This document shows, one piece after another, positions 1-64,000 of a DNA stretch of 64,000 bases; within the stretch, counting starts at the first letter, position 1; each line of letters begins with the position of its first letter. The DNA is taken from assembly GCF_013745115.1 (NCBI RefSeq), contig NZ_CP051151.1, positions 1,364,001 to 1,428,000 on the forward strand, written 5' to 3'. The notes under the pieces are model-generated. The model was not told the origin of the DNA, did not search any database, and saw only the letters and a list, made by a program, of their open reading frames with translations. The stretch is from Hujiaoplasma nucleasis. Its GTDB lineage: Bacteria > Bacillota_I > Bacilli_A > Izemoplasmatales > Hujiaoplasmataceae. A program made the translations under genes and the position numbers.

Positions 1-199
1 TTTAAAGAATTTAATTGAACTTGTTGAACTCTTAGAATCTGAAGGTATGAGAAAAGATGTTTTACTAATCGCTGGAGGTGCAAGAATTACTCATGAACTT
101 GCAAAAGAATTAGGTTATGATGCGGGTTTTGGACCGGGTTCTTATGCGGAAGATGTCGCAAGTTTTGCAGTAACTGAACTTATCAAAAGGAGAGGGTAA
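1..199 (+). CDS. B12-dependent aminomutase beta subunit, C-terminal end (KamE or OraE type)
   Basis: Only the last 65 codons are in the window; the frame opens at base 2 and stops at TAA 197-199. The peptide ends with the run ITHELAKELGYDAGFGPGSY, which I recognise as the end of the cobalamin-binding Rossmann domain of lysine 5,6-aminomutase beta (KamE) or D-ornithine 4,5-aminomutase (OraE). These enzymes use adenosylcobalamin and pyridoxal phosphate to migrate an amino group during anaerobic lysine or ornithine fermentation. The next gene, a cobalamin adenosyltransferase, starts one base after the stop and would supply the cofactor. Which aminomutase it is cannot be decided from this fragment. 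Confidence 0.75.
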   Translation, partial: LKNLIELVELLESEGMRKDVLLIAGGARITHELAKELGYDAGFGPGSYAEDVASFAVTELIKRRG

Positions 200-200
200 A

Positions 201-734
201 ATGGCTGTCACTAGATTAGAACAAATTTCTACAAAAAAAGGTGATTCTGGAAAATCAAAGAATTATAATGATGATGCTTTTAGTAAAGACGACCCTTTGT
301 TTGAAACTTTAGGTACCATTGATGAACTAAGTTCGTTTTTAGGTTTAACTTATCATGAGGCTAAATTACCTATTATTAAAACTGTTCAAGAAAACCTACA
401 AACCATTAATTCAATGATTGCGACCAATCCAAGATCTGATTTATATCAAAGAATTAAATATATCACTGATATGGATATTGAATTCATTGAGGACCATATC
501 CAAGCAACATTAAATTCTTACCCATCAAATGATACTTTTTACTTACCTGGAACTGAAAAAACGAAAGTAGGAGCTTATTTTGATGTCTGTAGGACCATTG
601 CTAGAAGAGCGGAAAGAAGATTAATTACTTTTGTGAAAAGTCACCGAAGAAAAGATTTGTCATATGCTCAAAAATATATTAATAGATTAAGCGATTTATT
701 ATTTGTCTTGAGTTTAAAAGATAGTGAATTTTAG
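201..734 (+). CDS. pduO: Cob(I)alamin adenosyltransferase, PduO type
   Basis: A 177-aa protein with the PduO-family N-terminal signature (residues 11-17, TKKGDSG, then an LGTIDELSSFLG segment near 36-47) and a C-terminal RTIARRAERR helix that in this family contacts ATP and cobalamin. It transfers the adenosyl group of ATP to cob(I)alamin, giving coenzyme B12. It lies one base behind the aminomutase gene, with the binding site AGGAGAGGG at 189-196, so the two are translated together. It would also serve the glutamate mutase encoded just downstream. The central part is more diverged than usual (few conserved residues between 60 and 110), but length and both signature ends fit. Confidence 0.85.
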   Translation: MAVTRLEQISTKKGDSGKSKNYNDDAFSKDDPLFETLGTIDELSSFLGLTYHEAKLPIIKTVQENLQTINSMIATNPRSDLYQRIKYITDMDIEFIEDHIQATLNSYPSNDTFYLPGTEKTKVGAYFDVCRTIARRAERRLITFVKSHRRKDLSYAQKYINRLSDLLFVLSLKDSEF

Positions 735-744
735 TAATTTTATC

Positions 745-773
745 TTTAAATCTCATATGTTATATGATATAAT
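745..773 (+). promoter_or_regulatory. Putative sigma-70 promoter of the glutamate fermentation operon
   Basis: TTTAAA (745-750), 17 bases, TATAAT (768-773). The -10 is perfect and the -35 is weak. It sits between the adenosyltransferase stop and the glmS binding site, so the eight-gene operon can be transcribed apart from the aminomutase genes. There is no room for a cobalamin riboswitch (the gap is 79 bases). Confidence 0.55.
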
Positions 774-813
774 GTTTTACGTTATAAAAACGCTTACATA
801 AGAGGAGATAATT

Positions 814-1218
814 TTGAAAACAATCGTAATAGGCGTCATTGGCGCCGATGTACATGCTGTGGGAAACAAAATCATTGAATATACCCTTGTTAACTCAGGG
901 TATAATGTTGTAAACATTGGGGTGCTTTCATCTCAAGAGGATTTTATTAATGCTGCTATTGAAACTGATGCTGACTTAATTATGGTTTCTTCTTTATACG
1001 GCCATGGTGAGATTGACTGTAGGGGAATGAGAGAAAAATGTATTGAGTCTGGAATCGAAGACATATTATTATATGTTGGCGGTAATATTGTTGTTGGTAA
1101 ACAAGACTTTGATGAAGTAAAAGAAAGATTTAATGAAATGGGATTTAATAGGGTATATCCTCCAGGTACATCTATTGATGAAGCCTTAGAGGACATTAAA
1201 GAAGATTTGGGAGAGTAA
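814..1218 (+). CDS. glmS: Glutamate mutase, sigma (small, B12-binding) subunit
   Basis: 134 aa, the usual length of the small subunit of glutamate (methylaspartate) mutase. It shows the base-off/His-on cobalamin motif DVHAVG at residues 12-17 (DxHxxG), with the later VSSLYGHGE and [10 protein letters not shown] segments that complete the binding site. With GlmE it rearranges L-glutamate to (2S,3S)-3-methylaspartate. The start is TTG at 814, supported by AGAGGAG at 801-807 and by the fact that the conserved N-terminal strand begins immediately. It is the first gene of an operon running to 9177. Confidence 0.97.
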
Positions 1219-1220
1219 AG

Positions 1221-2606
1221 ATGTCAAACTATTTATTAGTAGACTTTGGATCAACCTTTACAAAATTATGCGCTGTTGATATTGATAATGAAAAGATTAT
1301 TGGAACTTCAGCACATTACACTACAGTCTTAGAAGATATCTCTATTGGTTATCATAATGCATTAAATCTTTTGTATGATAAGTTAGGAAAAAAAATAGAA
1401 TTTGAACAAGTTATTGCTTGTTCTTCTGCAGCTGGCGGCCTAAAAATGGCCGCTATTGGTCTTGTTGAAGAATTAACAGTAGAAGCTGCCAAACGTGTTT
1501 GTTTAGGGGCTGGTGCTAAAGTAGATTTGGTTTTTTCACATCATTTAACAAGAAGTGATATTAAAAAAATAAAGGAAGACAATATTGATATTATTCTTCT
1601 ATCAGGTGGAGCCGATGGTGGAAATCGAGAGAATGTTATTTATAATGCTCAACTCTTAGGTGAAGCGGGTGTAGATATCCCTATTATTTATGCAGGGAAT
1701 AAATCGGCCGAAGATAATATCATAGATATATTTGATAAATACCATTTAGATGGTTATATTTGTGACAATGTCATGCCTAAAATCAATAAATTAAACCCTA
1801 AATGTGCTAGAAATAAAATTAGAGAATTATTCTTAAAGAAAATTATTGAAGCCAAGGGTATTAAAAAAATTGAATCAGATATTGATAAAGTCATTTTGCC
1901 AACACCTAATGCTGTATTGCAGGCAGCTGAATTATTATCTGAAGGTTATCTTGAAGAAAAAGGTCTAGGAGATCTTGTTTTAGTTGATATCGGTGGTGCG
2001 ACAACGGATTTATATTCGATGTGTTTTGCGACCAATCGTTCAGATGTCGTTTTACACGGCCTTGAAGAACCTTATGCTAAAAGAACTGTAGAAGGTGATT
2101 TAGGTATGAGATATTCTGCACCAGGCATCGTAAAAAGTTTATCTCAAAGAGAAATTGAATTTATCAATAGAGAAAAAAAGATTGATATAATTAAGGAAGT
2201 TAATGAAAGATATCAAAATGTCCATAAATTACCTCATGATGAAAGAGATGCTTTTATCGATCAATTTTTAGCTGAAATGTGTGCATATAGAGCCATGCAT
2301 AGACATGTTGGAAAGATTCATGAAGTGATGACACCTATGGGTAAAGTATTTAACCAAACAGGAAAAGATTTAACCAATGTATCTTACTTAATTGGTACGG
2401 GTGGAGTTATTATCAATTCATTAAATCAAAAAGATATCTTGAGACAAATGACCAATATTTTAAATGATTCAAGTCAATTAAGACCAGAACATCCTGAATA
2501 TTTGGTTGATCAACAATATATATTGGCACCTATGGGACTGTTATCTCAAACACACCCTAAATTAGCTTTGAAATTAATGAAAGAGAACCTTAAGGAGTTA
2601 AGATAA
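1221..2606 (+). CDS. glmL: Glutamate mutase-associated protein GlmL/MutL (ASKHA-type ATPase)
   Basis: 461 aa. The N terminus VDFGSTFTKL (residues 7-16) and a second DIGGATTDLYS motif near residue 255 are the two phosphate-binding loops of the actin/hexokinase/Hsp70 fold. MutL proteins always accompany B12-dependent glutamate mutase and related enzymes and are thought to be chaperones or reactivating factors for the mutase; the exact role is not settled. The gene starts two bases after glmS and lies between the two mutase subunit genes, the standard arrangement in clostridia. Confidence 0.93.
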   Translation: MSNYLLVDFGSTFTKLCAVDIDNEKIIGTSAHYTTVLEDISIGYHNALNLLYDKLGKKIEFEQVIACSSAAGGLKMAAIGLVEELTVEAAKRVCLGAGAKVDLVFSHHLTRSDIKKIKEDNIDIILLSGGADGGNRENVIYNAQLLGEAGVDIPIIYAGNKSAEDNIIDIFDKYHLDGYICDNVMPKINKLNPKCARNKIRELFLKKIIEAKGIKKIESDIDKVILPTPNAVLQAAELLSEGYLEEKGLGDLVLVDIGGATTDLYSMCFATNRSDVVLHGLEEPYAKRTVEGDLGMRYSAPGIVKSLSQREIEFINREKKIDIIKEVNERYQNVHKLPHDERDAFIDQFLAEMCAYRAMHRHVGKIHEVMTPMGKVFNQTGKDLTNVSYLIGTGGVIINSLNQKDILRQMTNILNDSSQLRPEHPEYLVDQQYILAPMGLLSQTHPKLALKLMKENLKELR

Positions 2607-2609
2607 TCT

Positions 2610-4067
2610 ATGAAACTAAAAAATAAGAAAATTGATTTAAAAGATTTTTTTAAAGAAAGAGAAGAAGTCTTACAAAGTTGGAAAACTGGATCAGATTTTG
2701 AACTTGATTTAGAAGAAGCTGTTAAGTATTTAAAAGGTGTTCCTAGTTATAAAAATTTTGCCTTTGTTTTAAATAAAGCGAAAGAACATGGAGAAACCTT
2801 AATACAACCAAGAGCTGGTGTTCCAGAACTTGGAGAACATATCAAATTGTTACAGTATTTGGAAAAATCAGGTGCTGATTTTTTACCGAGCACGATTGAT
2901 TCTTATACTAGACAAAATCGTTATATTGAAGCTGAAAAAGGTTTGGATGAATCTGTTGTTAAACATCGAGCTTTATTAAATGGGTTCCCAGCTGTTAATC
3001 ATGGCGTTAAATCTTGTAAACAAGTATTAGAATCAGTAAATGTACCTATTGAAGCTAGACATGGTACACCAGATGCTAGATTATTATCAGAAATTATCCA
3101 TGCTTCTGGCTGGACATCTAATGAAGGCGGAGGAATTTCCTATAACATTCCTTATGCAAAATCAATTCCTTTAGAAGTATCCATTAGAAATTGGCAATAT
3201 TGTGACCGTTTGGTTGGTTATTATGAAGAACAAGGAATAAAAATCAATAGAGAACCTTTTGGTCCACTAACAGGGACTTTAGTCCCTCCTTGTATCTCAA
3301 ATACGGTTATGATTATTGAGGCTTTACTTGCGGCTGAACAAGGTGTGAAGAATATTACTGTTGGTTATGGTATGGGCGGTAATTTAATTCAAGATGTAGC
3401 TGCTGTTAATACCTTATATTATCAAACCAAAGAATATTTAGATAAATATGGCTATAAAGACATGGAAATATCTACTGTATTTCATCAATGGATGGGTGGG
3501 TTCCCTGCAGATGAAGCTGAAGCTATGGCTTTGATTTCATATAGTTCAACAGTAGCTGCTTTATCTAAAGCGACAAAATTGATTACTAAATCTCCTCATG
3601 AATCTATGGGTATTCCAACTATGGAAGCTAATGGTTTAGGGGTGAAAGCATCAAAGTTTATCGTAAAAATGTTAAAAGACCAAAAAATAACGCGTTCAGC
3701 TGATCTTGATGATGAAATGGAATTAATAAGAAGAGAAGTTGATTGTTTGATGGATGCTGTTTACAAAGTAGGTGAAGGTGACCTAGCTGTAGGAACAGTA
3801 AGAGCCTTTGAACAAGGTTTATTAGATATTCCGTTTGCTCCTAGTCAATACAATGCTGGTAAGATTTTCCCAGCTAGGGATAATGATGGGCGTATTCGAA
3901 TCTTAGAATTTGGTTCTTTAGCCATGAGTCAAGATATTAAAGATTTCCATTATGAAAAAATAAAAGCAAGAGCTGATTCAGAAAATAGAAAAATTTCTTT
4001 CCAATTAACGGTAGATGATGTATATTCTGTCAGTAAAGGTGCTTTAATAGGAAGGCCACTCAAGTGA
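2610..4067 (+). CDS. glmE: Glutamate mutase, epsilon (large) subunit
   Basis: 485 aa, matching the family length of about 480. It forms the TIM barrel that holds the glutamate substrate; catalysis needs the B12-loaded GlmS subunit on top. Recognisable segments are [17 protein letters not shown] (residues about 66-82), the [10 protein letters not shown] loop near 151 and [15 protein letters not shown] near 343. It follows glmL by three bases and its stop overlaps the GTG start of mal by four bases, so translation is coupled. Nothing in it looks damaged. Confidence 0.96.
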
Positions 4068-5311
4068 AAATAAAAGACGTTATATTATCGAAAGCATACA
4101 CCGGTTTTTTCTTTGATGATCAAAAGGCTATAAAAGCTGGTGCTAAAAAGGATGGTTTATTTTATGTAGGTCAACCTTTGATTGATGGTTTTAAATCCAT
4201 TAGACAAAAAGGCGAAGCTATATCAATTCAATTGGTTTTAGAAAATGGTGATACAGGTATTGGTGAATGTGCTGCAGTTCAATATTCTGGAACTGGTGGA
4301 CGTGATCCATTATTTTTAGCCGATGATTATATTCCTTTTATTGAAGAACATATTACACCTTTGTTAATAGGACAAGAATTAAGTGATTTTAAAAGTATGG
4401 CTGAAAAATATGATCGTTTAAAAATTAATGGTCAAAGACTTCATACTGCCATTCGTTATGGATTAACACAAGCAATTTTATCAGCGATTTCTGTATGGAA
4501 AAAATCAACCATGGCAGAGATTGTTAGAGAATCATATCATATTAATGATGAAGTTTATCAAGCTGTTCCTATCTTCACCCAATCAGGTGATGAGAGATAT
4601 GATGGGGTTGATAAAATGATATTAAAAGAAGCAGATGTAATTCCTCATGGCTTAATTAATAATATAGATGAAAAACTTGGAAGACAAGGTGAACTATTAA
4701 AAAATTATGTTGAATGGATGAGAAATAGAGTCTTAAAATATCGTGCAAGAGAAGATTACTTACCAGTGATTCATGTGGATGTTTATGGTACTATTGGTAT
4801 TGCATTTAATAATGATTTAGAAAGAATTGTTGAATACTTAATTGATTTAGAAGAAACTGCTAAACCATTAAAAATAAGGGTTGAAGGACCTATTGATGAT
4901 GGTAGTAAAGAAGGAACCATAAACTATTTAGCTAAGATAACTCAAATGTTAGATGAAAGAGAATCTAAATTAGAAATTGTCGCAGATGAATGGTGTAATA
5001 CTTTAGAAGATATCAAAGATTTTGCAGATGCAAAAGCGGGTCACATGCTACAAATTAAAACACCTGACTTAGGTGGAATTAATAACATTTGTGAAGCTAT
5101 TATTTATTGTAATAAAGTAGGTATTGGTTCTTATTCTGGTGGTACTTGTAATGAAACAAATATTTCTTCACAAATCACAACCAATATAGCTATAGCTTGT
5201 AAGGCTGATCAAATGCTAGCAAAACCTGGCATGGGTGTTGACGAAGGATATATGATTGTTAAAAATGAAATGAATCGAGTTCTTGCTAAAGCAAATCGGA
5301 AGAAGGGTTAA
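4064..5311 (+). CDS. mal: Methylaspartate ammonia-lyase
   Basis: 415 aa, enolase superfamily. It removes ammonia from 3-methylaspartate to give mesaconate, the second step of the pathway. The C-terminal barrel carries [12 protein letters not shown] and [13 protein letters not shown], whose lysine is the expected catalytic base, and GTCNETNIS near the end. The N terminus ([19 protein letters not shown]) is typical of the family. The start is GTG at 4064, inside the overlapping stop of glmE. Length and motifs indicate an intact enzyme. Confidence 0.96.
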
Positions 5312-5312
5312 T

Positions 5313-5567
5313 ATGATTTATCAAGCTGGTTCGAAAGAATCAAATGATTGTCTTGTAACCATTAAAAAAAGTGATAAAACAAAGATCCACATTGACAGTA
5401 TTGTGGGTCATTTGTTCTATGACCAAATATTAAAAACAGTTGAAGATACTTTAAGAGAAGAAAAAGTAGAGAATATTGAGGTCACTATAGAAGACTTAGG
5501 GGCTTTGGATTATACTATTAGAGCTAGGTTAATTGTAGCTATAAGAAGGATGAGAAAAGATGTTTAG
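5313..5567 (+). CDS. citD: Citramalate/citrate lyase acyl carrier protein (gamma subunit)
   Basis: 84 aa. It carries the 2'-(5''-phosphoribosyl)-3'-dephospho-CoA prosthetic group of the lyase. The N terminus AGSKESND resembles the family's AGTLESSD segment, making Ser10 the likely attachment site. The C-terminal part ending in RARLIVAIRR is also typical. I chose ATG 5313 because GGAAGAAGGG (5298-5307) precedes it; a longer in-frame opening at 5283 would overlap mal by 29 bases and add residues the family lacks. Citramalate lyase uses the same subunit plan as citrate lyase, and the operon context favours citramalate. Confidence 0.9.
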   Translation: MIYQAGSKESNDCLVTIKKSDKTKIHIDSIVGHLFYDQILKTVEDTLREEKVENIEVTIEDLGALDYTIRARLIVAIRRMRKDV

Positions 5568-6405
5568 ATCATTGTTATTTATTCCAGGTAATAACCCATC
5601 AATGTTGCAAAATGCTGATATTTTTATGAGTGACGGCATTATTTTTGATTTAGAAGATGCTGTTTCTGTTAGTGAAAAAGATAATGCAAGAAACCTAGTT
5701 GAAACCTATTTACTAACAACTAAATCTTTACCTAAACAAATTGTTTTAAGAGTTAATCCTGTTAACACCGAATATATTCAAGATGATTTAAAACTCTTGT
5801 TATCAAAAAAAATAGATTATATTTTATTACCTAAGTCAAATATGATTTCTTTATTTGTCTTAGATAAATTGTTATCTAATTTTGAGAAAAAATATGAATT
5901 AAAGCAAACAAAAGTGATTTGTTTAATTGAAGAAACAAAGGCTGTTTTAGAAGTCAATGAACTTGCTAAACACTCTAGAGTAGAGGCTTTATTGTTAGGA
6001 GCAGAGGATTTAACCAATGAGTTAGAAATTGAAAGAAGTATCAAAGGTGATGAAATTCAATTTGCAAGATCACAGGTGATCTATGCAGCAATAGCTAATA
6101 AAATCATTCCGATCGATACGCCTTTCACAGATATCTCAGATACAGAAGGCTTAGAATGGGATTGTCAAAATGCCCAAAGTTTAGGTATGAAAGCTAAGAC
6201 TGCAATTCATCCAAATCAATTAGAAAAGATTAATGAAATCTTTTCTCCAAGCACTAAAATGATTGAATGGGCCAAAGGTGTTGTTGACTTAGCTGAAAAG
6301 TCAGGCAAAGGGGTTTTTCAATTTAAAGGAAAAATGGTTGATAAACCGGTTATTGATAAGGCTTATAAAATATTAGAAAAAGCAAAATTCTTCGATTTAT
6401 TGTAG
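5560..6405 (+). CDS. citE: Citramalate/citrate lyase beta subunit (acyl-CoA cleaving)
   Basis: 281 aa, CitE family TIM barrel. It starts with FRSLLFIPGNNPSMLQNA and has IIFDLEDAVS (about 27-36), RVNPVN (about 64-69), LLLGAEDLTNEL and the IHPNQLEKINEIF segment, all landmarks of citryl- or citramalyl-CoA lyases. In the lyase complex it cleaves the acyl-carrier-bound C-C bond. It overlaps the citD stop by eight bases. Next to a mutase and methylaspartase, the expected substrate is (S)-citramalyl-ACP, giving pyruvate and acetyl-ACP; sequence alone does not exclude citrate. Confidence 0.92.
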   Translation: MFRSLLFIPGNNPSMLQNADIFMSDGIIFDLEDAVSVSEKDNARNLVETYLLTTKSLPKQIVLRVNPVNTEYIQDDLKLLLSKKIDYILLPKSNMISLFVLDKLLSNFEKKYELKQTKVICLIEETKAVLEVNELAKHSRVEALLLGAEDLTNELEIERSIKGDEIQFARSQVIYAAIANKIIPIDTPFTDISDTEGLEWDCQNAQSLGMKAKTAIHPNQLEKINEIFSPSTKMIEWAKGVVDLAEKSGKGVFQFKGKMVDKPVIDKAYKILEKAKFFDLL

Positions 6406-6410
6406 GTGAT

Positions 6411-7940
6411 ATGATGCTTAATGGTGTTAATAGAGAGATACCTGATGATTTAAAAGTATTTGTTAGTTCAAGTGATTATAAAAATCATTCAAGAAAATTA
6501 ATAGAAAAAAAGCAAAAACATTCAAAGGTTCAATTTTTTGATTCTTATGAACATGTTTTTGATTTTTTTAATATTTCTAATGGTTCTACTTTATCCTTTC
6601 ATCATCATTTGAGGAATGGTGATAAAGTATTACAAAATGTCTCAAAAGTAGTCAAAGAAAGAGATTTAAAGAATTTACATTATGCGCCATCATCGATTTT
6701 TCCATCCTATACAGAAATGGTTGATTTAATTATAAATAAAAACATTACCAATATTCATACTAATTATTTAAATGGTGATGTTGCTAAAATCATTAGTCAA
6801 GGTTATTTAGATGGGCAAATTATTATGAACACTCATGGGGGAAGGGCAAGGCTCATTGAAAGTGGTGATTTAATAATAGATGTGGCTTTTATTGCTTGTC
6901 CAACAGTTGATAAAAGAGGCAATGGATATGGCGCAATAGGGCCAAATGCTTGTGGAACTCTTGGTTATATAATTCCTGACTTAGAGTATGCAAAAAAGGT
7001 TGTTTTAGTAACAGATAATCTTGTTGATTCTTTAGAAACATTTCAATTAGATGGGTCTTATGTAGATGGTGTTTTAGTGGTAGATTCTATTGGCGATGCT
7101 GGTGGGATCGTTTCAGGGACAACACAAATCACCAAAGATCCTATAGGTTTAAAAATAGCTAAAGATACTTCTATTTTGTTAGATAAACTTAATTTGATAA
7201 AAGATGGTTTTTCCATGCAAACAGGGGCTGGTAAGACTTCTTTGGCTGTTGTATCACAAGTAGAAAAAATAATGAGGGAAAAGAATATAAAAGGTTCTTT
7301 TGCTTCAGGTGGTATTACTAAGGCATATGTAGATATGCTAGAAGCTGGTTTGTTTGAAAATTTATATGATGTCCAATGTTTTGATCTAGAAGCTGTGAAG
7401 TCATTTAATAGAAATAAAAATCATTTGGCAATGTCATCTTCAAAATATGGTAATCCTTATGAAAAAGATATTATTGCTGATAAGTTAGATTTTGTTATCT
7501 TAGGGGCTACTGAAATAGATTTAAATTTTAATGTGAACGTAACTACAGATTCTATGGGATATATCATCGGAGGTTCGGGTGGTCATTCAGATATTGCTAA
7601 AGGCGCTGATGTAACCATCGTTATATCGCCTTTGGTTAAATCAAGAATTCCTATTGTTAGAGAAGAAGTCTTTACTGTAACTACTCCAGGTGAAGATGTT
7701 GATATATTTGTAACTGAACGTGGCATAGCTGTTAATCCAAAGAGAATAGATTTGTTAGAAAAATTAAAAGATTCTAAAATCAATATTTTGACTATGGAAG
7801 AATTATTAAATAAAACCTATGAAATGATTGGGGTTCCTTCAAAAGTAAAAAAAGGAGAAAAAATCATTGGCCATGTAGAATATAGAGATGGAACAGTGAT
7901 TGATCTTTTAAGAAAAGTACATGATGACTATATCAGATAA
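6411..7940 (+). CDS. citF: Citramalate/citrate lyase alpha subunit (ACP transferase)
   Basis: 509 aa, the usual CitF length. It exchanges acetyl-ACP for citramalyl- or citryl-ACP, with free acetate released. Landmarks are GSTLSFHHHLRNGD (about 58-71), the NTHGGRARLIESGD loop near 139, and GGSGGHSDIAKGAD near 391. Two adjacent ATG codons open the frame (6411 and 6414); GTAGGTGAT just upstream serves either. The 3' end overlaps citXG by 20 bases. The gene looks intact. Confidence 0.93.
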   Translation: MMLNGVNREIPDDLKVFVSSSDYKNHSRKLIEKKQKHSKVQFFDSYEHVFDFFNISNGSTLSFHHHLRNGDKVLQNVSKVVKERDLKNLHYAPSSIFPSYTEMVDLIINKNITNIHTNYLNGDVAKIISQGYLDGQIIMNTHGGRARLIESGDLIIDVAFIACPTVDKRGNGYGAIGPNACGTLGYIIPDLEYAKKVVLVTDNLVDSLETFQLDGSYVDGVLVVDSIGDAGGIVSGTTQITKDPIGLKIAKDTSILLDKLNLIKDGFSMQTGAGKTSLAVVSQVEKIMREKNIKGSFASGGITKAYVDMLEAGLFENLYDVQCFDLEAVKSFNRNKNHLAMSSSKYGNPYEKDIIADKLDFVILGATEIDLNFNVNVTTDSMGYIIGGSGGHSDIAKGADVTIVISPLVKSRIPIVREEVFTVTTPGEDVDIFVTERGIAVNPKRIDLLEKLKDSKINILTMEELLNKTYEMIGVPSKVKKGEKIIGHVEYRDGTVIDLLRKVHDDYIR

Positions 7941-9177
7941 AATATTAGAAGCTAGAGAACAAAGATACCTCCTTATTCAAGAAAAACTAAGGAATCATCA
8001 GACAATTGTGCTAGTTCGTGTCAATTTTCCTGGTAAAAATAAAAATCATTATCTAGCTAATTTAATTATTCATTCATTAAAAATAGATGATTTTGCATTT
8101 TCTTATACAAATAAAGAATTCATTCATTCTGAAGATGGTCCATATTATTTGATTACAAGTTCGGAAATAGCTGATGATCTTAAAATGAAGTTAATCTATT
8201 ATGAAGAAACTTATGAATTGGGAAGATTTTTAGATATAGATGTTTATGGTCAAAATGGTTTGATATCAAGAAAGCATAAAAGAAAATGCTATTTGTGTGA
8301 TGAATTAGCCCATGTTTGTGTTAGGGAGAAAAAACATTCATTAAATGAACTCGTCGATTTTATTGCTAAACAAACGATGAATTATTATATTAATGATTTG
8401 ACTAGTATATTGAATGAAGCTATAGAAAAAGAGTTAATCCTAGATCCTAAATTTGGTTTGGTTACCATTCGAACAAAAGGATCACACGATGATATGGATT
8501 ATCAACTCATGCGTAAAGCAAAAGAGGCTATTATTCCATATCTATTAGAGATATTTAAGAAAAGTCTTTTGATTAAGGACTTAGAACAAGAAATTTCTTT
8601 GTTTATTAAATTGGGTCAAGAAGCAGAAGCAGCAATGTTTAATGCCACAAAAGGCGTTAACGCTTATAAGGGTTTAATTTTTCATTTGTCTTTATTAATA
8701 CTGACTTATGGGTATTATATTTCAAGGCAGACTGAAGATGATTTTTTTGCTTTGATTAAAATTGTAGCCAAATTGGTATTGAGCAGTAATCAGAAAAAAT
8801 ATGATACATTTGGTGAAATCGCCAATGAAAAATACGAGATTAAAGGTGCTAAGGGTGAAGCCTTATCAGGCTATATACATGTTCAAAATGTTTTAAGATC
8901 TTTTGCAAATATGTCACTCTTGGAGGTCTTGGTAAAATATATTATTGATATCGAAGATACAAATCTTTTAAAACGCGCTGGTGAATATGGTCAATATCTT
9001 GAAATTAAGAAATTATTTAAGAATTTAGATTTATCTAACTTTGATCAAGTTGAAACTTTATCAAATTATTGCATAGAAAATAAATGGTCTTTTGGTGGGT
9101 CTGCAGATTTGTTAATTGTGACAATTTTTGTGGATCATTTAATCAAAAAACATGAGAAAATCTATCTAAATCAGTAA
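7921..9177 (+). CDS. citXG: CitX-CitG fusion: lyase prosthetic-group transferase and synthase
   Basis: 418 aa with two enzymes in one chain. Residues 1-150 match CitX (holo-lyase synthase), including FLDIDVYGQNGLISRK and the cysteine cluster KCYLCDELAHVCVREKKHS. Residues 160-418 match CitG (triphosphoribosyl-dephospho-CoA synthase), with HDDMDYQLMRKAKEAI and the ATKGVNAYKGLIFHLSLL stretch. CitG makes the prosthetic-group precursor and CitX attaches it to CitD. CitXG fusions are known in other bacteria. It is the last gene of the operon and overlaps citF; the next feature downstream is a tRNA promoter. Confidence 0.9.
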   Translation: MMTISDKILEAREQRYLLIQEKLRNHQTIVLVRVNFPGKNKNHYLANLIIHSLKIDDFAFSYTNKEFIHSEDGPYYLITSSEIADDLKMKLIYYEETYELGRFLDIDVYGQNGLISRKHKRKCYLCDELAHVCVREKKHSLNELVDFIAKQTMNYYINDLTSILNEAIEKELILDPKFGLVTIRTKGSHDDMDYQLMRKAKEAIIPYLLEIFKKSLLIKDLEQEISLFIKLGQEAEAAMFNATKGVNAYKGLIFHLSLLILTYGYYISRQTEDDFFALIKIVAKLVLSSNQKKYDTFGEIANEKYEIKGAKGEALSGYIHVQNVLRSFANMSLLEVLVKYIIDIEDTNLLKRAGEYGQYLEIKKLFKNLDLSNFDQVETLSNYCIENKWSFGGSADLLIVTIFVDHLIKKHEKIYLNQ

Positions 9178-9212
9178 CATTATAAAATTTCTTTTTTTCA
9201 TATAAATATCTC

Positions 9213-9241
9213 TTGACATAATGATTAATAAATAGTAAAAT
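9213..9241 (+). promoter_or_regulatory. Promoter of the tRNA-Val/tRNA-Thr pair
   Basis: TTGACA (9213-9218), 17 bases, TAAAAT (9236-9241), 19 bases before the first tRNA base. A perfect -35 with near-consensus -10 and ideal spacing. Confidence 0.8.
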
Positions 9242-9260
9242 CTTTATGCGAGCGATTTTT

Positions 9261-9336
9261 GGAGGATTAGCTCAGCTGGGAGAGCATCTGCCTTACAAGC
9301 AGAGGGTCGGCGGTTCGAGCCCGTCATCCTCCACCA
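9261..9336 (+). tRNA. tRNA-Val (TAC)
   Basis: Cloverleaf with acceptor GGAGGAT/ATCCTCC, anticodon loop CTTACAA (anticodon TAC), T loop TTCGAGC, discriminator A and encoded CCA (9334-9336). Confidence 0.97.
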
Positions 9337-9337
9337 T

Positions 9338-9413
<76 letters not shown>

Positions 9414-9441
9414 TTTATACTGTAATGCGAAAGCATTTCTG

Positions 9442-9470
9442 GCGCACTGAAAGGTGCGCAATTTTTTTTT
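9442..9470 (+). terminator. Intrinsic terminator after tRNA-Thr
   Basis: Stem GCGCAC (9442-9447) / GTGCGC (9454-9459), loop TGAAAG, then nine T. A small ATGC-GAAA-GCAT hairpin precedes it at 9425-9436. The T run almost reaches the binding site of the next gene. Confidence 0.9.
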
Positions 9471-9482
9471 GTGAGGGTTGTT

Positions 9483-10889
9483 ATGGCACAAACTATGGAT
9501 AAAAAAACTGACTTAATATTAAATAAAAAGCCCATTTGGAAGGGTTTATTATACCTTTCATTTCCTGTCTTTTTAGTCAATATATTAAAAACATTACATG
9601 ATATTGTTGATGGGATATTTTTAGGAAGAGTTTCTGGTACTTTTATTGATGCTAATAATGAAATTGCCTCAATTGCGACAGCTATGCAAAGTGCTGTTTC
9701 ATTAACTTGGCCAATATTCTTTGTCTTTATTTCATTTGGTATGGGTTTGTCAGTTGCTGGTAATGCCTTGGTTGGTCAGTATGTTGGTAAAGGGGATTAT
9801 GTTAATGCAAAGAAATTTGCTAATAACACCTTATTTATAGCTTTGTTCTTGGGTGTTGTTTTTAATATGATATCTTTTATTTTCGCGCCACAAATATTAG
9901 CTACAGTGGCAGATAATGATAGAGTGTATGGTTATGCCATTACATATCTTCGAATTAGGTCTTTTGAGTTGCCAGTCTTGTTTATGTCTTTTGCATTTCA
10001 AGCCATTAGAAGGGCAACTGGTGATACTGTGACCCCTGTTATTATTAGTGCAGCTGGTTTGTTATTAAATATGATTTTGACACCAATATTGGTTTTAGAA
10101 TTAAATATGGGCGTTGCCGGAGCGGCTACTGCCACTGTGGTTGCACAAGTTGTTTTAATTCCTTGGATGGTCTATTATTTAATTAAACCTAAGACAGGTA
10201 TTTCAGTTAAATTTAAAATTAATCAATTAAATAAAGTTGTCATTAAAGATATCTTTAATATAGGTATACCTGCTTCTTTAGGTCAATCGATTCAAGCCAT
10301 TGGTTTTGTTGTATTGAATTTTACGATATTTTCATTAGGGCAAGAAGTTTCAGCGGCTTTCTATATTGGAAATAGAATCAATTCATTGGTTATGTTCCCA
10401 GTATCAGCCGTTTCAACTATAGTGGCTATATATATAGCTCAAAATGTTGGTGCAGGTAATGTTAGACGTGCCAAGGAAACTGTTAAACAAGGTATACTGC
10501 TTGGTGTGATTATGATGATTATTGGTGTAGCAATTATCTTGCCTTTTAGGGTGCCTATTGTTAAACTATTTAGTGAAGATGCTTTAGCTATTAAACATGC
10601 AGCGACTTATACTTTATATATAGGTATTGGTTTACCTTTAATGGCCTTGTTCCAAACATTCTTAAACACCTTCCAAGGTAGTGGAGAAACTAAATATTCA
10701 TTTATATTGGCTATTGTAAGATTATGGATTTTTAGGTTACCATTTGTTATGTTGGCCATGTATGTCTTTGATTTAGGAGCCATAGGTATTTGGTATTCAA
10801 TGTTGTTAAGTAATGTTTTAGCCGCAATACTTGGTACATATTTATATAGTAAAGTTAAATTTATACCAAAGACAAGGGAGGCAATTTAA
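9483..10889 (+). CDS. MATE family multidrug/organic cation exporter
   Basis: 468 aa from ATG 9483. A polytopic membrane protein with about 12 hydrophobic segments in two halves, each opening with the family pattern (KGLLYLSFPVFLVNILKTLHD at the start, then a second half near residue 250 with FNIGIPASLGQSIQAIG). MATE proteins expel cationic compounds in exchange for Na+ or H+; the substrate here is unknown. GAGGG (9473-9477) five bases upstream supports 9483 over the GTG at 9471, which lies inside the binding site. The last codon overlaps the next start (TAATG), so the two genes form an operon. Confidence 0.93.
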   Translation: MAQTMDKKTDLILNKKPIWKGLLYLSFPVFLVNILKTLHDIVDGIFLGRVSGTFIDANNEIASIATAMQSAVSLTWPIFFVFISFGMGLSVAGNALVGQYVGKGDYVNAKKFANNTLFIALFLGVVFNMISFIFAPQILATVADNDRVYGYAITYLRIRSFELPVLFMSFAFQAIRRATGDTVTPVIISAAGLLLNMILTPILVLELNMGVAGAATATVVAQVVLIPWMVYYLIKPKTGISVKFKINQLNKVVIKDIFNIGIPASLGQSIQAIGFVVLNFTIFSLGQEVSAAFYIGNRINSLVMFPVSAVSTIVAIYIAQNVGAGNVRRAKETVKQGILLGVIMMIIGVAIILPFRVPIVKLFSEDALAIKHAATYTLYIGIGLPLMALFQTFLNTFQGSGETKYSFILAIVRLWIFRLPFVMLAMYVFDLGAIGIWYSMLLSNVLAAILGTYLYSKVKFIPKTREAI

Positions 10890-12001
10890 TGAGAAATTTG
10901 GTTTTTCCAGATTATGATCATTCTTTATTAAGTATTTCATCTTCAATTTTAAAACATTATGGTATTGATTTTGCTTACAAAAGTATTGATTTATTAGATC
11001 AAAGATTAAGTAAAAATCCTAAGAATGTGATCTTTATCTTGGTCGATGCTTTAGGCAGTGAAATTTTAAAGAAACATCATGAAAAAGCCAGTTTTTTAGT
11101 GAAACAACAAAAGGATGTTTTAACGACTGTTTTTCCTTCAACAACCACTTCAGCGACAACAACAGCTTTAACAGGTTTACCACCTATTAGAACTGCTTGG
11201 ATTGGTTGGCAACAATTCATTAAAGAAGAAAAAGGACATGTTGTATTCTTCTTGAATTCTGATTATTATTATGAAACAAGAACTTATGATTATAATGTTT
11301 CTGATAAATATGTTAAAAATACTAAATTATATGAACTTATAGAATCAAAAAATAGTGATGTGTTCACACATGAAATTTTCCCTAAATTTAAACAAGAAGA
11401 GCATGATTCTTTTTCAAAGCAAGTAGGTACCTGTTTAAAACTTATCGAAGACGATCGAAAACACTTTATTTATATGTATTGGGACCAAGTGGATTCAAAA
11501 TTGCATGATTTTGGTACTGAATCTAAAGAAGTAGATGATGAAATTTCTCAAGTTAATGATGCTGTTAAACATTTGTTTGAATCTGTTGGAGATGATACGC
11601 TTATTGTTTTAACAGCTGATCATGGCCAAATTGATATTGAACCTGTGACAATTAATAAGTACACAGATTTATTATCTATGCTTAAAGAAAAACCCGCCAT
11701 AGAAGCAAGAGCGACTGCATTTTATGTAAATGAAGAGTTTATGGAAGACTTCCCTACTGTTTTTAATAAGCATTTTAAAGATAAATTCGTTTTGTATAAA
11801 AGTGAAGAATTAATAAAGATGGATTTATTTGGAGTAGGAGAGATCCACCCAAGATTTAAAGAGTATATTGGCGATTATTTTTCTATAGCTATTGATAAAT
11901 ATGCATTTCACTTATCAGATAAACCAGCTCATAAAGCAACACACGCTGGTTTAACTAAAGATGAAATGTTAATTCCATTGATTATGAATGACTCAAACTA
12001 G
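10889..12001 (+). CDS. Alkaline-phosphatase-superfamily phosphodiesterase
   Basis: 370 aa, no signal peptide. The metal-site pattern of nucleotide pyrophosphatase/phosphodiesterases is visible: FILVDALGSE (first Asp, about 50-59), the nucleophile-bearing TTVFPSTTTSATTTALTGLP, a YWDQVDSKLHDFG segment and LTADHGQ near 230, and a final HAGLTKDE histidine near 352. The enzyme likely hydrolyses a phosphodiester or nucleotide substrate in the cytoplasm; the substrate is not evident. Translation is coupled to the MATE gene by a one-base overlap. Confidence 0.85.
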   Translation: MRNLVFPDYDHSLLSISSSILKHYGIDFAYKSIDLLDQRLSKNPKNVIFILVDALGSEILKKHHEKASFLVKQQKDVLTTVFPSTTTSATTTALTGLPPIRTAWIGWQQFIKEEKGHVVFFLNSDYYYETRTYDYNVSDKYVKNTKLYELIESKNSDVFTHEIFPKFKQEEHDSFSKQVGTCLKLIEDDRKHFIYMYWDQVDSKLHDFGTESKEVDDEISQVNDAVKHLFESVGDDTLIVLTADHGQIDIEPVTINKYTDLLSMLKEKPAIEARATAFYVNEEFMEDFPTVFNKHFKDKFVLYKSEELIKMDLFGVGEIHPRFKEYIGDYFSIAIDKYAFHLSDKPAHKATHAGLTKDEMLIPLIMNDSN

Positions 12002-12021
12002 GCTATACAGCCTAGTTTGAG
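11992..12021 (+). terminator. Strong hairpin overlapping a stop codon
   Basis: A perfect 13-bp stem (CTCAAACTAGGCT at 11992-12004 against its complement at 12009-12021) with loop ATAC. The stop codon TAG (11999-12001) lies in the left arm. The downstream tract ATTGTATTTT is only partly T-rich, so termination is likely but not certain. Confidence 0.7.
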
Positions 12022-12062
12022 ATTGTATTTTAAAAAAAATATAAGATTAAGAACATTTTATC

Positions 12063-12091
12063 TTGTATTTTTAAAATCCATTTGTTATAAT
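12063..12091 (+). promoter_or_regulatory. Promoter of tRNA-Tyr
   Basis: TTGTAT (12063-12068), 17 bases, TATAAT (12086-12091), 19 bases before the tRNA. Confidence 0.75.
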
Positions 12092-12110
12092 GTAATAGCG
12101 TAAAAAACAC

Positions 12111-12195
12111 GGAGGGGTAGCGAAGTGGCTAAACGCGGCAGACTGTAAATCTGCTCCCTACGGGTTCGGCGGTTCGAAACCGTCCCCCTCCACCA
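12111..12195 (+). tRNA. tRNA-Tyr (GTA), attachment site of an island
   Basis: Class II tRNA of 85 nt with acceptor GGAGGGG/CCCCTCC, anticodon GTA within CAGACTGTAAATCTG, a long variable arm, and encoded CCA. Its 3' part (from 12141) recurs at 19424-19479, which marks this gene as the left boundary of an integrated island. Confidence 0.97.
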
Positions 12196-12196
12196 T
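12141..12196 (+). repeat. attL-like direct repeat within tRNA-Tyr
   Basis: Bases 12141-12180 equal 19424-19463, then one mismatch (C12181 against T19464), then 12182-12196 equal 19465-19479. It starts in the anticodon stem and runs through CCA. Confidence 0.85.
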
Positions 12197-12206
12197 CTTT
12201 TAAATG

Positions 12207-12230
12207 ATCAGCTTATGGCTGATTTTTTTT
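12207..12230 (+). terminator. Intrinsic terminator after tRNA-Tyr
   Basis: ATCAGC / GCTGAT stem (12207-12212 and 12218-12223), loop TTATG, then eight T (counting the stem T). The stem resembles that of the terminator behind the right repeat (19490-19512). Confidence 0.88.
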
Positions 12231-12409
12231 ATGGAATCAAAGACAAGATTAAAAGAAATTAGAGAAAAAACAGGGATTCACAATGAGTAGTAGCAAGAAA
12301 AATAAACGTAGACTAATCTCAGATTTCAAGATATGAGAAAGGAATGTCAATGACTGATGATGATATAAAAAAAATTATAAGTTCACTCAAAGTGAGTGAC
12401 TTTTTTTGA
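12231..12409 (+). pseudogene. Degraded XRE-family helix-turn-helix regulator
   Basis: Two pieces in different frames together resemble a short Cro/CI-type regulator. From ATG 12231 the peptide reads ESKTRLKEIREKTG and stops after 19 codons at TAG. From 12317, in another frame, it reads SQISRYEKGMSMTDDDIKK and ends in SDFF at TGA 12409. The ISRYEKG box is typical of the recognition helix end in XRE proteins. The middle of the helix-turn-helix is missing or scrambled. It was probably the regulator of the island; no functional product is expected. Confidence 0.6.
12383..12407 (+). terminator. Intrinsic terminator overlapping the end of the XRE remnant
   Basis: TCACTC (12383-12388) / GAGTGA (12394-12399), followed by a C and seven T. 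Confidence 0.65.
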
Positions 12410-12528
12410 TAGAATCATTTTTATAATAGAATATAGTTATTTTCAATTATGACTTCTATTCTTTTTTGTAACCTGTCCTCAAAATTTTTTTAATCAGCCC
12501 AAATTATCATGGAACTTTGTATTGAGTT

Positions 12529-13054
12529 ACAAATATATTTGGAGATATCACACATATTATTGATTCAGCTGGTTCTTTAATGGTAGAATATCAGTATGAT
12601 GCATATGGTAATACTATTTATGAATATGATTCGGGATTAGGCTTATCAGAGATTAATCCATATAGATATCGTGGATTTAGGTATGACAACGATATTGGTT
12701 TGTATTATTTACAATCAAGATATTATAATCCGGAAACAGGTCGATTTATTAATGCAGATGGTATAGTCCAATCAAGCGATACAATCCTTGGATTAAATAT
12801 GTATTCATATGCAGAAAACAACCCTGTAATGAATATGGATCCTACAGGATATAATTGTGTTTATCAAGATGTGGATGGCGATGGAGATTTCTTTGATCAA
12901 GATGGTGGTCCATGTGGTGGTAGAGGCATGGGAACTTCACAGCATTTAAGTTCAGGTGGGGTATCAGCTTCTGTGAATGATGTCTATAGCACAGGTTATA
13001 ATTCTGGTATGGGGAACATGATATCAAGTCATGGACCTACTAGTCATTGGATGA
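12529..13054 (+). repeat. 526-bp direct repeat, copy 1 (Rhs core end plus linker)
   Basis: Nearly identical to 14113-14638 at a constant offset of 1584 bases. The match begins at ACAAATATATTTGGAG and stops sharply after TTGGATGA, exactly where the two toxin tips diverge. It encodes the last YD-type repeats, the DPTGY core border and a glycine-rich linker. Confidence 0.9.
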
Positions 13055-13371
13055 ACGGGGTATATTCTTATGGGAATGAGTACCCTGTTGGGGAACCAGT
13101 TTTAAAGCCAGCTTCTAGTAACAATGCTAGGACAGAACCAAGTAATTTAATTGAAAAATTACATATGGAACAGGTAAAGAGAGATCCTTTTATTAAGTAT
13201 AATGATATTGAAAAATTAGATATTGATTTGACAGATAATAGGTGGAGAGGCGTGAATGGTTGGAATAAATATCAGAGCGTTTTTAGTTCAGAAACAGGAT
13301 ATGTATCAGTAATACATTTTAATTATAATCATATAACTGATATGTATGGAGATTTTAAGTTCACAAGATAA
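12580..13371 (+). CDS. Headless Rhs/YD-repeat C-terminal toxin cassette 1
   Basis: 263 aa from ATG 12580. Residues 1-90 are the end of an Rhs/WapA core (EYQYDAYGNT, then GLYYLQSRYYNPETGRFI, then PVMNMDPTGY), followed by a glycine/serine-rich linker to about residue 157, then a unique tip with DLTDNRWRGVNGW and a final DFKF. Tips of this layout (an RW...GW core with a C-terminal DFKF) occur at the ends of polymorphic toxins; their activity is not known to me. There is no signal peptide, no secretion domain and no ribosome binding site before the ATG, and the frame stays open only back to 12526, so it is a displaced cassette and probably silent. An immunity gene follows 23 bases later. Confidence 0.75.
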   Translation: MVEYQYDAYGNTIYEYDSGLGLSEINPYRYRGFRYDNDIGLYYLQSRYYNPETGRFINADGIVQSSDTILGLNMYSYAENNPVMNMDPTGYNCVYQDVDGDGDFFDQDGGPCGGRGMGTSQHLSSGGVSASVNDVYSTGYNSGMGNMISSHGPTSHWMNGVYSYGNEYPVGEPVLKPASSNNARTEPSNLIEKLHMEQVKRDPFIKYNDIEKLDIDLTDNRWRGVNGWNKYQSVFSSETGYVSVIHFNYNHITDMYGDFKFTR

Positions 13372-13394
13372 CTCATGTTTAAGGAGAATTTATT

Positions 13395-13784
13395 ATGAAG
13401 GTTAGATGTATAAAAGTAATGAGTGACGTAGACAATGATTTAGTATTAGATACAAATGGTAAATTAACTAGGGTAAATTACTCAAACGAGATTGTTGTTG
13501 GACATACATATAATGTATATGCCATTTTAGATAGTGTTTGTAATAAAAAGTATTTGATTTATTCTGGTCAATTAATTCACTTTATACATTCGGAATGTTT
13601 TGAATTGATTGAATCAAAGATTCCTAATAATTGGATAGAGAAGGATTTAAGAATAAATAATAGAATGTATCATTTGATAGGATATGAGTTACTTGTAAAT
13701 GATAGTGATCATTATGATAATCTTTTACTGAATGATTCTGAAGCTTTGATGAGATTTTTTAAAGAGAATAATTTATTTAAATAA
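13395..13784 (+). CDS. Putative immunity protein of cassette 1
   Basis: 129 aa, cytoplasmic, with a strong binding site (AAGGAG, 13381-13386). Position directly behind a toxin tip is the main argument for an immunity role. Residues 42-103 (YAIL ... NWIEKDLRI ... YHLIGY) align by eye with residues 148-205 of the 248-aa protein at 15519, so the two share a domain. I do not recognise a named family. Unlike the toxin cassette, this gene has everything needed for translation, as expected if protection is retained while the toxin is silent. Confidence 0.6.
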   Translation: MKVRCIKVMSDVDNDLVLDTNGKLTRVNYSNEIVVGHTYNVYAILDSVCNKKYLIYSGQLIHFIHSECFELIESKIPNNWIEKDLRINNRMYHLIGYELLVNDSDHYDNLLLNDSEALMRFFKENNLFK

Positions 13785-13968
13785 TAATTAATCTGCTAGA
13801 TTCATATAGAAATTAGTTTTAAGCATTAATTTATTAATTGTTGATAGCAGAACTACAGAATCAAATATCACATTTACATGGGAAGGAAGAAGCTTAACTG
13901 GTTATTCAACTGATACTTCAAACATTAGTTTCACATATAATCAGTTTGATATAAGAAATTCTAAAACA

Positions 13969-14937
13969 GTGGATGGTGTTTTAACCAAATACTATTTAGA
14001 TGGCTATAAAGTTTTACTTGAAAAAACAGGTTCAAACACGATAAGATACACATATGATATTGATGGTACTTTGATTTCATTTAACCATAATGGCACAGAG
14101 TATTATTATGTCACAAATATATTTGGAGATATCACACATATTATTGATTCAGCTGGTTCTTTAATGGTAGAATATCAGTATGATGCATATGGTAATACTA
14201 TTTATGAGTATGATTCGGGATTAGGCTTATCAGAGATTAATCCCTATAGATATCGTGGATTTAGGTATGACAACGATATTGGTTTGTACTATTTACAATC
14301 AAGATATTATAATCCTGAAACAGGACGGTTTATTAATGCAGATGGTATAGTCCAATCAAGTGATACAATCCTTGGATTAAATATGTATTCATATGCAGAA
14401 AACAACCCTGTAATGAATATGGACCCTACAGGATATAATTGTGTTTATCAAGATGTGGACGGCGATGGAGATTTCTTTGATCAAGATGGTGGTCCATGTG
14501 GTGGTAGAGGCATGGGGACTTCACAGCATCTAATTTCGGGTGGGGCATCAGCTTCTGTGAATGATGTCTATAGCACAGGTTATAATTCTGGTATGGGGAA
14601 CATGATATCAAGTCATGGACCTACTAGTCATTGGATGATAGGAAATATTGTTCATGGCAGTGTATCTCAAACTAATAGTAACTATGTTTTACATTTACCC
14701 GAAAATCCTAGTGATTATAATCCTGAAAATCTTGTTCGATTGGAAATAGATGGGAATAAGGGAAAAATAGTTAAATGGGGTAAAACTGTTTCGGGTAGAT
14801 TTCAAAGTGTTTATGAATTTCATGAAGATCCAAAATTTGGAAATCATTACCATTATTTTTCCAATGGTGTGAAACAGTCATGGGCTATGGACCCATATGG
14901 GCATTTGTATCCAGGATACTATTACGTTGGGTGGTGA
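13969..14937 (+). CDS. Headless Rhs/YD-repeat C-terminal toxin cassette 2
   Basis: 322 aa from GTG 13969, but Rhs-like coding extends in the same frame back to about 13843 (TESNITFTWEGRS and so on), where homology simply begins. The core (TKYYLDGYKVL, RYTYDIDGT, then the copy-2 repeat through DPTGY) is intact, followed by the shared linker and a unique tip of about 100 residues rich in Tyr, His and Asn (FHEDPKFGNHYHYFSNGVKQ). The tip activity is unknown; the histidine cluster could suit a nuclease, but that is only a guess. There is no ribosome binding site or signal peptide. An immunity gene starts five bases after the stop. Confidence 0.72.
   Translation: MDGVLTKYYLDGYKVLLEKTGSNTIRYTYDIDGTLISFNHNGTEYYYVTNIFGDITHIIDSAGSLMVEYQYDAYGNTIYEYDSGLGLSEINPYRYRGFRYDNDIGLYYLQSRYYNPETGRFINADGIVQSSDTILGLNMYSYAENNPVMNMDPTGYNCVYQDVDGDGDFFDQDGGPCGGRGMGTSQHLISGGASASVNDVYSTGYNSGMGNMISSHGPTSHWMIGNIVHGSVSQTNSNYVLHLPENPSDYNPENLVRLEIDGNKGKIVKWGKTVSGRFQSVYEFHEDPKFGNHYHYFSNGVKQSWAMDPYGHLYPGYYYVGW
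14113..14638 (+). repeat. 526-bp direct repeat, copy 2
   Basis: Partner of 12529-13054. Homologous recombination between the copies would delete cassette 1's tip and its immunity gene, or swap the toxin tip on a shared core. Confidence 0.9.
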
Positions 14938-14942
14938 GAAAA

Positions 14943-15272
14943 ATGAAAAAAATAGAGAAATTGTCCGAAAAGGAAATAGGCATGCCTTATTCTCATGATA
15001 TAATTGTGAATTGTTTTGCCCATAATATTGAGGAAAAGAAAGTCGTTATGGATATTGATTTAATTGTTGCCTATAAAGAGAAAAGATTTGTTAAATATAT
15101 TTTTATTGAAGTAGCTAATGTAATATATAGGAAAACTGATCCTTGGGGGGGAGATGCTTCATTAAATGGGGTTGATATTTTCCGTGTAGATGAAGGCTAT
15201 CAATTTGAGTTTTTATTCAATAGTGGCTCGACCATAAAATTTAAATGTAAGAATTTTTCATTTATGCTTTAA
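14943..15272 (+). CDS. Putative immunity protein of cassette 2
   Basis: 109 aa from ATG 14943, preceded by GGGTGGTGAG (14929-14938), which overlaps the toxin stop. A longer in-frame opening at 14880 would read through the toxin's last codons and is not supported. The sequence is acidic-to-neutral and soluble, with a Trp-Gly-Gly turn near the middle (DPWGGDASLNGVDIF). No family is recognised; the immunity assignment rests on position and size. Confidence 0.55.
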   Translation: MKKIEKLSEKEIGMPYSHDIIVNCFAHNIEEKKVVMDIDLIVAYKEKRFVKYIFIEVANVIYRKTDPWGGDASLNGVDIFRVDEGYQFEFLFNSGSTIKFKCKNFSFML

Positions 15273-15437
15273 AATAACTAATTGTTTGGCAGCCATTTTT
15301 TTTAGGATAGTTATAAAAAATAAATTTATTTTCTCTCAAAAATAATAATCCCATTGGGAATGCAGATTAAATGGGGTAGATTGTTGTTAAAAGGAACATA
15401 GAATTCAGTTATGTTGTATTATTTATTGTATTGTCTT

Positions 15438-15464
15438 TTGACAAGTTGTAATCAATGATATAGG
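15438..15464 (+). promoter_or_regulatory. Possible promoter of the fused immunity gene
   Basis: TTGACA (15438-15443), 15 bases, TATAGG (15459-15464). The -35 is perfect, the spacing short and the -10 poor. The 246 bases before the 15519 gene hold no toxin reading frame. Confidence 0.4.
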
Positions 15465-15518
15465 TTGGATACATACTACATACCCAATTTAATAAAGAAA
15501 ATTATGAGGTGAGAATGT

Positions 15519-16265
15519 ATGATATATGAACAATTTGTAAACTTTGTAGATTATGTTCTTGTTTGGTTATCAAACAGAGAAGAGTTAAACAAAAATAAAA
15601 TATTAGACATTAGAGACCATATTATTTATGGTGAACCAGGAGTTTCTCTTCATATTGCAATGTTTTTTTTCAAGAAAAATAAGATCATGATTTCTAAAGG
15701 GGATTATCAAGTTTTTAAAAAATATATAGAAGATATGACTGATTTAAAAAAGAAGTATGAAGATTATTTTGATAAGTTTGTAGACGATAGCAATGAAGAA
15801 AAACAAATTTTTAAGCATGAAAAATTCAATTCAATCAAGAGAAGTTATGGTATTTTTGAAGATTTAATAAAAAAAGAAGATATTCTTTGTGGTCATTCTT
15901 TGTTTTCATATAAGGTATATAACCAATATATTTGTGATGCGGACAAGTTATATTACATTTACGCTATACTAAAGACAGATAAAACACGATACTATTTAGT
16001 GAAAGTAAAACATATTCTTATATTTTTGCCGAGTGAAACGTTTGAAATGAAAGATGATATACTTCCAGAGCAATGGATTGAAACAAAAGTAACTATTCAT
16101 TCAAATAAATATAAATTAATTGGTTACAAACCTTTCGTGGATGACTTTAGAATAATTAACCGTACTAATTCTAGTTTTTCCGATATTAATCTAGATAGAT
16201 ATAAAAGACGTAACATTAAAGAGTTAGATACAGATTATTATAATTTGATTCATTTTATCAAATAG
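15519..16265 (+). CDS. Two-domain putative immunity protein
   Basis: 248 aa. Residues 1-75 resemble MafI-type immunity proteins (ILDIRDHIIYGEPGVSL followed by a helix ending in YQVFKKYIEDM). Residues 148-205 align by eye with the cassette-1 immunity protein (YAIL, SETFE, PEQWIETKV, YKLIGY). The charged stretch between (75-130) looks like a linker. It has a good binding site (GAGGTGAG) and no adjacent toxin. It may be a fused orphan protecting against two toxin types. Both domain assignments are from reading, not searching; the similarity of the C-terminal part to its neighbour is the firmer one. Confidence 0.55.
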   Translation: MIYEQFVNFVDYVLVWLSNREELNKNKILDIRDHIIYGEPGVSLHIAMFFFKKNKIMISKGDYQVFKKYIEDMTDLKKKYEDYFDKFVDDSNEEKQIFKHEKFNSIKRSYGIFEDLIKKEDILCGHSLFSYKVYNQYICDADKLYYIYAILKTDKTRYYLVKVKHILIFLPSETFEMKDDILPEQWIETKVTIHSNKYKLIGYKPFVDDFRIINRTNSSFSDINLDRYKRRNIKELDTDYYNLIHFIK

Positions 16266-17284
16266 ATTACACATGTCAAAAATTAGTCATTTAAGTAAGA
16301 AACTTTTTCGTTAACTTCAGCAATCCATATATAGTGTTTATAATCGGAGCTATCAAAATAAAGAAAAACTCGTTTAATAAAAAGAAAAGAAACTTTTGTA
16401 CAATAATAAGTATGGAAGTTTTTTTATGTCAAGTGTCAGAAGACAGAGAAGATAACACTAGAAAAAAGAAGTGAAGAAGTGTGATGATAATTTAATTAAT
16501 GGTTAATCATATAATAATTTTCACAATAAATATGATTATGGTAAAATAACGGTCGAATCAAGGTTAAGAATTAATAAATGAGATTGTGATTAGGATTTAA
16601 TGAATAATGGTTAACCTAGGTAAGACAATGTTGGTAACATGGAACGTTTTGAAACCTTAAAAAGACCGCTCGATATTTAAAAGAAGAGAAACCTGGCAAT
16701 AGCTAAAATTCAAAAAAAGATATTGAATCGAGCATAAATATAATAATGGTGTATAAGCAAGCCCTCTTTTTAGCTTTATATTATATAATTGATTAAAAAT
16801 ATGATATATAGGTTATTGCAAAAAACTTTTATTCATATAATACACCGTATCGGGCAGCTCAACTTATGAAATAAAAGCAAATCTATGATTTGCCAACCTT
16901 AATAATTAAATTTAATCCTTATTAGGCTTTGCTTGACAAAGCCGAAGAAGAAATCACTTGTGATGACAGACCGACAACTTGTTGGCGGTCCAAATCTCCA
17001 AAAAAAATACAAAAATTTTGTATAATGATTCCTGAAGAAGCATCGCTTCATCAAATATAGAATACATCTAATATAAGAAACGATTATAATACCAATATAG
17101 AACTACGGTTTTTATATATATCACCTACGTAAAACTAGCATCACTTACGATTAATTGCATTATCACCTACGAAAAGTAGGGGTTTAAACCAAAAAAAAGA
17201 TGAATCAAGTTATGATCCATCTTCAGAAGAGAGAAAAACTATATTACGAAAGACCCATGGGAGGAATCATGGGTTCTTTTCTAT
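16266..17284. other. Non-coding kilobase rich in hairpins and short repeats
   Basis: No believable gene on either strand. Structures seen: an inverted pair GCTCGA (16668-16673) / TCGAGC (16728-16733); a hairpin GGCTTTG-CTTGA-CAAAGCC (16925-16943); ATCAC/GTGAT (16951-16962); an imperfect hairpin GACCG...CGGTC (about 16966-16987); GAAGC-ATC-GCTTC near 17035; three ATCACYTACG motifs between 17120 and 17171; CCTAC/GTAGG (17166-17180); and a palindrome GGTTTAAACC (17181-17190). It resembles a replication or packaging region of a small phage or plasmid, but no initiator is recognised. Confidence 0.45.
17253..17274. terminator. Hairpin downstream of the minus-strand island operon
   Basis: ACCCATG (17253-17259) / CATGGGT (17268-17274), about 10 bases beyond the stop of the 309-aa gene. 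On the minus strand the following tract is CTTTCG, so termination would be weak; on the plus strand it is TCTTTTCT. Confidence 0.5.
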
Positions 17285-18214
17285 TTAAAATATCGGCTTA
17301 ATTGTTGTATTGTAACCATAGCCTACTAGCCTGGTCTTAGTTCCATCTAAATAGGTTAATACTCTATATACATCCTCATCTTTAACTTTTAATAATAGGT
17401 TCTTACCTGTGAATTTTGGGATGATATAGTCAGTGGTGAGCTTATCATGGATCACTTCCAAGAAGTGGAATGATTTTAACCACCGGAAGAGCACTTGTTT
17501 GTCCTCGTTGAATGCCTCACCTTCTTTATGGAGTATTAAGCCTTTAAGATATTTGTTTTTTTGTTTGTTCAATAGTTTCTTTAAGTTATTACCAAATTGT
17601 TTAATGTTTCTTAGTAATGAGATAATTCTATATTTAATCGATTTTCTAAAACGTATGGATCCTTTTGCATTATCATTGTATGTTTGATATAAATCAATGA
17701 TTCTATCCCAGTTCGCTCTTATCTGATGATAAGAACCTTTCTGACCATAGTTAAAGCGCTGCTCAACAATAATAGTCTCACGCTTCTCTTTAAGGATGTC
17801 TTTATTGGTTTCATCTTGTTTAATATAACCAAGCTGAATGGCCATGTATCGATTGGATAAATGTGAGATAGATTTCTTGATTGAATGAAAGTGAGCGATT
17901 AGCAAGTGCTTAAGCTTTAACCATTCAGTCACATGATCACATTGATAATATCTTTGATAGACTGATTCATCATCATTTTCTTTACCAACATTATGGAATT
18001 TGATGTCATATTGTTGTCTAATCATATCATTAAGCTTATCAAGTACCTGGTTATCATTCATTGTATTCATACGATAGAAAAAACCGACAATTTTACGGAT
18101 TGAGACTTTGTGTTTTTCATAAGCTATCTTCATCATAGAAATGACTTCTTGTGAAAAGACTCTTTTATCACTGATGTTATAAGTCAGTTCATGTAGTTTG
18201 TCTTCAAAACGCAT
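17285..18214 (-). CDS. Unrecognised 309-aa island protein
   Basis: Strongly basic protein with many Lys, Arg and His residues and no membrane segment or signal peptide. Residues 180-240 are especially basic (RFRKSIKYRI, then KKLLNKQKNKYLKG), suggesting nucleic-acid binding. The end (LTYLDGTKTRLVGYGYNTT) is less charged. No Walker motif, HUH pair or recombinase signature is clear. A strong binding site (AAAGGAGCG) precedes ATG 18214. It is the last gene of a minus-strand set with two tiny genes just upstream. A replication or DNA-handling role in a small phage or satellite is possible but unproven. Confidence 0.6.
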   Translation of the reverse strand: MRFEDKLHELTYNISDKRVFSQEVISMMKIAYEKHKVSIRKIVGFFYRMNTMNDNQVLDKLNDMIRQQYDIKFHNVGKENDDESVYQRYYQCDHVTEWLKLKHLLIAHFHSIKKSISHLSNRYMAIQLGYIKQDETNKDILKEKRETIIVEQRFNYGQKGSYHQIRANWDRIIDLYQTYNDNAKGSIRFRKSIKYRIISLLRNIKQFGNNLKKLLNKQKNKYLKGLILHKEGEAFNEDKQVLFRWLKSFHFLEVIHDKLTTDYIIPKFTGKNLLLKVKDEDVYRVLTYLDGTKTRLVGYGYNTTIKPIF

Positions 18215-18231
18215 ATTGTCGCTCCTTTCAT

Positions 18232-18414
18232 TTATTTTGCAATATCGATTATAAGTTTAGTGATGATCACATAAGTGAATAGATTCATAATGACATTGAT
18301 GATATTAAAGCCTATATTAATGTCTGAAATCATAAGTATGGATAGGGTGATAAAATGTAGGGCAATAAGGACTAATACCATGGCTATCTTTCTTATCTTG
18401 TCTGTCTTAATCAT
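18232..18414 (-). CDS. Small membrane protein of the island
   Basis: 60 aa with two hydrophobic segments (about 11-29 and 33-57) after a short basic start (MIKTDKIRK). Its ATG overlaps the stop of the 76-aa gene by four bases (ATGA), and the 309-aa gene follows 17 bases later. Small membrane genes of this kind are common in phage modules, but no family is recognised. Confidence 0.55.
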   Translation of the reverse strand: MIKTDKIRKIAMVLVLIALHFITLSILMISDINIGFNIINVIMNLFTYVIITKLIIDIAK

Positions 18415-18641
18415 GAGTAGTCTTTGTCCTCGATGAAGAAAGCTTTAAGCATGGTCTTATGATGATAGAAGGAGAGTATTTTTTTATGGAATAGTTTCGA
18501 TAATAGTGATGTCGCAGTATTGAATGACTTATCGAACAAGAAAGCAAACTCTCTTGCATTATCAAGGACAGTCACAAGGTTGTCGTACTTATCATAGATC
18601 GATATGATGAACTTGCCTTTGTATAGATTGTTATTTGGCAT
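18411..18641 (-). CDS. Unrecognised 76-aa island protein
   Basis: Opens with NNNLYKGKFIISIYDKYDN and continues with an EFAFLFDKSFNTATSLLSK helix. This reads like a small DNA-associated or phage accessory protein: a strand pair followed by a helix that could be part of a helix-turn-helix. An AAAGGAG site precedes ATG 18641. First gene of the three-gene minus-strand operon; its leader contains one arm of a large inverted repeat. Confidence 0.55.
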   Translation of the reverse strand: MPNNNLYKGKFIISIYDKYDNLVTVLDNAREFAFLFDKSFNTATSLLSKLFHKKILSFYHHKTMLKAFFIEDKDYS

Positions 18642-18659
18642 AGGAACTCCTTTATATGA

Positions 18660-18762
18660 TTAACCACTTTAAGATGTTGTTTGGCTTGTTGGTTGGCGGC
18701 AACAATATATACATTCTATCGGAGGAATAAAATGAAATTAAACAACATCTTAAAAAGGTTAA
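18660..18762. repeat. Large inverted repeat between divergent island genes
   Basis: Two 23-base arms, 18660-18682 and 18740-18762, match at 21 of 23 positions when one is reversed. They enclose 57 bases that hold the ribosome binding site and start of a 38-aa plus-strand gene. The left arm abuts the leader of the minus-strand operon. It could be a cruciform, a shared operator or an RNA switch. Confidence 0.7.
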
Positions 18763-18848
18763 GCACCTTTTACTATAAAAACTCTTTGAAAAATGAAGAT
18801 GAATTTTTTGAATTTGAAGAAATAAGAGAAATTATCAAAGGCTTATAG
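18732..18848 (+). CDS. 38-aa peptide gene opposing the island operon
   Basis: ATG 18732 is preceded by GGAGGA (18721-18726), the best binding site in the island, and the frame runs 38 codons to TAG 18848. The peptide has a basic first half (MKLNNILKRLSTFYYKNS) and a strongly acidic second half (EDEFFEFEEIREIIKG). It is the only plus-strand gene in this half of the island and ends in a small terminator-like hairpin (18837-18858). It could be a regulator or antirepressor; function unknown. Confidence 0.5.
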   Translation: MKLNNILKRLSTFYYKNSLKNEDEFFEFEEIREIIKGL

Positions 18849-18861
18849 CCCTTTTTTTGGT

Positions 18862-19338
18862 TTAATAGACCTGGTCAGCAAACAATCCCATACCTGGCTT
18901 TTTAGTCATGTGAACAACCTGATCATGCATAGAACCTTGAATGTGATCAACAACTTTATGAATATCATTGTAATGGATGGTTGGAATCAAGGTTTCGTTG
19001 ATGTCATCTAGGTGGATATGTTTATATGTGTTTTTCATATTGTGAAACAAGATAAGATTTTTAAGTTTTGATTTCTTGGGCGGATTGATACCTAATGTCT
19101 TTAATGCTTTTATGATATCCCGGTCATATTCAGAAGCCTTGATGATAAAGGTGTTGGGCAAACGAATCTCCTGGTTATTTAACCATGAATGAAAGTTTAA
19201 TCTGACAGCTGTCTTTGTTTGAAAAGGTATGCGGCGTTTTGATTGTGTTTGGACATGTTTCATGATGATCTCTTTGTTTTTGAGTCTTGGAAATAACAAA
19301 TAGTCTTTACCGTTGAATAGATATAAATTTTGTTTCAT
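18862..19338 (-). CDS. Unrecognised 158-aa island protein
   Basis: Basic soluble protein; begins KQNLYLFNGKDYLLFPRLKN, with a HIHLDD segment near residue 111 and several scattered histidines. AAAGGAG lies before ATG 19338. It is the island gene closest to the right tRNA repeat, where an integrase or excisionase would normally sit, but it has no recombinase signature (no R..HxxR..Y pattern) and is too short for one. Confidence 0.55.
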   Translation of the reverse strand: MKQNLYLFNGKDYLLFPRLKNKEIIMKHVQTQSKRRIPFQTKTAVRLNFHSWLNNQEIRLPNTFIIKASEYDRDIIKALKTLGINPPKKSKLKNLILFHNMKNTYKHIHLDDINETLIPTIHYNDIHKVVDHIQGSMHDQVVHMTKKPGMGLFADQVY

Positions 19339-19423
19339 ATTGAGAACTCCTTTACATAATATATTAAAAGCAAACCATAAAATGATTTGCTATATTCAGT
19401 CGATATTAGTTTACTAGAGTACG

Positions 19424-19479
19424 GACTGTAAATCTGCTCCCTACGGGTTCGGCGGTTCGAAACTGTCCCCCTCCACCAT
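19424..19479 (+). repeat. attR-like copy of the tRNA-Tyr 3' half
   Basis: 55 of 56 bases identical to 12141-12196, including the CCA. It lacks the 5' half, so it is not a working tRNA. The one change (T19464) would weaken the T stem. Confidence 0.85.
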
Positions 19480-19489
19480 ATTTTTATTG

Positions 19490-19512
19490 TCAGCGAAAGC
19501 TGATTTTTTTTT
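19490..19512 (+). terminator. Terminator behind the right tRNA repeat
   Basis: TCAGC-GAAA-GCTGA followed by nine or more T. Under the integration model this is the original tRNA-Tyr terminator, displaced by the island. Confidence 0.85.
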
Positions 19513-19581
19513 GCAAAAATTGATTCATCTTACCTAAATTTACTAATCAATATATTCTTATCCTTAATTCCTTGCAATCAA

Positions 19582-19610
19582 TTGACAGTTGTGGTTTTAA
19601 GGACTATAAT
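19582..19610 (+). promoter_or_regulatory. Consensus sigma-70 promoter of the HMA gene
   Basis: TTGACA (19582-19587), 17 bases, TATAAT (19605-19610): both hexamers perfect with ideal spacing, 23 bases before the start codon. Confidence 0.9.
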
Positions 19611-19632
19611 ATTAGTATATAAGGGTGGGATA

Positions 19633-19851
19633 ATGATGAAAAAACTAATTATAAAAGGTATTTGCTGTCGCGGATGCAAAAAACAATTAGAAACTATTTT
19701 CAATAACATATATGGTATAAAAAATGTTCGTGTTTCAGATGAAGATTGTTCGATTTCTTATGATGGTTATGTTTCGAAAAGAGTCATTGAACAGGCTTTA
19801 AAGGGTACCGATTATGAAGTAGAAAAGTATATTTCGGAACCTAAAAAATAA
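19633..19851 (+). CDS. Heavy-metal-associated (HMA) domain protein
   Basis: 72 aa consisting of one HMA domain: strand KKLIIKGICC, then the metal-binding stretch ICCRGCKKQLE and a second strand NVRVSDEDCSISYDG. The usual motif is GMxCxxC; here it is GICCRGC, so cysteines are kept and the Met is Ile. Such proteins bind Cu(I) or similar ions as chaperones, but no transporter or sensor gene is nearby. The start is ATG 19633 (or 19636); the longer frame from 19582 overlaps the promoter. It is a single-gene unit between a perfect promoter and a strong terminator. Confidence 0.8.
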   Translation: MMKKLIIKGICCRGCKKQLETIFNNIYGIKNVRVSDEDCSISYDGYVSKRVIEQALKGTDYEVEKYISEPKK

Positions 19852-19873
19852 AGCCCAATGGGGCTTTTTTTTT
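19851..19873 (+). terminator. Terminator of the HMA gene
   Basis: AAGCCC / GGGCTT (19851-19856 and 19861-19866) with loop AATG and nine T. The stem begins at the last base of the stop codon. Confidence 0.92.
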
Positions 19874-19900
19874 GCTTTGTTAAAAAGCCTTAAAAAAGAC

Positions 19901-19928
19901 TTGGAAAAAAAATTACAAGTGTTATAAT
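19901..19928 (+). promoter_or_regulatory. Promoter of the V-ATPase operon
   Basis: TTGGAA (19901-19906), 16 bases, TATAAT (19923-19928). Confidence 0.65.
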
Positions 19929-19961
19929 ATAATAGTCATTATTCTTAAAGAGGTGAATGAA

Positions 19962-20291
19962 GTGGAAAACTTAATTCGTGATATCATTGAACTTGATAAA
20001 CAAAAAAGATTAGAACTTGAAGCTCTTGAAAATGAGAAAAGTAAAATTGGTTCATTTATTAGAGAAAAGCGTCAGGAAATCGAAAGTAAATACAGAAAAG
20101 AAGCTAATGATATTTTTGCTAAGAAAAAAGCTGAAATGGATAAACAAATTTCTGAAGCTGAAGATCAAGCTAAATCTAAATATCAAATTTCAATGAAAGA
20201 AATTGAGATGGTTTTTGATAAACACCATGATGAATGGATAAATGATCTTTATGAATACTGTGTTAACTTTGATATGAAGGATGAGTTATAG
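19962..20291 (+). CDS. V-type ATPase stalk subunit G/H
   Basis: 109 aa, almost wholly charged coiled coil (residues 5-85, rich in Lys, Glu and Ala), as in the peripheral-stalk subunit called G, H or NtpF that pairs with subunit E. The family is recognised by composition, size and first place in the operon rather than by motif. I prefer GTG 19962, which follows AAAGAGGTGA with five bases between; the GTG at 19953 lies inside that site. Its stop shares one base with the next start. Confidence 0.75.
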   Translation: MENLIRDIIELDKQKRLELEALENEKSKIGSFIREKRQEIESKYRKEANDIFAKKKAEMDKQISEAEDQAKSKYQISMKEIEMVFDKHHDEWINDLYEYCVNFDMKDEL

Positions 20292-21325
20292 TGAACTTTG
20301 CTGGCAACGCAATCATATCTAAAGCTAAATCTATGTATAAGGACAGGTTAAAACCTGAAGATTACGAAGAGTTATTAAAATATAATCAGCTTTCTGAAGT
20401 GGTTGCTTATTTAAAAAGAAATAATAAATATTCAAATACTTTAAATGAAGTTTATGAAAATACAATTCATCGAGGTCAATTGGAAGAACTTATTAGAAAA
20501 TCTTATTTTTTTAATGTGGCAAAGATTGTAAGTTTTATTTCAACCAAAGATCGAAAATTTTATGAATTGGATATGATTAAACGTGAAATTGAAATTGTTT
20601 TATCAAGTCTAAGATCTGTAATATCTGGTGATATTAAAAGTTCTGTTAGAGATTTACCTTTATTTTTTAAGAAACATGCGAGTTTCGATATTGAAAAGGT
20701 AACTAAGTCTCTAACTTTTCGTGATTTATTATTTAATTTAAAAGATACAAGATATTATGATATCTTACAACCTTTTTATAAAGATGACCCAATGATGATT
20801 AAATATGCTGATATTGAACATGCTATGATGGCAAAGTATCATAACATTGTTGTTGAAAGAATTAATTTTTATTTTAAAGGTAAATTAAGAAAAAGATTAA
20901 TGGATATATACCAAACCAAGGTTGAAGTTGATAATATAATCAAAATTTACCGTTTAAAGAAGTTTTATGATGCGCCTGAAGAAGAAATTTGGAAGGCCAT
21001 GATTACTGAAAATATTAGGATGAGTAAAGAACAATTACAGGAACTTATAGAGTTAAAAAATCCTAATGATGTTTTAACTGTGATTTCAAAATCACAGTAT
21101 CAAGATTTTATTGATGAAGATGACTACGTTTATATTGAATATCAAGCAGAACGTATTAAATATCATTTGGCGAAAAGGTATATGTATTTCTCTACTGAAC
21201 CCGCTATTGTATATACAGTTTTTATTTTCTTAAATGAAATTGAACAAGCAAATATCTTTAATATTATTGAAGGTATTAGGTATGACATCAGCAAGGCTGA
21301 TATCAAGCGCATGCTGATATATTGA
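20291..21325 (+). CDS. atpC: V-type ATPase subunit C
   Basis: 344 aa, all-helical central-stalk socket subunit (eukaryotic subunit d, Enterococcus NtpC) that joins the rotor ring to the shaft. It has the family's three-fold helical pattern, with LEELIRKSYFFNVAKIVSFI (about 58-77) and LMDIYQTKVEVDNIIKIYRL near 205-224, the second typical of the family. GTG start at 20291, overlapping the previous stop; it ends with TGA, ten bases before subunit I. Confidence 0.9.
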   Translation: MNFAGNAIISKAKSMYKDRLKPEDYEELLKYNQLSEVVAYLKRNNKYSNTLNEVYENTIHRGQLEELIRKSYFFNVAKIVSFISTKDRKFYELDMIKREIEIVLSSLRSVISGDIKSSVRDLPLFFKKHASFDIEKVTKSLTFRDLLFNLKDTRYYDILQPFYKDDPMMIKYADIEHAMMAKYHNIVVERINFYFKGKLRKRLMDIYQTKVEVDNIIKIYRLKKFYDAPEEEIWKAMITENIRMSKEQLQELIELKNPNDVLTVISKSQYQDFIDEDDYVYIEYQAERIKYHLAKRYMYFSTEPAIVYTVFIFLNEIEQANIFNIIEGIRYDISKADIKRMLIY

Positions 21326-21334
21326 GGTGATTTT

Positions 21335-23251
21335 ATGGCAATTGCAAAATTAAATTTAGTGAATATATCATCAAAAAATAAAAATCTTGATCAAGTTTTG
21401 GAAAAATTCGTGACTTTAGATTATGTACATCCAGTTGTTGCGAGCGATATCGTTGATAAGGTTCATGGATTAACGTCTTATTCGACAGAGAATCCTTGTA
21501 ATATTATTTTAAAAGAACTTGAAGAAATTGAAAAAGAAAATGATATAGTATTACCAACGATTGGTGTGAATTCGATTGATTATACTTTAGATAATATGAG
21601 AGATTATATTCACACAACCCACGATAAGATTCAAAATTTATTTAATCAAAGAAAAGACGCTGAATTATTAATTAAGAAATATACTGATGCGTTGAATCAA
21701 ATTAAAGATATTGAGAATTTAGATATTTCTTTAGATGATTTATTTGGATGTGATTATCTTAATTCTCGTGTGGGTAGAATTCCTGTTGATAGTTTAGAAA
21801 AATTAAATTTTTATAATGATAAAGCTTTTATTTTTCAATCATTAAGGGTTGATAAGGGATATTGTTGGTGTATATATATTACAACTGATGATAATGAAAG
21901 AGAAATAGATAATATCTTTTCATCTTTGTTCTTTGATCGGATTCATATACCTGATTTTATTCATGGTACGCCTATTTCTGCTCAAGAAACTTTAAAATTA
22001 GAGTTAGATGTGGCACAAGGTACTTTAGATAATATTAAGAAAGAAACTGATGATATTTTAAATAAAAATATTGATAAGCTTAAAGAAATGAAAAGCGAAT
22101 TGTTATTTTTAGAAAAAGTTTATGAAGCTAAAAAATATGTTGTTGGTTTGGGTTCTATATTTAATATTAACTGCTTTGTTGAAAAAGAAAATGTAGAAAA
22201 GTTAAAAGATCATTTTGCAAGAATAGAAGATGTTGAAATTGAGGTTAGGCCTGCTGATTCTGATAACCGATTAACTCCTCCAACAAAATTAAAGAACAAT
22301 TGGTTTACAAAACCATTTGGAATGTTTGTGGAAATGTATGGGGTGCCTGGCTATAAAGATATGGACCCAACCTTGGTGGTTGCTATTACATATTCATTAT
22401 TGTTTGGAATCATGTTTGCTGATGTTGGGCAAGGACTTGTCTTAGCTTTACTGAGTTTTCTTTTATATAAGAAAACTAAAATGTCTTTGGCGGGTGTTGG
22501 GATTAGGATTGGTTTAAGTTCAGCTTTCTTTGGGATATTCTTTGATTCAGTCTTTGGAGAACATGGTATGATTGCGCCTTTATTTGAATCATTAGGTATT
22601 TCATTCTTACCGCTCCATGCTATGGATCCTTCATCAACGATGACTTTATTGATAGGGACAGTAGCTTTGGGTTCAATGATTATTTTGACAGCTATGCTGA
22701 TTAATATAAGAACATCAATGAAGGCTAAACATTATGCTAAGGCATTATTCTCACCTAATGGTGTGGCAGGATTCTTGCTTTATGGGTATGTGTTAACCAC
22801 TGTTGCTTTTATGTTTTTGACTGAAATAGATTTGTTACAACCAATATTTATGATACCTTTTGTTTTCTTACCTTTATTAACGATTCTTTTTAAAGAACCA
22901 TTAGAAAGACTAATGGAAGGTCATAAGTTATTCCCTGATGGTTTTGGAGGTTTTATTACAGAAGCTTTCTTTGAAACCTTTGAAACAGTTTTATCATATA
23001 TTACAAATACCATGTCTTTCTTACGTGTTGGCGGATTCGTCTTATCACATGCTGGGATGATGTTGGTGGTATTTTCTTTAATGGAAATGTTTGGGCCAGT
23101 TGGCGCAACAGTGACCTTTATTTTAGGTAATTTATTTGTTATGGCGCTTGAAGGCTTAATTGTGGGTATTCAAGTGTTGAGATTAGAGTTTTATGAAATG
23201 TTTTCAAGATACTTTGAAGGAAATGGTATTCCTTTCAAATATAATGAGTAA
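21335..23251 (+). CDS. atpI: V-type ATPase subunit I (a subunit, ion channel)
   Basis: 638 aa. The first 320 residues form the cytoplasmic arm, with a coiled coil around 90-125. The rest carries about seven membrane segments, starting with YGVPGYKDMDPTLVVAITYS and FGIMFADVGQGL (about 335-370), the best-known signature of this family. A later segment ETVLSYITNTMSFLRVGGFV contains the arginine expected to face the rotor glutamate. It forms the half-channels for H+ or Na+. GAGGTGA precedes the ATG. Confidence 0.96.
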   Translation: MAIAKLNLVNISSKNKNLDQVLEKFVTLDYVHPVVASDIVDKVHGLTSYSTENPCNIILKELEEIEKENDIVLPTIGVNSIDYTLDNMRDYIHTTHDKIQNLFNQRKDAELLIKKYTDALNQIKDIENLDISLDDLFGCDYLNSRVGRIPVDSLEKLNFYNDKAFIFQSLRVDKGYCWCIYITTDDNEREIDNIFSSLFFDRIHIPDFIHGTPISAQETLKLELDVAQGTLDNIKKETDDILNKNIDKLKEMKSELLFLEKVYEAKKYVVGLGSIFNINCFVEKENVEKLKDHFARIEDVEIEVRPADSDNRLTPPTKLKNNWFTKPFGMFVEMYGVPGYKDMDPTLVVAITYSLLFGIMFADVGQGLVLALLSFLLYKKTKMSLAGVGIRIGLSSAFFGIFFDSVFGEHGMIAPLFESLGISFLPLHAMDPSSTMTLLIGTVALGSMIILTAMLINIRTSMKAKHYAKALFSPNGVAGFLLYGYVLTTVAFMFLTEIDLLQPIFMIPFVFLPLLTILFKEPLERLMEGHKLFPDGFGGFITEAFFETFETVLSYITNTMSFLRVGGFVLSHAGMMLVVFSLMEMFGPVGATVTFILGNLFVMALEGLIVGIQVLRLEFYEMFSRYFEGNGIPFKYNE

Positions 23252-23269
23252 TTTAGGAGGATTAGACAA

Positions 23270-23719
23270 ATGTTAAGTGTTTTAGAAATTATTGTTCCAT
23301 TGATATTAGTGATTTTAGTTGTATTACCTTTGGTAAAAGTATTCGCAGGGAAAACCACATTGCAATCTGCTAGAAAAAGATTATATACACATATTTCTTT
23401 ATTCTTCGGTTTAATTTTATTTGTTTTTGTATGGCAATTAAGTGGTACTAGCTTATTTGCAGCAGAAACTGCTGAAACTGTAAGTGGTGAATTCGCTGGA
23501 TCAATCGCTCAAGGTTTAGGCTTCTTAGGGGCTGCATTAACAACTGGTGTTGGATCAATTGGTGCAGGTATTGCCGTTGCTGCAGCTGCTCCAGCAGCTA
23601 TTGGCGCTTTCTCTGAGAACGAAAAGAACTTTGGTAAATCATTGATTTTCGTTGCTTTGGGTGAAGGTGTTGCTATTTACGGTCTACTAATTTCAATCTT
23701 AATTATCAATAAATTATAA
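23270..23719 (+). CDS. atpK: V-type ATPase rotor subunit K
   Basis: 149 aa with four hydrophobic segments (about 3-23, 42-57, 83-112, 122-147). The last two form the conserved hairpin, glycine/alanine-rich and ending in ALGEGVAIYGLL, where Glu132 is the ion-binding carboxylate. The N-terminal pair carries no such acid, so each chain has one ion site. This long form is usual in clostridial-type V-ATPases. Whether the ion is Na+ or H+ cannot be settled by eye. Strong site TAGGAGG upstream, fitting the high copy number of this subunit. Confidence 0.95.
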   Translation: MLSVLEIIVPLILVILVVLPLVKVFAGKTTLQSARKRLYTHISLFFGLILFVFVWQLSGTSLFAAETAETVSGEFAGSIAQGLGFLGAALTTGVGSIGAGIAVAAAAPAAIGAFSENEKNFGKSLIFVALGEGVAIYGLLISILIINKL

Positions 23720-23737
23720 TTAAAAGAAAGTGATAAA

Positions 23738-24046
23738 ATGAAGTTCTTCTTAATCACAGACAATATTGATTCTTTAATGGGAATGCGCCTTGTAGGAATA
23801 GAAGGCGTTATTGTTCATGACCGAAAAAAAGTAATTCAAGAAATAGAAAATGTATTGCATGATGAAAGTGTTGGTATTTTACTGATTACAACTAAGCTTG
23901 TTGATTTGTGTCCAGAAGTTATTTCAGAGTTGAAATTAAAAAGAACTAGGCCTTTAATTGTTGAGATACCTGATCGTCATGGCGGAAAAAAAATAGGTGT
24001 TTCGATTGATGAGTATGTAAGTGATGCCATTGGCGTTAAACTGTGA
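23738..24046 (+). CDS. atpF: V-type ATPase subunit F
   Basis: 102 aa, Rossmann-like small central-stalk subunit (NtpG in Enterococcus). It begins FFLITDNIDSLMGMRLVGIEG and includes ILLITTKLVDL and PLIVEIPD, all standard. It binds subunit D in the shaft and activates turnover. It ends with TGA, eight bases before subunit E. Confidence 0.92.
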   Translation: MKFFLITDNIDSLMGMRLVGIEGVIVHDRKKVIQEIENVLHDESVGILLITTKLVDLCPEVISELKLKRTRPLIVEIPDRHGGKKIGVSIDEYVSDAIGVKL

Positions 24047-24054
24047 GGTGACTT

Positions 24055-24660
24055 ATGCCATATTATAATAATGACGATCTGTTTCGATATTTTTCTAGAT
24101 ATATCAATCAAAAAGCAGATGAAAAAATAGAAAAAATAAAAAAAGAAATAGAAACTGAAAAAAAGAATGCCTTAGAAAGAATTGATCAAGAACTTCATAA
24201 AAACATTTTTAGGGGTTTAGATATAGAACTATCTGAGTTAAATTCTGATTTTTCAGCACGAATGAATAAAGTTAAAACAGAATATTCAAAAGTTTTAATG
24301 GAAAAAAGAAGTGAATTGTTGAACTCAATTATCGTTGAGGTTCATCATAAATTGTCTGGTTTTAACCAAACGAAAGCTTATGAAAACTTAATGATAAAGC
24401 AGATTAAAAATATTAAATCTGATTTTTGTACAAGTAAAGTTGAGTTTCGTATCATGAAGAATGATCAAATTATGAAAAAAGTCATCGAAACTCATTATCA
24501 AGGAGATTTTGAAATTAAAGAAATCGCTGAAATTGAAATTGGTGGTTTTTCTGTATTATGTTTTGATTTAGGAATTATGACTGATCAAACTATTGATACT
24601 CGTTTACAAGAGAAAAAACAATGGCTCTATGAACATTCAAAATTAGCCGCAAGTCAATAA
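24055..24660 (+). CDS. atpE: V-type ATPase stalk subunit E
   Basis: 201 aa: a long N-terminal charged helix (about 15-90, alternating Lys and Glu) followed by a small globular end ending EIGGFSVLCFDLG, the conserved GG-containing strand of the family. It forms the peripheral stalk with the coiled-coil subunit at 19962. GAGGTGA precedes the start. Confidence 0.88.
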   Translation: MPYYNNDDLFRYFSRYINQKADEKIEKIKKEIETEKKNALERIDQELHKNIFRGLDIELSELNSDFSARMNKVKTEYSKVLMEKRSELLNSIIVEVHHKLSGFNQTKAYENLMIKQIKNIKSDFCTSKVEFRIMKNDQIMKKVIETHYQGDFEIKEIAEIEIGGFSVLCFDLGIMTDQTIDTRLQEKKQWLYEHSKLAASQ

Positions 24661-24670
24661 GAGGTGAAGC

Positions 24671-26419
24671 ATGAATAATAAAGTTTATTCAATTAATGGA
24701 CCAGTTGTTAAAGTTAAGAATGCAAGTAATTTCCAAATCATGGAAATGGTTTTTGTAGGTAAAGATCGTTTACTTGGTGAAGTTATTTCAATTAGTGATG
24801 ATTTTACCGTGATTCAAGTTTATGAATCAACCGTAGGTTTAAAACCTGGTGAAGAGATCATCGCCACAGGAGAAAGTATTTCTGTAACTTTAGGACCTGG
24901 ATTATTAACCAATATTTTTGATGGTATCCAAAGACCATTGAAACAAATATATGACCGAGAAGGTCAATTTATAAAAGCAGGAACAGATGTTGATATCTTA
25001 GATTTTAATAAATCATGGGATGTTCATTTCACTGTTAAAGTTGGTGACCAAGTTGAATTTGGTCAGATTTTTGGTGAAATTCAAGAGACTTCTTTAATAA
25101 AACACCGCTTATTAGTACCTAAGGGTAAAGATGGTGTAGTTAAGTCTATTAAAGAAGATGGGTCATATAAGTTAAAAGATGTCTTAATGGTTGTTGAAGA
25201 TAAATATGGAAATACCCATGAACTTAACATGATACAACGTTGGCCAATTAAAAAACCAAGACCTACAAAAGAAAGATTGCCTTTATCTATTCCTTTAGTG
25301 AGTGGACAGAGGGTTATTGATACTATGTTCCCTATAGCCAAAGGTGGTACTGCTGGTGTTCCTGGGGGATTTGGTACAGGGAAAACCATGATGCAACATC
25401 AATTTGCGAAATGGTGTGATGCAGATATTATTGTCTATATCGGTTGTGGAGAACGTGGTAATGAGATGACTCAAACTTTAGAAGAATTCTCTGAACTTAT
25501 CGACCCTAAATCAAATAAACCTTTAATTGAAAGAACAGTTTTGATTGCTAATACATCAAATATGCCAGTTGCTGCTAGGGAAGCTAGTATTTATACTGGT
25601 GTTGCTATTGCAGAATACTATAGAGACATGGGTTACCATGTTGCTGTGATGGCTGACTCAACAAGTCGTTGGGCTGAAGCCTTAAGAGAGATCAGTGGGC
25701 GTTTGGAAGAAATGCCTGCAGAAGAAGGGTTTCCTGCTTACTTACCAAGTAGGATTGCTCAATTCTACGAACGTGCTGGTTATATGAACACCATGAGTGA
25801 TTTAAGGGGTTCTGTTTCTATTATTGGGGCAATATCTCCACAAGGTTCTGACTTCTCTGAACCTGTGACTCAAAACACAAAAAGATTTGTAAGATGTTTC
25901 TGGGCTTTAGATAAAGAGTTAGCTTATGCAAGACATTACGCTGCTATTAACTGGAATCTATCTTATTCTGAATATATTAACGATTTATCAAAATGGTATA
26001 ACAAGCAAGTTGGGGTTGAGTTTTTAGAATCTAGACAAAAATTCATACAAATTCTTGCTGAAGAAAATAAACTAATGGAAATTGTTAAGTTGATTGGTAA
26101 AGATGTTTTACCAGACAATCAAAAATTAATTTTAGAAATAGCTAGGGTTATTAGAGTAGGTTACTTACAACAAAATGCTTTCCATAAAGATGATACTTTT
26201 GTTCCATTAGAAAAACAGTTAATGATGATGAATTTAATCTTGTATTTACAAAAAGAAGCCACAAGAATTATTAAACAAGGTAAAGCATTTAGCTTGTTGG
26301 TAAAATCTAATGTTTTCGAAAAAGTGATTAAAATTAAATATGAAGTACCTAATGATCAACTTGTTTTGTTTGATAATTACTATAAAATGATTGACGAAGC
26401 ATTACACGCCATAAAATAG
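24671..26419 (+). CDS. atpA: V-type ATPase catalytic subunit A
   Basis: 582 aa. Walker A is [10 protein letters not shown] (about 237-246); the GERGNEM loop and [19 protein letters not shown] follow, the latter carrying the Walker B region and catalytic contacts. The non-homologous insert typical of A subunits lies between the N-terminal barrel and the nucleotide domain. It hydrolyses or makes ATP. All key residues are present. Eleven bases separate it from subunit B. Confidence 0.98.
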
Positions 26420-26430
26420 GAGGTTATACT

Positions 26431-27870
26431 GTGAATTTACAATATATAGGTTTAAAAGAAATCAATGGTCCATTAATTTTCTTGAACCATGTAAAGGGTA
26501 TATCCTTTGAAGAGATGGTTGAAATTAAATTAGATGATGGATCTGTTAGACATGGTCGTGTTGTTGAAATTAAAGGCGATATGGTTGCTATATTGGTCTT
26601 TGAAGGAACCCATGATTTGTCATTAAAAAATACGACTATTAAGTTTTTAGGACATTCTATGGAAATTGGTTTGTCTGAGAATGTATTGGGTAGAGTTTTC
26701 AATGGTTTAGCTGAACCTATTGATGATTTAGGCCATGTTTATGTAGATAAGTTTTTTGATATTAATGGGTCAGCTTTAAATCCAGTTGCTAGAGTTTATC
26801 CAAGAGACTATATTAATACAGGAATTTCTTCTATTGATGGTTTGACAACTTTAATTAGAGGACAAAAATTACCAATATTCTCTGGTTCTGGGATGCCTCA
26901 TAATGATTTGGCTGTTCAAATTGTTCAACAAGCCAAATTATCTGATGAGAAGAAAGAAAAATTTGCGATTATATTTGCTGCCATGGGCGTGACTAATGAT
27001 GTAGCAAATTACTTTAAAAAATCTTTTGAAGAAGCAGGTGTTTTTGATAAAGTTGCAATGTACTTAAATTTAGCTGATGACCCAATTATTGAAAGAATTT
27101 TAACACCTAGATGCGCTTTAACAGCGGCTGAATATTTAGCTTATGAAAGAGACTATCATGTCTTGGTTGTGATGACTGACATGACTTCTTATTGTGAAGC
27201 TTTAAGAGAGTTTTCTTCATCTAAGGGTGAAATTCCCGGTCGTAAAGGATATCCAGGTTATTTATATTCTGATTTAGCTTCTTTATTTGAAAGAGCAGGT
27301 ATTATTAGAAATGCTAAAGGATCAGTAACTCAAATACCAATTTTATCAATGCCTAATGATGATATTACTCATCCTATCCCTGACTTAACAGGCTATATTA
27401 CTGAAGGTCAAATAGTATTAGATAGGGAATTACATCAAAGAGGAGTATATCCACCTATAGGCGTTTTACCATCATTATCTCGTTTGATGAAAGATGGTAT
27501 CGGTCAGGGTTATACAAGAGAAGACCACCAACCAATGATGAACCAATTGTTTGCATCATATGCAAGAGTTATGGATGCTAGATCACTAGCATCAGTTATT
27601 GGTGAAGATGAATTATCTCCTGTTGATAAATTATATATGGTTTTCGGTCGATTATTTGAAAATCATTTTATTTCTCAAGGAAAAAAGAATCGCTCTATTA
27701 TTGATACTTTAGATTTAGGTTGGAGATTATTATCGTTCCTTCCTAAAGAAGAGTTAGACAGAACTGATGAAATGATTTTAGATCGTTTTTACAATCATGA
27801 AGATGCCCTAGTTTATTTTAATATTGAAGAAGATGTAATCATAAAAGAGTTAAATAAAGAAGGTCGTTAA
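26431..27870 (+). CDS. atpB: V-type ATPase subunit B
   Basis: 479 aa. It is homologous to A but has a degenerate P-loop ([16 protein letters not shown] near residue 150 instead of GxGKT), as expected for the non-catalytic subunit. [21 protein letters not shown] and [16 protein letters not shown] are family landmarks, the first with the arginine finger region. GTG start with TAGGAGG upstream. Confidence 0.98.
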
Positions 27871-27872
27871 TT

Positions 27873-28490
27873 ATGGCTAATAAACAAGTCTTTCCTACAA
27901 AAGGGAATTTATTGGCGCTTCAAAAATCAGTGAAATTAGCTCAATTAGGTTATGAATTAATGGATAAGAAAAGAAATATTCTTATTCGTGAAATGATGGA
28001 ACAAATCGAAAAAGTAAGATCTTTAAGAGATGAGATAGCGGATATTTTTAAAAAAGCCTATTTCACTTTACAAGAAGCAAATATCACATTGGGTGTTATT
28101 GAGGATATAGCTAAAGCTATTCCTATTGATAATCATTTAGACATTACTTATCGATCAGTCATGGGTGTTGAGATACCCAAAGTTTTATATAATCATGAGA
28201 AAGTATCTTTAAGATATGGTATTTCAAATACCAACACTAAATTTGACTATGCTTATAAATCATTCTTGAAAGTTAGAGATTTAATTCTTATTTTAGCAGA
28301 AGTTGATAATGCATTATATAGACTAGCTGACGCTATTAGAAAGTCTAGAAAAAGAGCAAATGCATTAAAAAACATTGTAATTCCTGATTATAAAACTAAA
28401 ATTAAGTTTATTAGTGATACTTTAGAAGAAAGAGAAAGAGAAGAGTTTTCTCGAAGAAAAATTATTAAGTCCAATCAAGAAAACAAATAA
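27873..28490 (+). CDS. atpD: V-type ATPase shaft subunit D
   Basis: 205 aa, two long helices that form the rotating shaft. The N-terminal PTKGNLLALQKSVKLAQLGY and the C-terminal ADAIRKSRKRANALKNIVIP are both standard. It is the last of nine genes, in the order G/H-C-I-K-F-E-A-B-D, so the complete enzyme is encoded here. Confidence 0.95.
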   Translation: MANKQVFPTKGNLLALQKSVKLAQLGYELMDKKRNILIREMMEQIEKVRSLRDEIADIFKKAYFTLQEANITLGVIEDIAKAIPIDNHLDITYRSVMGVEIPKVLYNHEKVSLRYGISNTNTKFDYAYKSFLKVRDLILILAEVDNALYRLADAIRKSRKRANALKNIVIPDYKTKIKFISDTLEEREREEFSRRKIIKSNQENK

Positions 28491-28495
28491 AAAAC

Positions 28496-28524
28496 TTGAC
28501 TAATTAGCCAAAATATAAGATAAT
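28496..28524 (+). promoter_or_regulatory. Promoter of tRNA-Trp
   Basis: TTGACT (28496-28501), 17 bases, GATAAT (28519-28524). An inverted pair TAGCCAAA / TTTGGCTA flanks the -10 and could form a weak terminator for the V-ATPase transcript. Confidence 0.7.
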
Positions 28525-28539
28525 GATATTTGGCTATTT

Positions 28540-28614
28540 AGGGGTGTGGTGTCAACGGTAGCACAGCGGTCTCCAAAACCGTTAGTACGGGTTCGAATCC
28601 TGTCACCCCTGCCA
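28540..28614 (+). tRNA. tRNA-Trp (CCA)
   Basis: Acceptor AGGGGTG/CACCCCT, anticodon loop CTCCAAA (anticodon CCA), discriminator G and encoded CCA. No TCA-anticodon tryptophan tRNA is seen, in line with TGA being a stop here. Confidence 0.95.
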
Positions 28615-28622
28615 ATATAAAA

Positions 28623-28735
28623 TGATGTGGCTTCCAAAAGTTGGAGATATGGTATTTAAAACCATATACTTTAATCAAGGGAGCCTTTTTTATATGAGAA
28701 CAACATTAAAAGAAAAGATAGAAATGTGCGAAGAG
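28623..28735 (+). mobile_element. Left-end fragment of an IS3-family element
   Basis: About 113 bases closely matching the left end of the element at 42908 (same TGGCTTCC, AAAAGTTGGAGATATGG and GGGAGCCTTTTTTATATG blocks), including the start of orfA, which breaks off after GAAGAG. It begins eight bases after the CCA of tRNA-Trp, the same distance as the full element has from tRNA-Leu. Confidence 0.85.
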
Positions 28736-28841
28736 TAGCTAATCAAATTATTCAATTATAATTATCAATTTTGTCATTGTTTAGTTAATCTGTTTAATAT
28801 ATAATTAGTTAAATGCAATATTATTTTGGAGGATTTTTTTT

Positions 28842-30230
28842 ATGAAAAAATATTTGTTACTTTTTTCTTTTTTATTTGTTCTATTTACTTTAGGCTGTGA
28901 AGGACTATCAACAGAGGAACTTACAGAAGCTCCAACAGAAGAGTCGACTGAAGCACCTACAGAGGAGCCAACAAATGAGCTAACAGAGGAACCTACAACT
29001 GAAGAGCCAACTACAGAAGAGCCAACTACAGAAGAGCCAACTACAGAAGAACCAACAACAGAGGAAAATGATAGTCAAATTATCAATCAAGTGATTGTTG
29101 ATAATGACATGATGAAAATTACTATTCTTGAAGCATATGAAGATAGTATCTGGGGATATACTTTAAAGATATATCATGAAAATAAGTCTGATATGAAACT
29201 TATGTTTGCTTTAGATGATGTAATAGTGAATGGATATGTTATTAGTGCTTTATGGGCCAATTCACTTCCTGCGGGTGCTAAAGCTACTGAAACAATTAAC
29301 TTGTCTTCATCAGATATGGAGGATTCAGGAATAACTTCTGTGGATAAAATAGATTTATATATGAGAGTATATGACTATGATGATTGGATGGCTGATAATT
29401 TAATCAATGATATTTATACTATATATCCAACTGGACTAACTGAAGAAGAAATCATATCTCCTGAGAGACCATCAAGTGATAATGAGTATATTCTTGTTGA
29501 TAACGAAGATTTGACATTTATAATTATTGAAACGTATGATGATAGTATTTGGGGTTATAGTCTAAAAGTCTATCTTGAAAATAAGACTAATTCTGAACTT
29601 ATGTTTGCCTTGGATGATGTTTTGGTTAATGGATATGTAATTAGCTCTCTATGGGCAAATTCAGTCCATGCTGGTGTAAAAGATATTGATGAAATTAGCT
29701 TGTCTTCATTAGATATGGAGGATTCAGGGTTAACATCGGTGGATAAAGTAGATTTGTATATGAGAGTATATGACTATAATGATTGGATGGCTGATGATTT
29801 AATCAATGATATTTATACTATATATCCAACCGGACTAACAGAAGAAGAAATCATATCTCCTGAGAGACCATCAAGTGATAATGAGTATCTAGTGGTTGAT
29901 AACGAAGATTTTAAATTTATTATTATTGAAACCTATGATGATAGTATTTGGGGTTATAGTCTAAAAGTCTACCTTGAAAACAATACAGATTCTATACTTA
30001 TGTTTACATGGGAAGATGTTTTGGTAAATGATATTGCGATTGATCCTTTTTGGGCAAAGGAATTGGTACCTAATAGCAAAGCTGTTATCTCAATAAGTTT
30101 CCTTGAATCTGTTTTTGAAGAAAATGGTATTGAGATTGTGGATAAAATAGATTTTATACTAAAAATTTATGATTCAATGGATTGGATGGCTGATGATTTA
30201 ATAAATTCATCATTTATATATAGACCATAA
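28842..30230 (+). CDS. Surface lipoprotein with three tandem repeat domains
   Basis: 462 aa. A signal peptide ends in the lipobox LFTLGC (lipidation at Cys19). Residues 20-75 are a Thr/Glu/Pro spacer made mostly of TEEP units, encoded by near-identical 15-base repeats. Then come three copies of a roughly 120-residue domain (from about 85, 212 and 338), each with DSIWGY, an NGYVIS-like strand and YDxxDWMAD; copies 1 and 2 are nearly identical in DNA. The domain resembles small immunoglobulin-like or DUF-type lipoprotein domains, but I cannot name it. Likely anchored outside the cell; function unknown. GGAGGA precedes the ATG. Confidence 0.8.
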   Translation: MKKYLLLFSFLFVLFTLGCEGLSTEELTEAPTEESTEAPTEEPTNELTEEPTTEEPTTEEPTTEEPTTEEPTTEENDSQIINQVIVDNDMMKITILEAYEDSIWGYTLKIYHENKSDMKLMFALDDVIVNGYVISALWANSLPAGAKATETINLSSSDMEDSGITSVDKIDLYMRVYDYDDWMADNLINDIYTIYPTGLTEEEIISPERPSSDNEYILVDNEDLTFIIIETYDDSIWGYSLKVYLENKTNSELMFALDDVLVNGYVISSLWANSVHAGVKDIDEISLSSLDMEDSGLTSVDKVDLYMRVYDYNDWMADDLINDIYTIYPTGLTEEEIISPERPSSDNEYLVVDNEDFKFIIIETYDDSIWGYSLKVYLENNTDSILMFTWEDVLVNDIAIDPFWAKELVPNSKAVISISFLESVFEENGIEIVDKIDFILKIYDSMDWMADDLINSSFIYRP

Positions 30231-30330
30231 ATTAAAAAATAATTTTGTAATTCAAAATTACAATATTATTTGCGTTTTTTATAATTTTTTATGAATGTGA
30301 TGGTTACTTTCTATTAAAGATATTTATATT

Positions 30331-30364
30331 ACAACCAAGCTATTATTTTGCTTGGTTGTTTTTT
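30331..30364 (+). terminator. Terminator of the repeat lipoprotein gene
   Basis: ACAACCAAGC (30331-30340) / GCTTGGTTGT (30350-30359) and a run of six T. The 100 bases before it hold nothing recognisable. Confidence 0.9.
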
Positions 30365-30471
30365 AGAAAGATGAATGGAACTTAATTTCTTTTGAGAAGT
30401 TTTATTCAAAATATTGTATATATTTATAGGTTATTATTGAAAATTTCAATATTATGCTTAATTGGAGGTTT

Positions 30472-30555
30472 ATGAAAGATTTAATTCATATTATTTTAGG
30501 TGTTTTTGTATTAGCAATTATATACTTCGCTTATGCAAAAAATGATAAAGGTTAA
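30472..30555 (+). CDS. 27-aa membrane peptide or start of a split gene
   Basis: ATG 30472 behind TTGGAGG, 27 codons to TAA. The peptide is one membrane helix (LIHIILGVFVLAIIYFAYA) and ends KNDKG. The next hydrophobic frame opens immediately after it in the -1 register and continues smoothly (KLVSFVILASLGLTMV), so one base may have been lost from a single gene of about 105 codons. Confidence 0.4.
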   Translation: MKDLIHIILGVFVLAIIYFAYAKNDKG

Positions 30556-30596
30556 AACTTGTTTCTTTTGTTATACTTGCGTCATTAGGACTTACC

Positions 30597-30818
30597 ATGG
30601 TCTTATCTGGCATGTCTGGACTGATAGCCGATATAGATTTTCTAAGTTTTTATGTTAAAATTCTAAATGGTGTTCAAAGTATAGTCGTATATATTAAACT
30701 TGGACTGATTGTGTTTATTGTTTTATTCTCTACATTTAAAACAAAGAATAAACTTATCCTAATTTCGACAATTGGATATGTTGTTCTAACTTTATTGTTA
30801 GATTTTGGCGTATTTTAA
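30597..30818 (+). CDS. Small membrane protein, possibly the 3' part of a split gene
   Basis: 73 aa with about two membrane segments (35-52 and 55-72). No ribosome binding site precedes ATG 30597, and coding-like hydrophobic sequence extends upstream in frame to 30549 without a start codon. That supports a frameshift joining it to the 30472 peptide. No family is recognised. Confidence 0.4.
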   Translation: MVLSGMSGLIADIDFLSFYVKILNGVQSIVVYIKLGLIVFIVLFSTFKTKNKLILISTIGYVVLTLLLDFGVF

Positions 30819-30835
30819 TCAATTTTATTATAATG

Positions 30836-30864
30836 ACACCTCTATTAATAAAGAGGTGTTTTTT
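30836..30864 (+). terminator. Terminator after the small membrane gene
   Basis: ACACCTCT (30836-30843) / AGAGGTGT (30852-30859) plus six T. Confidence 0.9.
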
Positions 30865-30992
30865 AATAGAGTAATGATTGAAAAGCTTTATGATTGTGAT
30901 ACAATAATAAATAAGGGTTTCATTCAATCATTCTATTTATAATATTAAATTTTTTATTTTTGATGTTATAGAATAGAAAAATCACAAAAAAA

Positions 30993-31030
30993 GGAGAGTT
31001 ATATTTAATTAAATTAAATATACAAAGACT
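30993..31030 (+). promoter_or_regulatory. Leader with a hairpin between ribosome binding site and start codon
   Basis: AAGGAGAG ends at 30998, 32 bases before ATG 31031, too far for normal use. Between them, 31000-31010 and 31012-31022 form a perfect inverted repeat (TATATTTAATT and its complement) around A31011. Folding it leaves about nine unpaired bases between site and start, the normal spacing. The same palindrome could instead be an operator. Confidence 0.55.
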
Positions 31031-32395
31031 ATGTACGCAAAAAATATTTGGAAAAATGCAGATGTAAAGAAAGTAAAAGAAATAATGGATTTTAATGAGG
31101 GATATAAGTCTTATATCTCATTGGGAAAAACTGAAAGATTATGTGTGAATGAATCAGTAAAAATTGCTGAAGAAGCAGGATATAAAGATTTATCTGCTTT
31201 TAAATCATTGAAAAAAGGTGATAAAATCTATGCCGTCAATAAAAACAAGAATATTGTTTTATTTGTTATTGGTGAAAAAGATATCACTGAAGGAATAAGA
31301 ATATTAGGTGCTCACATTGATTCACCTAGATTAGATGTAAAACAAAATCCTTTATACGAAAAAGAAGAATTTGCTATATTAGATACTCATTATTATGGTG
31401 GAATCAAAAAATATCAATGGGTAACAATTCCTTTAGCTATTCATGGTGTTGTATGTAAAAAGGATGGAACCACTATTACAATTAATATTGGTGAAGATGA
31501 TAATGATCCGGTATTAGGTATTACAGATTTATTGGTTCATTTATCTGCTGATCAAATGAAAAAAACAGCTAGTCTTGTCATTGAAGGCGAAAATTTAGAT
31601 GTTACTTTTGGTAATATACCTTTAAAAGATGAAGAAAAAGACGCTGCTAAAGCTAATATTCTGAAGTTATTAAAAGAAAAATATAATATTGAAGAAGAAG
31701 ATTTTATTTCTTCTGAGTTAGAATTAGTGCCTGCGGGTAAGGCTAGAGATTATGGTTTAGATCGTTCTATGGTTGCTGGTTATGGACATGATGATAGGGT
31801 GTGTGCTTATACATCTTTAAAAGCTGTCATAGATATTGAAAATCCTGAATATACTGCTTGCTGTATATTAGTGGATAAAGAAGAAATCGGTAGTGTTGGT
31901 GCAACTGGAGCTTCTTCTTTATTCTTTGAGAATGTTGTTGCTCAATTATTATCTTTGACAGGTAAAACTTCTTATTTAGATTTAAAAACAACCATGACAA
32001 ATTCAAACATGTTATCATCTGATGTATCAGCTGCCTTAGACCCATTATATTTATCAGTTTCTGATAAAAACAATAATGCTAAATTTTCTTATGGAGTAGT
32101 ATTTAATAAATACACAGGTTCTAGAGGTAAAAGCGGTTCGAACGATGCTGAACCAGAATACATAGCATGGATAAGAAGAATCATGGATGAAAATAACATT
32201 CACTACCAAACAAGTGAACTTGGTAAAGTTGACCAAGGTGGCGGTGGGACTATCGCTTATATTCTTGGAGAATATAACATGAATGTTATTGATGCTGGTG
32301 TGGCTGTGTTAAATATGCATGCACCAATGGAGATTGTTTCAAAAGCTGACGTTTACGAAGCTTACTTAGCTTATAAAACATTCTTAGTTAAATAA
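31031..32395 (+). CDS. M18 family aminopeptidase (aspartyl aminopeptidase type)
   Basis: 454 aa. Metal-site landmarks are GAHIDSPRLDVKQNP (first His and Asp, about 95-109), VDKEEIGSVGATG (Glu pair, about 281-293) and the final NMHAPMEIVSKAD, whose His completes the two-zinc centre. The enzyme removes N-terminal residues, often acidic ones, from peptides in the cytoplasm. It fits an amino-acid fermenter together with the M17 enzyme at 53254. The start is ATG 31031; see the unusual leader upstream. The GNAT gene follows after 17 bases. Confidence 0.93.
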   Translation: MYAKNIWKNADVKKVKEIMDFNEGYKSYISLGKTERLCVNESVKIAEEAGYKDLSAFKSLKKGDKIYAVNKNKNIVLFVIGEKDITEGIRILGAHIDSPRLDVKQNPLYEKEEFAILDTHYYGGIKKYQWVTIPLAIHGVVCKKDGTTITINIGEDDNDPVLGITDLLVHLSADQMKKTASLVIEGENLDVTFGNIPLKDEEKDAAKANILKLLKEKYNIEEEDFISSELELVPAGKARDYGLDRSMVAGYGHDDRVCAYTSLKAVIDIENPEYTACCILVDKEEIGSVGATGASSLFFENVVAQLLSLTGKTSYLDLKTTMTNSNMLSSDVSAALDPLYLSVSDKNNNAKFSYGVVFNKYTGSRGKSGSNDAEPEYIAWIRRIMDENNIHYQTSELGKVDQGGGGTIAYILGEYNMNVIDAGVAVLNMHAPMEIVSKADVYEAYLAYKTFLVK

Positions 32396-32412
32396 TATAA
32401 ACGGGCTATAGA

Positions 32413-32823
32413 ATGAAGGTTATTCTTGCAAAAACACAAAAAGATATCACTGATCATTTCTATGTGAGAGGTATGGTTTTTGTTGTTGAACAAAAGATTG
32501 ATTATGAAATAGAATTTGATGGTTTGGATGGGGAGTGTATTTTGTTTACTGCTTATATAGACGATTTGCCTGTAGGTGCTGCAAGGTTATATAAGAATAA
32601 AGTAGGTAGAGTTGCGACTTTAAAAGCCTTTAGGCAACAAGGTGTTGCATCAGCAATCATGAAGGAAATAGAAAACTATGCCTTAAAACATCAAATGAAG
32701 GAACTCATTCTTCATGCTCAATTGTATGTAAAAGATTTTTATTATAAAAGAGGATATTTGCCAATTGGAGACATATTTCAAGAAGCTGATATAGATCATA
32801 TTAAAATGATTAAGAAGTTATAA
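32413..32823 (+). CDS. GNAT family N-acetyltransferase (ElaA/YjcF-like)
   Basis: 136 aa. The opening (VRGMVFVVEQ, then the acidic EIEFDGLDGE) is typical of the ElaA/YjcF group, and VATLKAFRQQGVASAIMKEI is the acetyl-CoA-binding loop and helix. The acceptor substrate is unknown. It lies 17 bases after the M18 gene and shares a terminator with the opposing HAD gene. Confidence 0.85.
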   Translation: MKVILAKTQKDITDHFYVRGMVFVVEQKIDYEIEFDGLDGECILFTAYIDDLPVGAARLYKNKVGRVATLKAFRQQGVASAIMKEIENYALKHQMKELILHAQLYVKDFYYKRGYLPIGDIFQEADIDHIKMIKKL

Positions 32824-32860
32824 AAAAATACAACATATCAAAATGATATGTTGTATTTTT
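32824..32860. terminator. Bidirectional terminator
   Basis: A 17-bp perfect stem (32824-32840 with 32844-32860), loop AAA, with A and T tracts forming the outer stem. It serves the converging GNAT and HAD genes. Confidence 0.92.
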
Positions 32861-33542
32861 ATAGAATGTTAAATAAATCTTTCAATTTAGTGATTGTGTA
32901 GGTGGGTGAATTATCTAAAGTGTTTTCATTTTTATTAGGGTTAAACCAAATCGTATCAATCCCTGCGTTAAAACCACATTGGATATCTGAAGATAAACTA
33001 TCACCAATAATGATGATATCATCTTTATTGTGATGGTTTATTAGCTTTAGAGTATGATCTATAATTTTAGGATCAGGTTTCATGATTTTTATTTCATCTG
33101 AAATCACTGTTAGTTCAATAAAAGGCTTTAATACTGAGTTTCTAATGCGCTTATTTTGTACTTCTTTAAGCCCATTGGTAACAATGACTATTTTATATTT
33201 CTTTGATAAGTATTCAATGATTTCATATGCATCTTCATATAATATTGAGGCGTTTGCTAGGTATTGAGTATATATATTAGTGAAATTTTGAGGGTCTCCT
33301 TGGATATTGCTTGCTTTCATAAATCTCTTAAATCTCTCGATTTTTAGTTTGTCTTGACTGATTAAACCTTGTTCTAATTCGCGCCAAGTTTCTTCATTCT
33401 TTTCTATATAAATAGGAAACAAAGATGAAAAATCATTTTCTTTACCTATATCATTAAGAAAGTTCTTGAAAGCGATTCTTTCAGATTGATCAAAGTCGAA
33501 TAAAGTTCGATCCGCATCAAAAATTAATAACTTGTAAGCCAA
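32859..33542 (-). CDS. HAD-superfamily hydrolase, YjjG-like nucleotidase
   Basis: 227 aa. Motif I is FDADRTLFDFD (nucleophile Asp9, acid Asp11), motif II VTNG near 117, motif III the Lys in KIMKPDP, motif IV GDSLSSD near 180. The C1 cap helices lie between motifs I and II. The best likeness is YjjG, which dephosphorylates pyrimidine nucleotides, including damaged ones; the alanine in motif I is slightly unusual. It is a single gene with AGGAGG before the start. Confidence 0.88.
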   Translation of the reverse strand: MAYKLLIFDADRTLFDFDQSERIAFKNFLNDIGKENDFSSLFPIYIEKNEETWRELEQGLISQDKLKIERFKRFMKASNIQGDPQNFTNIYTQYLANASILYEDAYEIIEYLSKKYKIVIVTNGLKEVQNKRIRNSVLKPFIELTVISDEIKIMKPDPKIIDHTLKLINHHNKDDIIIIGDSLSSDIQCGFNAGIDTIWFNPNKNENTLDNSPTYTITKLKDLFNIL

Positions 33543-33672
33543 AGTATACCTCCTCTTATTGTATATAGTATAATAGAATTATATGGATTGTGCAATTCTT
33601 TTGATATAAGCAATTAGTATAAAAAGTTTTATTGATATTTTTGCTACAATACGATTACGGAGGTATAAAATC

Positions 33673-34551
33673 TTGAGAAAAGTAGATATCCAAGCGGCTA
33701 TTAATTGGATTGATGGTAAGTTAGAAGATGACTTCAGTTTGAATGAAATAAGCGCATACCTTGGTTATAGTAAATTTCATACAAGCAGAGAATTCAAAGC
33801 CTTTACGGGTAGTACTCTTAAAAGATATATAATGTTGAGAAGACTGACTAAAGCTGCCAAGGATATTCGTGACTTAAACATAAGAATTATTGATGTTGCT
33901 ATTAAGTATGGATTTAATTCACAAGAAGCATTTTCAAGATCGTTTAAGAATACTTTTGGAATTAACCCAGGATTATATCAAAAAGAAAATAAACCAATAA
34001 AGTATTTTCTAAAAAAGGATGTTTTATTTCCTAATAATCTAAATCAAAAAGGAGAATTAATGATGATTAAAGATGAAGAAATCAGAGTTAAGTTAGAAGA
34101 AATAAAGGAACATAAGTTGGTCTTTATTAAAAGAAGTGGGGTCAATAATTATATGGATTTTTGGGAAAAAGTAGACCAAGAGCCTAATATGGATTGTGAT
34201 GAATTACATGGTGTATTTGCTAGTATTCCAGGAAATTATAAAGAGGGTTTTGGTGCTTTTACAGAAGACGGATATTTGTTTGGAAAAGATTGCCCTCTAG
34301 ATTATGATGTATCAATGTATCCTTTTGAGGAGAAAATTATTGATACTCAAAAATATTTAATATTTGAGCATCCTGGACTTTCTGAAGCTGAGTTTGGACA
34401 AGCACTTAAACAGGTTAGAAGAGTAGCTTTAGAGAAGTTTGATTTTAAACTACACGGTTATGAGATAGATGATTCATTCGTAAAAGCTTATGAACATAGT
34501 GGCATGGAAATTTCATATTATTTTATTAGGATACCTTTAAAGAGTAAATAA
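33673..34551 (+). CDS. AraC family regulator with GyrI-like effector domain
   Basis: 292 aa. Residues 1-105 hold the two helix-turn-helix motifs of AraC (NEISAYLGYSKFHTSREFK and the conserved IDVAIKYGFNSQEAFSRSFK). Residues 130-290 match the GyrI-like/AraC effector domain, which binds small drugs or peptides in relatives such as Rob and SoxS-linked proteins. TTG start at 33673 behind GGAGGT. Target genes are unknown; a transporter or resistance function would be usual. Confidence 0.88.
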   Translation: MRKVDIQAAINWIDGKLEDDFSLNEISAYLGYSKFHTSREFKAFTGSTLKRYIMLRRLTKAAKDIRDLNIRIIDVAIKYGFNSQEAFSRSFKNTFGINPGLYQKENKPIKYFLKKDVLFPNNLNQKGELMMIKDEEIRVKLEEIKEHKLVFIKRSGVNNYMDFWEKVDQEPNMDCDELHGVFASIPGNYKEGFGAFTEDGYLFGKDCPLDYDVSMYPFEEKIIDTQKYLIFEHPGLSEAEFGQALKQVRRVALEKFDFKLHGYEIDDSFVKAYEHSGMEISYYFIRIPLKSK

Positions 34552-34558
34552 AAAAATG

Positions 34559-34583
34559 ATGCCCTGCATATTTTGCAGGGCAT
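34559..34583. terminator. Bidirectional terminator
   Basis: ATGCCCTGCA / TGCAGGGCAT (34559-34568 and 34574-34583), loop TATTT, between the converging AraC and CotH genes. Confidence 0.88.
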
Positions 34584-34586
34584 TTC

Positions 34587-36017
34587 TTATTCAATGATTG
34601 AATTAAGATATTGGTCTATAAAAAGAATTCTTTCTACTAACCAAGCTTTAAATTGTTCCTTTCCATCATCTTGTGAAGTTAATTCTTCTTGATAATATAG
34701 GTGCCATCCACCAGTTTCCCTAGTGTTTTTCCACATATTATGATTTTGGATAAACAATTCACTATAAGTATTTGTGTATACATCTATGTTGGCCATTGCT
34801 TGGTCTAATAATCCATCATCTTGATTGATTTCATTCCATTTTTCAAGGACATAAGCATTAAACCATGATAAATTACCTAAATCATATAGTAAATGATAGA
34901 GATGAATAGAATCATATGATAAATCATTGATATGATTTCCATAAGATAAGTCGTGGTCCCAAGTAGGACCAAACATTAATTTTCCACCCTTGTCTTTATA
35001 TACAAAAGTAGAACTATAGTTATTGTCCATATCATTTGTTAGTAATTGTAAAATATACATATCCACCGCTGATTCTATATCTACTAGTGCTGATATTGCT
35101 TCTTCACTCTTATCAACATATATAGCATCATAGACATCAATCATATAATTTTGTATATAAGTGACTTGTTCAGGTGATTTTGCGTCACTTTTAATGACGT
35201 AGAAAGAGACTAAACTAGAATATAGATATTGTGATATATTCCAATACCCTATTTCACCAGGAGCTGCAGAGTAACCTGGAATATCAAACCATCCAGTCAT
35301 GTAAGCCCCTTCTTCATCACGACGATATTGATCGCATTCTAGTTCAAGCAAATAGCCTGTATCAACGATGGTTGGATTATCAATACCACTTTCATCAATA
35401 TTAACTCTATTTTCGTTGACATGAGTTTGTTCTGCAACAAGATAAACACCTTGATAATTATTGTTTAAATAGACTTCTACAAACATGGTATCTGAGACAA
35501 AAGTATGTCTTAATAATTGGCTAGCCAAATCAAATGTAGTTTTATTTCTTAGCATTGAAAAATCAACATACTCTGCCAATAATAACCAAGATTTAGATGG
35601 TCCATTACCCATACCTAATAGTTGAATATCTTCATCAAATTTAAGTCTGTATGGTTTTTTTGCATATTGTTGAGTCGAGTTACCTCTTAATCTAATGCCT
35701 GCTTGTAAGTTAGAGAAATCATAAACGCCTTCCTTGGTTGTTAGTGATATAAGTGCGCTTAAGTAAGTTTCATCGCTAGAAATATCTTGTGAATTATTGG
35801 TCTGTATTCTTATAATAGGCATAAGTAATTCTTCTGGTTCTGAAGTAGTCAGAGGTTGAGTTGGTTCTTGTGTCACGGGATTTGTTGGTTGATTGGTAGT
35901 TAAATTAACGCTTGTTTGTTCATTTGTTTCTTGATTAGTTGTTTGATCTAATTGCACACACCCAATAAGTAAAAACATTGACAAAAGTAAGTAAAATAAT
36001 GATACCCATTTTTTCAT
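34587..36017 (-). CDS. CotH-kinase family lipoprotein
   Basis: 476 aa. Signal peptide with lipobox LLIGC (about 16-20), then a Thr/Pro/Gln-rich spacer to residue 60. The CotH domain follows: GIRLRGNSTQQYAKKPYRLK (about 107-126), MLRNKTTFDLASQLLR, FVEVYLNNNYQGVYLVAEQ, and the catalytic GPTWDHDLSYGN near 350. CotH proteins are atypical kinases known to phosphorylate spore-coat proteins, but many bacteria have surface versions with unknown targets. Here it would act outside the membrane. Confidence 0.9.
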   Translation of the reverse strand: MKKWVSLFYLLLSMFLLIGCVQLDQTTNQETNEQTSVNLTTNQPTNPVTQEPTQPLTTSEPEELLMPIIRIQTNNSQDISSDETYLSALISLTTKEGVYDFSNLQAGIRLRGNSTQQYAKKPYRLKFDEDIQLLGMGNGPSKSWLLLAEYVDFSMLRNKTTFDLASQLLRHTFVSDTMFVEVYLNNNYQGVYLVAEQTHVNENRVNIDESGIDNPTIVDTGYLLELECDQYRRDEEGAYMTGWFDIPGYSAAPGEIGYWNISQYLYSSLVSFYVIKSDAKSPEQVTYIQNYMIDVYDAIYVDKSEEAISALVDIESAVDMYILQLLTNDMDNNYSSTFVYKDKGGKLMFGPTWDHDLSYGNHINDLSYDSIHLYHLLYDLGNLSWFNAYVLEKWNEINQDDGLLDQAMANIDVYTNTYSELFIQNHNMWKNTRETGGWHLYYQEELTSQDDGKEQFKAWLVERILFIDQYLNSIIE

Positions 36018-36220
36018 AAATTACCCCCATATAGTATTAATTTCAGTATAGCACTTTTAAAAATGAAGAAAATAGACTTTCTATTTTTTTTATAATATTT
36101 TTATTCAATTTTTAATGATGAGCCATATTTTTGTAAAATTACCATATTAAGACATAATTTTACTTGTAAGTATATGGGTGACTATGATAAAATGATGCAA
36201 AAATGAATGGATGGTAGAGG

Positions 36221-37177
36221 ATGAAAAAAATTAAAAAATTATTCATTTTTATCTTTTTCTTAATATTTGTTGGGATTTTACTGGTTTTTATTCCAAAACC
36301 AAAGTATGCTAATAAAAATCCTTTTCTAGCAAAAGATGGTAAACCTTTAGTCATGGCACATGCTGGAGGAAAAGGTGTTTATCCTGACAATACAATGGCT
36401 GCATATAGATATTCATTCGATTTAGGTGTAGATGTTTTAGAAATGGATGTTCAATTAACAAAAGATGGAATTCCTGTTTTACTTCATGGAGAAAATGAAA
36501 CTGGAAATACCAGGTCTCATTCTAATTGTGATACCCTTGTTTGGGAAGAAAACTATATTGATTTATTGAATAATTGTAATTTTGGATATCATTATCAAGA
36601 GGATGATGGTAGATATTTATATAAAGATATGAGTCAAACTGAATGGCACTCAGTTGGAGTTTATTTAGCAAGCTTGGAAGAGGTTTTTCAAGAGTTTGGT
36701 AAACAAATATTATATAATATAGAAATTAAAGCTGATAGCGATGCGCCAAGAAACGAAACAGCTGACGCTGTTGTTAAACTGATAGAAGATTATGATCTTG
36801 TTGATTATGTATTGCTTGCGACTGCCTTTGATGATATTGGTGAGTATATTGTTGAAGAATATCCTAATATCTATTTATCTATGTCTTACGGACCCGCCAT
36901 AGATTTTGTTGTAAACACATATACATTAACAACAATATTTAGAGGCAAACCAGCTTATGCTGCTATGCAAGTGCCTATCTCATATGATTTACCTGTTATT
37001 GGTGATTTTGCAGTTAACCGTTGGCGAATTATCCATAGCCTTCACCAACAAAATATGGCTATACACTTTTGGACAATTAATGATGAAGAAACAATGAGAG
37101 CGCTTATTAATCAAGGTGTTGATGGTATCATTACGGATTATCCAGAACTACTAATTAATATTTTAGAAGAAGAGTAA
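36221..37177 (+). CDS. Membrane-anchored glycerophosphodiester phosphodiesterase
   Basis: 318 aa. An N-terminal membrane helix (about 7-23) is followed by the GDPD barrel: MAHAGGKGVYPDNTMAAYRY (about 46-65), DVLEMDVQLTKDGIPVLLHG (metal ligands Glu and Asp, His), YNIEIK near 167 and a final WTINDEETMRALINQGVDGI. It cleaves glycerophosphodiesters from lipids into glycerol-3-phosphate and an alcohol. The canonical first motif is HRG; here it is HAG. The domain would face outward. Confidence 0.9.
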   Translation: MKKIKKLFIFIFFLIFVGILLVFIPKPKYANKNPFLAKDGKPLVMAHAGGKGVYPDNTMAAYRYSFDLGVDVLEMDVQLTKDGIPVLLHGENETGNTRSHSNCDTLVWEENYIDLLNNCNFGYHYQEDDGRYLYKDMSQTEWHSVGVYLASLEEVFQEFGKQILYNIEIKADSDAPRNETADAVVKLIEDYDLVDYVLLATAFDDIGEYIVEEYPNIYLSMSYGPAIDFVVNTYTLTTIFRGKPAYAAMQVPISYDLPVIGDFAVNRWRIIHSLHQQNMAIHFWTINDEETMRALINQGVDGIITDYPELLINILEEE

Positions 37178-37191
37178 GATAATTATGTAAA

Positions 37192-37220
37192 AAAAATAGT
37201 CGATAATTTCGACTATTTTT
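37192..37220. terminator. Bidirectional terminator
   Basis: AAAAATAGTCGA / TCGACTATTTTT (37192-37203 and 37209-37220), loop TAATT, between converging genes. Confidence 0.9.
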
Positions 37221-37231
37221 CAATTATCTAT

Positions 37232-37648
37232 TTACTTTTCCTTTTTATCGATAATTTTATTGAGTTCATTAATTGAATGAGCCCAACCCAATTTGTTTTC
37301 TTCATAAACCTTTTGGCCATCTGGTAAATTCTCAAAACCTGTTTGTTTTATGGTTAAAGTATGGTCCTTTAATATATAGAAAACATCTAGGGTGTATTTT
37401 TTATCATAATGTCGATGAGGATTATATGTTCTAATATGAATGTATTCATTAGGGGTTTCTTCAATAATCTCTCCTTCTAGAAGGACTATTTCTCTTAAAT
37501 CTTTTTCTATATACCACGTCATAGACTCTTTGTTTTTACGAAGTAAACAGCCCATGTATTCTTTCACATAGTGATTATCAAACAATATTTTCCAAATAAC
37601 TTTTCCTTTTAAATATGTATGAATAGAATATTCAATTATATTAGACAT
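37232..37648 (-). CDS. SRPBCC (AHSA1-like) domain protein
   Basis: 138 aa. The pattern IEYSIHTYLKGKVIWKILFD, a central hydrophobic strand set, LTIKQTGFENLPDG and a C-terminal GWAHSINELNKII helix fit the Aha1/START-like ligand-binding fold. Such proteins bind hydrophobic ligands; no specific role is evident. It is a single gene; AAGGAGATG precedes the start. Confidence 0.75.
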   Translation of the reverse strand: MSNIIEYSIHTYLKGKVIWKILFDNHYVKEYMGCLLRKNKESMTWYIEKDLREIVLLEGEIIEETPNEYIHIRTYNPHRHYDKKYTLDVFYILKDHTLTIKQTGFENLPDGQKVYEENKLGWAHSINELNKIIDKKEK

Positions 37649-37824
37649 GGTTCATCTCCTTTGGTTTTATTATACTACTGAATGCTCTTTAATAAAAGGA
37701 ACAAAATATTATCAAAAAAAACTTTTTTAAATCCCTTATATTATGTTGATAATTCTTTTATTTTTTTTCGATTATGATATAATGAAATAGACTGAAAGCG
37801 TTTTTAAGTGGAAGGAGATATTAT

Positions 37825-39903
37825 ATGAAAGAATATAAAGCAAATGCTTTAAGAAACGTTATCTTATTGGGACATTTAGGAAGTGGAAAAACATCTTTGG
37901 CTGAGTCCTTAGCCTATATTTCATCTGCCATAGATAAAAAAGGTAGTGTTGAGAAGAAATCTACAATCTCAGATTATACACCTGAAGAACATGCTAAACA
38001 AAGTTCTTTAACAACTGCTTTAGTTCCTGTAGAATTCAAAGAAACAAAAATTAACTTTTTGGATGCACCTGGTGCAGACGAAATGATTGGAGACATCTCT
38101 TATGCTATGTCAGCCGCTAATGCTGCTGTATTAGTTGTTGATGCTTCAAGTGGTGTTCAAGTTGGTACTGAAAGAATGTGGTTAGAGATTAAAAAACACA
38201 ATCTACCAGCTATGATCTTTGTTAATAAAATGGACAAAGAAAACATCAAATTTGACGAATTGTTAGAAGAAATTAAAACTAAATTAGGAAAACAAGCTGT
38301 TCCTTTCTGTTTACCTTTAGGTAAGTCTGATAGTTTTGATGGTTTCGCTGATATTATTGAATTAAAAGCTAGAATCTATAATGGTAATGCTTGTATTGAT
38401 GGTGAAATTCATGATGACAAAATGGACAAAGTTAATGAGTTAAGACAAGTTTTAATTGAAACTGTTGCAGGTTCTGACGAAGCCTTATTGGAAAAATATT
38501 TTGAAGGTGAAGAATTAACTAAAGAAGAAATTCAACGTGGTTTACACTTATCTGTTTTAAATGGTGAAGCAGTTCCTATTTTAGTAGGTTCAGCAACTAA
38601 GGATATTGGGCCATTAACTATGTTACATATGATTAATGCATTTTTCCCTACAATGTCTGAAAGCAATCCTTTAAAAGCTACAATGGTTGACAATGATAAA
38701 GAAATCGAAAGAAATTACAGCGATGATGAACCTTTTTCAGCAACTGTTTTCAAAACAATCATTGACCCATTTGTTGGAACTATTAATTTAATGCAAATTA
38801 AATCTGGTACATTAGAAAAAGATCAAGAAATTTATGTTTCAAATTCACAAAATGTTGAAAAAGCTACTCAACCTTTTACATTGTTGGGTAAAGAACAAAT
38901 CACTATGGATAAATTCCATGCGGGTGATATTTGTGCTATGGCAAAAGTTCCTGAGGTTAAAACGGGCACAACTTTAAGTGATAAAAAATCAAGAATTGTT
39001 TATCCTGAAGTTAAAACTCCAACACCGACGATGTATATGGCTGTTAAAGTTGAAAATAAAAAAGACGAAGATAAATTATCGAATGCTTTGGCTAAAATAT
39101 TATTAGAAGATAGCACACTTGAAACAAGAAGAAACAAAGAAACTGCACAATTATTGATTGGTGGACAAGGTATGATTCATATCGGATACATCATCGATAA
39201 AATGAAAAATTCATATAAAGTTGCTTTACAAACAGAAGATCAACGTATCGTTTATCGTGAAACAATCAAACAAACTGCTGAAGCAGAAGGTAGATATATT
39301 AAACAATCTGGTGGTTCAGGGTATTATGGTGTAGTTGTTATGAGATTTGAACCAAATCCTGAAGCTGAGTATGAATTCGCTGAAGAAGTCTTTGGTGGAG
39401 CGGTTCCTAGAGGATACTTCCCAGCTGTTGATAAAGGTCTTCAAGAAGCTTTAGAACATGGTGTTTTAGCAGGTTTCCCTGTGATTAATGTTAAAGGTGT
39501 TTTAACAGATGGTAAATATCATGCAGTTGACTCTAATGAGTTGGCCTTTAAAAAAGCTGCTGGTATGGCTTTTAAAGCTGCATGTAAATCTGCTAAACCA
39601 GTTATTTTAGAACCTATTTACCGTTTAGAAGTATTGATCAAAGATGAATACTTAGGCGATGTATTAGGTGATATTAATAAACGTAGGGGTAGAGTTTTAG
39701 GTATGGAACCTGCCATTGATGGATATCAAAAAGTCATTGCAGAAACTCCTGAAGCTGAAATTACTAAATATACCATTGACTTAAAAGCGATGACACAAGG
39801 TTCTGGAACATTCACTCGTGAATTTTTAAGATACGAAGAAGTTCCTGGAAACTTAACTGATAAGATTATTGCTGATCATAAACGCGAAGAAGAAGAAAAT
39901 TAA
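37825..39903 (+). CDS. Elongation factor G-like GTPase (EF-G paralogue)
   Basis: 692 aa with full EF-G domain order. G1 is GHLGSGKTSL (about 16-25), G3 LDAPGA (usual DTPGH), G4 NKMDK (about 134-138). The switch-I/G2 region reads EEHAKQSSLTT instead of the canonical RGITI, and the C-terminal half is intact (SGGSGYYGVVVMRFEP, RGRVLGME). These changes mark the EF-G-like branch found beside true EF-G in many bacteria, which may act in ribosome recycling or under stress rather than in translocation. It stands alone, far from rps and tuf genes. AAGGAG precedes ATG. Confidence 0.9.
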   Translation: MKEYKANALRNVILLGHLGSGKTSLAESLAYISSAIDKKGSVEKKSTISDYTPEEHAKQSSLTTALVPVEFKETKINFLDAPGADEMIGDISYAMSAANAAVLVVDASSGVQVGTERMWLEIKKHNLPAMIFVNKMDKENIKFDELLEEIKTKLGKQAVPFCLPLGKSDSFDGFADIIELKARIYNGNACIDGEIHDDKMDKVNELRQVLIETVAGSDEALLEKYFEGEELTKEEIQRGLHLSVLNGEAVPILVGSATKDIGPLTMLHMINAFFPTMSESNPLKATMVDNDKEIERNYSDDEPFSATVFKTIIDPFVGTINLMQIKSGTLEKDQEIYVSNSQNVEKATQPFTLLGKEQITMDKFHAGDICAMAKVPEVKTGTTLSDKKSRIVYPEVKTPTPTMYMAVKVENKKDEDKLSNALAKILLEDSTLETRRNKETAQLLIGGQGMIHIGYIIDKMKNSYKVALQTEDQRIVYRETIKQTAEAEGRYIKQSGGSGYYGVVVMRFEPNPEAEYEFAEEVFGGAVPRGYFPAVDKGLQEALEHGVLAGFPVINVKGVLTDGKYHAVDSNELAFKKAAGMAFKAACKSAKPVILEPIYRLEVLIKDEYLGDVLGDINKRRGRVLGMEPAIDGYQKVIAETPEAEITKYTIDLKAMTQGSGTFTREFLRYEEVPGNLTDKIIADHKREEEEN

Positions 39904-39916
39904 TAATTTATAGATT

Positions 39917-39952
39917 AAAGCTTAATTTCTATGATGAAATTAAGCTTTTTTT
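39917..39952 (+). terminator. Terminator of the EF-G-like gene
   Basis: AAAGCTTAATTTC (39917-39929) / GAAATTAAGCTTT (39936-39948), followed by more T. Confidence 0.92.
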
Positions 39953-40018
39953 ATTTTTAAGCGTGTTCAGTAAATAAGAAATATTGTCTGTGTTATAATT
40001 ATTATTGAGGTGATATTA

Positions 40019-40894
40019 ATGAATATAAAAAGAATTATTATTTATTTATTGTTATTTGCGATTACTTTAGCCATTTCAACAATAGGTTTCCAGTATTTTA
40101 ATGATGAGGGCTTATTTATTCCTTTTCTAGTTGTTTTGGCGTATTTTACAATCTTTTATATTGTTGCACAAGTTATTAAAGACAATTCAATTGTTGATTG
40201 GGGTTGGGGCGCTGGTTTTGTCATTGGAGCTATGACGACTTTATTAATGACTGAAAATCCTACGATATTATCTTTCGTTATTGTTGGTTTTATTGCTGTA
40301 TGGGGAATTAGGTTATCCTATAGAATCATTAGAAGAAACTGGGGAAAACCTGAAGACTTTAGGTATGCACAGTGGCGCAAAGAATGGGGAGATAAAGCTG
40401 TGATAATCGCTTTTTTTAGGGTTTTCATGGTTCAAGGCATTATTAATTTTATTGTAGGTTCAGCTGCTTATACTGTCATTAAATTTAATCAATTTTCATT
40501 TGATGATGGCTTACAATGGTTGACTTTAATTGGCTTACTCATAGCCTTTATCGGTTTGTTCTTTGAAGTTGTTGGTGATGAACAGTTAAGAAGACATATT
40601 CAAAAAGGTACTAAGAAGTTAATGAAATCAGGCTTATGGTCAATAACAAGACACCCAAACTATTTTGGTGAAATCATGATTTGGACTGGTCTTTACCTAA
40701 CTGGAGTCACCTTATTTATTTCATCAGAAGCTAGTTTGCTTTATTATGGCTTGTTAATTATTTCTCCATTATTAATGTCAACAGTTTTAATAAAAATATC
40801 AACACCATTGTTAGAAAAGCATATGTCTAAGTATGATGGTTGGGATCAATATACTAAAGAAACACCCATGATTTTTCCTTGCCTAATAAAATAA
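40019..40894 (+). CDS. DUF1295 membrane protein (steroid-reductase-like fold)
   Basis: 291 aa from ATG 40019 with about seven membrane segments. Landmarks of the family are DWGWGAGFVIGA (about 61-72), RNWGKPEDFRYAQWRKEWG (about 108-126) and the C-terminal GLWSITRHPNYFGE box that binds the cofactor in related isoprenylcysteine methyltransferases and 5-alpha reductases. The lipid-like substrate is unknown. GAGGTGA before 40019 favours it over the GTG at 40010, which is inside that site. Confidence 0.85.
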   Translation: MNIKRIIIYLLLFAITLAISTIGFQYFNDEGLFIPFLVVLAYFTIFYIVAQVIKDNSIVDWGWGAGFVIGAMTTLLMTENPTILSFVIVGFIAVWGIRLSYRIIRRNWGKPEDFRYAQWRKEWGDKAVIIAFFRVFMVQGIINFIVGSAAYTVIKFNQFSFDDGLQWLTLIGLLIAFIGLFFEVVGDEQLRRHIQKGTKKLMKSGLWSITRHPNYFGEIMIWTGLYLTGVTLFISSEASLLYYGLLIISPLLMSTVLIKISTPLLEKHMSKYDGWDQYTKETPMIFPCLIK

Positions 40895-40979
40895 TTTCAC
40901 CAGACTTTCTTTATATCTTGACTAAAAAAAACATAAATGCTAAAGTATTATGTGAGACATAGTAATATAGGAGGTATAT

Positions 40980-41828
40980 ATGGAAAAAATAGGATTATTA
41001 ATTGACAGCACTTCACATACCAGTGAAGACTTACAGACTTATGATTTTATAAAAACAGTTAACTTAAAAGTAGTGATAGATGATGAAGAATACTTAGAAA
41101 AAGATTTATCTAAGGAGCAAATGGAAAATTTTATTGAAGGTAATCATAAAATGTTAACCTCTCAACCAGCTCCTACAGATTTTATTGATGCTTATAAGGA
41201 ATTTAAAGCTGAAGGATACACTCATGTATTGGTTGTAGTGCTTTCTGATAAGTTGTCTGGAACATTCCAAGCCGCTTTGTTATCAAAGAATTTGCTTGAA
41301 GATGATCTAGAAGTATCGATTCATTCTCCACAAGTAGCTTCTTATGGAGTAGCTAATGGTTTAAGAATTTTAGCTAAAGATATTCAAGAAGGTATAACTT
41401 TTGAAGATTTATTAAAAAGATATTATCAAGTCTTTGAACATGGTTTTGTTTCTTTCACCCTATCAAATTTAAAACACTTATTTAAAGGTGGAAGATTATC
41501 AAGAGTTCAGGCTTTGATCGGGACAGTTTTAAGAATTAAACCTATTGTTGAAATGATTGATGGTAAGTTAAAAATGGTTCGAAAAGAAAGAACCAATATT
41601 GCTTGTCAAGATTTCTTTATGGAGAAAGTTGATGAGTATGCTCAAAAATTCGAACATGTATACATTGATATTATTCATTTGAATAATGAAAAGTGGGCTG
41701 AAAGCATTAAAAATGTTGTGGAAGAAAAATATCCTAATATTCATATACATTTGACAGATTATGTGAGTCCAGTCTTTTATGTACATTTAGGAAATAAAGG
41801 TTTTGGTATTGCTTTAATAGGTTTTTAA
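40980..41828 (+). CDS. DegV family fatty-acid-binding protein
   Basis: 282 aa. DSTSH (9-13), the LTSQPAPTDFIDAYKE segment (about 58-73), VLSDKLSGTFQAA (about 87-99) and FKGGRLSRVQALIGTVLRIKP are the family's fatty-acid-binding landmarks. Relatives (FakB) present exogenous fatty acids to the kinase FakA for phosphorylation; no FakA is nearby. GGAGG precedes the ATG, and the next gene begins two bases after the stop. Confidence 0.92.
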   Translation: MEKIGLLIDSTSHTSEDLQTYDFIKTVNLKVVIDDEEYLEKDLSKEQMENFIEGNHKMLTSQPAPTDFIDAYKEFKAEGYTHVLVVVLSDKLSGTFQAALLSKNLLEDDLEVSIHSPQVASYGVANGLRILAKDIQEGITFEDLLKRYYQVFEHGFVSFTLSNLKHLFKGGRLSRVQALIGTVLRIKPIVEMIDGKLKMVRKERTNIACQDFFMEKVDEYAQKFEHVYIDIIHLNNEKWAESIKNVVEEKYPNIHIHLTDYVSPVFYVHLGNKGFGIALIGF

Positions 41829-41830
41829 TT

Positions 41831-42430
41831 GTGACTGAGAAAGAGAAAATGTTAAAAGGATTACTTTATAACCCTAGTGATCCAGATATAAGAAATGAAT
41901 TTATTGAGGCGAAACGTAAAGTTCGCCTTTTTAATAATACCAATGAAGATGAGTTAGAATTAAGAACGTCTATATTAAAGAGTATATTAGGTTCAATGGG
42001 AAAAAATGCTTATATTGAACCGCCTTTTAGATGTGATTATGGAAAAAATATTCATGTTGGTGATTATTTTTATGCAAATTATAATTGTGTCATCTTGGAC
42101 GCTGTACCAATTCATATAGGTTCTTATGTTTTATTGGGACCTAATGTTGGTATCTACCCCATTAACCATCCTATAGATAAAGATATTAGAAAAATATGGG
42201 TAGAATATGGACAATCAATTAGGATAGAAGATAATGTTTGGATCGGGGGTCATGTGGTTATTAATGGTGGTGTGACAATTGGTCAAGGATCCATTATAGG
42301 ATCAGGCTCAGTTGTGACTCGCGATATTCCTGAGAATGTAATAGCGGCTGGAAATCCCTGTAAAGTGATTAGAAAAATCACTGAAGAAGATAAGAAATTT
42401 TGGGAAAATAGATATAATTTAGAAAGATAA
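41831..42430 (+). CDS. Left-handed beta-helix acetyltransferase (maltose/galactoside O-acetyltransferase type)
   Basis: 199 aa. N-terminal Maa domain (EKMLKGLLYNPSDPDIRNE), then hexapeptide repeats from about 70 to 185 with HVGDYFYANYNCVILD, GPNVGIYPINHPID (active-site His) and GSGSVVTRDIPENVIAAGNPCK. It acetylates a sugar or other hydroxyl acceptor with acetyl-CoA. GTG start at 41831, two bases behind degV, with a weak binding site, suggesting coupling. Confidence 0.9.
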   Translation: MTEKEKMLKGLLYNPSDPDIRNEFIEAKRKVRLFNNTNEDELELRTSILKSILGSMGKNAYIEPPFRCDYGKNIHVGDYFYANYNCVILDAVPIHIGSYVLLGPNVGIYPINHPIDKDIRKIWVEYGQSIRIEDNVWIGGHVVINGGVTIGQGSIIGSGSVVTRDIPENVIAAGNPCKVIRKITEEDKKFWENRYNLER

Positions 42431-42493
42431 AAGATTGTCTATTTATAAATACAATTAAATACATGAATATTTATAGATAAAGAAAGATATTTC

Positions 42494-42522
42494 TTGACAA
42501 ATGTAAATTCATTTAGTAAACT
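42494..42522 (+). promoter_or_regulatory. Promoter of the four-tRNA cluster
   Basis: TTGACA (42494-42499), 17 bases, TAAACT (42517-42522), 22 bases before tRNA-His. Confidence 0.6.
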
Positions 42523-42544
42523 AATATGTGCGTAAAAACGAAAT

Positions 42545-42621
42545 GGCGGTTGTGGCGAAGTGGTTAACGCATCGGATTGTGGCTCCGACATTCGTGGGTT
42601 CGATTCCCATCAGTCGCCCCA
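42545..42621 (+). tRNA. tRNA-His (GTG)
   Basis: Anticodon loop TTGTGGC (anticodon GTG). The extra 5' G (42545) opposite C73, the mark of tRNA-His, is encoded, and CCA is encoded. Confidence 0.95.
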
Positions 42622-42646
42622 CTGTTTTTTTACGACAAAAAAAGAA

Positions 42647-42721
42647 TGGGCTATGGCCAAGCGGTTAAGGCATCGGACTTTGACTCCGAGATCGGAGGTT
42701 CAAATCCTCCTAGCCCAGCCA
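42647..42721 (+). tRNA. tRNA-Gln (TTG)
   Basis: Acceptor TGGGCTA/TAGCCCA, anticodon loop CTTTGAC (anticodon TTG), encoded CCA. Confidence 0.96.
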
Positions 42722-42731
42722 TCTTTTTTTT

Positions 42732-42807
42732 GACCCGCTAGCTCAGCCGGTAGAGCATTTGACTTTTAATCAAAGGGTCAGGCGTTCGAATCGCCTGCGG
42801 GTCACCA
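42732..42807 (+). tRNA. tRNA-Lys (TTT)
   Basis: Acceptor GACCCGC/GCGGGTC, anticodon loop CTTTTAA (anticodon TTT), encoded CCA. Confidence 0.96.
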
Positions 42808-42816
42808 TTTATTTGG

Positions 42817-42899
42817 GCGGGTATGGCGGAACTGGCAGACGCGCTAGACTTAGGATCTAGTTCCTTGGAGTGCAGGTTCGACTCCTGTTACCCGCACCA
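42817..42899 (+). tRNA. tRNA-Leu (TAG)
   Basis: Class II tRNA with acceptor GCGGGTA/TACCCGC, anticodon loop CTTAGGA (anticodon TAG), long variable arm, encoded CCA. An IS begins eight bases after it. Confidence 0.96.
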
Positions 42900-42907
42900 G
42901 CTAAACT

Positions 42908-44386
42908 TGAAGTGGCTTCCAAAAGTTGGAGATATGGTATACTAAACCATACACTCTAATGAAGGGAGCCTTTTTTATATGAAAATAACATTAAAAGAAA
43001 AGATAGAGATGTGTGAAGAGCATATTCTTAAAGGTAAATCATTGTCCCATGTATCAGAGATGTATGATGGTATGATATAGGGAACTTAAAATATATCATA
43101 AACTTATACAAGAAACATGGAAAGAAAGTATTTGATCATAATAAAATAAAAACATATAAAAGAGATACAAAGTTACTAGCGATCGCAAGGGTAGAGAACG
43201 GAGAATCAATACGGAGTGTAGCGTTGGATTTAGGACTTACAGATCCAACGATACTAGGAGATTGGTTAAAGTTATATAGAACAAAAGGTGAAGCAGCAGT
43301 TAAAGACACATATTCAAGAAAAGGATACCTTACAAAAGACAAGAGAGCAAAAGCAATCGTTGATCAAACATTATTAGAAGAAAATGAAAGACTGAAAGCC
43401 GAGATAGAGTACCTAAAAAAATCGCGGTCCTTAACAAAAAAACTAGAAGGCGTAACAAGCAAAGAAAAAGCTGAAATTGTTACATCGTTAAGGACCAAAT
43501 TTAAATTATCAGACCTTCTAGAAGTAGCACAGATGGCATCATCAGTTTATTACTATCATACAAGTGAATATAAGAAGAAAGCTAATAAATACAAGGATAT
43601 AGAAAAAGAAATAGATTATCTATATCTAAAGAAGCACAAGAAGAGAATTGGCTATCATAGGGTCTATATTGAGCTTAAGAAGATGAACTATGTTATAGGG
43701 AAAAACAAAGTCTTAGAGATTATGAGACATAAAGGCTATACTAAAAAGAAAGTTAAGAAATGGAGAAAATATAATTCATACGCAGGAGATTTAGGGTTTA
43801 CAAAGCCAAATCAAATGAACCAAGATTTCTCAACTCTCAAACCATATCAAAAAGCAGGTACAGATATTACCATGTTTAGAACTGAGAGAGGACCTGTTTA
43901 TCTTTCGCCAATCATAGACTTTGATTCAAGAGAAGTATTATCATATGTCGCAGGAACAAACGCCAAGATGGATAAGATTACAAAGATGTTGGAGTTATTA
44001 AAAAAACATCATTCCAATCGTGTGAAAGGAATGATGATACAATCGGATCAGGGTATTCAATATCAAAACTCAAGATATCAAACAAAACTTGAAGAGTTGG
44101 GCATCATACAATCAATGAGTCGAAAGGGAAACTGCTTAGATAATTCTCCTACTGAGAACTTCTTTGGAAGAATGAAAGTAGAGATGTGGTATGGTCATGA
44201 AAAAGAGTACAAGAGCCCAAAAGCTTTGATTAAAGCTATTGATGAATATATAAATTATTACAACAATACCCGTTTAGTTACAAAACATAAAATGAGTCCA
44301 ATAGAATATAGAAATAATATGATATAATATAAATAATAAGTATGGGGGTTAACCATTTTTCTCTCCAACTTTATAAAGCTAGTTCA
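42908..44386 (+). mobile_element. IS3-family (IS150-like) insertion sequence
   Basis: About 1.48 kb. The left end TGAAGTGGCTTCC then AAAGTTGGAGA matches the inverted right end TGAACTAGCTTTA then AAAGTTGGAGA at 20 of 25 positions. The element encodes a two-helix-turn-helix plus DDE transposase typical of the IS150 group. No clear target duplication is seen (ACT left, ATT right). The left end stands eight bases behind tRNA-Leu, and a partial copy stands at the same distance behind tRNA-Trp. Confidence 0.85.
43224..44327 (+). CDS. IS3-family transposase, frameshifted near its start
   Basis: The reading frame that holds the DDE domain is open from 43071 to 44327; its first ATG is 43224. The true N terminus lies in another frame: ATG 42979 reads KITLKEKIEMCEEHILKGKS, the first helix-turn-helix, and stops at TAG 43080. 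Joining the frames near 43071 restores IS150-type order: two helix-turn-helix motifs, a leucine zipper (LLEENERLKAEIEYLKK), then the catalytic domain with Asp in GTDITMF, Asp in IQSDQGIQYQ and Glu in DNSPTENFFGRMK. No A-rich slippage site is at the junction, so this is probably a disabling mutation rather than programmed shifting. Confidence 0.85.
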   Translation: MDLGLTDPTILGDWLKLYRTKGEAAVKDTYSRKGYLTKDKRAKAIVDQTLLEENERLKAEIEYLKKSRSLTKKLEGVTSKEKAEIVTSLRTKFKLSDLLEVAQMASSVYYYHTSEYKKKANKYKDIEKEIDYLYLKKHKKRIGYHRVYIELKKMNYVIGKNKVLEIMRHKGYTKKKVKKWRKYNSYAGDLGFTKPNQMNQDFSTLKPYQKAGTDITMFRTERGPVYLSPIIDFDSREVLSYVAGTNAKMDKITKMLELLKKHHSNRVKGMMIQSDQGIQYQNSRYQTKLEELGIIQSMSRKGNCLDNSPTENFFGRMKVEMWYGHEKEYKSPKALIKAIDEYINYYNNTRLVTKHKMSPIEYRNNMI

Positions 44387-44415
44387 ATTCTGACGGTTTT
44401 ACTGATTCTGGATAT

Positions 44416-44649
44416 GTGATAAGATTATCAGTTCATAAAGAAGGCATATTGACTACGACTGATACAAACTATATTGATGAAGTATTTCTTGAAGACGGAG
44501 CAACCATACCTTTGTTTAGTAACGATACCTACAACGGTTCTGAACGTAGAGGGACTATTACAAGGAGCAATGATTTAGATGAATTACTTGATATTTTACT
44601 TAACGCCTACGATTTTGATTTATCACTTATGGACACAATTCTTACTTAA
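44416..44649 (+). pseudogene. C-terminal remnant of an unidentified gene cut by the IS
   Basis: The frame is open from inside the right end of the IS and continues through FTDSGYVIRLSVHKEGILTT to a stop at 44649, with no start signal. The acidic, soluble 77-residue piece is not recognised. The other side of the IS is a tRNA, so the missing 5' part was deleted rather than displaced. Confidence 0.5.
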
Positions 44650-44816
44650 GATAAAAAAATACAAAAAGATGTTTCGAAACAAGAAATATCATTAGTTAAT
44701 CTATATGATTAGCTTACAACCAATATGATCTTTTCTGTAGAATAGTGAAAACTAACATTTAACACTTATTTGATTAGGCAATAGTATATATAGAAAAAAT
44801 ATTTAAGGAGAGAAAT

Positions 44817-45047
44817 ATGAATTTTAATAAAATGACACAGTTCTTTTATGCTGGTATATTTATAGTTGCTAACTTAATTTTTTTAGGGGTTGGTTTTTTT
44901 GGTGTTTTTAGGCTTTTATTGGGTTTGATAGAGAATTCATTGAATAATGTGGTATTATACTTAGGTCTTCTATCTATAGGAAATTACACCTTCTTTAGTA
45001 TTCTGAGATTATTCCCCACTCAAGCCCAAAAACCAAATAGTCATTAG
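44817..45047 (+). CDS. Small two-helix membrane protein
   Basis: 76 aa with two membrane segments (about 12-36 and 42-62) and a polar tail. AAGGAGAG precedes the ATG. No family recognised. It is followed by a strong terminator. Confidence 0.55.
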   Translation: MNFNKMTQFFYAGIFIVANLIFLGVGFFGVFRLLLGLIENSLNNVVLYLGLLSIGNYTFFSILRLFPTQAQKPNSH

Positions 45048-45076
45048 TTATTTTTGTGGATTAAAATAAAAAACAA

Positions 45077-45110
45077 CAAACTGCAGATTTTTTTATCTGC
45101 AGTTTGTTTT
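45077..45110. terminator. Bidirectional terminator
   Basis: CAAACTGCAGAT / ATCTGCAGTTTG (45077-45088 and 45095-45106), loop of six T, then TTTT; preceded by an A-rich stretch for the other strand. Confidence 0.9.
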
Positions 45111-45167
45111 TATACTCAAATCTCTTAATTAACTATATAAGTAAAATGCAAAGATACATTTTAGAAA

Positions 45168-45419
45168 TCACAAAAAATAGTAAAAGCCTTGATGAAAAAT
45201 CGCTTGAATTATTTCTGTATCATCAATATTAGGTTGATAACTTAGTACTTCTTTTTGAGTTTCTTCTGCGATAGATTTACCAATAAATCTTAATGGAATC
45301 AATGTCGCAATATCGTCTTCCCAATCCTTAAGCAAATAACAACTACCATTAATATAATAAACCTCTACGTTTAAATCATTTTTATCAAATATACTCACTA
45401 TTCTTAAGTTCAACTCCAA
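45168..45419 (-). CDS. Possible immunity or antitoxin partner of the HNH gene
   Basis: 83 aa, acidic and soluble (LLKDWEDDIATLIPLRFIG), 60 bases downstream of the HNH gene on the same strand. The start is uncertain: TTG 45419 overlaps the only GGAG, and a GTG lies further in. A small acidic gene directly after a compact nuclease fits an immunity protein, but no family is recognised. Confidence 0.45.
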   Translation of the reverse strand: MELNLRIVSIFDKNDLNVEVYYINGSCYLLKDWEDDIATLIPLRFIGKSIAEETQKEVLSYQPNIDDTEIIQAIFHQGFYYFL

Positions 45420-45479
45420 TCTAAATATAGAAAATTATCAAAATAAATCATACTTTCATTGAGCAATGTGCTTGAATAA

Positions 45480-45884
45480 TTAATAATGTTTACCTTGCTT
45501 GCTTTTCCAGTCTATCTTCTTATTTGTTGAAACATCAATAATCCCATAACCATAATAACCACTTTGGCTAAACACTTTATATTTCTTATCGCCGATTGAA
45601 AAATGAGGATAATTATCACCTTTTTCTGAATTATTTCCTCTTTGCATGGGTTCAAAATTATTAAAGAAATCAGCTTCAAGTGGATTGTTGAAATCAGATT
45701 TTGGTCGTATATGATCCACATTCCAGCTATAGTCATATTTCTTTGTTTGCCCAGGTCTCAACAACATAACAGCTGTATTACTCCACGCATCTCTATGCAT
45801 CCATACACCAAAACAATCTTGAGCCCATTCCTTGTTGCCAAATACATCTTTCCATAATTTTTCTGCCATTTCTTTTGTTATCAT
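45480..45884 (-). CDS. Small HNH endonuclease
   Basis: 134 aa that is little more than an HNH fold: DYSWNVDHIRPKSDF (DH pair, about 51-65), then FFNNFEPMQRGNNSEKGDN (second Asn and the closing motif). Conserved aromatic N- and C-terminal parts surround it. HNH domains of this kind occur as homing or restriction nucleases and as tips of secreted toxins; with no signal or delivery domain, this may be a displaced toxin tip or a stand-alone nuclease. AAGGAGG before ATG gives strong translation. Confidence 0.75.
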   Translation of the reverse strand: MITKEMAEKLWKDVFGNKEWAQDCFGVWMHRDAWSNTAVMLLRPGQTKKYDYSWNVDHIRPKSDFNNPLEADFFNNFEPMQRGNNSEKGDNYPHFSIGDKKYKVFSQSGYYGYGIIDVSTNKKIDWKSKQGKHY

Positions 45885-46030
45885 TTTAATCCTCCTTATA
45901 ATCCATATTACTATATCTGCTTTGATAAGTGTATATACATGTAAGTTTTTAGTAAATTAAATCTTATCTTCTATATCATTTATTGCTTTTTTGCAAAAAA
46001 ACTATAAAAATCCATTATCGATTCAATAAA

Positions 46031-46048
46031 AAGGCGCATATGCGCCTT
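46031..46048 (-). terminator. Terminator of the small-gene cluster
   Basis: Palindrome AAGGCGCATATGCGCCTT; on the minus strand it is followed by a run of T. It lies four bases beyond the last stop of the cluster. Confidence 0.8.
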
Positions 46049-46051
46049 AGT

Positions 46052-46270
46052 TTATTTAATTATCTGATTGTGATAGTTTAACTCGGTTAGTAGTTCGAGC
46101 ACTGTCATTTCTCCGTCAGAGCTATACTCATAATCCAACACTGGATAATAATTGCCGTAAGCCTTGATTTTCGCTCTTTCTACCTTGATCTTCTGATTGA
46201 ATGAAAGTAATCCCTCTTTGATGTCTTGTTCTATTTCGTGAATTAAGTCTTGATAGTCGTATGATGCCAT
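46052..46270 (-). CDS. Unrecognised 72-aa protein of the small-gene cluster
   Basis: Acidic with a helical N-terminal half (DYQDLIHEIEQDIKEGLLS). Starts four bases after the stop of the helix-turn-helix gene. It may be an antitoxin-like or regulatory partner; nothing firmer can be said. Confidence 0.45.
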   Translation of the reverse strand: MASYDYQDLIHEIEQDIKEGLLSFNQKIKVERAKIKAYGNYYPVLDYEYSSDGEMTVLELLTELNYHNQIIK

Positions 46271-46274
46271 GACA

Positions 46275-46457
46275 TCAGGTGTGCCAATGTTTATCTTTAG
46301 TTTTGGCCTGCCTGGTCCTTTTCTGTTTTCTTGGTATTTTTTTCAATGACTCTTCAGAAACATGTCCTTCTTTGTAAATCAATTTACCTTGTTTTATTAA
46401 ATAATGAACTCCTTGAGGTGTTATACCTAACACTTTAGCTGCGTCTTTAACTTTCAT
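46275..46457 (-). CDS. Small helix-turn-helix DNA-binding protein
   Basis: 60 aa. Residues 2-35 (KVKDAAKVLGITPQGVHYLI and KQGKLIYKEG) fit a MerR/excisionase-type winged helix, with a basic tail (PRKQKRTRQAKTKDKHWH). It could be an excisionase-like or regulatory protein of an old mobile element. It overlaps the preceding gene by one base (TAATG). Confidence 0.65.
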   Translation of the reverse strand: MKVKDAAKVLGITPQGVHYLIKQGKLIYKEGHVSEESLKKIPRKQKRTRQAKTKDKHWHT

Positions 46458-46699
46458 TATTGCAACAGGTCCTCGGTAATATCAATCGATACCTCTTGCC
46501 ACTTGTCAAGAATTTCATCTTCGCGATCATCATTATCAATCATTACATTATCATCCATGACTAAATCAACATGGTTATAGGTGCACCAAAACTTATGCCA
46601 TTTTTCAAAAACTAAATCACCAAAGTTAATGCCTTGGTTTTTTACAGTTTCTTTTAAATCACTTTCAATCATATCATAGACTATATATATCACCACCAT
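46457..46699 (-). CDS. Unrecognised 80-aa acidic protein
   Basis: Very acidic second half (LVMDDNVMIDNDDREDEIL) after an aromatic stretch (FEKWHKFWCTYNH). It is translationally coupled to the helix-turn-helix gene. Its start overlaps the 3' part of the tiny frame at 46674. Possibly a small accessory protein. Confidence 0.45.
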   Translation of the reverse strand: MVVIYIVYDMIESDLKETVKNQGINFGDLVFEKWHKFWCTYNHVDLVMDDNVMIDNDDREDEILDKWQEVSIDITEDLLQ

Positions 46700-46817
46700 G
46701 TGTTTTATCGTGTATTATATTTAGCATTTCTAACTTAGTAGGTTCTCGATCGTTTTGTTCAAGGAATTCATCATATGGATCTCCATCCACGATGATGATA
46801 ATTTCTTGATTAACCAA
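46674..46817 (-). CDS. Possible 47-aa gene ahead of the cluster
   Basis: From TTG 46817 to TGA 46674, 47 codons; the peptide is acidic with EIIIIVDGDPYDEFLEQNDR and resembles coding sequence more than chance. The frame is open upstream without a better start and no clear binding site is visible, so it may be a truncated gene. It overlaps the following 80-aa gene in another frame by 26 bases. Confidence 0.3.
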   Translation of the reverse strand: MVNQEIIIIVDGDPYDEFLEQNDREPTKLEMLNIIHDKTHGGDIYSL

Positions 46818-46985
46818 TGCATAATATAACCCGAGTTTTATAGTTGATACCCATTAATTAATGACTATACAACAAGTTTACTACAATTTTGTTTACTCTT
46901 AGACATCTTAAAATAGATGTTTAAGTGTTTTTTTATTTAATAGGAAATTGTATTTAAAAAATAAAGTAGTGATATAAATAGAAAA

Positions 46986-47003
46986 AGCCCACAAGTGTAG
47001 GCT
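46986..47003 (-). terminator. Terminator of the zinc-ribbon gene
   Basis: On the minus strand AGCCTACA / TGTGGGCT closes a tight hairpin followed by TTTTTC. The gap 46818-46985 between it and the small-gene cluster shows nothing recognisable. Confidence 0.7.
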
Positions 47004-47024
47004 GAGTATATGAAGTTAAAAGAC

Positions 47025-47333
47025 TTATTTCTTTAAGCGGTTATAAACATCTAAAGGAACTACATCACCTGTATTACATTTAGGGCAGTATGAAACAGGG
47101 TAATTACTCATAAAAGAATCCCAACATTCACTTACAATATCATAATCAATTTCTTCTTGAAAACCACAATCTAAACATTTTAGTTCAATGGTTTCATCAA
47201 AGATGTCACTTTTTACAAATTCTTCAACATCTACCTTTTCAATATCTAAACAAAATTCATTAAACTCAATCGCTCTTTTTCTTTTTTCGTCATCTGTTAG
47301 ATAACGCTTTTTTGTAGAAAAATGTTTTTGCAT
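47025..47333 (-). CDS. Zinc-ribbon protein coupled to the IS91-like transposase
   Basis: 102 aa from ATG 47333. Two CxxC pairs (KCLDCG near 53 and YCPKCNTG near 83) make a zinc ribbon; the first half is charged and helical. GGAGGTG lies seven bases upstream, inside the transposase gene, so it is translated from the same message. A longer frame from 47348 starts within the binding site and is unlikely. Function unknown; it may be a transposition accessory. Confidence 0.6.
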   Translation of the reverse strand: MQKHFSTKKRYLTDDEKRKRAIEFNEFCLDIEKVDVEEFVKSDIFDETIELKCLDCGFQEEIDYDIVSECWDSFMSNYPVSYCPKCNTGDVVPLDVYNRLKK

Positions 47334-48439
47334 ACTAGCCACCTCCAAAATAATTGTCTGGGAAATAGGATAATTAATTTTTTGATGAACTTAAAAACAC
47401 TTTCAGTCACATATTGTCTACCCTGTTTTTGATTTTTCTCTAAACCGTCATCTTCATGAGGATCATAATAATACGTGATGGTATGATTGTCATAATTAAC
47501 ATTAATAATTCTTGATTCACTCATGGCTGGATGTCCAGCATATCTAGCAATATATCTAGTGATATTTTTAATAGAAACCTTTGTGTTATTCTTAAGTTTA
47601 GGACCGTAAGTATAAAAACCATCTTTGAGTTTTTTATAAAGATAATTTCTTAATCTAGAGAATTTCACTAATTCATATTTTGAAGTATTCTCTTTTAAAT
47701 AATGATAAATTCTTTTTAATAACTGATTCATAAAAGCTTTTCTCAATGACTCAAAATTAAAGTAATCATACTTTTTAAACTTTAAATCATTATCAATGAT
47801 TCTTTCAGCCATTAAGACATGTATATGAGGATTAAATTTTAAATCTCTACCAAAAGTGTGTAAGAAAGATATATAACCTAATTCTCTATCATCATTTTTA
47901 GCTATTTTTGATTTACCCTGAATAAGATAAACAAAAACATCATCTACCGCTTTGAATAGTTCATGATAAAGATCCCTATAAAGTCTAAAATATATTCTTA
48001 ATTCTTCAGCGATAGAGAAGACAAACTGTCTGTGTGGTACATTCAAACATTTTTTAGCAATTTCATTGGCACATCTTTCTCTATATATCTTCCCACAAGA
48101 AGCACAAAACCTTGAATGACAAGATAAACCAGATATATGGTAATGATCACAATTAGGACATTCATAAAAGACATAGCCATAAGAAAAATCTTTACAAGCA
48201 ATCATCCGATTAACATTATTAATGATAGAATCTCTAATGTCAATATGTGCATACATTTCAAGAAATTTATACCAGTATCTTACAAAAATATCTTTAATGG
48301 TGTATTTATGTCTTAGTTCTCTAGCAAAAGGCGCATTGCCTATCTTATGAATGGTGTTTTCATAAACATGTTTATCCAGCTTTAGCAGCTGTAAGCAGCT
48401 GCATCTTATAAGCATCTTGTTTTGCATATTCATAAACAT
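47297..48439 (-). CDS. IS91-like (Y1/HUH) transposase
   Basis: 380 aa. The zinc-binding part reads YECPNCDHYHISGLSCHSRFCASCG (about 90-114 in total; first half YECPNCDHY). The HUH motif is in KFNPHIHVLMAE, and the tyrosine lies in TRYIARYAGHPAMSE. This is the single-strand rolling-circle transposase family. The last 30 residues do not look like the family end; a shift of register near 47365 would give an HFPDNYF ending instead, so the C terminus may be damaged. Element ends were not identified, though a hairpin lies just upstream of the gene. Confidence 0.85.
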   Translation of the reverse strand: MFMNMQNKMLIRCSCLQLLKLDKHVYENTIHKIGNAPFARELRHKYTIKDIFVRYWYKFLEMYAHIDIRDSIINNVNRMIACKDFSYGYVFYECPNCDHYHISGLSCHSRFCASCGKIYRERCANEIAKKCLNVPHRQFVFSIAEELRIYFRLYRDLYHELFKAVDDVFVYLIQGKSKIAKNDDRELGYISFLHTFGRDLKFNPHIHVLMAERIIDNDLKFKKYDYFNFESLRKAFMNQLLKRIYHYLKENTSKYELVKFSRLRNYLYKKLKDGFYTYGPKLKNNTKVSIKNITRYIARYAGHPAMSESRIINVNYDNHTITYYYDPHEDDGLEKNQKQGRQYVTESVFKFIKKLIILFPRQLFWRWLVCKNIFLQKSVI

Positions 48440-48475
48440 TCATACAATAATTTTATCAAACTATTAACATTCAAA

Positions 48476-48495
48476 AAAGAGGCTTTCGCCTCTTT
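48476..48495. other. Hairpin upstream of the IS91-like gene
   Basis: AAAGAGGC-TTTC-GCCTCTTT. It could be a terminator or an end structure (ori or ter type) of the rolling-circle element. Confidence 0.55.
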
Positions 48496-48609
48496 AGTTG
48501 AAAAACTTGTTTTTCATTTTTTTAACTCTATATAATAAGAAACTACTATCATACTTTGTACGTATCCATGTTATAATATCATTATATGTATAAAGGATTT
48601 GGAGATAAT

Positions 48610-49056
48610 ATGATGAAAAGAGGAAAAGCAATGTATTTAGTATTACCTATTATTGCCGGTGTAGCCATTGCGCTTCAAGCGGTTTTTAGTAATAAAGTGA
48701 GTCAAACTGCTGGGGTCATGCAAGCTGTATTTCTAGTTCACGCATTTGGTTTATTATTGGCTTTATTTATTTTATTAATTGGGAAAGAAAATTTCTCTTT
48801 TATAAAGAATTTTAATGTATATGCTGTTTTGGGCGGGTCATTGGGTGTTGTGATTATTTTCACGATAGCAAAAAGCATTACTTTAAATGGTGTTTTTTCA
48901 ACGGTGATGGTGTCTGTTCTTATTCAAATGACTGTCTCTAAAGTGATTGATCATTTTGGTTTATTTGGTGTCGAAAAAAATCCTATTAATTTAATGCATG
49001 TGATAGCTATATTGTTGATGGTTAGTGGTGTTATTATTTATCAAAGATCTAACTAG
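48610..49056 (+). CDS. DMT-superfamily (DUF606/YdcZ-like) membrane protein
   Basis: 148 aa with about five membrane segments. The opening MYLVLPIIAGVAIALQAVFS with NKVSQTAG and the later GGSLGVVIIFTIAKSI are typical of this half-size drug/metabolite transporter group, which usually works as dimers. The substrate is unknown. ATG 48610 is preceded by TTGGAGA; the frame from 48586 has no site. Confidence 0.8.
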   Translation: MMKRGKAMYLVLPIIAGVAIALQAVFSNKVSQTAGVMQAVFLVHAFGLLLALFILLIGKENFSFIKNFNVYAVLGGSLGVVIIFTIAKSITLNGVFSTVMVSVLIQMTVSKVIDHFGLFGVEKNPINLMHVIAILLMVSGVIIYQRSN

Positions 49057-49076
49057 TAATTATCCTATGAATGATG

Positions 49077-49101
49077 AGACTCTATTGAGAGTCTTTTTTT
49101 T
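49077..49101 (+). terminator. Terminator of the DMT gene
   Basis: AGACTCT-ATTG-AGAGTCT followed by a run of T. Confidence 0.88.
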
Positions 49102-49125
49102 ATAAAAAAATAACCAATTTCTTGG

Positions 49126-49950
49126 TTATAATTTTTTATATATATCTCGTCCTAATTGAATGAGAATTTTCATTTGGTCCTTTAATTCAGTGAGTTTATC
49201 TTCAGTAAGTTCTTTTACAGCTAATTTATCATAGAGTTTATCTATTGCTACATGTATCTCCTTGTGTGCACCACTCATATATATAGGGTGATCAAATCTA
49301 GTAGTCAAAGATTTAAATACATCGATAATCTTATTAGGAATATGATCATTTTCTTTCAAGTAGATATCATAAGCATCGATTGATTCCATTAGTTTTAATT
49401 CTTTATTTTCGAAAGGGTTTCTTCCCTTGGTTCTTACTTGAAAAGTTTGAGTATTGTCATTATTTAAGACATAGTATATACCGTTAAATACTATTTCATT
49501 CGATTTGTGTAGTTTCGAGTAAGCGTAAAAACTATATAAATCGATTCTATTATTTAAGTAATAATAAGTTAATCGATAACGCACTACTTCAGAATGAGCT
49601 TTTTTAAATAAGTGACCTTTTTCAATAAATGGATATGTTTTTGGAAAACATTCATACTCATGATGTGTAGGATCGTCTTCAAAGGCTAGGTCTATTATTT
49701 TTTTATACAAATACTCGTACATAGGTCTTTCTGATCTATAAAGAAGCAAAGCAAGGAATAGTAATATAATGATAAAGATTATAGAAGCGAAAATCCAAAA
49801 TAATACTTTAACAAATAATATTTCTTTGTAATATATGATGGTAGGAATCAAGGGGATAACAAATAAAGCAAATACATAGAAAAGTTTCTTATATAACTTG
49901 TTTTTATATGATTTATATTCTTGATTATAGGATTCAATCAGACTTTTCAT
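49126..49950 (-). CDS. Membrane protein, DUF3137-like
   Basis: 274 aa from ATG 49950. An N-terminal helical segment ([18 protein letters not shown]) is followed by two membrane helices (about 25-40 and 45-72) and a long soluble part. The layout resembles the DUF3137 family, but the match is by impression only. AAGGGGC precedes this ATG. Its start overlaps the end of yidD by 17 bases, so the two are co-translated. The longer frame from 50016 would overlap yidD further and lacks a site. Confidence 0.6.
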
Positions 49951-50206
49951 GTTTATGCCCCTTAGGAATTTGATTTGGTTGAATATGATTTTTCTTAAAT
50001 TTAGGTATTGGATCATATCCTCCTCGTGAAAAAGGATTACATCTTATAATACGCCATAGAGATAATAGTGATGCATAAAAGATATTATAGTTTTTATAGG
50101 CATCAATAGCGTAATTAGAGCAACTTGGATGGTACTTACAAGTTGGGTTTTTGGTAGAGGTAGCTTCTTGATATTTTTTAATCATTTTTATGACCCAATT
50201 TTTCAT
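49934..50206 (-). CDS. yidD: Membrane protein insertion efficiency factor YidD
   Basis: 90 aa from ATG 50206. The diagnostic [18 protein letters not shown] and [16 protein letters not shown] are both present. YidD assists membrane protein insertion with YidC. It is usually next to rnpA and yidC; here it is apart from them. The frame from 50251 adds 15 residues absent from the family. Confidence 0.93.
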
Positions 50207-50335
50207 ATTTATCACCATAAATATTATATACATGTTTTTACATATTTGCAATGAATGAGTTTTTGGATGTTATCCTTGATTAAAAGGATATAAATGACTT
50301 ATAATCTAAATGTAAGAGATTTAGGAGGTAAGCAT

Positions 50336-52144
50336 ATGCTTAAAAAAGCTTTAGTTATATTTATTTCAATTTTCACTTTATTTATTTTTATTGGTTGTAA
50401 TGGTGATGGCACCATTGATACTACGAATTTGCCGACAACCATTGAAATAACTCAAGAACCAACAACTGAGGCCCCGACTGAGGTGCCTACCCAAGAACCA
50501 ACAACTGAAGATATAACTACAGAAGAAGTAACTAGCGAAGTTCCTACTGAGGAGCCTACGACAGAAGAAATTACTACAGAAGAACCAACCACAGTACAAC
50601 CTACTGAAACTCCGACAGAGGAGCCAACAAGCGAAGAACCAACCACAGAAGAACCTACAACTGAAGAGCCGACCACAGAAGAATCAACCATAGAGGAACC
50701 AACAACTACTGAGGAAGTGACAACTCAAAATCCTATTACGCAATTATTCTTTAGCGAGTATGGTGAAGGATCTTCTTTTAATAAATATGTTGAAATATTC
50801 AATGGGACTGGGCAAGCAGTTGATTTATCTAATTATTCGATTCAATTATATTCTAATGGGGCAGCATCTCCTTCTCAAACCTTAACTTTATCAGGAACTT
50901 TGGACCCTAATGATGTTTTGGTTGTTGCTCATCCTACTGCTAATGCGACGATATTGACTCAAGCAGATATAACAAGTTCTTCAGTTATTAATTTTAATGG
51001 GAATGACCCACTAACATTATCTTATAATGGAACGATTATAGACTCTTTAGGTATGCCTGGAGATGCTAGTAACTATGGTCAAGATACAATTCTAGTTAGA
51101 AAAGATAGTATTACAGGACCTTCTATTAATTTTTCTATGACACAATGGGATCAATATCCTAATGAAACTTATGATTACATAGGTAGTCATTCTAATTTCA
51201 TACCTGATAATAGTATTTTATTAGAACAAGATTATAATCAGTTACCTGATACTATTGATTTAATTGGTGATTGGAATTTTGGATCAGGAAGTAATGGTTC
51301 AACATATACCATTATTAATGTGACTGGTTTAGCAAGTGAACATGTGATTTATAATGCAAATTATATTGAATCAACATTATTAGAAAATGTACAATATGAA
51401 GGTGAAATCCATATAGAAGTTTCTTTAGAAGGTGCTGGAACTTTGACTAAGATTGTTGGATTAACACTTAAGTTTTCGACTTTAGATTTAAGTACTCATC
51501 CTGAATACTATGAAAGTATTGGAGAAGAATTATCTGGAGAGACTTTATTATTGGCTTTAAGATCATTAATTAATAACGGATTTGTGGGAGTAGACTATGG
51601 TGCAGCAACAACTATTTTAGCTGAATCTGATGCGGATCCAAATAACGCTGAAAATATCATTTTAGTTTATTTACAAACCTCTATTGATGGTTCTTGGGAT
51701 TCAGGGGCTACTTGGAATAGAGAGCATATATGGCCTCAATCATATTTAGGTGATACTGCCGATAACAATACAGTTAATATTGCTTCTGACTTACATAATT
51801 TAAAACCAGCCAACCCAAGTGAAAACTCTTCAAGAGGTAATAAGTATTTTGACAATATCACGACAAGTTCAACTTACGAACCTGCAGATGAAGTTAAGGG
51901 TGATATTGCAAGAATCTTATTTTATATGATTGTTATGTATGATTATTTAGAATTAATAGATGATCCTAACGGATCAGCTGTATATGATATGGGTGTGTTT
52001 TCAACCTTATTAGAATGGCATATATTAGATCCTGTTAGTGATTTTGAACTTAATAGAAATAATGTAATATACTCATACCAATTTAATAGAAATCCTTTTA
52101 TTGATAATCCACAGTATGTAGAATTAATTTGGGGAAATAATTAA
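50336..52144 (+). CDS. Lipoprotein nuclease: lamin-tail domain plus endonuclease I
   Basis: 602 aa from ATG 50336 (GGAGG upstream). Lipobox FIFIGC puts the lipid on Cys21. A long Thr/Glu/Pro spacer (about 25-125, TEEP-type units) follows. About 130-265 is a lamin-tail-like domain (FFSEYGEGSSFNKYVEIFNG, VDLSNYSIQLYS), a fold often found in surface nucleases. About 395-595 is an endonuclease I (NucM) domain with WNREHIWPQSYLG, the His-containing active site, then DLHNLKPANPSENSSRGNKY. It likely degrades external DNA for food. The spacer shares its units with the 28842 lipoprotein. Confidence 0.9.
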   Translation: MLKKALVIFISIFTLFIFIGCNGDGTIDTTNLPTTIEITQEPTTEAPTEVPTQEPTTEDITTEEVTSEVPTEEPTTEEITTEEPTTVQPTETPTEEPTSEEPTTEEPTTEEPTTEESTIEEPTTTEEVTTQNPITQLFFSEYGEGSSFNKYVEIFNGTGQAVDLSNYSIQLYSNGAASPSQTLTLSGTLDPNDVLVVAHPTANATILTQADITSSSVINFNGNDPLTLSYNGTIIDSLGMPGDASNYGQDTILVRKDSITGPSINFSMTQWDQYPNETYDYIGSHSNFIPDNSILLEQDYNQLPDTIDLIGDWNFGSGSNGSTYTIINVTGLASEHVIYNANYIESTLLENVQYEGEIHIEVSLEGAGTLTKIVGLTLKFSTLDLSTHPEYYESIGEELSGETLLLALRSLINNGFVGVDYGAATTILAESDADPNNAENIILVYLQTSIDGSWDSGATWNREHIWPQSYLGDTADNNTVNIASDLHNLKPANPSENSSRGNKYFDNITTSSTYEPADEVKGDIARILFYMIVMYDYLELIDDPNGSAVYDMGVFSTLLEWHILDPVSDFELNRNNVIYSYQFNRNPFIDNPQYVELIWGNN

Positions 52145-52159
52145 GAATATATTCAATAT

Positions 52160-52189
52160 AAAAGATGTTAACTAGCTTAGCATCTTTTT
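52160..52189 (+). terminator. Terminator of the nuclease gene
   Basis: AAAAGATG / CATCTTTT stem (52160-52167 and 52181-52188) with a 13-base loop and following T. Confidence 0.7.
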
Positions 52190-52282
52190 ATATGAATAAT
52201 TATTCATATTTTGATTTGATTTTATTGACAAATTATTGTTATTAGAGGCTCTTTATGGTAAAATAAGAAATTGGTGGTAGAG

Positions 52283-53221
52283 ATGATAAAAGAAAAAAAT
52301 ATTGAAACTTTATATGATGTTTTTGATGAATCAGCAACTTTATTGTACCAACAATCAAAGTTGCCATATTTAAGTGGAATTGTAAGAACTTGTGAGAATA
52401 TTCTTGCACATTCTGTTGAAAATGAAGACGAAGAAATCAAAAAGCAATTAGAAGAGAAAATTGATTCTATTTCACATATTGAATTTCATAAAGAAGAAAT
52501 AAGAAAAGCGTTTCAATATGCAGTTTTAAAAGGCTTAAAACATCAAAAAATCTCTAACCAAATGATTACACCTGAGAGTATTGGCATGTTGATGTCTTAT
52601 TTGATTCATAAAATCTATGATGTTAATCATTTGCGAATTTATGATCCTTTGGTGGGGACAGGTAATTTAATAACTGCCATCGCTAACCAAATTGAAAAAG
52701 ATGTTTCTTTGGTTGGTGTAGATTATTTTGGACAATCTTATGAACTCGCTCAAGCTCTTTTTGAAATGTTGGGTTATGGTGATCAAGTGTTTTTTCAAGA
52801 TACAAGGACTTCAAAAAATATCAACGCTGATGTTATTATCTCTGATTTTTCAGCTGTACAACAGTCTGAAATCTATGAAATCATTAATCATCAAAGCCAA
52901 AATATTAAAGCCAATGGTTTTTTTATTCTTATGGTTGATAATTTGTTCTTTGAGGCTTTAAATGTCAAAGCATTTATTGAAGAACTCAATAAGGAATGGT
53001 ATTTATTCGGTATGATGATCTTGCCTCAAGAAGTATTTATAACACAAGAAAAAACAATTCTTATCTTACAAGATAAGGGTGATAAATTCATACAACCAGA
53101 TTCTTTTATGATGGTAGAAATACCTGGTTTTAAAGAACAAAATGCTTTAGAAAATGTGATTGGTCAATTGAATCAATGGTTTGCCAAGACAAAGTTTTAT
53201 CGTTATAGTGACAAAGGGTAA
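52283..53221 (+). CDS. YtxK-like class I methyltransferase
   Basis: 312 aa. It resembles the N6-adenine methylase core: LRIYDPLVGTGNLITAIAN (SAM site, about 119-137) and DVIISDFSAVQ, where NPPY would be expected, as in YtxK. The N-terminal helical part is also like YtxK. The role is unknown; in Bacillus, ytxK lies next to ackA, as almost here (one aminopeptidase gene intervenes). ATG 52283 is chosen over the TTG/GTG starts upstream because those overlap the GGTGG site. Confidence 0.82.
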   Translation: MIKEKNIETLYDVFDESATLLYQQSKLPYLSGIVRTCENILAHSVENEDEEIKKQLEEKIDSISHIEFHKEEIRKAFQYAVLKGLKHQKISNQMITPESIGMLMSYLIHKIYDVNHLRIYDPLVGTGNLITAIANQIEKDVSLVGVDYFGQSYELAQALFEMLGYGDQVFFQDTRTSKNINADVIISDFSAVQQSEIYEIINHQSQNIKANGFFILMVDNLFFEALNVKAFIEELNKEWYLFGMMILPQEVFITQEKTILILQDKGDKFIQPDSFMMVEIPGFKEQNALENVIGQLNQWFAKTKFYRYSDKG

Positions 53222-53253
53222 GCCCTTAAATATATAAAACAAGGAGAGGTTTC

Positions 53254-54633
53254 ATGGTAGAGTTTTTAGAGAAAATTAATATTTTAGAAGAAACAAGAGA
53301 TTTAATTGTTGTTGCAAACAAGAATCAAATCTCACAAATTCTATTTGAAGAACTAAATGTTCAAGTGACTGATTATAAAGATGAACTTTTTACAACCATT
53401 CATACTTTAGGTCAATTAAAGTCAAATAGAATTCATATTGTTGGTGGCAATAAGCTAACAAAATTAGAAGATATGAAAAAAGTAATTCAAAAGATATCTT
53501 CTTTAAAAGGAGATTCAATCTTAGTGACTGATTCTTTTAATCATGAAGAATTATTAAAAGTATCTGATATTGTTGAAATGTTAGTTACTCAAGCTTATGT
53601 ATGTGATACTTATAAGTCGAAAAAAAGCGAAGCATCATCAAATGTATTTGTTCAAGCTAATAAGGAACTTAAAAAAGCATTTGATGAAGGTGTCATTTAT
53701 GGAGAGTCTATTAATCAAGCAAAAGACTTAGTCAATGCTCCATACAATTATATGAAGGCTAAGGATTTAGCTGATCATGCAAAAGCTTTAGAAAGATATG
53801 AAGGAATTACTGTAAAGATTTACGAAAAAGAAGAAATTCAAGCAATGAATATGGGTGCTTATCTAGGTGTTAACAAGGGTTCATCAGACGCTCCATACTT
53901 TATTTTTATTGAATATAAGGCTAAAGATAACCAAGATCAACCAACAGCTTTGGTTGGTAAAGGTGTGATGTTTGATACAGGTGGTTATTCTTTAAAACCA
54001 TCAACTTCTATGCCCGGCATGAAAATCGATATGGCTGGATCAGCTGCCGTCATAGCTGCTATTGAAGGTATTGCTAGATTAGCCTTAGACACCCATGTTT
54101 ATGCTATAGTGGCCGCGACTGATAACCGTATAGGTGATGACGCCATTGTGCCTGATGATATATTAACTTCAGCTAATGGGAAAACTATTGAGATTATATC
54201 TACAGATGCTGAAGGGCGTTTAACTTTAGTGGATGCTATTTGGTTTGCACAAAAAGAAGGCGCAAAAAAAATCATTGACGTCGCAACCCTTACAGGTGCT
54301 ATCATGGCAGCTTTAGGTTCTTACTATACGGGTGCATTTACCAATGACCAAGACTTCTTTGATGAATTTAAAAAAGTGACTGAAATGACTGGTGAGAAAA
54401 TATGGCAAATGCCTATTTCTAAGGAATATCATGATGAGTTAAAATCAATTGTTGCTGATTTAAAGAACAAAGGTGGACGTTTAGGGGGAGCTTCACAAGC
54501 GGCTGCTTTTATTGAAGAGTTTGTAGATAAAGATACCAAATGGATCCATTTGGATATCGCTGGAACCGCCAATGAGTCAAAAACTGGCGCTACAGGTGTT
54601 ATGGTTAAAACATTTATGAAATTCTTTTCATAA
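53254..54633 (+). CDS. M17 leucyl aminopeptidase
   Basis: 459 aa. The C-terminal catalytic half holds GKGVMFDTGGYSLKPSTSMP (metal Lys and Asp), MKIDMAGSAAVIAAI, and ISTDAEGRLTLVDA, the family signature with its catalytic Arg. The N-terminal 150 residues are the variable domain. It releases N-terminal residues from peptides, feeding amino acid fermentation. AAGGAGAG precedes ATG. Confidence 0.95.
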   Translation: MVEFLEKINILEETRDLIVVANKNQISQILFEELNVQVTDYKDELFTTIHTLGQLKSNRIHIVGGNKLTKLEDMKKVIQKISSLKGDSILVTDSFNHEELLKVSDIVEMLVTQAYVCDTYKSKKSEASSNVFVQANKELKKAFDEGVIYGESINQAKDLVNAPYNYMKAKDLADHAKALERYEGITVKIYEKEEIQAMNMGAYLGVNKGSSDAPYFIFIEYKAKDNQDQPTALVGKGVMFDTGGYSLKPSTSMPGMKIDMAGSAAVIAAIEGIARLALDTHVYAIVAATDNRIGDDAIVPDDILTSANGKTIEIISTDAEGRLTLVDAIWFAQKEGAKKIIDVATLTGAIMAALGSYYTGAFTNDQDFFDEFKKVTEMTGEKIWQMPISKEYHDELKSIVADLKNKGGRLGGASQAAAFIEEFVDKDTKWIHLDIAGTANESKTGATGVMVKTFMKFFS

Positions 54634-54654
54634 TTAAAATAATATATAGAATTC

Positions 54655-54691
54655 GAAAGGAGATGTATGGAAACATACAATAAATAATATG
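54655..54691 (+). promoter_or_regulatory. ackA leader with mini-ORF or hairpin before the start
   Basis: AAAGGAG (54656-54662) is well placed for ATG 54667, which opens a six-codon frame METYNK ending TAA 54685-54687, one base before the ackA ATG (54689). The same bases form a stem TGTATG-GAAA-CATACA (54664-54679). Either termination-reinitiation or folding would be needed to serve ackA. Confidence 0.55.
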
Positions 54692-55873
54692 AAAAAAATA
54701 ATGGCTGTAAACGCTGGTTCTTCTTCATTAAAATTTCAGTTACTTGAAATGCCAAGCGAGAATATGATTACCAGTGGAATTGTAGAAAGAATAGGGATGA
54801 GTAAATCTGTTTTTTCAATTAAAGTTAACGGAGAAAAAATAGAAGAAACATTAGATATCGCCAATCATGGAGATGCAGTTAATTTATTATTAAATAAATT
54901 AATTGAACACGATATTATTTCATCATTTGATGAAATCGCTGGTGTTGGACACAGGGTAGTTCATGGTGGAGATAAAATATCTGAGTCAGTTGTTATAGAT
55001 GAGGCATTGATTCAGTATTTAGAAGAGATTATTGATTTGGCGCCTTTACATTTAGGTCCAAACTTAACAGGTATAAAAGCTTTTAAAGAGATTTTACCCA
55101 ATGTAAAACATGTGGGGGTATTTGATACTGCTTTCCATCAAACTATGCCTGAAGAATCATTTTTATATGCAGTGCCTTATGATTGGTACACCAAATATAA
55201 AGTAAGAAAATACGGCTTCCACGGGACAAGTCATAAGTTTATTACACAAAGATATGCTGAAATGATGAATAAAGATATTCATGATGTTAATATTGTCATA
55301 GCTCACATTGGTAATGGAGCGTCTATTTGTGCTGTTAAAAACGGACAATCCATTGATACTTCAATGGGATTCACTCCATTAGAAGGTATTCCTATGGGAA
55401 CACGTTCAGGAAATATAGACCCTGCAGTAGTTGAGTATATGGCTAGTGTTAAACATAAACCTGTAAAAGAAATTATTAATCAGTTAAATAAGAAATCTGG
55501 TTATTTAGGTTTATCTGATTTATCTTCTGATTCACGTGATTTAGTTTCTGCATCAAAAGAAGGAAATCATCAAGCTGCATTAGCTATTAATGTTCAAGCA
55601 AAAAGGATTGCTGATTATATAGCCTCATATCATAACTATGTTGGTGGTGCTGAAGCAATTATCTTCACTGCAGGTATCGGTGAAAATGCTAAGGAAACTA
55701 GAGAAAACATAGGTTCTAGATTGGCTGCATTTGGTGTTGAAATTGATGACAAAAGAAATAATTGTCGTGGAGTTGAACAATTAATCTCTACTGATCATTC
55801 GAAAATTAAAGTTTATGTCATTCCAACCAATGAAGAAGTCATGATCGCAAGAGATACTTTGGCTTTACTGTAA
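54689..55873 (+). CDS. ackA: Acetate kinase
   Basis: 394 aa, full length. VNAGSSSLKFQLLEMP (about 6-21), GHRVVHGG (about 88-95), FDTAFHQTMP, RKYGFHGTSHK and the end motif IPTNEEVMIARDT are all canonical. It makes ATP and acetate from acetyl phosphate, the final energy step for pyruvate from citramalate or glycolysis. Phosphotransacetylase is not in the window. Confidence 0.98.
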   Translation: MKKIMAVNAGSSSLKFQLLEMPSENMITSGIVERIGMSKSVFSIKVNGEKIEETLDIANHGDAVNLLLNKLIEHDIISSFDEIAGVGHRVVHGGDKISESVVIDEALIQYLEEIIDLAPLHLGPNLTGIKAFKEILPNVKHVGVFDTAFHQTMPEESFLYAVPYDWYTKYKVRKYGFHGTSHKFITQRYAEMMNKDIHDVNIVIAHIGNGASICAVKNGQSIDTSMGFTPLEGIPMGTRSGNIDPAVVEYMASVKHKPVKEIINQLNKKSGYLGLSDLSSDSRDLVSASKEGNHQAALAINVQAKRIADYIASYHNYVGGAEAIIFTAGIGENAKETRENIGSRLAAFGVEIDDKRNNCRGVEQLISTDHSKIKVYVIPTNEEVMIARDTLALL

Positions 55874-55890
55874 ACTTAAATAAAGATTAG

Positions 55891-55930
55891 CCCCTTTTCA
55901 TAAGTAATATCTTATGAAGGGGGTTTTTTT
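55891..55930 (+). terminator. Terminator of ackA overlapping the next ribosome binding site
   Basis: CCCCTTTTCATAAG / CTTATGAAGGGG stem (55891-55904 and 55911-55922, two bulged T), then seven T. The right arm contains AAGGGGG, which is the only binding site for ATG 55931. Confidence 0.85.
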
Positions 55931-57193
55931 ATGGAAAAATTTTTGTTTTTAATGCTTTCGTTTTTATTGAATATCTATCCTATTGACATATTGGGTTCAT
56001 ATCAAGAAGATTATAAATGTTATGACTATGGTTCGTATCAGGGGGATGGTTACTTAATGGTTTATGATTTATTAAGTGATGAAGTTTATTATGAAATTCT
56101 ATATGATCAAGGTAAAGATGAATCTTTTATTTATTTGGCAGATGTAGGAGACACTATTTTTATCTTAGTAGAAATTAATCAAGGACAAGAATACAAGATA
56201 TTACATTATGATCATCAAGGTCTATTAATTAAAGAAAGAGTATTAGACTATGAAATTATCGCTTTTTATAATCATCATCATTACTTGGTGATTGATGTAG
56301 ATGGAGATTATCTTTACATTGATGAAGATTTTAATATTCTTTTTGAACCTATCATTGAGGAAAGAGTGAAAGAATATTCATATATACAGTACCAAGGGGA
56401 GCTTTTGATAGATGAAAAAATCTCTAATCAACACATAATTGAAGATTCTGGTTATCATCAAATTCAAATTCAAAGCAATGATTATATCTTTTTCTATGAT
56501 TTAATCATTGAAAAAGATATTCATATTATAGGTCAAGAGTATAAAGATGGATATAGAGGCCAAATAGTTATTGAAGAAGATGACCTTCTTGTGAATAACA
56601 AAGCATATGAATCAATGTCTATTATTGATCAAAGTGGATTATATAGTATTACTTATTATGACAAGAATATCCTTATACAAGACTTACAGGTTAAATTATA
56701 TCCTGAAGTCATTTATTATAATGGTATCGATCACTATGACTTGATAGATGATTTGATCATTGATGAACCTATTTCTATTTTTGCTAATATAGACGACTTA
56801 AAATTAAATGGTTTATCCTATAATCACGAACTGATTAGTGAAACTGGAAATTACTATTTACAAGCTGGCATTGATACCATTAGCTTTAAAATTGTTTCTA
56901 AAGTAAGTGGTGTTGAAAATCAAGCAATCTATTCGTCAGTGGAATTATATGCTTTTGGTGAGATCTATTTAAATGGACAAGCCATTCAAGGACTTAAATA
57001 TATTAAAGAAAGTGGTCATTATTCTTTGGAAGTTATGGAAGATGGACAAGTCATTGAAAGTATTTTTTTTACTATTGATAATGCTGATGAGTTTAATGAA
57101 AACAAAGATAATATATATCTATATATAGGATTATTGTTGGTTGGAATGGTCTCAATATTACTATTAAAAATAGTTATACTTTATAAATTATGA
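55931..57193 (+). CDS. Membrane-anchored extracellular protein of unknown function
   Basis: 420 aa. An N-terminal signal-type helix (FLFLMLSFLLNIYPIDIL), a long Ile/Tyr/Asp-rich beta-type ectodomain with many DYxxY and DD pairs, and a C-terminal membrane helix (about 395-418, ending VILYKL). It would be held outside by its C-terminal anchor. No family recognised. The composition (acidic, tyrosine-rich) differs from neighbours. The start lies immediately after a terminator T-run. Confidence 0.7.
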   Translation: MEKFLFLMLSFLLNIYPIDILGSYQEDYKCYDYGSYQGDGYLMVYDLLSDEVYYEILYDQGKDESFIYLADVGDTIFILVEINQGQEYKILHYDHQGLLIKERVLDYEIIAFYNHHHYLVIDVDGDYLYIDEDFNILFEPIIEERVKEYSYIQYQGELLIDEKISNQHIIEDSGYHQIQIQSNDYIFFYDLIIEKDIHIIGQEYKDGYRGQIVIEEDDLLVNNKAYESMSIIDQSGLYSITYYDKNILIQDLQVKLYPEVIYYNGIDHYDLIDDLIIDEPISIFANIDDLKLNGLSYNHELISETGNYYLQAGIDTISFKIVSKVSGVENQAIYSSVELYAFGEIYLNGQAIQGLKYIKESGHYSLEVMEDGQVIESIFFTIDNADEFNENKDNIYLYIGLLLVGMVSILLLKIVILYKL

Positions 57194-57215
57194 TATAATA
57201 CTTTTGAGGGTTTAT

Positions 57216-60200
57216 ATGATAGATTTTTCTCTATATTTACAAAGTTCATATTCTTTTAATGGAAGCTTAATTGATATTGAAACAACTGTGAAACGTGCTA
57301 AAGAATTAGGTTATTCAAGTTTAGGTTTGGTCGATAGAAATAAGATGCATGGAGTTATTAAGTTCTATAAGTCTTGTTTAAATCACGGGATTAAACCTCT
57401 TTTAGGTTTGGAAGTTATCATTAAATCCGAGAAATATTCTGACTTAATTTGTTTATTATATGCTAAAAATAATGAAGGTTATCAAAATTTAATGAAGTTA
57501 AGTTCTCATCTTGCCTTAAGTAAAGGTTATTTGGAGTTACATGAATTATCTTCTTTTTCTCAAGGACTTATATTAGTGGCTGTAATTGATCGTGGAGGAT
57601 TGAATGATATTGTCCACCAAGACGATCATGAAATGATGATTAATTTGTTAGAGGACTTAGAAAAGCATGCCGAAGATTACTATCTTGGATTTGGTTCGGA
57701 TATATTTGAATATAACGATTTATATGATGTGTTAATTAAGAATTTTAAGATAGTCATTACATCACCAGTAATCTACTTATACGAAGAGGATAAAGAAGCT
57801 TCAGAAATTCTAAAGAAAATTCTAAAAAGTGAACATTCAGACTTAGGTTTGTTTGAAGAAAGTCAAAGCTCCTATCATTTACCTAAGAGATCGTTGTTGG
57901 ATACTTGGTATAAAAATTATCCAGATGCTATTAAAAATTCATTACAGATGATTGATAAAGTAAATCTAACTATCAACTTTAAACAAAGATATTTACCCAA
58001 ATATCCTGAAAGTGAAATAACTTCTTATGAGCACCTAGAACAATTAACTGATAAGGGCTTAAAAAGAAGACTGGTTCAAAAGAACCAGTACCCACAAATG
58101 TACAGTCTTTATAAGGAAAGATTGAATCATGAAATGTCAATCATCAAAGAAATGCATTATGAAGATTATTTTTTGATTGTTTGGGATTTTGTCTTATATG
58201 CTAAAAAACAAAATATCTTAGTTGGACCAGGAAGGGGATCCGCTGCAGGTTCTTTAATTTCATATTGTTTAGGAATTACTGAGGTTGATCCTTTAGACTT
58301 TAACTTATATTTTGAGCGTTTCTTAAACCCTGAAAGAATCACTATGCCTGATATAGATATGGACTTTCCTGATAATAAAAGAGATGAAATTATCACTTAT
58401 GTTGTAGAAAAATATGGCTTTGATAAGGTATCTTCCATCATTACTTTTGGTACTTTTCAAGGTAAATCAGCCATTAGAGATGTGGGGAGGATTCTTGATA
58501 CTTCTACAGTCATTATTGAAGATTTAACAAAGAAAATTTCTTTGTCAAATAACTCTATTGAACAATATGAAAAAGAATATCCTAAAGATTTCCAATATTA
58601 TATGAATAATCCAGAAATTAGTCATTTAATTACTATAGCGAAGAAATTATCAGGGTTAGTAAGGCATGTATCAACACATGCGGCAGGTGTCATTATTTCA
58701 GATAATCCTATCATGACCTATACACCGACTCAACCTGGTTTGTTAAATATGTATCAAAGTCAGTATGAGGCAAGTGATTTAGAAAGTTTAGGCTTACTTA
58801 AAATTGATTTTTTAGGAATTCGTAATTTAACAATTATTCAAGAAGTCATAGAAATGATTGAAAAAAACGAAGGTGAGAAAATTAATGTTTATAAACTTCC
58901 TTTAGATGATAAAAAAACTTTTAGCCTCTTAAAAGATGTTAAAACATTAGGAATCTTTCAGTTAGAGTCTGAAGGTATGATGAATTTAATGAGACAAATG
59001 CGATTAGAGAATTTTGAAGAAATCGCAACTTGTATTTCTTTACATAGGCCTGGTCCTATGGAGAATATCCCTGCTTATATTAGAAGAAGAAACAAAGAAG
59101 AACTGGTGGATTATTTGCATCAAGATTTGATTCCTATTTTAAAGCCAACCCATGGTATTATTGTTTATCAAGAACAAATAATGAAAATTGCAAATCAGTT
59201 TGCGGCTTACTCTTTAGGTGAAGCTGATGTTTTAAGAAGAGCCGTTAGCAAAAAAAATAAATCTGTCCTAGAAAAAGAAAGGCAAAAATTTGTTTCAAGA
59301 GTTATCAAACAAGGTCATTCAGAAGTCTTAGGAAATAAAATATATGACTATATTGTTAAATTTGCTAATTATGGTTTTAATAAATCTCATGCAGTCGCAT
59401 ACTCATATGTATCTTACTGGATGGCTTATTTAAAGGCTAACTATCCTTCTTATTTTCTTGCGGTTTTATTGGATTATCAAATAGGTTCAGCTGTGGGGAC
59501 TAAGAAATATATTAGAGAATGTAAAACTATGGGTATCCAAGTTTTACCTCCTAAAATCAATCATTCTTTGGTGAGATACCATTACGAAAAAGCTGGGTTA
59601 AGGTATCCTTTTATGGCTATTAAAGGTATCGGCCAAATCATGGCTGAAAAAATTATTCAAATTCAAGAAGAAAAACCGGTAAGTTCTTTTATTGACTTTT
59701 ACGAAAGAGGAAGACACCTTCCTAAGAACGTGATTGAAATATTGATTTATGCCAATGTCTTTTCTGAATTTGGTGTTAACAACCGTACTTTGATTGAGAA
59801 TTTAGACCGTATTGAATCTTTTATTCAGTTTCATTATAAGAATGATTCTTTTAATTATGTTGATTATGAAGAATATGATTATAGTTTTTTAGAAGCTAAG
59901 GAAAGAGAGTTATTGGGAGTGCATTTTGAGTATCATTTGATGAATCGATATGAAGATCTTATTAAAAAAAGGCATTTAAGTGCCTTATCTGATATTGTTG
60001 AAAAGCCTTTAGGGAGATATAGTTTTGTTTGTTTACTTTCAAGAGTTAAGGTTATTCAAACCAAAAACCATAAAGAAATGGCGTTTTTATCATTAGAAGA
60101 TGAATTTACCCAAGTAGACTCAGTCTTGTTTCCTAAGCTCTATGAGCAATATCAAGGACTTTTAAAAGAACAAATGGTATATTTAATTAGTGGTAAAACT

Positions 60201-60254
60201 GAGTTAAGGAATGATTCCTTACAAGTGATTATAGAAAAAATCGAACAATTATAG
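57216..60254 (+). CDS. dnaE: DNA polymerase III alpha subunit (DnaE type), short form
   Basis: 1012 aa from ATG 57216 (GAGGG upstream); most DnaE proteins are 1,050-1,160 aa. Order: PHP domain (1-270), polymerase (PGRGSAAGSLISYCLGITEVDP, then PDIDMDFPDNKRDEI with the catalytic Asp pair, about 370), helix-hairpin-helix, and a final OB fold. The PHP start reads LQSSYSFNGS where active PHP domains have a metal-binding His (HxHxS type), so its nuclease site is likely lost. It replicates DNA, probably alongside a PolC. pfkA follows, as in many Firmicutes. Confidence 0.95.
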   Translation: MIDFSLYLQSSYSFNGSLIDIETTVKRAKELGYSSLGLVDRNKMHGVIKFYKSCLNHGIKPLLGLEVIIKSEKYSDLICLLYAKNNEGYQNLMKLSSHLALSKGYLELHELSSFSQGLILVAVIDRGGLNDIVHQDDHEMMINLLEDLEKHAEDYYLGFGSDIFEYNDLYDVLIKNFKIVITSPVIYLYEEDKEASEILKKILKSEHSDLGLFEESQSSYHLPKRSLLDTWYKNYPDAIKNSLQMIDKVNLTINFKQRYLPKYPESEITSYEHLEQLTDKGLKRRLVQKNQYPQMYSLYKERLNHEMSIIKEMHYEDYFLIVWDFVLYAKKQNILVGPGRGSAAGSLISYCLGITEVDPLDFNLYFERFLNPERITMPDIDMDFPDNKRDEIITYVVEKYGFDKVSSIITFGTFQGKSAIRDVGRILDTSTVIIEDLTKKISLSNNSIEQYEKEYPKDFQYYMNNPEISHLITIAKKLSGLVRHVSTHAAGVIISDNPIMTYTPTQPGLLNMYQSQYEASDLESLGLLKIDFLGIRNLTIIQEVIEMIEKNEGEKINVYKLPLDDKKTFSLLKDVKTLGIFQLESEGMMNLMRQMRLENFEEIATCISLHRPGPMENIPAYIRRRNKEELVDYLHQDLIPILKPTHGIIVYQEQIMKIANQFAAYSLGEADVLRRAVSKKNKSVLEKERQKFVSRVIKQGHSEVLGNKIYDYIVKFANYGFNKSHAVAYSYVSYWMAYLKANYPSYFLAVLLDYQIGSAVGTKKYIRECKTMGIQVLPPKINHSLVRYHYEKAGLRYPFMAIKGIGQIMAEKIIQIQEEKPVSSFIDFYERGRHLPKNVIEILIYANVFSEFGVNNRTLIENLDRIESFIQFHYKNDSFNYVDYEEYDYSFLEAKERELLGVHFEYHLMNRYEDLIKKRHLSALSDIVEKPLGRYSFVCLLSRVKVIQTKNHKEMAFLSLEDEFTQVDSVLFPKLYEQYQGLLKEQMVYLISGKTELRNDSLQVIIEKIEQL

Positions 60255-60264
60255 GAGTGGTAAA

Positions 60265-61215
60265 ATGAAAATAGCATTGTTAACATCTGGTGGTGACGCT
60301 CCAGGGATGAACGCAGCTATAAGAGCTGTGGTAAGAACTTGTGTATATTATAATATTGAAGCATATGGAGTTCGAGATGGTTATAAAGGATTGGTTGAAG
60401 ATAACTTTAGACACCTTCATTCTTTTGATGTAGGTCAAATGATAGATCGAGGTGGAACGATTTTAGGTTCTGCTAGATTGGATAGTTTTAAGAATGAAGA
60501 AGTCGTAAAAAAAGCTATAGATAACCTAAGAAAAAGAAGTATTGATGGTTTGGTTGTAATTGGTGGAGATGGGACATTTAAAGGTGCCATGGCTTTAGAG
60601 GCTCAAGATTTTCCGACCATAGGTATACCAGCGACCATTGATAATGATATCAATGGTACGGAATATACTATTGGTTTCTTCTCAGCTTTAGATACATCCA
60701 TGGAAGCCATTGATAAGTTAAGAGACACATCATTTTCTCATCAAAGATGTACGGTTGTTGAGGTTATGGGTAGAGATTGTGGTGACTTAAGTATCTATTC
60801 AGGTATTTCTTGTGGGGCAGAAATTGTGGTCACTAGTGAAACAGGATATAATGAAACAGAGATTTTAGAAAGAATTCAAAAAGCTAAAAACCAAGGCAAA
60901 AGACATTTAATTGTCGTAGTTGCTGAAAACATCACTGATGTTAATCAACTTGCTAAGAAAATTCAAACCAACACTGGATATGATGCGAGAGCTACAGTCT
61001 TAGGTTACATACAAAGAGGTGGATCGCCTTCAGCTTTTGATAGAGTTTTAGCTTCTAAGATGGGTATATTAGCGGTTGAGTTATTAAAAGAAGGCAAACA
61101 TAATTTAGCCACTGTATCTCAAGGTTTACATGTGAATTCAATGTCTTTAAGTAAGGTCCTTTATGAAAAGGCAGATAAACCTAATTTATATCGTTATTTA
61201 GAAAAATTAAGATAA
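60265..61215 (+). CDS. pfkA: 6-phosphofructokinase
   Basis: 316 aa, the bacterial ATP-dependent form. TSGGDAPGMNAAIRAVVR (7-24), VIGGDGTFKGA (about 99-109), PATIDNDINGTEYTIGF (catalytic Asp, about 123-139) and GGSPSAFDRVLASKMG are all canonical. It commits fructose-6-phosphate to glycolysis, so sugars are used as well as amino acids. GGAGTGG precedes the ATG. It follows dnaE closely. Confidence 0.98.
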   Translation: MKIALLTSGGDAPGMNAAIRAVVRTCVYYNIEAYGVRDGYKGLVEDNFRHLHSFDVGQMIDRGGTILGSARLDSFKNEEVVKKAIDNLRKRSIDGLVVIGGDGTFKGAMALEAQDFPTIGIPATIDNDINGTEYTIGFFSALDTSMEAIDKLRDTSFSHQRCTVVEVMGRDCGDLSIYSGISCGAEIVVTSETGYNETEILERIQKAKNQGKRHLIVVVAENITDVNQLAKKIQTNTGYDARATVLGYIQRGGSPSAFDRVLASKMGILAVELLKEGKHNLATVSQGLHVNSMSLSKVLYEKADKPNLYRYLEKLR

Positions 61216-61221
61216 AAAAAG

Positions 61222-61252
61222 ATGACTGGACAATTAAGTTCAGTCATTTTTA
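61222..61252. terminator. Bidirectional terminator
   Basis: ATGACTGGAC / GTTCAGTCAT with one mismatch (61222-61231 and 61238-61247), flanked by A and T runs, between the converging pfkA and radical SAM genes. Confidence 0.8.
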
Positions 61253-62871
61253 TATTCTATAATATCTTTATGTTTTGGATGGTAAAGAACAATTAAATAA
61301 CCATCAAGATAATCTGTAACTAAAGCGTACTTATATAAGTCATCTATTTTAAATTCAGGATGTTTTTGATGAAAACTTCTTAAAATATCATTTTTATTAT
61401 CTAAATGTTCCCAATAAATTTGTGGCTTAATGGGGTAATGATTAAGAAAATCATACTTTAAATAACTTTCAATTTGATTTGTAAATAGTTGGTTCACTTT
61501 AAGAAATTCAATCAAATAGATAAACAAGTCTTTAAAATGATATCTTAGAGTTGAGTAATTCTTCTTTTTAAAAAAATCATACATTTGAAGGTAAAAATCA
61601 AAAGCGTCCATATCTTTTGTTAAAAATTTTATACTTTTGTTTAAAAAACCTTTGTTCCAATAAATATTTAACATAGTTTCAACTTGATGTATAATTTCTA
61701 AGGAAGCTTGATCAATATACTTACTATCAATAATCTCGTAAGGGGCAACTTGTTGGTAATTGATTTGGTGTTCTTTTGTTTTATAGTATATAGAGGTTCC
61801 TTTAAGTATTTTAAGAAATCCTAGTTGTAATTCATCAGGAAAGAGTTGGTAAATCGTATTAAAAGTGTTTTTAAAACTATTTAAATCTTCATAGGGCAAA
61901 CCAGCAATTAAGTCTAAATGCAAAGTAACATTTGATTTTTTTAGTTCTTGAATATTAGCAATTAGTTTTTGAGTGTCTTGATAGCGATTAACTTCTTGAT
62001 TGACTTGATCATTAGTTGATTGAATACCTAATTCAAAGCGTATCAAGTTTTTAGGAGCCTTATTCACTAAGAATTCAATGAAAGGTTTCTTCAAAACATC
62101 ACCATTAATTTCAAATTGGTAAACAATATTTTTATCATTTCTAGATATGATATATTCAAGAAATTCTTGAGCCAGTTTTGGATTGGCATTAAAGGATCTA
62201 TCTAAGAATTTAAAAGTTTTTCCTCCTCGTTTTATTAATGAATCAAGGATTTCTTTGACATGGTCAAGGGAGAAAAACCTTAGACCCTTTTCCAATGAAG
62301 CCAAGCAATATGCGCATTGATATGGACAACCTCTAGACAATTCAAGGTACTGGATTTTATGTTGATAGTCATCATGATCTAATATAAAATAAGGGTTATT
62401 TAAATTATCAAGATTTTTAATAATTTTTATTTTGTTTTTTATGATTAAATCCTTTTCCTTATAAATAAGGTTAGGAATATTCTTTAAATTATCTTCTTGA
62501 TGAAGAGCTTCTAAGAGAAGATTAAAACTTTCTTCACCTTCATTAACTATAATATAATCAGCTAGATCATCTTTAAAGAAGCCTTCGTTTACATAGGAAA
62601 CTTCTGGACCCCCTAGCAATAATTTTGTTTTAGGTGATAATGCTCTTATTTTTTTAAGAAGTGCTTTTATGATTTCAATATTCCATATATATACTGAAAA
62701 ACCAATCAAATGAGCTTGGTAAGTCATAATATCTTCAATTATTTTTTCTTGAGTATCTTTGATGGTGTATTCAAAAACATCTACAGGATAGTGTGTATTG
62801 GCCTTTAAATATCGTACCGCAAGATTAGGATGGATATATTTAGAATTGATTGCTATAAGCATTGTTTTCAT
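61240..62871 (-). CDS. B12-binding radical SAM protein (DUF4080 type)
   Basis: 543 aa. Residues 1-150 form a B12-binding Rossmann domain (LIAINSKYIHPNLAVRYLK, LLLGGPEVSYV). The radical SAM cluster motif is CPYQCAYC (about 181-188), within ELSRGCPYQCAYCLAS. The C-terminal DUF4080 part follows. Enzymes of this class perform methylations or rearrangements using cobalamin and SAM; the substrate is unknown. It adds to the B12 dependence of this region. Single gene, divergent from uvrB. Confidence 0.9.
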   Translation of the reverse strand: MKTMLIAINSKYIHPNLAVRYLKANTHYPVDVFEYTIKDTQEKIIEDIMTYQAHLIGFSVYIWNIEIIKALLKKIRALSPKTKLLLGGPEVSYVNEGFFKDDLADYIIVNEGEESFNLLLEALHQEDNLKNIPNLIYKEKDLIIKNKIKIIKNLDNLNNPYFILDHDDYQHKIQYLELSRGCPYQCAYCLASLEKGLRFFSLDHVKEILDSLIKRGGKTFKFLDRSFNANPKLAQEFLEYIISRNDKNIVYQFEINGDVLKKPFIEFLVNKAPKNLIRFELGIQSTNDQVNQEVNRYQDTQKLIANIQELKKSNVTLHLDLIAGLPYEDLNSFKNTFNTIYQLFPDELQLGFLKILKGTSIYYKTKEHQINYQQVAPYEIIDSKYIDQASLEIIHQVETMLNIYWNKGFLNKSIKFLTKDMDAFDFYLQMYDFFKKKNYSTLRYHFKDLFIYLIEFLKVNQLFTNQIESYLKYDFLNHYPIKPQIYWEHLDNKNDILRSFHQKHPEFKIDDLYKYALVTDYLDGYLIVLYHPKHKDIIEYKND

Positions 62872-62954
62872 TTAATCACCTGTATCTATTGTATCAAATA
62901 ATTTAAAAAATAAGTAATGTATATAAAATATGTTATACTTAAATTGGTGATTAT

Positions 62955-64000
62955 ATGAAAGATTTTAAATTGATATCAGAATATCTTCCGACAGGAGACC
63001 AACCAAAAGCAATTCAGACTCTTGTTGAAAATTTGAATAATAATATGAAAGAACAAGTCTTGTTAGGAGCGACTGGTACAGGTAAAACTTATACCATAGC
63101 TAATGTCATTCAAGAGGTTGATAGACCTGTTCTTGTTTTAGCGCACAACAAAACTTTAGCAGGCCAATTATACTCGGAGTTTAAATCATTATTTCCTGAC
63201 AATCGAGTGGAATACTTTATCTCTTATTATGATTATTATCAACCAGAAGCTTATGTTCCAGGGGCAGACTTATATATAGAGAAAGACGCAAAAATTAATG
63301 ATGAAATTGATGAATTGCGTCACGCAGCAACTTCTAGTCTTTTAGAAAGAAGAGATGTTATTATTGTTGCTTCTGTATCTTGTATATATGGTATTGGAGA
63401 TCCGGAAACTTATAAACGAGGTATGGTGACCCTAAGAAAAGATGATGGTATGACCAGGGATGAACTTATGCAAAGACTCGTGGATATACTATATATAAGG
63501 AATGATATTGATTTTGTTAGGGGTTCATTTAGGGTTAGGGGCGATGTTGTCGAAATACTACCACCTTATCAAAAAACCAAGGGTATCAGAGTTGAGTTTG
63601 ATTTTGATGAAGTTTCTAGGATAAGAGAATTTAATATTGTTTCGGGTGAGATATTTCAAGATTATGAAATGTTATCATTGTTTCCTGCATCGCACTTCTT
63701 AACAGATAAAGATAAATTAGATGAAGCCTTAAGAAGAATTGAAACAGAACTTAAAGAACAAATTAAATTCTTTAAAGATAAAAATATGCTTTTAGAAGCT
63801 GAAAGAATTGAACAAAGAACTAATTATGATTTAGAAATGTTAAGAGAAATGGGGACTGTCTCAGGAGTAGAAAACTATTCTAGACATTTAGCGTTAAGAG
63901 AAGAAGGAGAAACTCCTTCTACTTTAATAGATTTCTTCCCTGATGACTTTATTTTAGTAGTTGATGAATCTCATGTGACTTTACCTCAAGTTAGGGGTAT
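62955..64000 (+). CDS. uvrB: Excinuclease ABC subunit B, 5' part
   Basis: 348 codons in the window; the gene runs off the right edge (full length about 655). The start has the canonical [15 protein letters not shown], Walker [11 protein letters not shown], and the beta-hairpin region [23 protein letters not shown] typical of UvrB. Helicase motif II reads DESH near the end of the window. It verifies DNA damage with UvrA. The ATG follows TTGGTGAT. Confidence 0.97.

Follow-up and report, generated by a model that had tools for sequence, protein, structure and literature searches.

An IS3-family clade that very probably measures its insertion site from tRNA and tmRNA 3′ ends, and whose left-end remnants appear to persist as tRNA terminators

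The stretch of DNA analysed here (the window) spans 64,000 nucleotides of the Hujiaoplasma nucleasis genome and contains two tRNA genes, each followed at close range by the same end of an insertion sequence (IS). Behind tRNA-Leu, the last gene of a His-Gln-Lys-Leu cluster, the element is full-length, while behind tRNA-Trp a short remnant is present. The features of the two loci are as follows.

28540–28614, + strand: tRNA-Trp(CCA), called by ARAGORN; the upstream target of the remnant copy
28615–28622, + strand: 8-nt spacer behind tRNA-Trp, ATATAAAA, read from the sequence
28623–28737, + strand: IS left-end remnant of 115 bp, comprising the left inverted repeat, the hairpin and the first ~40 nt of the transposase gene
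28629–28691, + strand: terminator-like hairpin of the Trp remnant (stem 28629–28685, T-run 28686–28691; -24.1 kcal/mol)
42817–42899, + strand: tRNA-Leu(TAG), called by ARAGORN
42900–42907, + strand: 8-nt spacer behind tRNA-Leu, GCTAAACT, read from the sequence
42908–44386, + strand: full-length IS3-family element, left end towards tRNA-Leu, with ends TGAAGTGGCTTCCAAAAGTTGGAG and (reverse complement) TGAACTAGCTTTATAAAGTTGGAG
42914–42976, + strand: left-end hairpin and T-run of the Leu copy (stem 42914–42970, T-run 42971–42976)
42938–42943, + strand: TATACT with a preceding TG-N, inside the hairpin; a putative extended -10 promoter-like site
42979–44327, + strand: transposase gene, located by tblastn, with rve and HTH domains
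44361–44386, + strand: right inverted repeat, read from the sequence

An earlier note on this DNA had claimed that the left end of an IS3-family element lies exactly eight bases behind the CCA of both tRNAs, across intervening bases that differ. These observations hold in full: tRNA-Leu ends at 42899 and the IS starts at 42908 (with TGAAGTGGCTTCC...), tRNA-Trp ends at 28614 and the fragment starts at 28623 (with TGATGTGGCTTCC...), and the spacers ATATAAAA (Trp) and GCTAAACT (Leu) are different. The Trp remnant is 84% identical to the IS over 152 bp, flank included, and stops after ~14 transposase codons, the remaining IS being gone. Directly behind it, at 28842–30230, is a lipoprotein-like ORF with Thr/Glu/Pro-rich repeats (TEAPTEEST...) and no Pfam match.

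The assignment of the Leu-copy element to the IS3 family was likewise borne out, with a score of 269 bits against NF033516 (cut-off 160). The transposase carries rve and rve_2 domains of the IS3-type DDE class, and the DD(35)E triad (D296, D357 and E393, with 35 residues between the last two) is invariant in four full-length members. The element has terminal inverted repeats of the TG...CA type, TGAAGTGGCTTCCAAAAGTTGGAG against TGAACTAGCTTTATAAAGTTGGAG, and is 99–100% identical to a copy at C1:105021 in the same genome. The transposase of the sister copy is a single fused ORF of 449 aa at C1:105092–106438, while the gene of the Leu copy in the window has a frameshift near 43072. Separate orfA and orfB frames joined by frameshifting, which are usual but not universal in the IS3 family, are absent from the clade that keeps the 8-bp distance (the ORF at L013:1093–2439 is fused) and are retained as two ORFs in the 7-bp sister elements L219 and L220 described below. 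As the two-frame layout is not strictly defining, the fused ORF does not cost the element its IS3 membership.

The genome (1.81 Mb, one contig) contains six copies of the left end. Three lie exactly 8 bp behind a tRNA CCA, namely those of the window behind tRNA-Leu and tRNA-Trp and a third, outside the window, behind tRNA-Ala (GGC) at C1:958672. Given 38 tRNA hits in 1.81 Mb, the chance that three of six copies would fall at one exact distance and orientation behind tRNAs is ~2e-14. The other three lie exactly 8 bp behind sequences ending in ...CAACCCA, ...CTACCCA and ...CAACTCA, which are the right ends of ~3-kb cargo cassettes arranged head to tail behind tRNA genes. These "...CA" sequences were considered as possible right ends of IS21 elements; that assignment was rejected when they proved to be the ends of the ~3-kb cassettes in arrays.

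Relatives were searched with the left-end DNA, independently of tRNAs, and about 55 copies were found in 18 of 34 genomes. A left-end profile was applied to all retrieved loci, and four hits that were false or misassigned were struck out on visual inspection; 59 distinct copies resulted, whose upstream classes were assigned manually from the flanking sequence. For twenty, ARAGORN identifies an intact gene upstream (tRNA-Ala, -Gly, -Leu, -Trp or -Val, or tmRNA), at 8 bp in 19 cases and at 7 in one; for one further copy (L214) it is Rfam that identifies a tmRNA, again at 8 bp. The same is true of L216, which is near-identical to L214 and was merged with it in the count of 59. Over the whole set of ~60 left ends, 22 of the 23 behind intact tRNA or tmRNA genes are at 8 bp and one is at 7. 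Another 15 of the 59 follow partial or decayed tRNA or tmRNA 3′ ends, with 14 at 8 bp (in one case only if the IS end is given a 1-nt gap) and the last at 5. Cassette ends precede 17 more at 8 bp, a bare CTCCA precedes one (L112) at the same distance, and upstream of the remaining five no tRNA-like end is recognisable. Among the partial ends are duplicated tRNA-Val and tmRNA 3′ pieces that integrated islands probably left behind. Orientation is invariant, with the left end towards the RNA gene. Among about 20 relatives, the orthologues of tRNA-Trp are followed by other hairpins and no IS, and viral contigs yielded two remote relatives only.

The earlier note had proposed from the two window copies that the IS targets a position behind tRNA 3′ ends. 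When the left-end copies in the genome and in relatives were located and their separation from the tRNA 3′ end was measured, the pattern that would have spoken against the proposal, variable distances and copies away from tRNAs, was not seen. The proposal is thus supported, with the refinement that for roughly half of the copies the sequence 8 bp upstream is a tRNA-like end (a duplicated tRNA or tmRNA 3′ piece, or a "...CA" cassette end) and not a complete gene.

A search with the transposase protein at the level of the order found intact copies in this genome only, and most relatives there thus hold remnants. This remnants-only picture was briefly entertained as evidence against movement of the IS and was dropped when a class-level search recovered full-length or near-full-length relatives (58–66% identical) in other families, at tmRNA and tRNA ends. 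Among them are L214 and L216, 8 bp behind tmRNA. The decayed copy L229 starts 8 bp behind tRNA-Leu(TAG), L215 has a tmRNA-like 3′ end at that same distance upstream, L213 and L230 start 8 bp behind cassette ends, and in L217 and L227 the left flank is lost or truncated. A more divergent pair, L219 and L220 (47–49% identity over the OrfB part), lies 7 bp behind tRNA-Leu and tRNA-Ala. In a maximum-likelihood tree of the OrfB part, the 8-bp and 7-bp elements form one clade (support 99/98), with 17 other IS3 copies outside it. The placement is specific to this clade: no tRNA was called adjoining any of the 17, and none of those with a readable left end lies behind a tRNA, the left ends of some, the Clostridia group, not being pinned down. 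A similar hairpin is present at the left end of several of these outside copies, and having the hairpin is therefore not enough to bring about the placement.

The left end itself is a terminator-like structure. In the Leu copy, GGCTTCC pairs with GGGAGCC and is followed by TTTTTT, and the hairpin has an energy of -25.6 kcal/mol against -12.6 +/- 2.4 for shuffled sequences (z -5.5). Between 28500 and 28900, no terminator other than the remnant's hairpin was found behind tRNA-Trp. The hairpin is conserved across the family: 54 of the 59 copies retain intact both the stable G+C-rich stem and the T-run that define an intrinsic terminator, and the two main helices are paired in 91% and 97%. Intact transposases are nearly absent from the family, and the hairpin is nonetheless kept. 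Compensatory change is modest (12 cells with both sides changed versus 7.4 in shuffles, and a covariation score matched by 55 of 500 shuffles), so that the case for conservation rests on retention more than on covariation. RNAalifold on the MAFFT alignment recovered only a short inner hairpin, with the loop misaligned, and the named structure was counted instead.

The same hairpin may also control the transposase. Its 3′ arm contains GGGAG, the ribosome site of the transposase, ~10 nt before the ATG, and the hairpin would therefore hide this site in read-through RNA. The extended -10 site lies within the hairpin, and a -10 region reading TATACT or TATAAT occurs in most of 51 aligned copies. 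RNA reading through from the tRNA promoter would fold the hairpin, terminating transcription and masking the ribosome site, while a transcript started at the internal -10 would lack the 5′ arm. An internal promoter combined with a hairpin-masked ribosome site is a logic known for IS10 and IS50, and the left end described here would follow the same regulatory logic, to judge from its sequence. Moreover, as the hairpin would terminate read-through, insertion would not leave the tRNA unterminated, and after decay of the transposase the hairpin could be kept as the tRNA's terminator. That the left end is a terminator-like hairpin would explain the persistence of fragments, and the remnants appear to have become tRNA terminators.

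The right side of the element is less uniform. The copy at C1:105021 is the only one with a known uninterrupted site (TATTGAAAGCATAGG), and it is flanked by a 3-bp duplication, AAA. Other full copies have no duplication or non-identical flanking bases (3–5 bp being the IS3 norm); at L214, L216, L219 and L229, the left and right flanking bases do not match. In L216, L219 and L229, a terminator-like hairpin directly follows the right end, which indicates that the IS alone was inserted. In the Leu copy of the window, L213 and L215, the right flank is other sequence and not a terminator, which suggests deletions beside the right end; for the Leu copy and L215 this flank is the interior of a reading frame. 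Past the right inverted repeat of the Leu copy, there is no matching target duplication, and the truncated reading frame directly behind it, at 44387–44650, was probably cut by a deletion adjoining the IS. A search for empty tmRNA sites in the genus of G386, from which the duplication could have been defined, found none, because every readable tmRNA gene there has a hairpin or element at its 3′ end. In a set of eight genomes of one genus (L234–L241), the downstream flank of tmRNA is readable in seven, and in each of these the CCA is followed at once by a hairpin or mobile element; in two of the genomes the tmRNA is 100% identical yet the downstream flanks are completely different. The tmRNA 3′ end is a strong insertion hotspot in that genus.

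The cargo cassettes deserve separate mention. A large array begins behind tRNA-Gly(TCC) at C1:71475 and includes type I restriction-modification genes and large serine recombinases. Head-to-tail cassettes of ~3 kb occur behind tRNA-Gly(TCC), tRNA-Ala and tmRNA (C1:71475–110000, L106, L103/L104 and L100–L102). Each has its own terminator-like hairpin after the CCA at its start and an end reading "...TTGTATCAAAATAGGTCATACAACCCA", which forms an inverted repeat with the left end that follows. These cassettes look like SCC-type elements anchored at tRNA ends.

The cassettes raise the question of what actually moves. It is conceivable, albeit unlikely, that the mobile unit is a tRNA-anchored cassette that starts with 8 nt and an IS-derived terminator and integrates at the CCA, with the IS end as a passenger. 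The tandem cassettes behind tRNA-Gly, tRNA-Ala and tmRNA, with hairpins 8–13 nt after the CCA or after their own "...CA" ends, agree with such a scheme, as does the finding that some left ends mark cassette boundaries. However, in L216 and L219 there is no cassette, and a complete IS directly fills the interval from the RNA gene to a terminator-like hairpin; no known cassette end motif occurs near the Trp and Leu copies. Also against the cassette as mobile unit are the distance of 7 in the sister IS clade versus 8 in the main clade, and the C1:105021 copy, which interrupts a known boundary sequence with its 3-bp duplication.

More improbable still is that the IS has no target preference and that only insertions 8 bp behind tRNAs survive, as suppliers of terminators. 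Persistence of the hairpin where the transposase has been lost would fit this reading, but native tRNA terminators start at varied distances behind the CCA, roughly 8–25 nt, and selection would not be expected to fix one base position. Furthermore, the rule holds behind decayed tRNA pieces and cassette ends too, and no such position behind tRNAs is seen for other IS3 elements whose left ends form similar hairpins. The same variability in native terminators disposes of the idea that terminators, instead of tRNA ends, are targeted, since the distance of the IS stays at 8; it is not the terminator that sets the ruler. The least credible alternative, a tRNA-associated terminator repeat spread by recombination and later captured by an IS3 element, draws on the fact that most copies in relatives lack a transposase, but many solo copies retain the first transposase codons, the full element has matching inverted repeats, and the different spacers and differing hairpin identity argue for separate insertions.

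What very probably exists, then, is an IS3 clade with a ruler set on the tRNA 3′ end, whose left-end remnants appear to persist as tRNA terminators. Its members, found in several families of the same class, would insert at a fixed distance behind the CCA with which tRNA and tmRNA genes end (8 bp for the main clade, 7 for the sister pair), with the left end always towards the RNA gene, and the same distance rule would apply where integrated islands and cassettes have left tRNA-like 3′ ends. Upstream of the insertions at intact RNA genes, the T-arm GGTTCRA (-34 to -27) and the CCA (-11 to -9) are constant; cassette ends have AA at -28/-27 and CA at -10/-9 in common. With AA and CA in the same register, cassette ends could act as mimics of a tRNA end. 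The balance tips somewhat towards a transposase, or a recruited host factor, that reads tRNA-gene DNA (GGTTCRA and CCA, 9–34 bp upstream) and measures off 8 bp (7 in the sister clade), thereby repeatedly replacing natural tRNA and tmRNA terminators. The simplest idea is direct DNA recognition, putatively by the N-terminal helix-turn-helix region.

If confirmed, this would be a compact system in which one protein suffices for insertion at conserved safe sites of the genome, and the sister clades, at 7 versus 8 bp, would constitute a natural experiment on target reading by a DDE transposase when the target sequence varies. It would also document a route from mobile-element ends to terminators of essential RNA genes.

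In the literature searched, there was no bacterial IS with a base-exact tRNA ruler and no report of an IS3 element targeting tRNA ends. IS3 elements can nonetheless be strict about their targets, as IS1397, ISKpn1 and ISPsy8 choose REP palindromes strictly, a choice attributed in the case of IS1397 and ISKpn1 to the transposase itself (PMC1525189). The clade described here resembles these elements in its strict choice of safe intergenic sequence. Unlike the IS1397 type, where the REP repeat itself is the target, it does not insert inside a repetitive extragenic palindrome; its site lies 8 bp behind the CCA, at a fixed distance from tRNA and tmRNA 3′ ends of differing sequence and across spacers with no common sequence. 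A second parallel is with Tn7 and Tn7-like elements, which likewise insert in a single orientation and at a set spacing past a conserved gene. For Tn7 that gene is glmS, whose 3′ end is read and from which the insertion lies about 25 bp further on; Tn7 uses a dedicated target selector (TnsD/TniQ) and several proteins. In contrast, the 1479-bp element encodes one IS3 transposase ORF only, with no TnsB/TnsC, TnsD/TniQ or other selector gene. The landing site is also that of genomic islands that integrate at tRNA and tmRNA 3′ ends; these employ site-specific recombinases and duplicate the tRNA end, whereas here a DDE transposase is involved and insertion is outside the gene. Finally, strict tRNA-adjacent targeting is familiar from yeast and slime mould, where Ty1/Ty3 and the Dictyostelium TRE elements insert precisely or regionally next to tRNA genes as a safe site. 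Those elements are retrotransposons guided by RNA polymerase III factors, which bacteria do not have, and the tRNA-adjacent safe site is the feature held in common. Should recognition of tRNA-gene DNA prove true, this IS3 clade would be a bacterial IS counterpart of the tRNA-targeting retroelements of eukaryotes.
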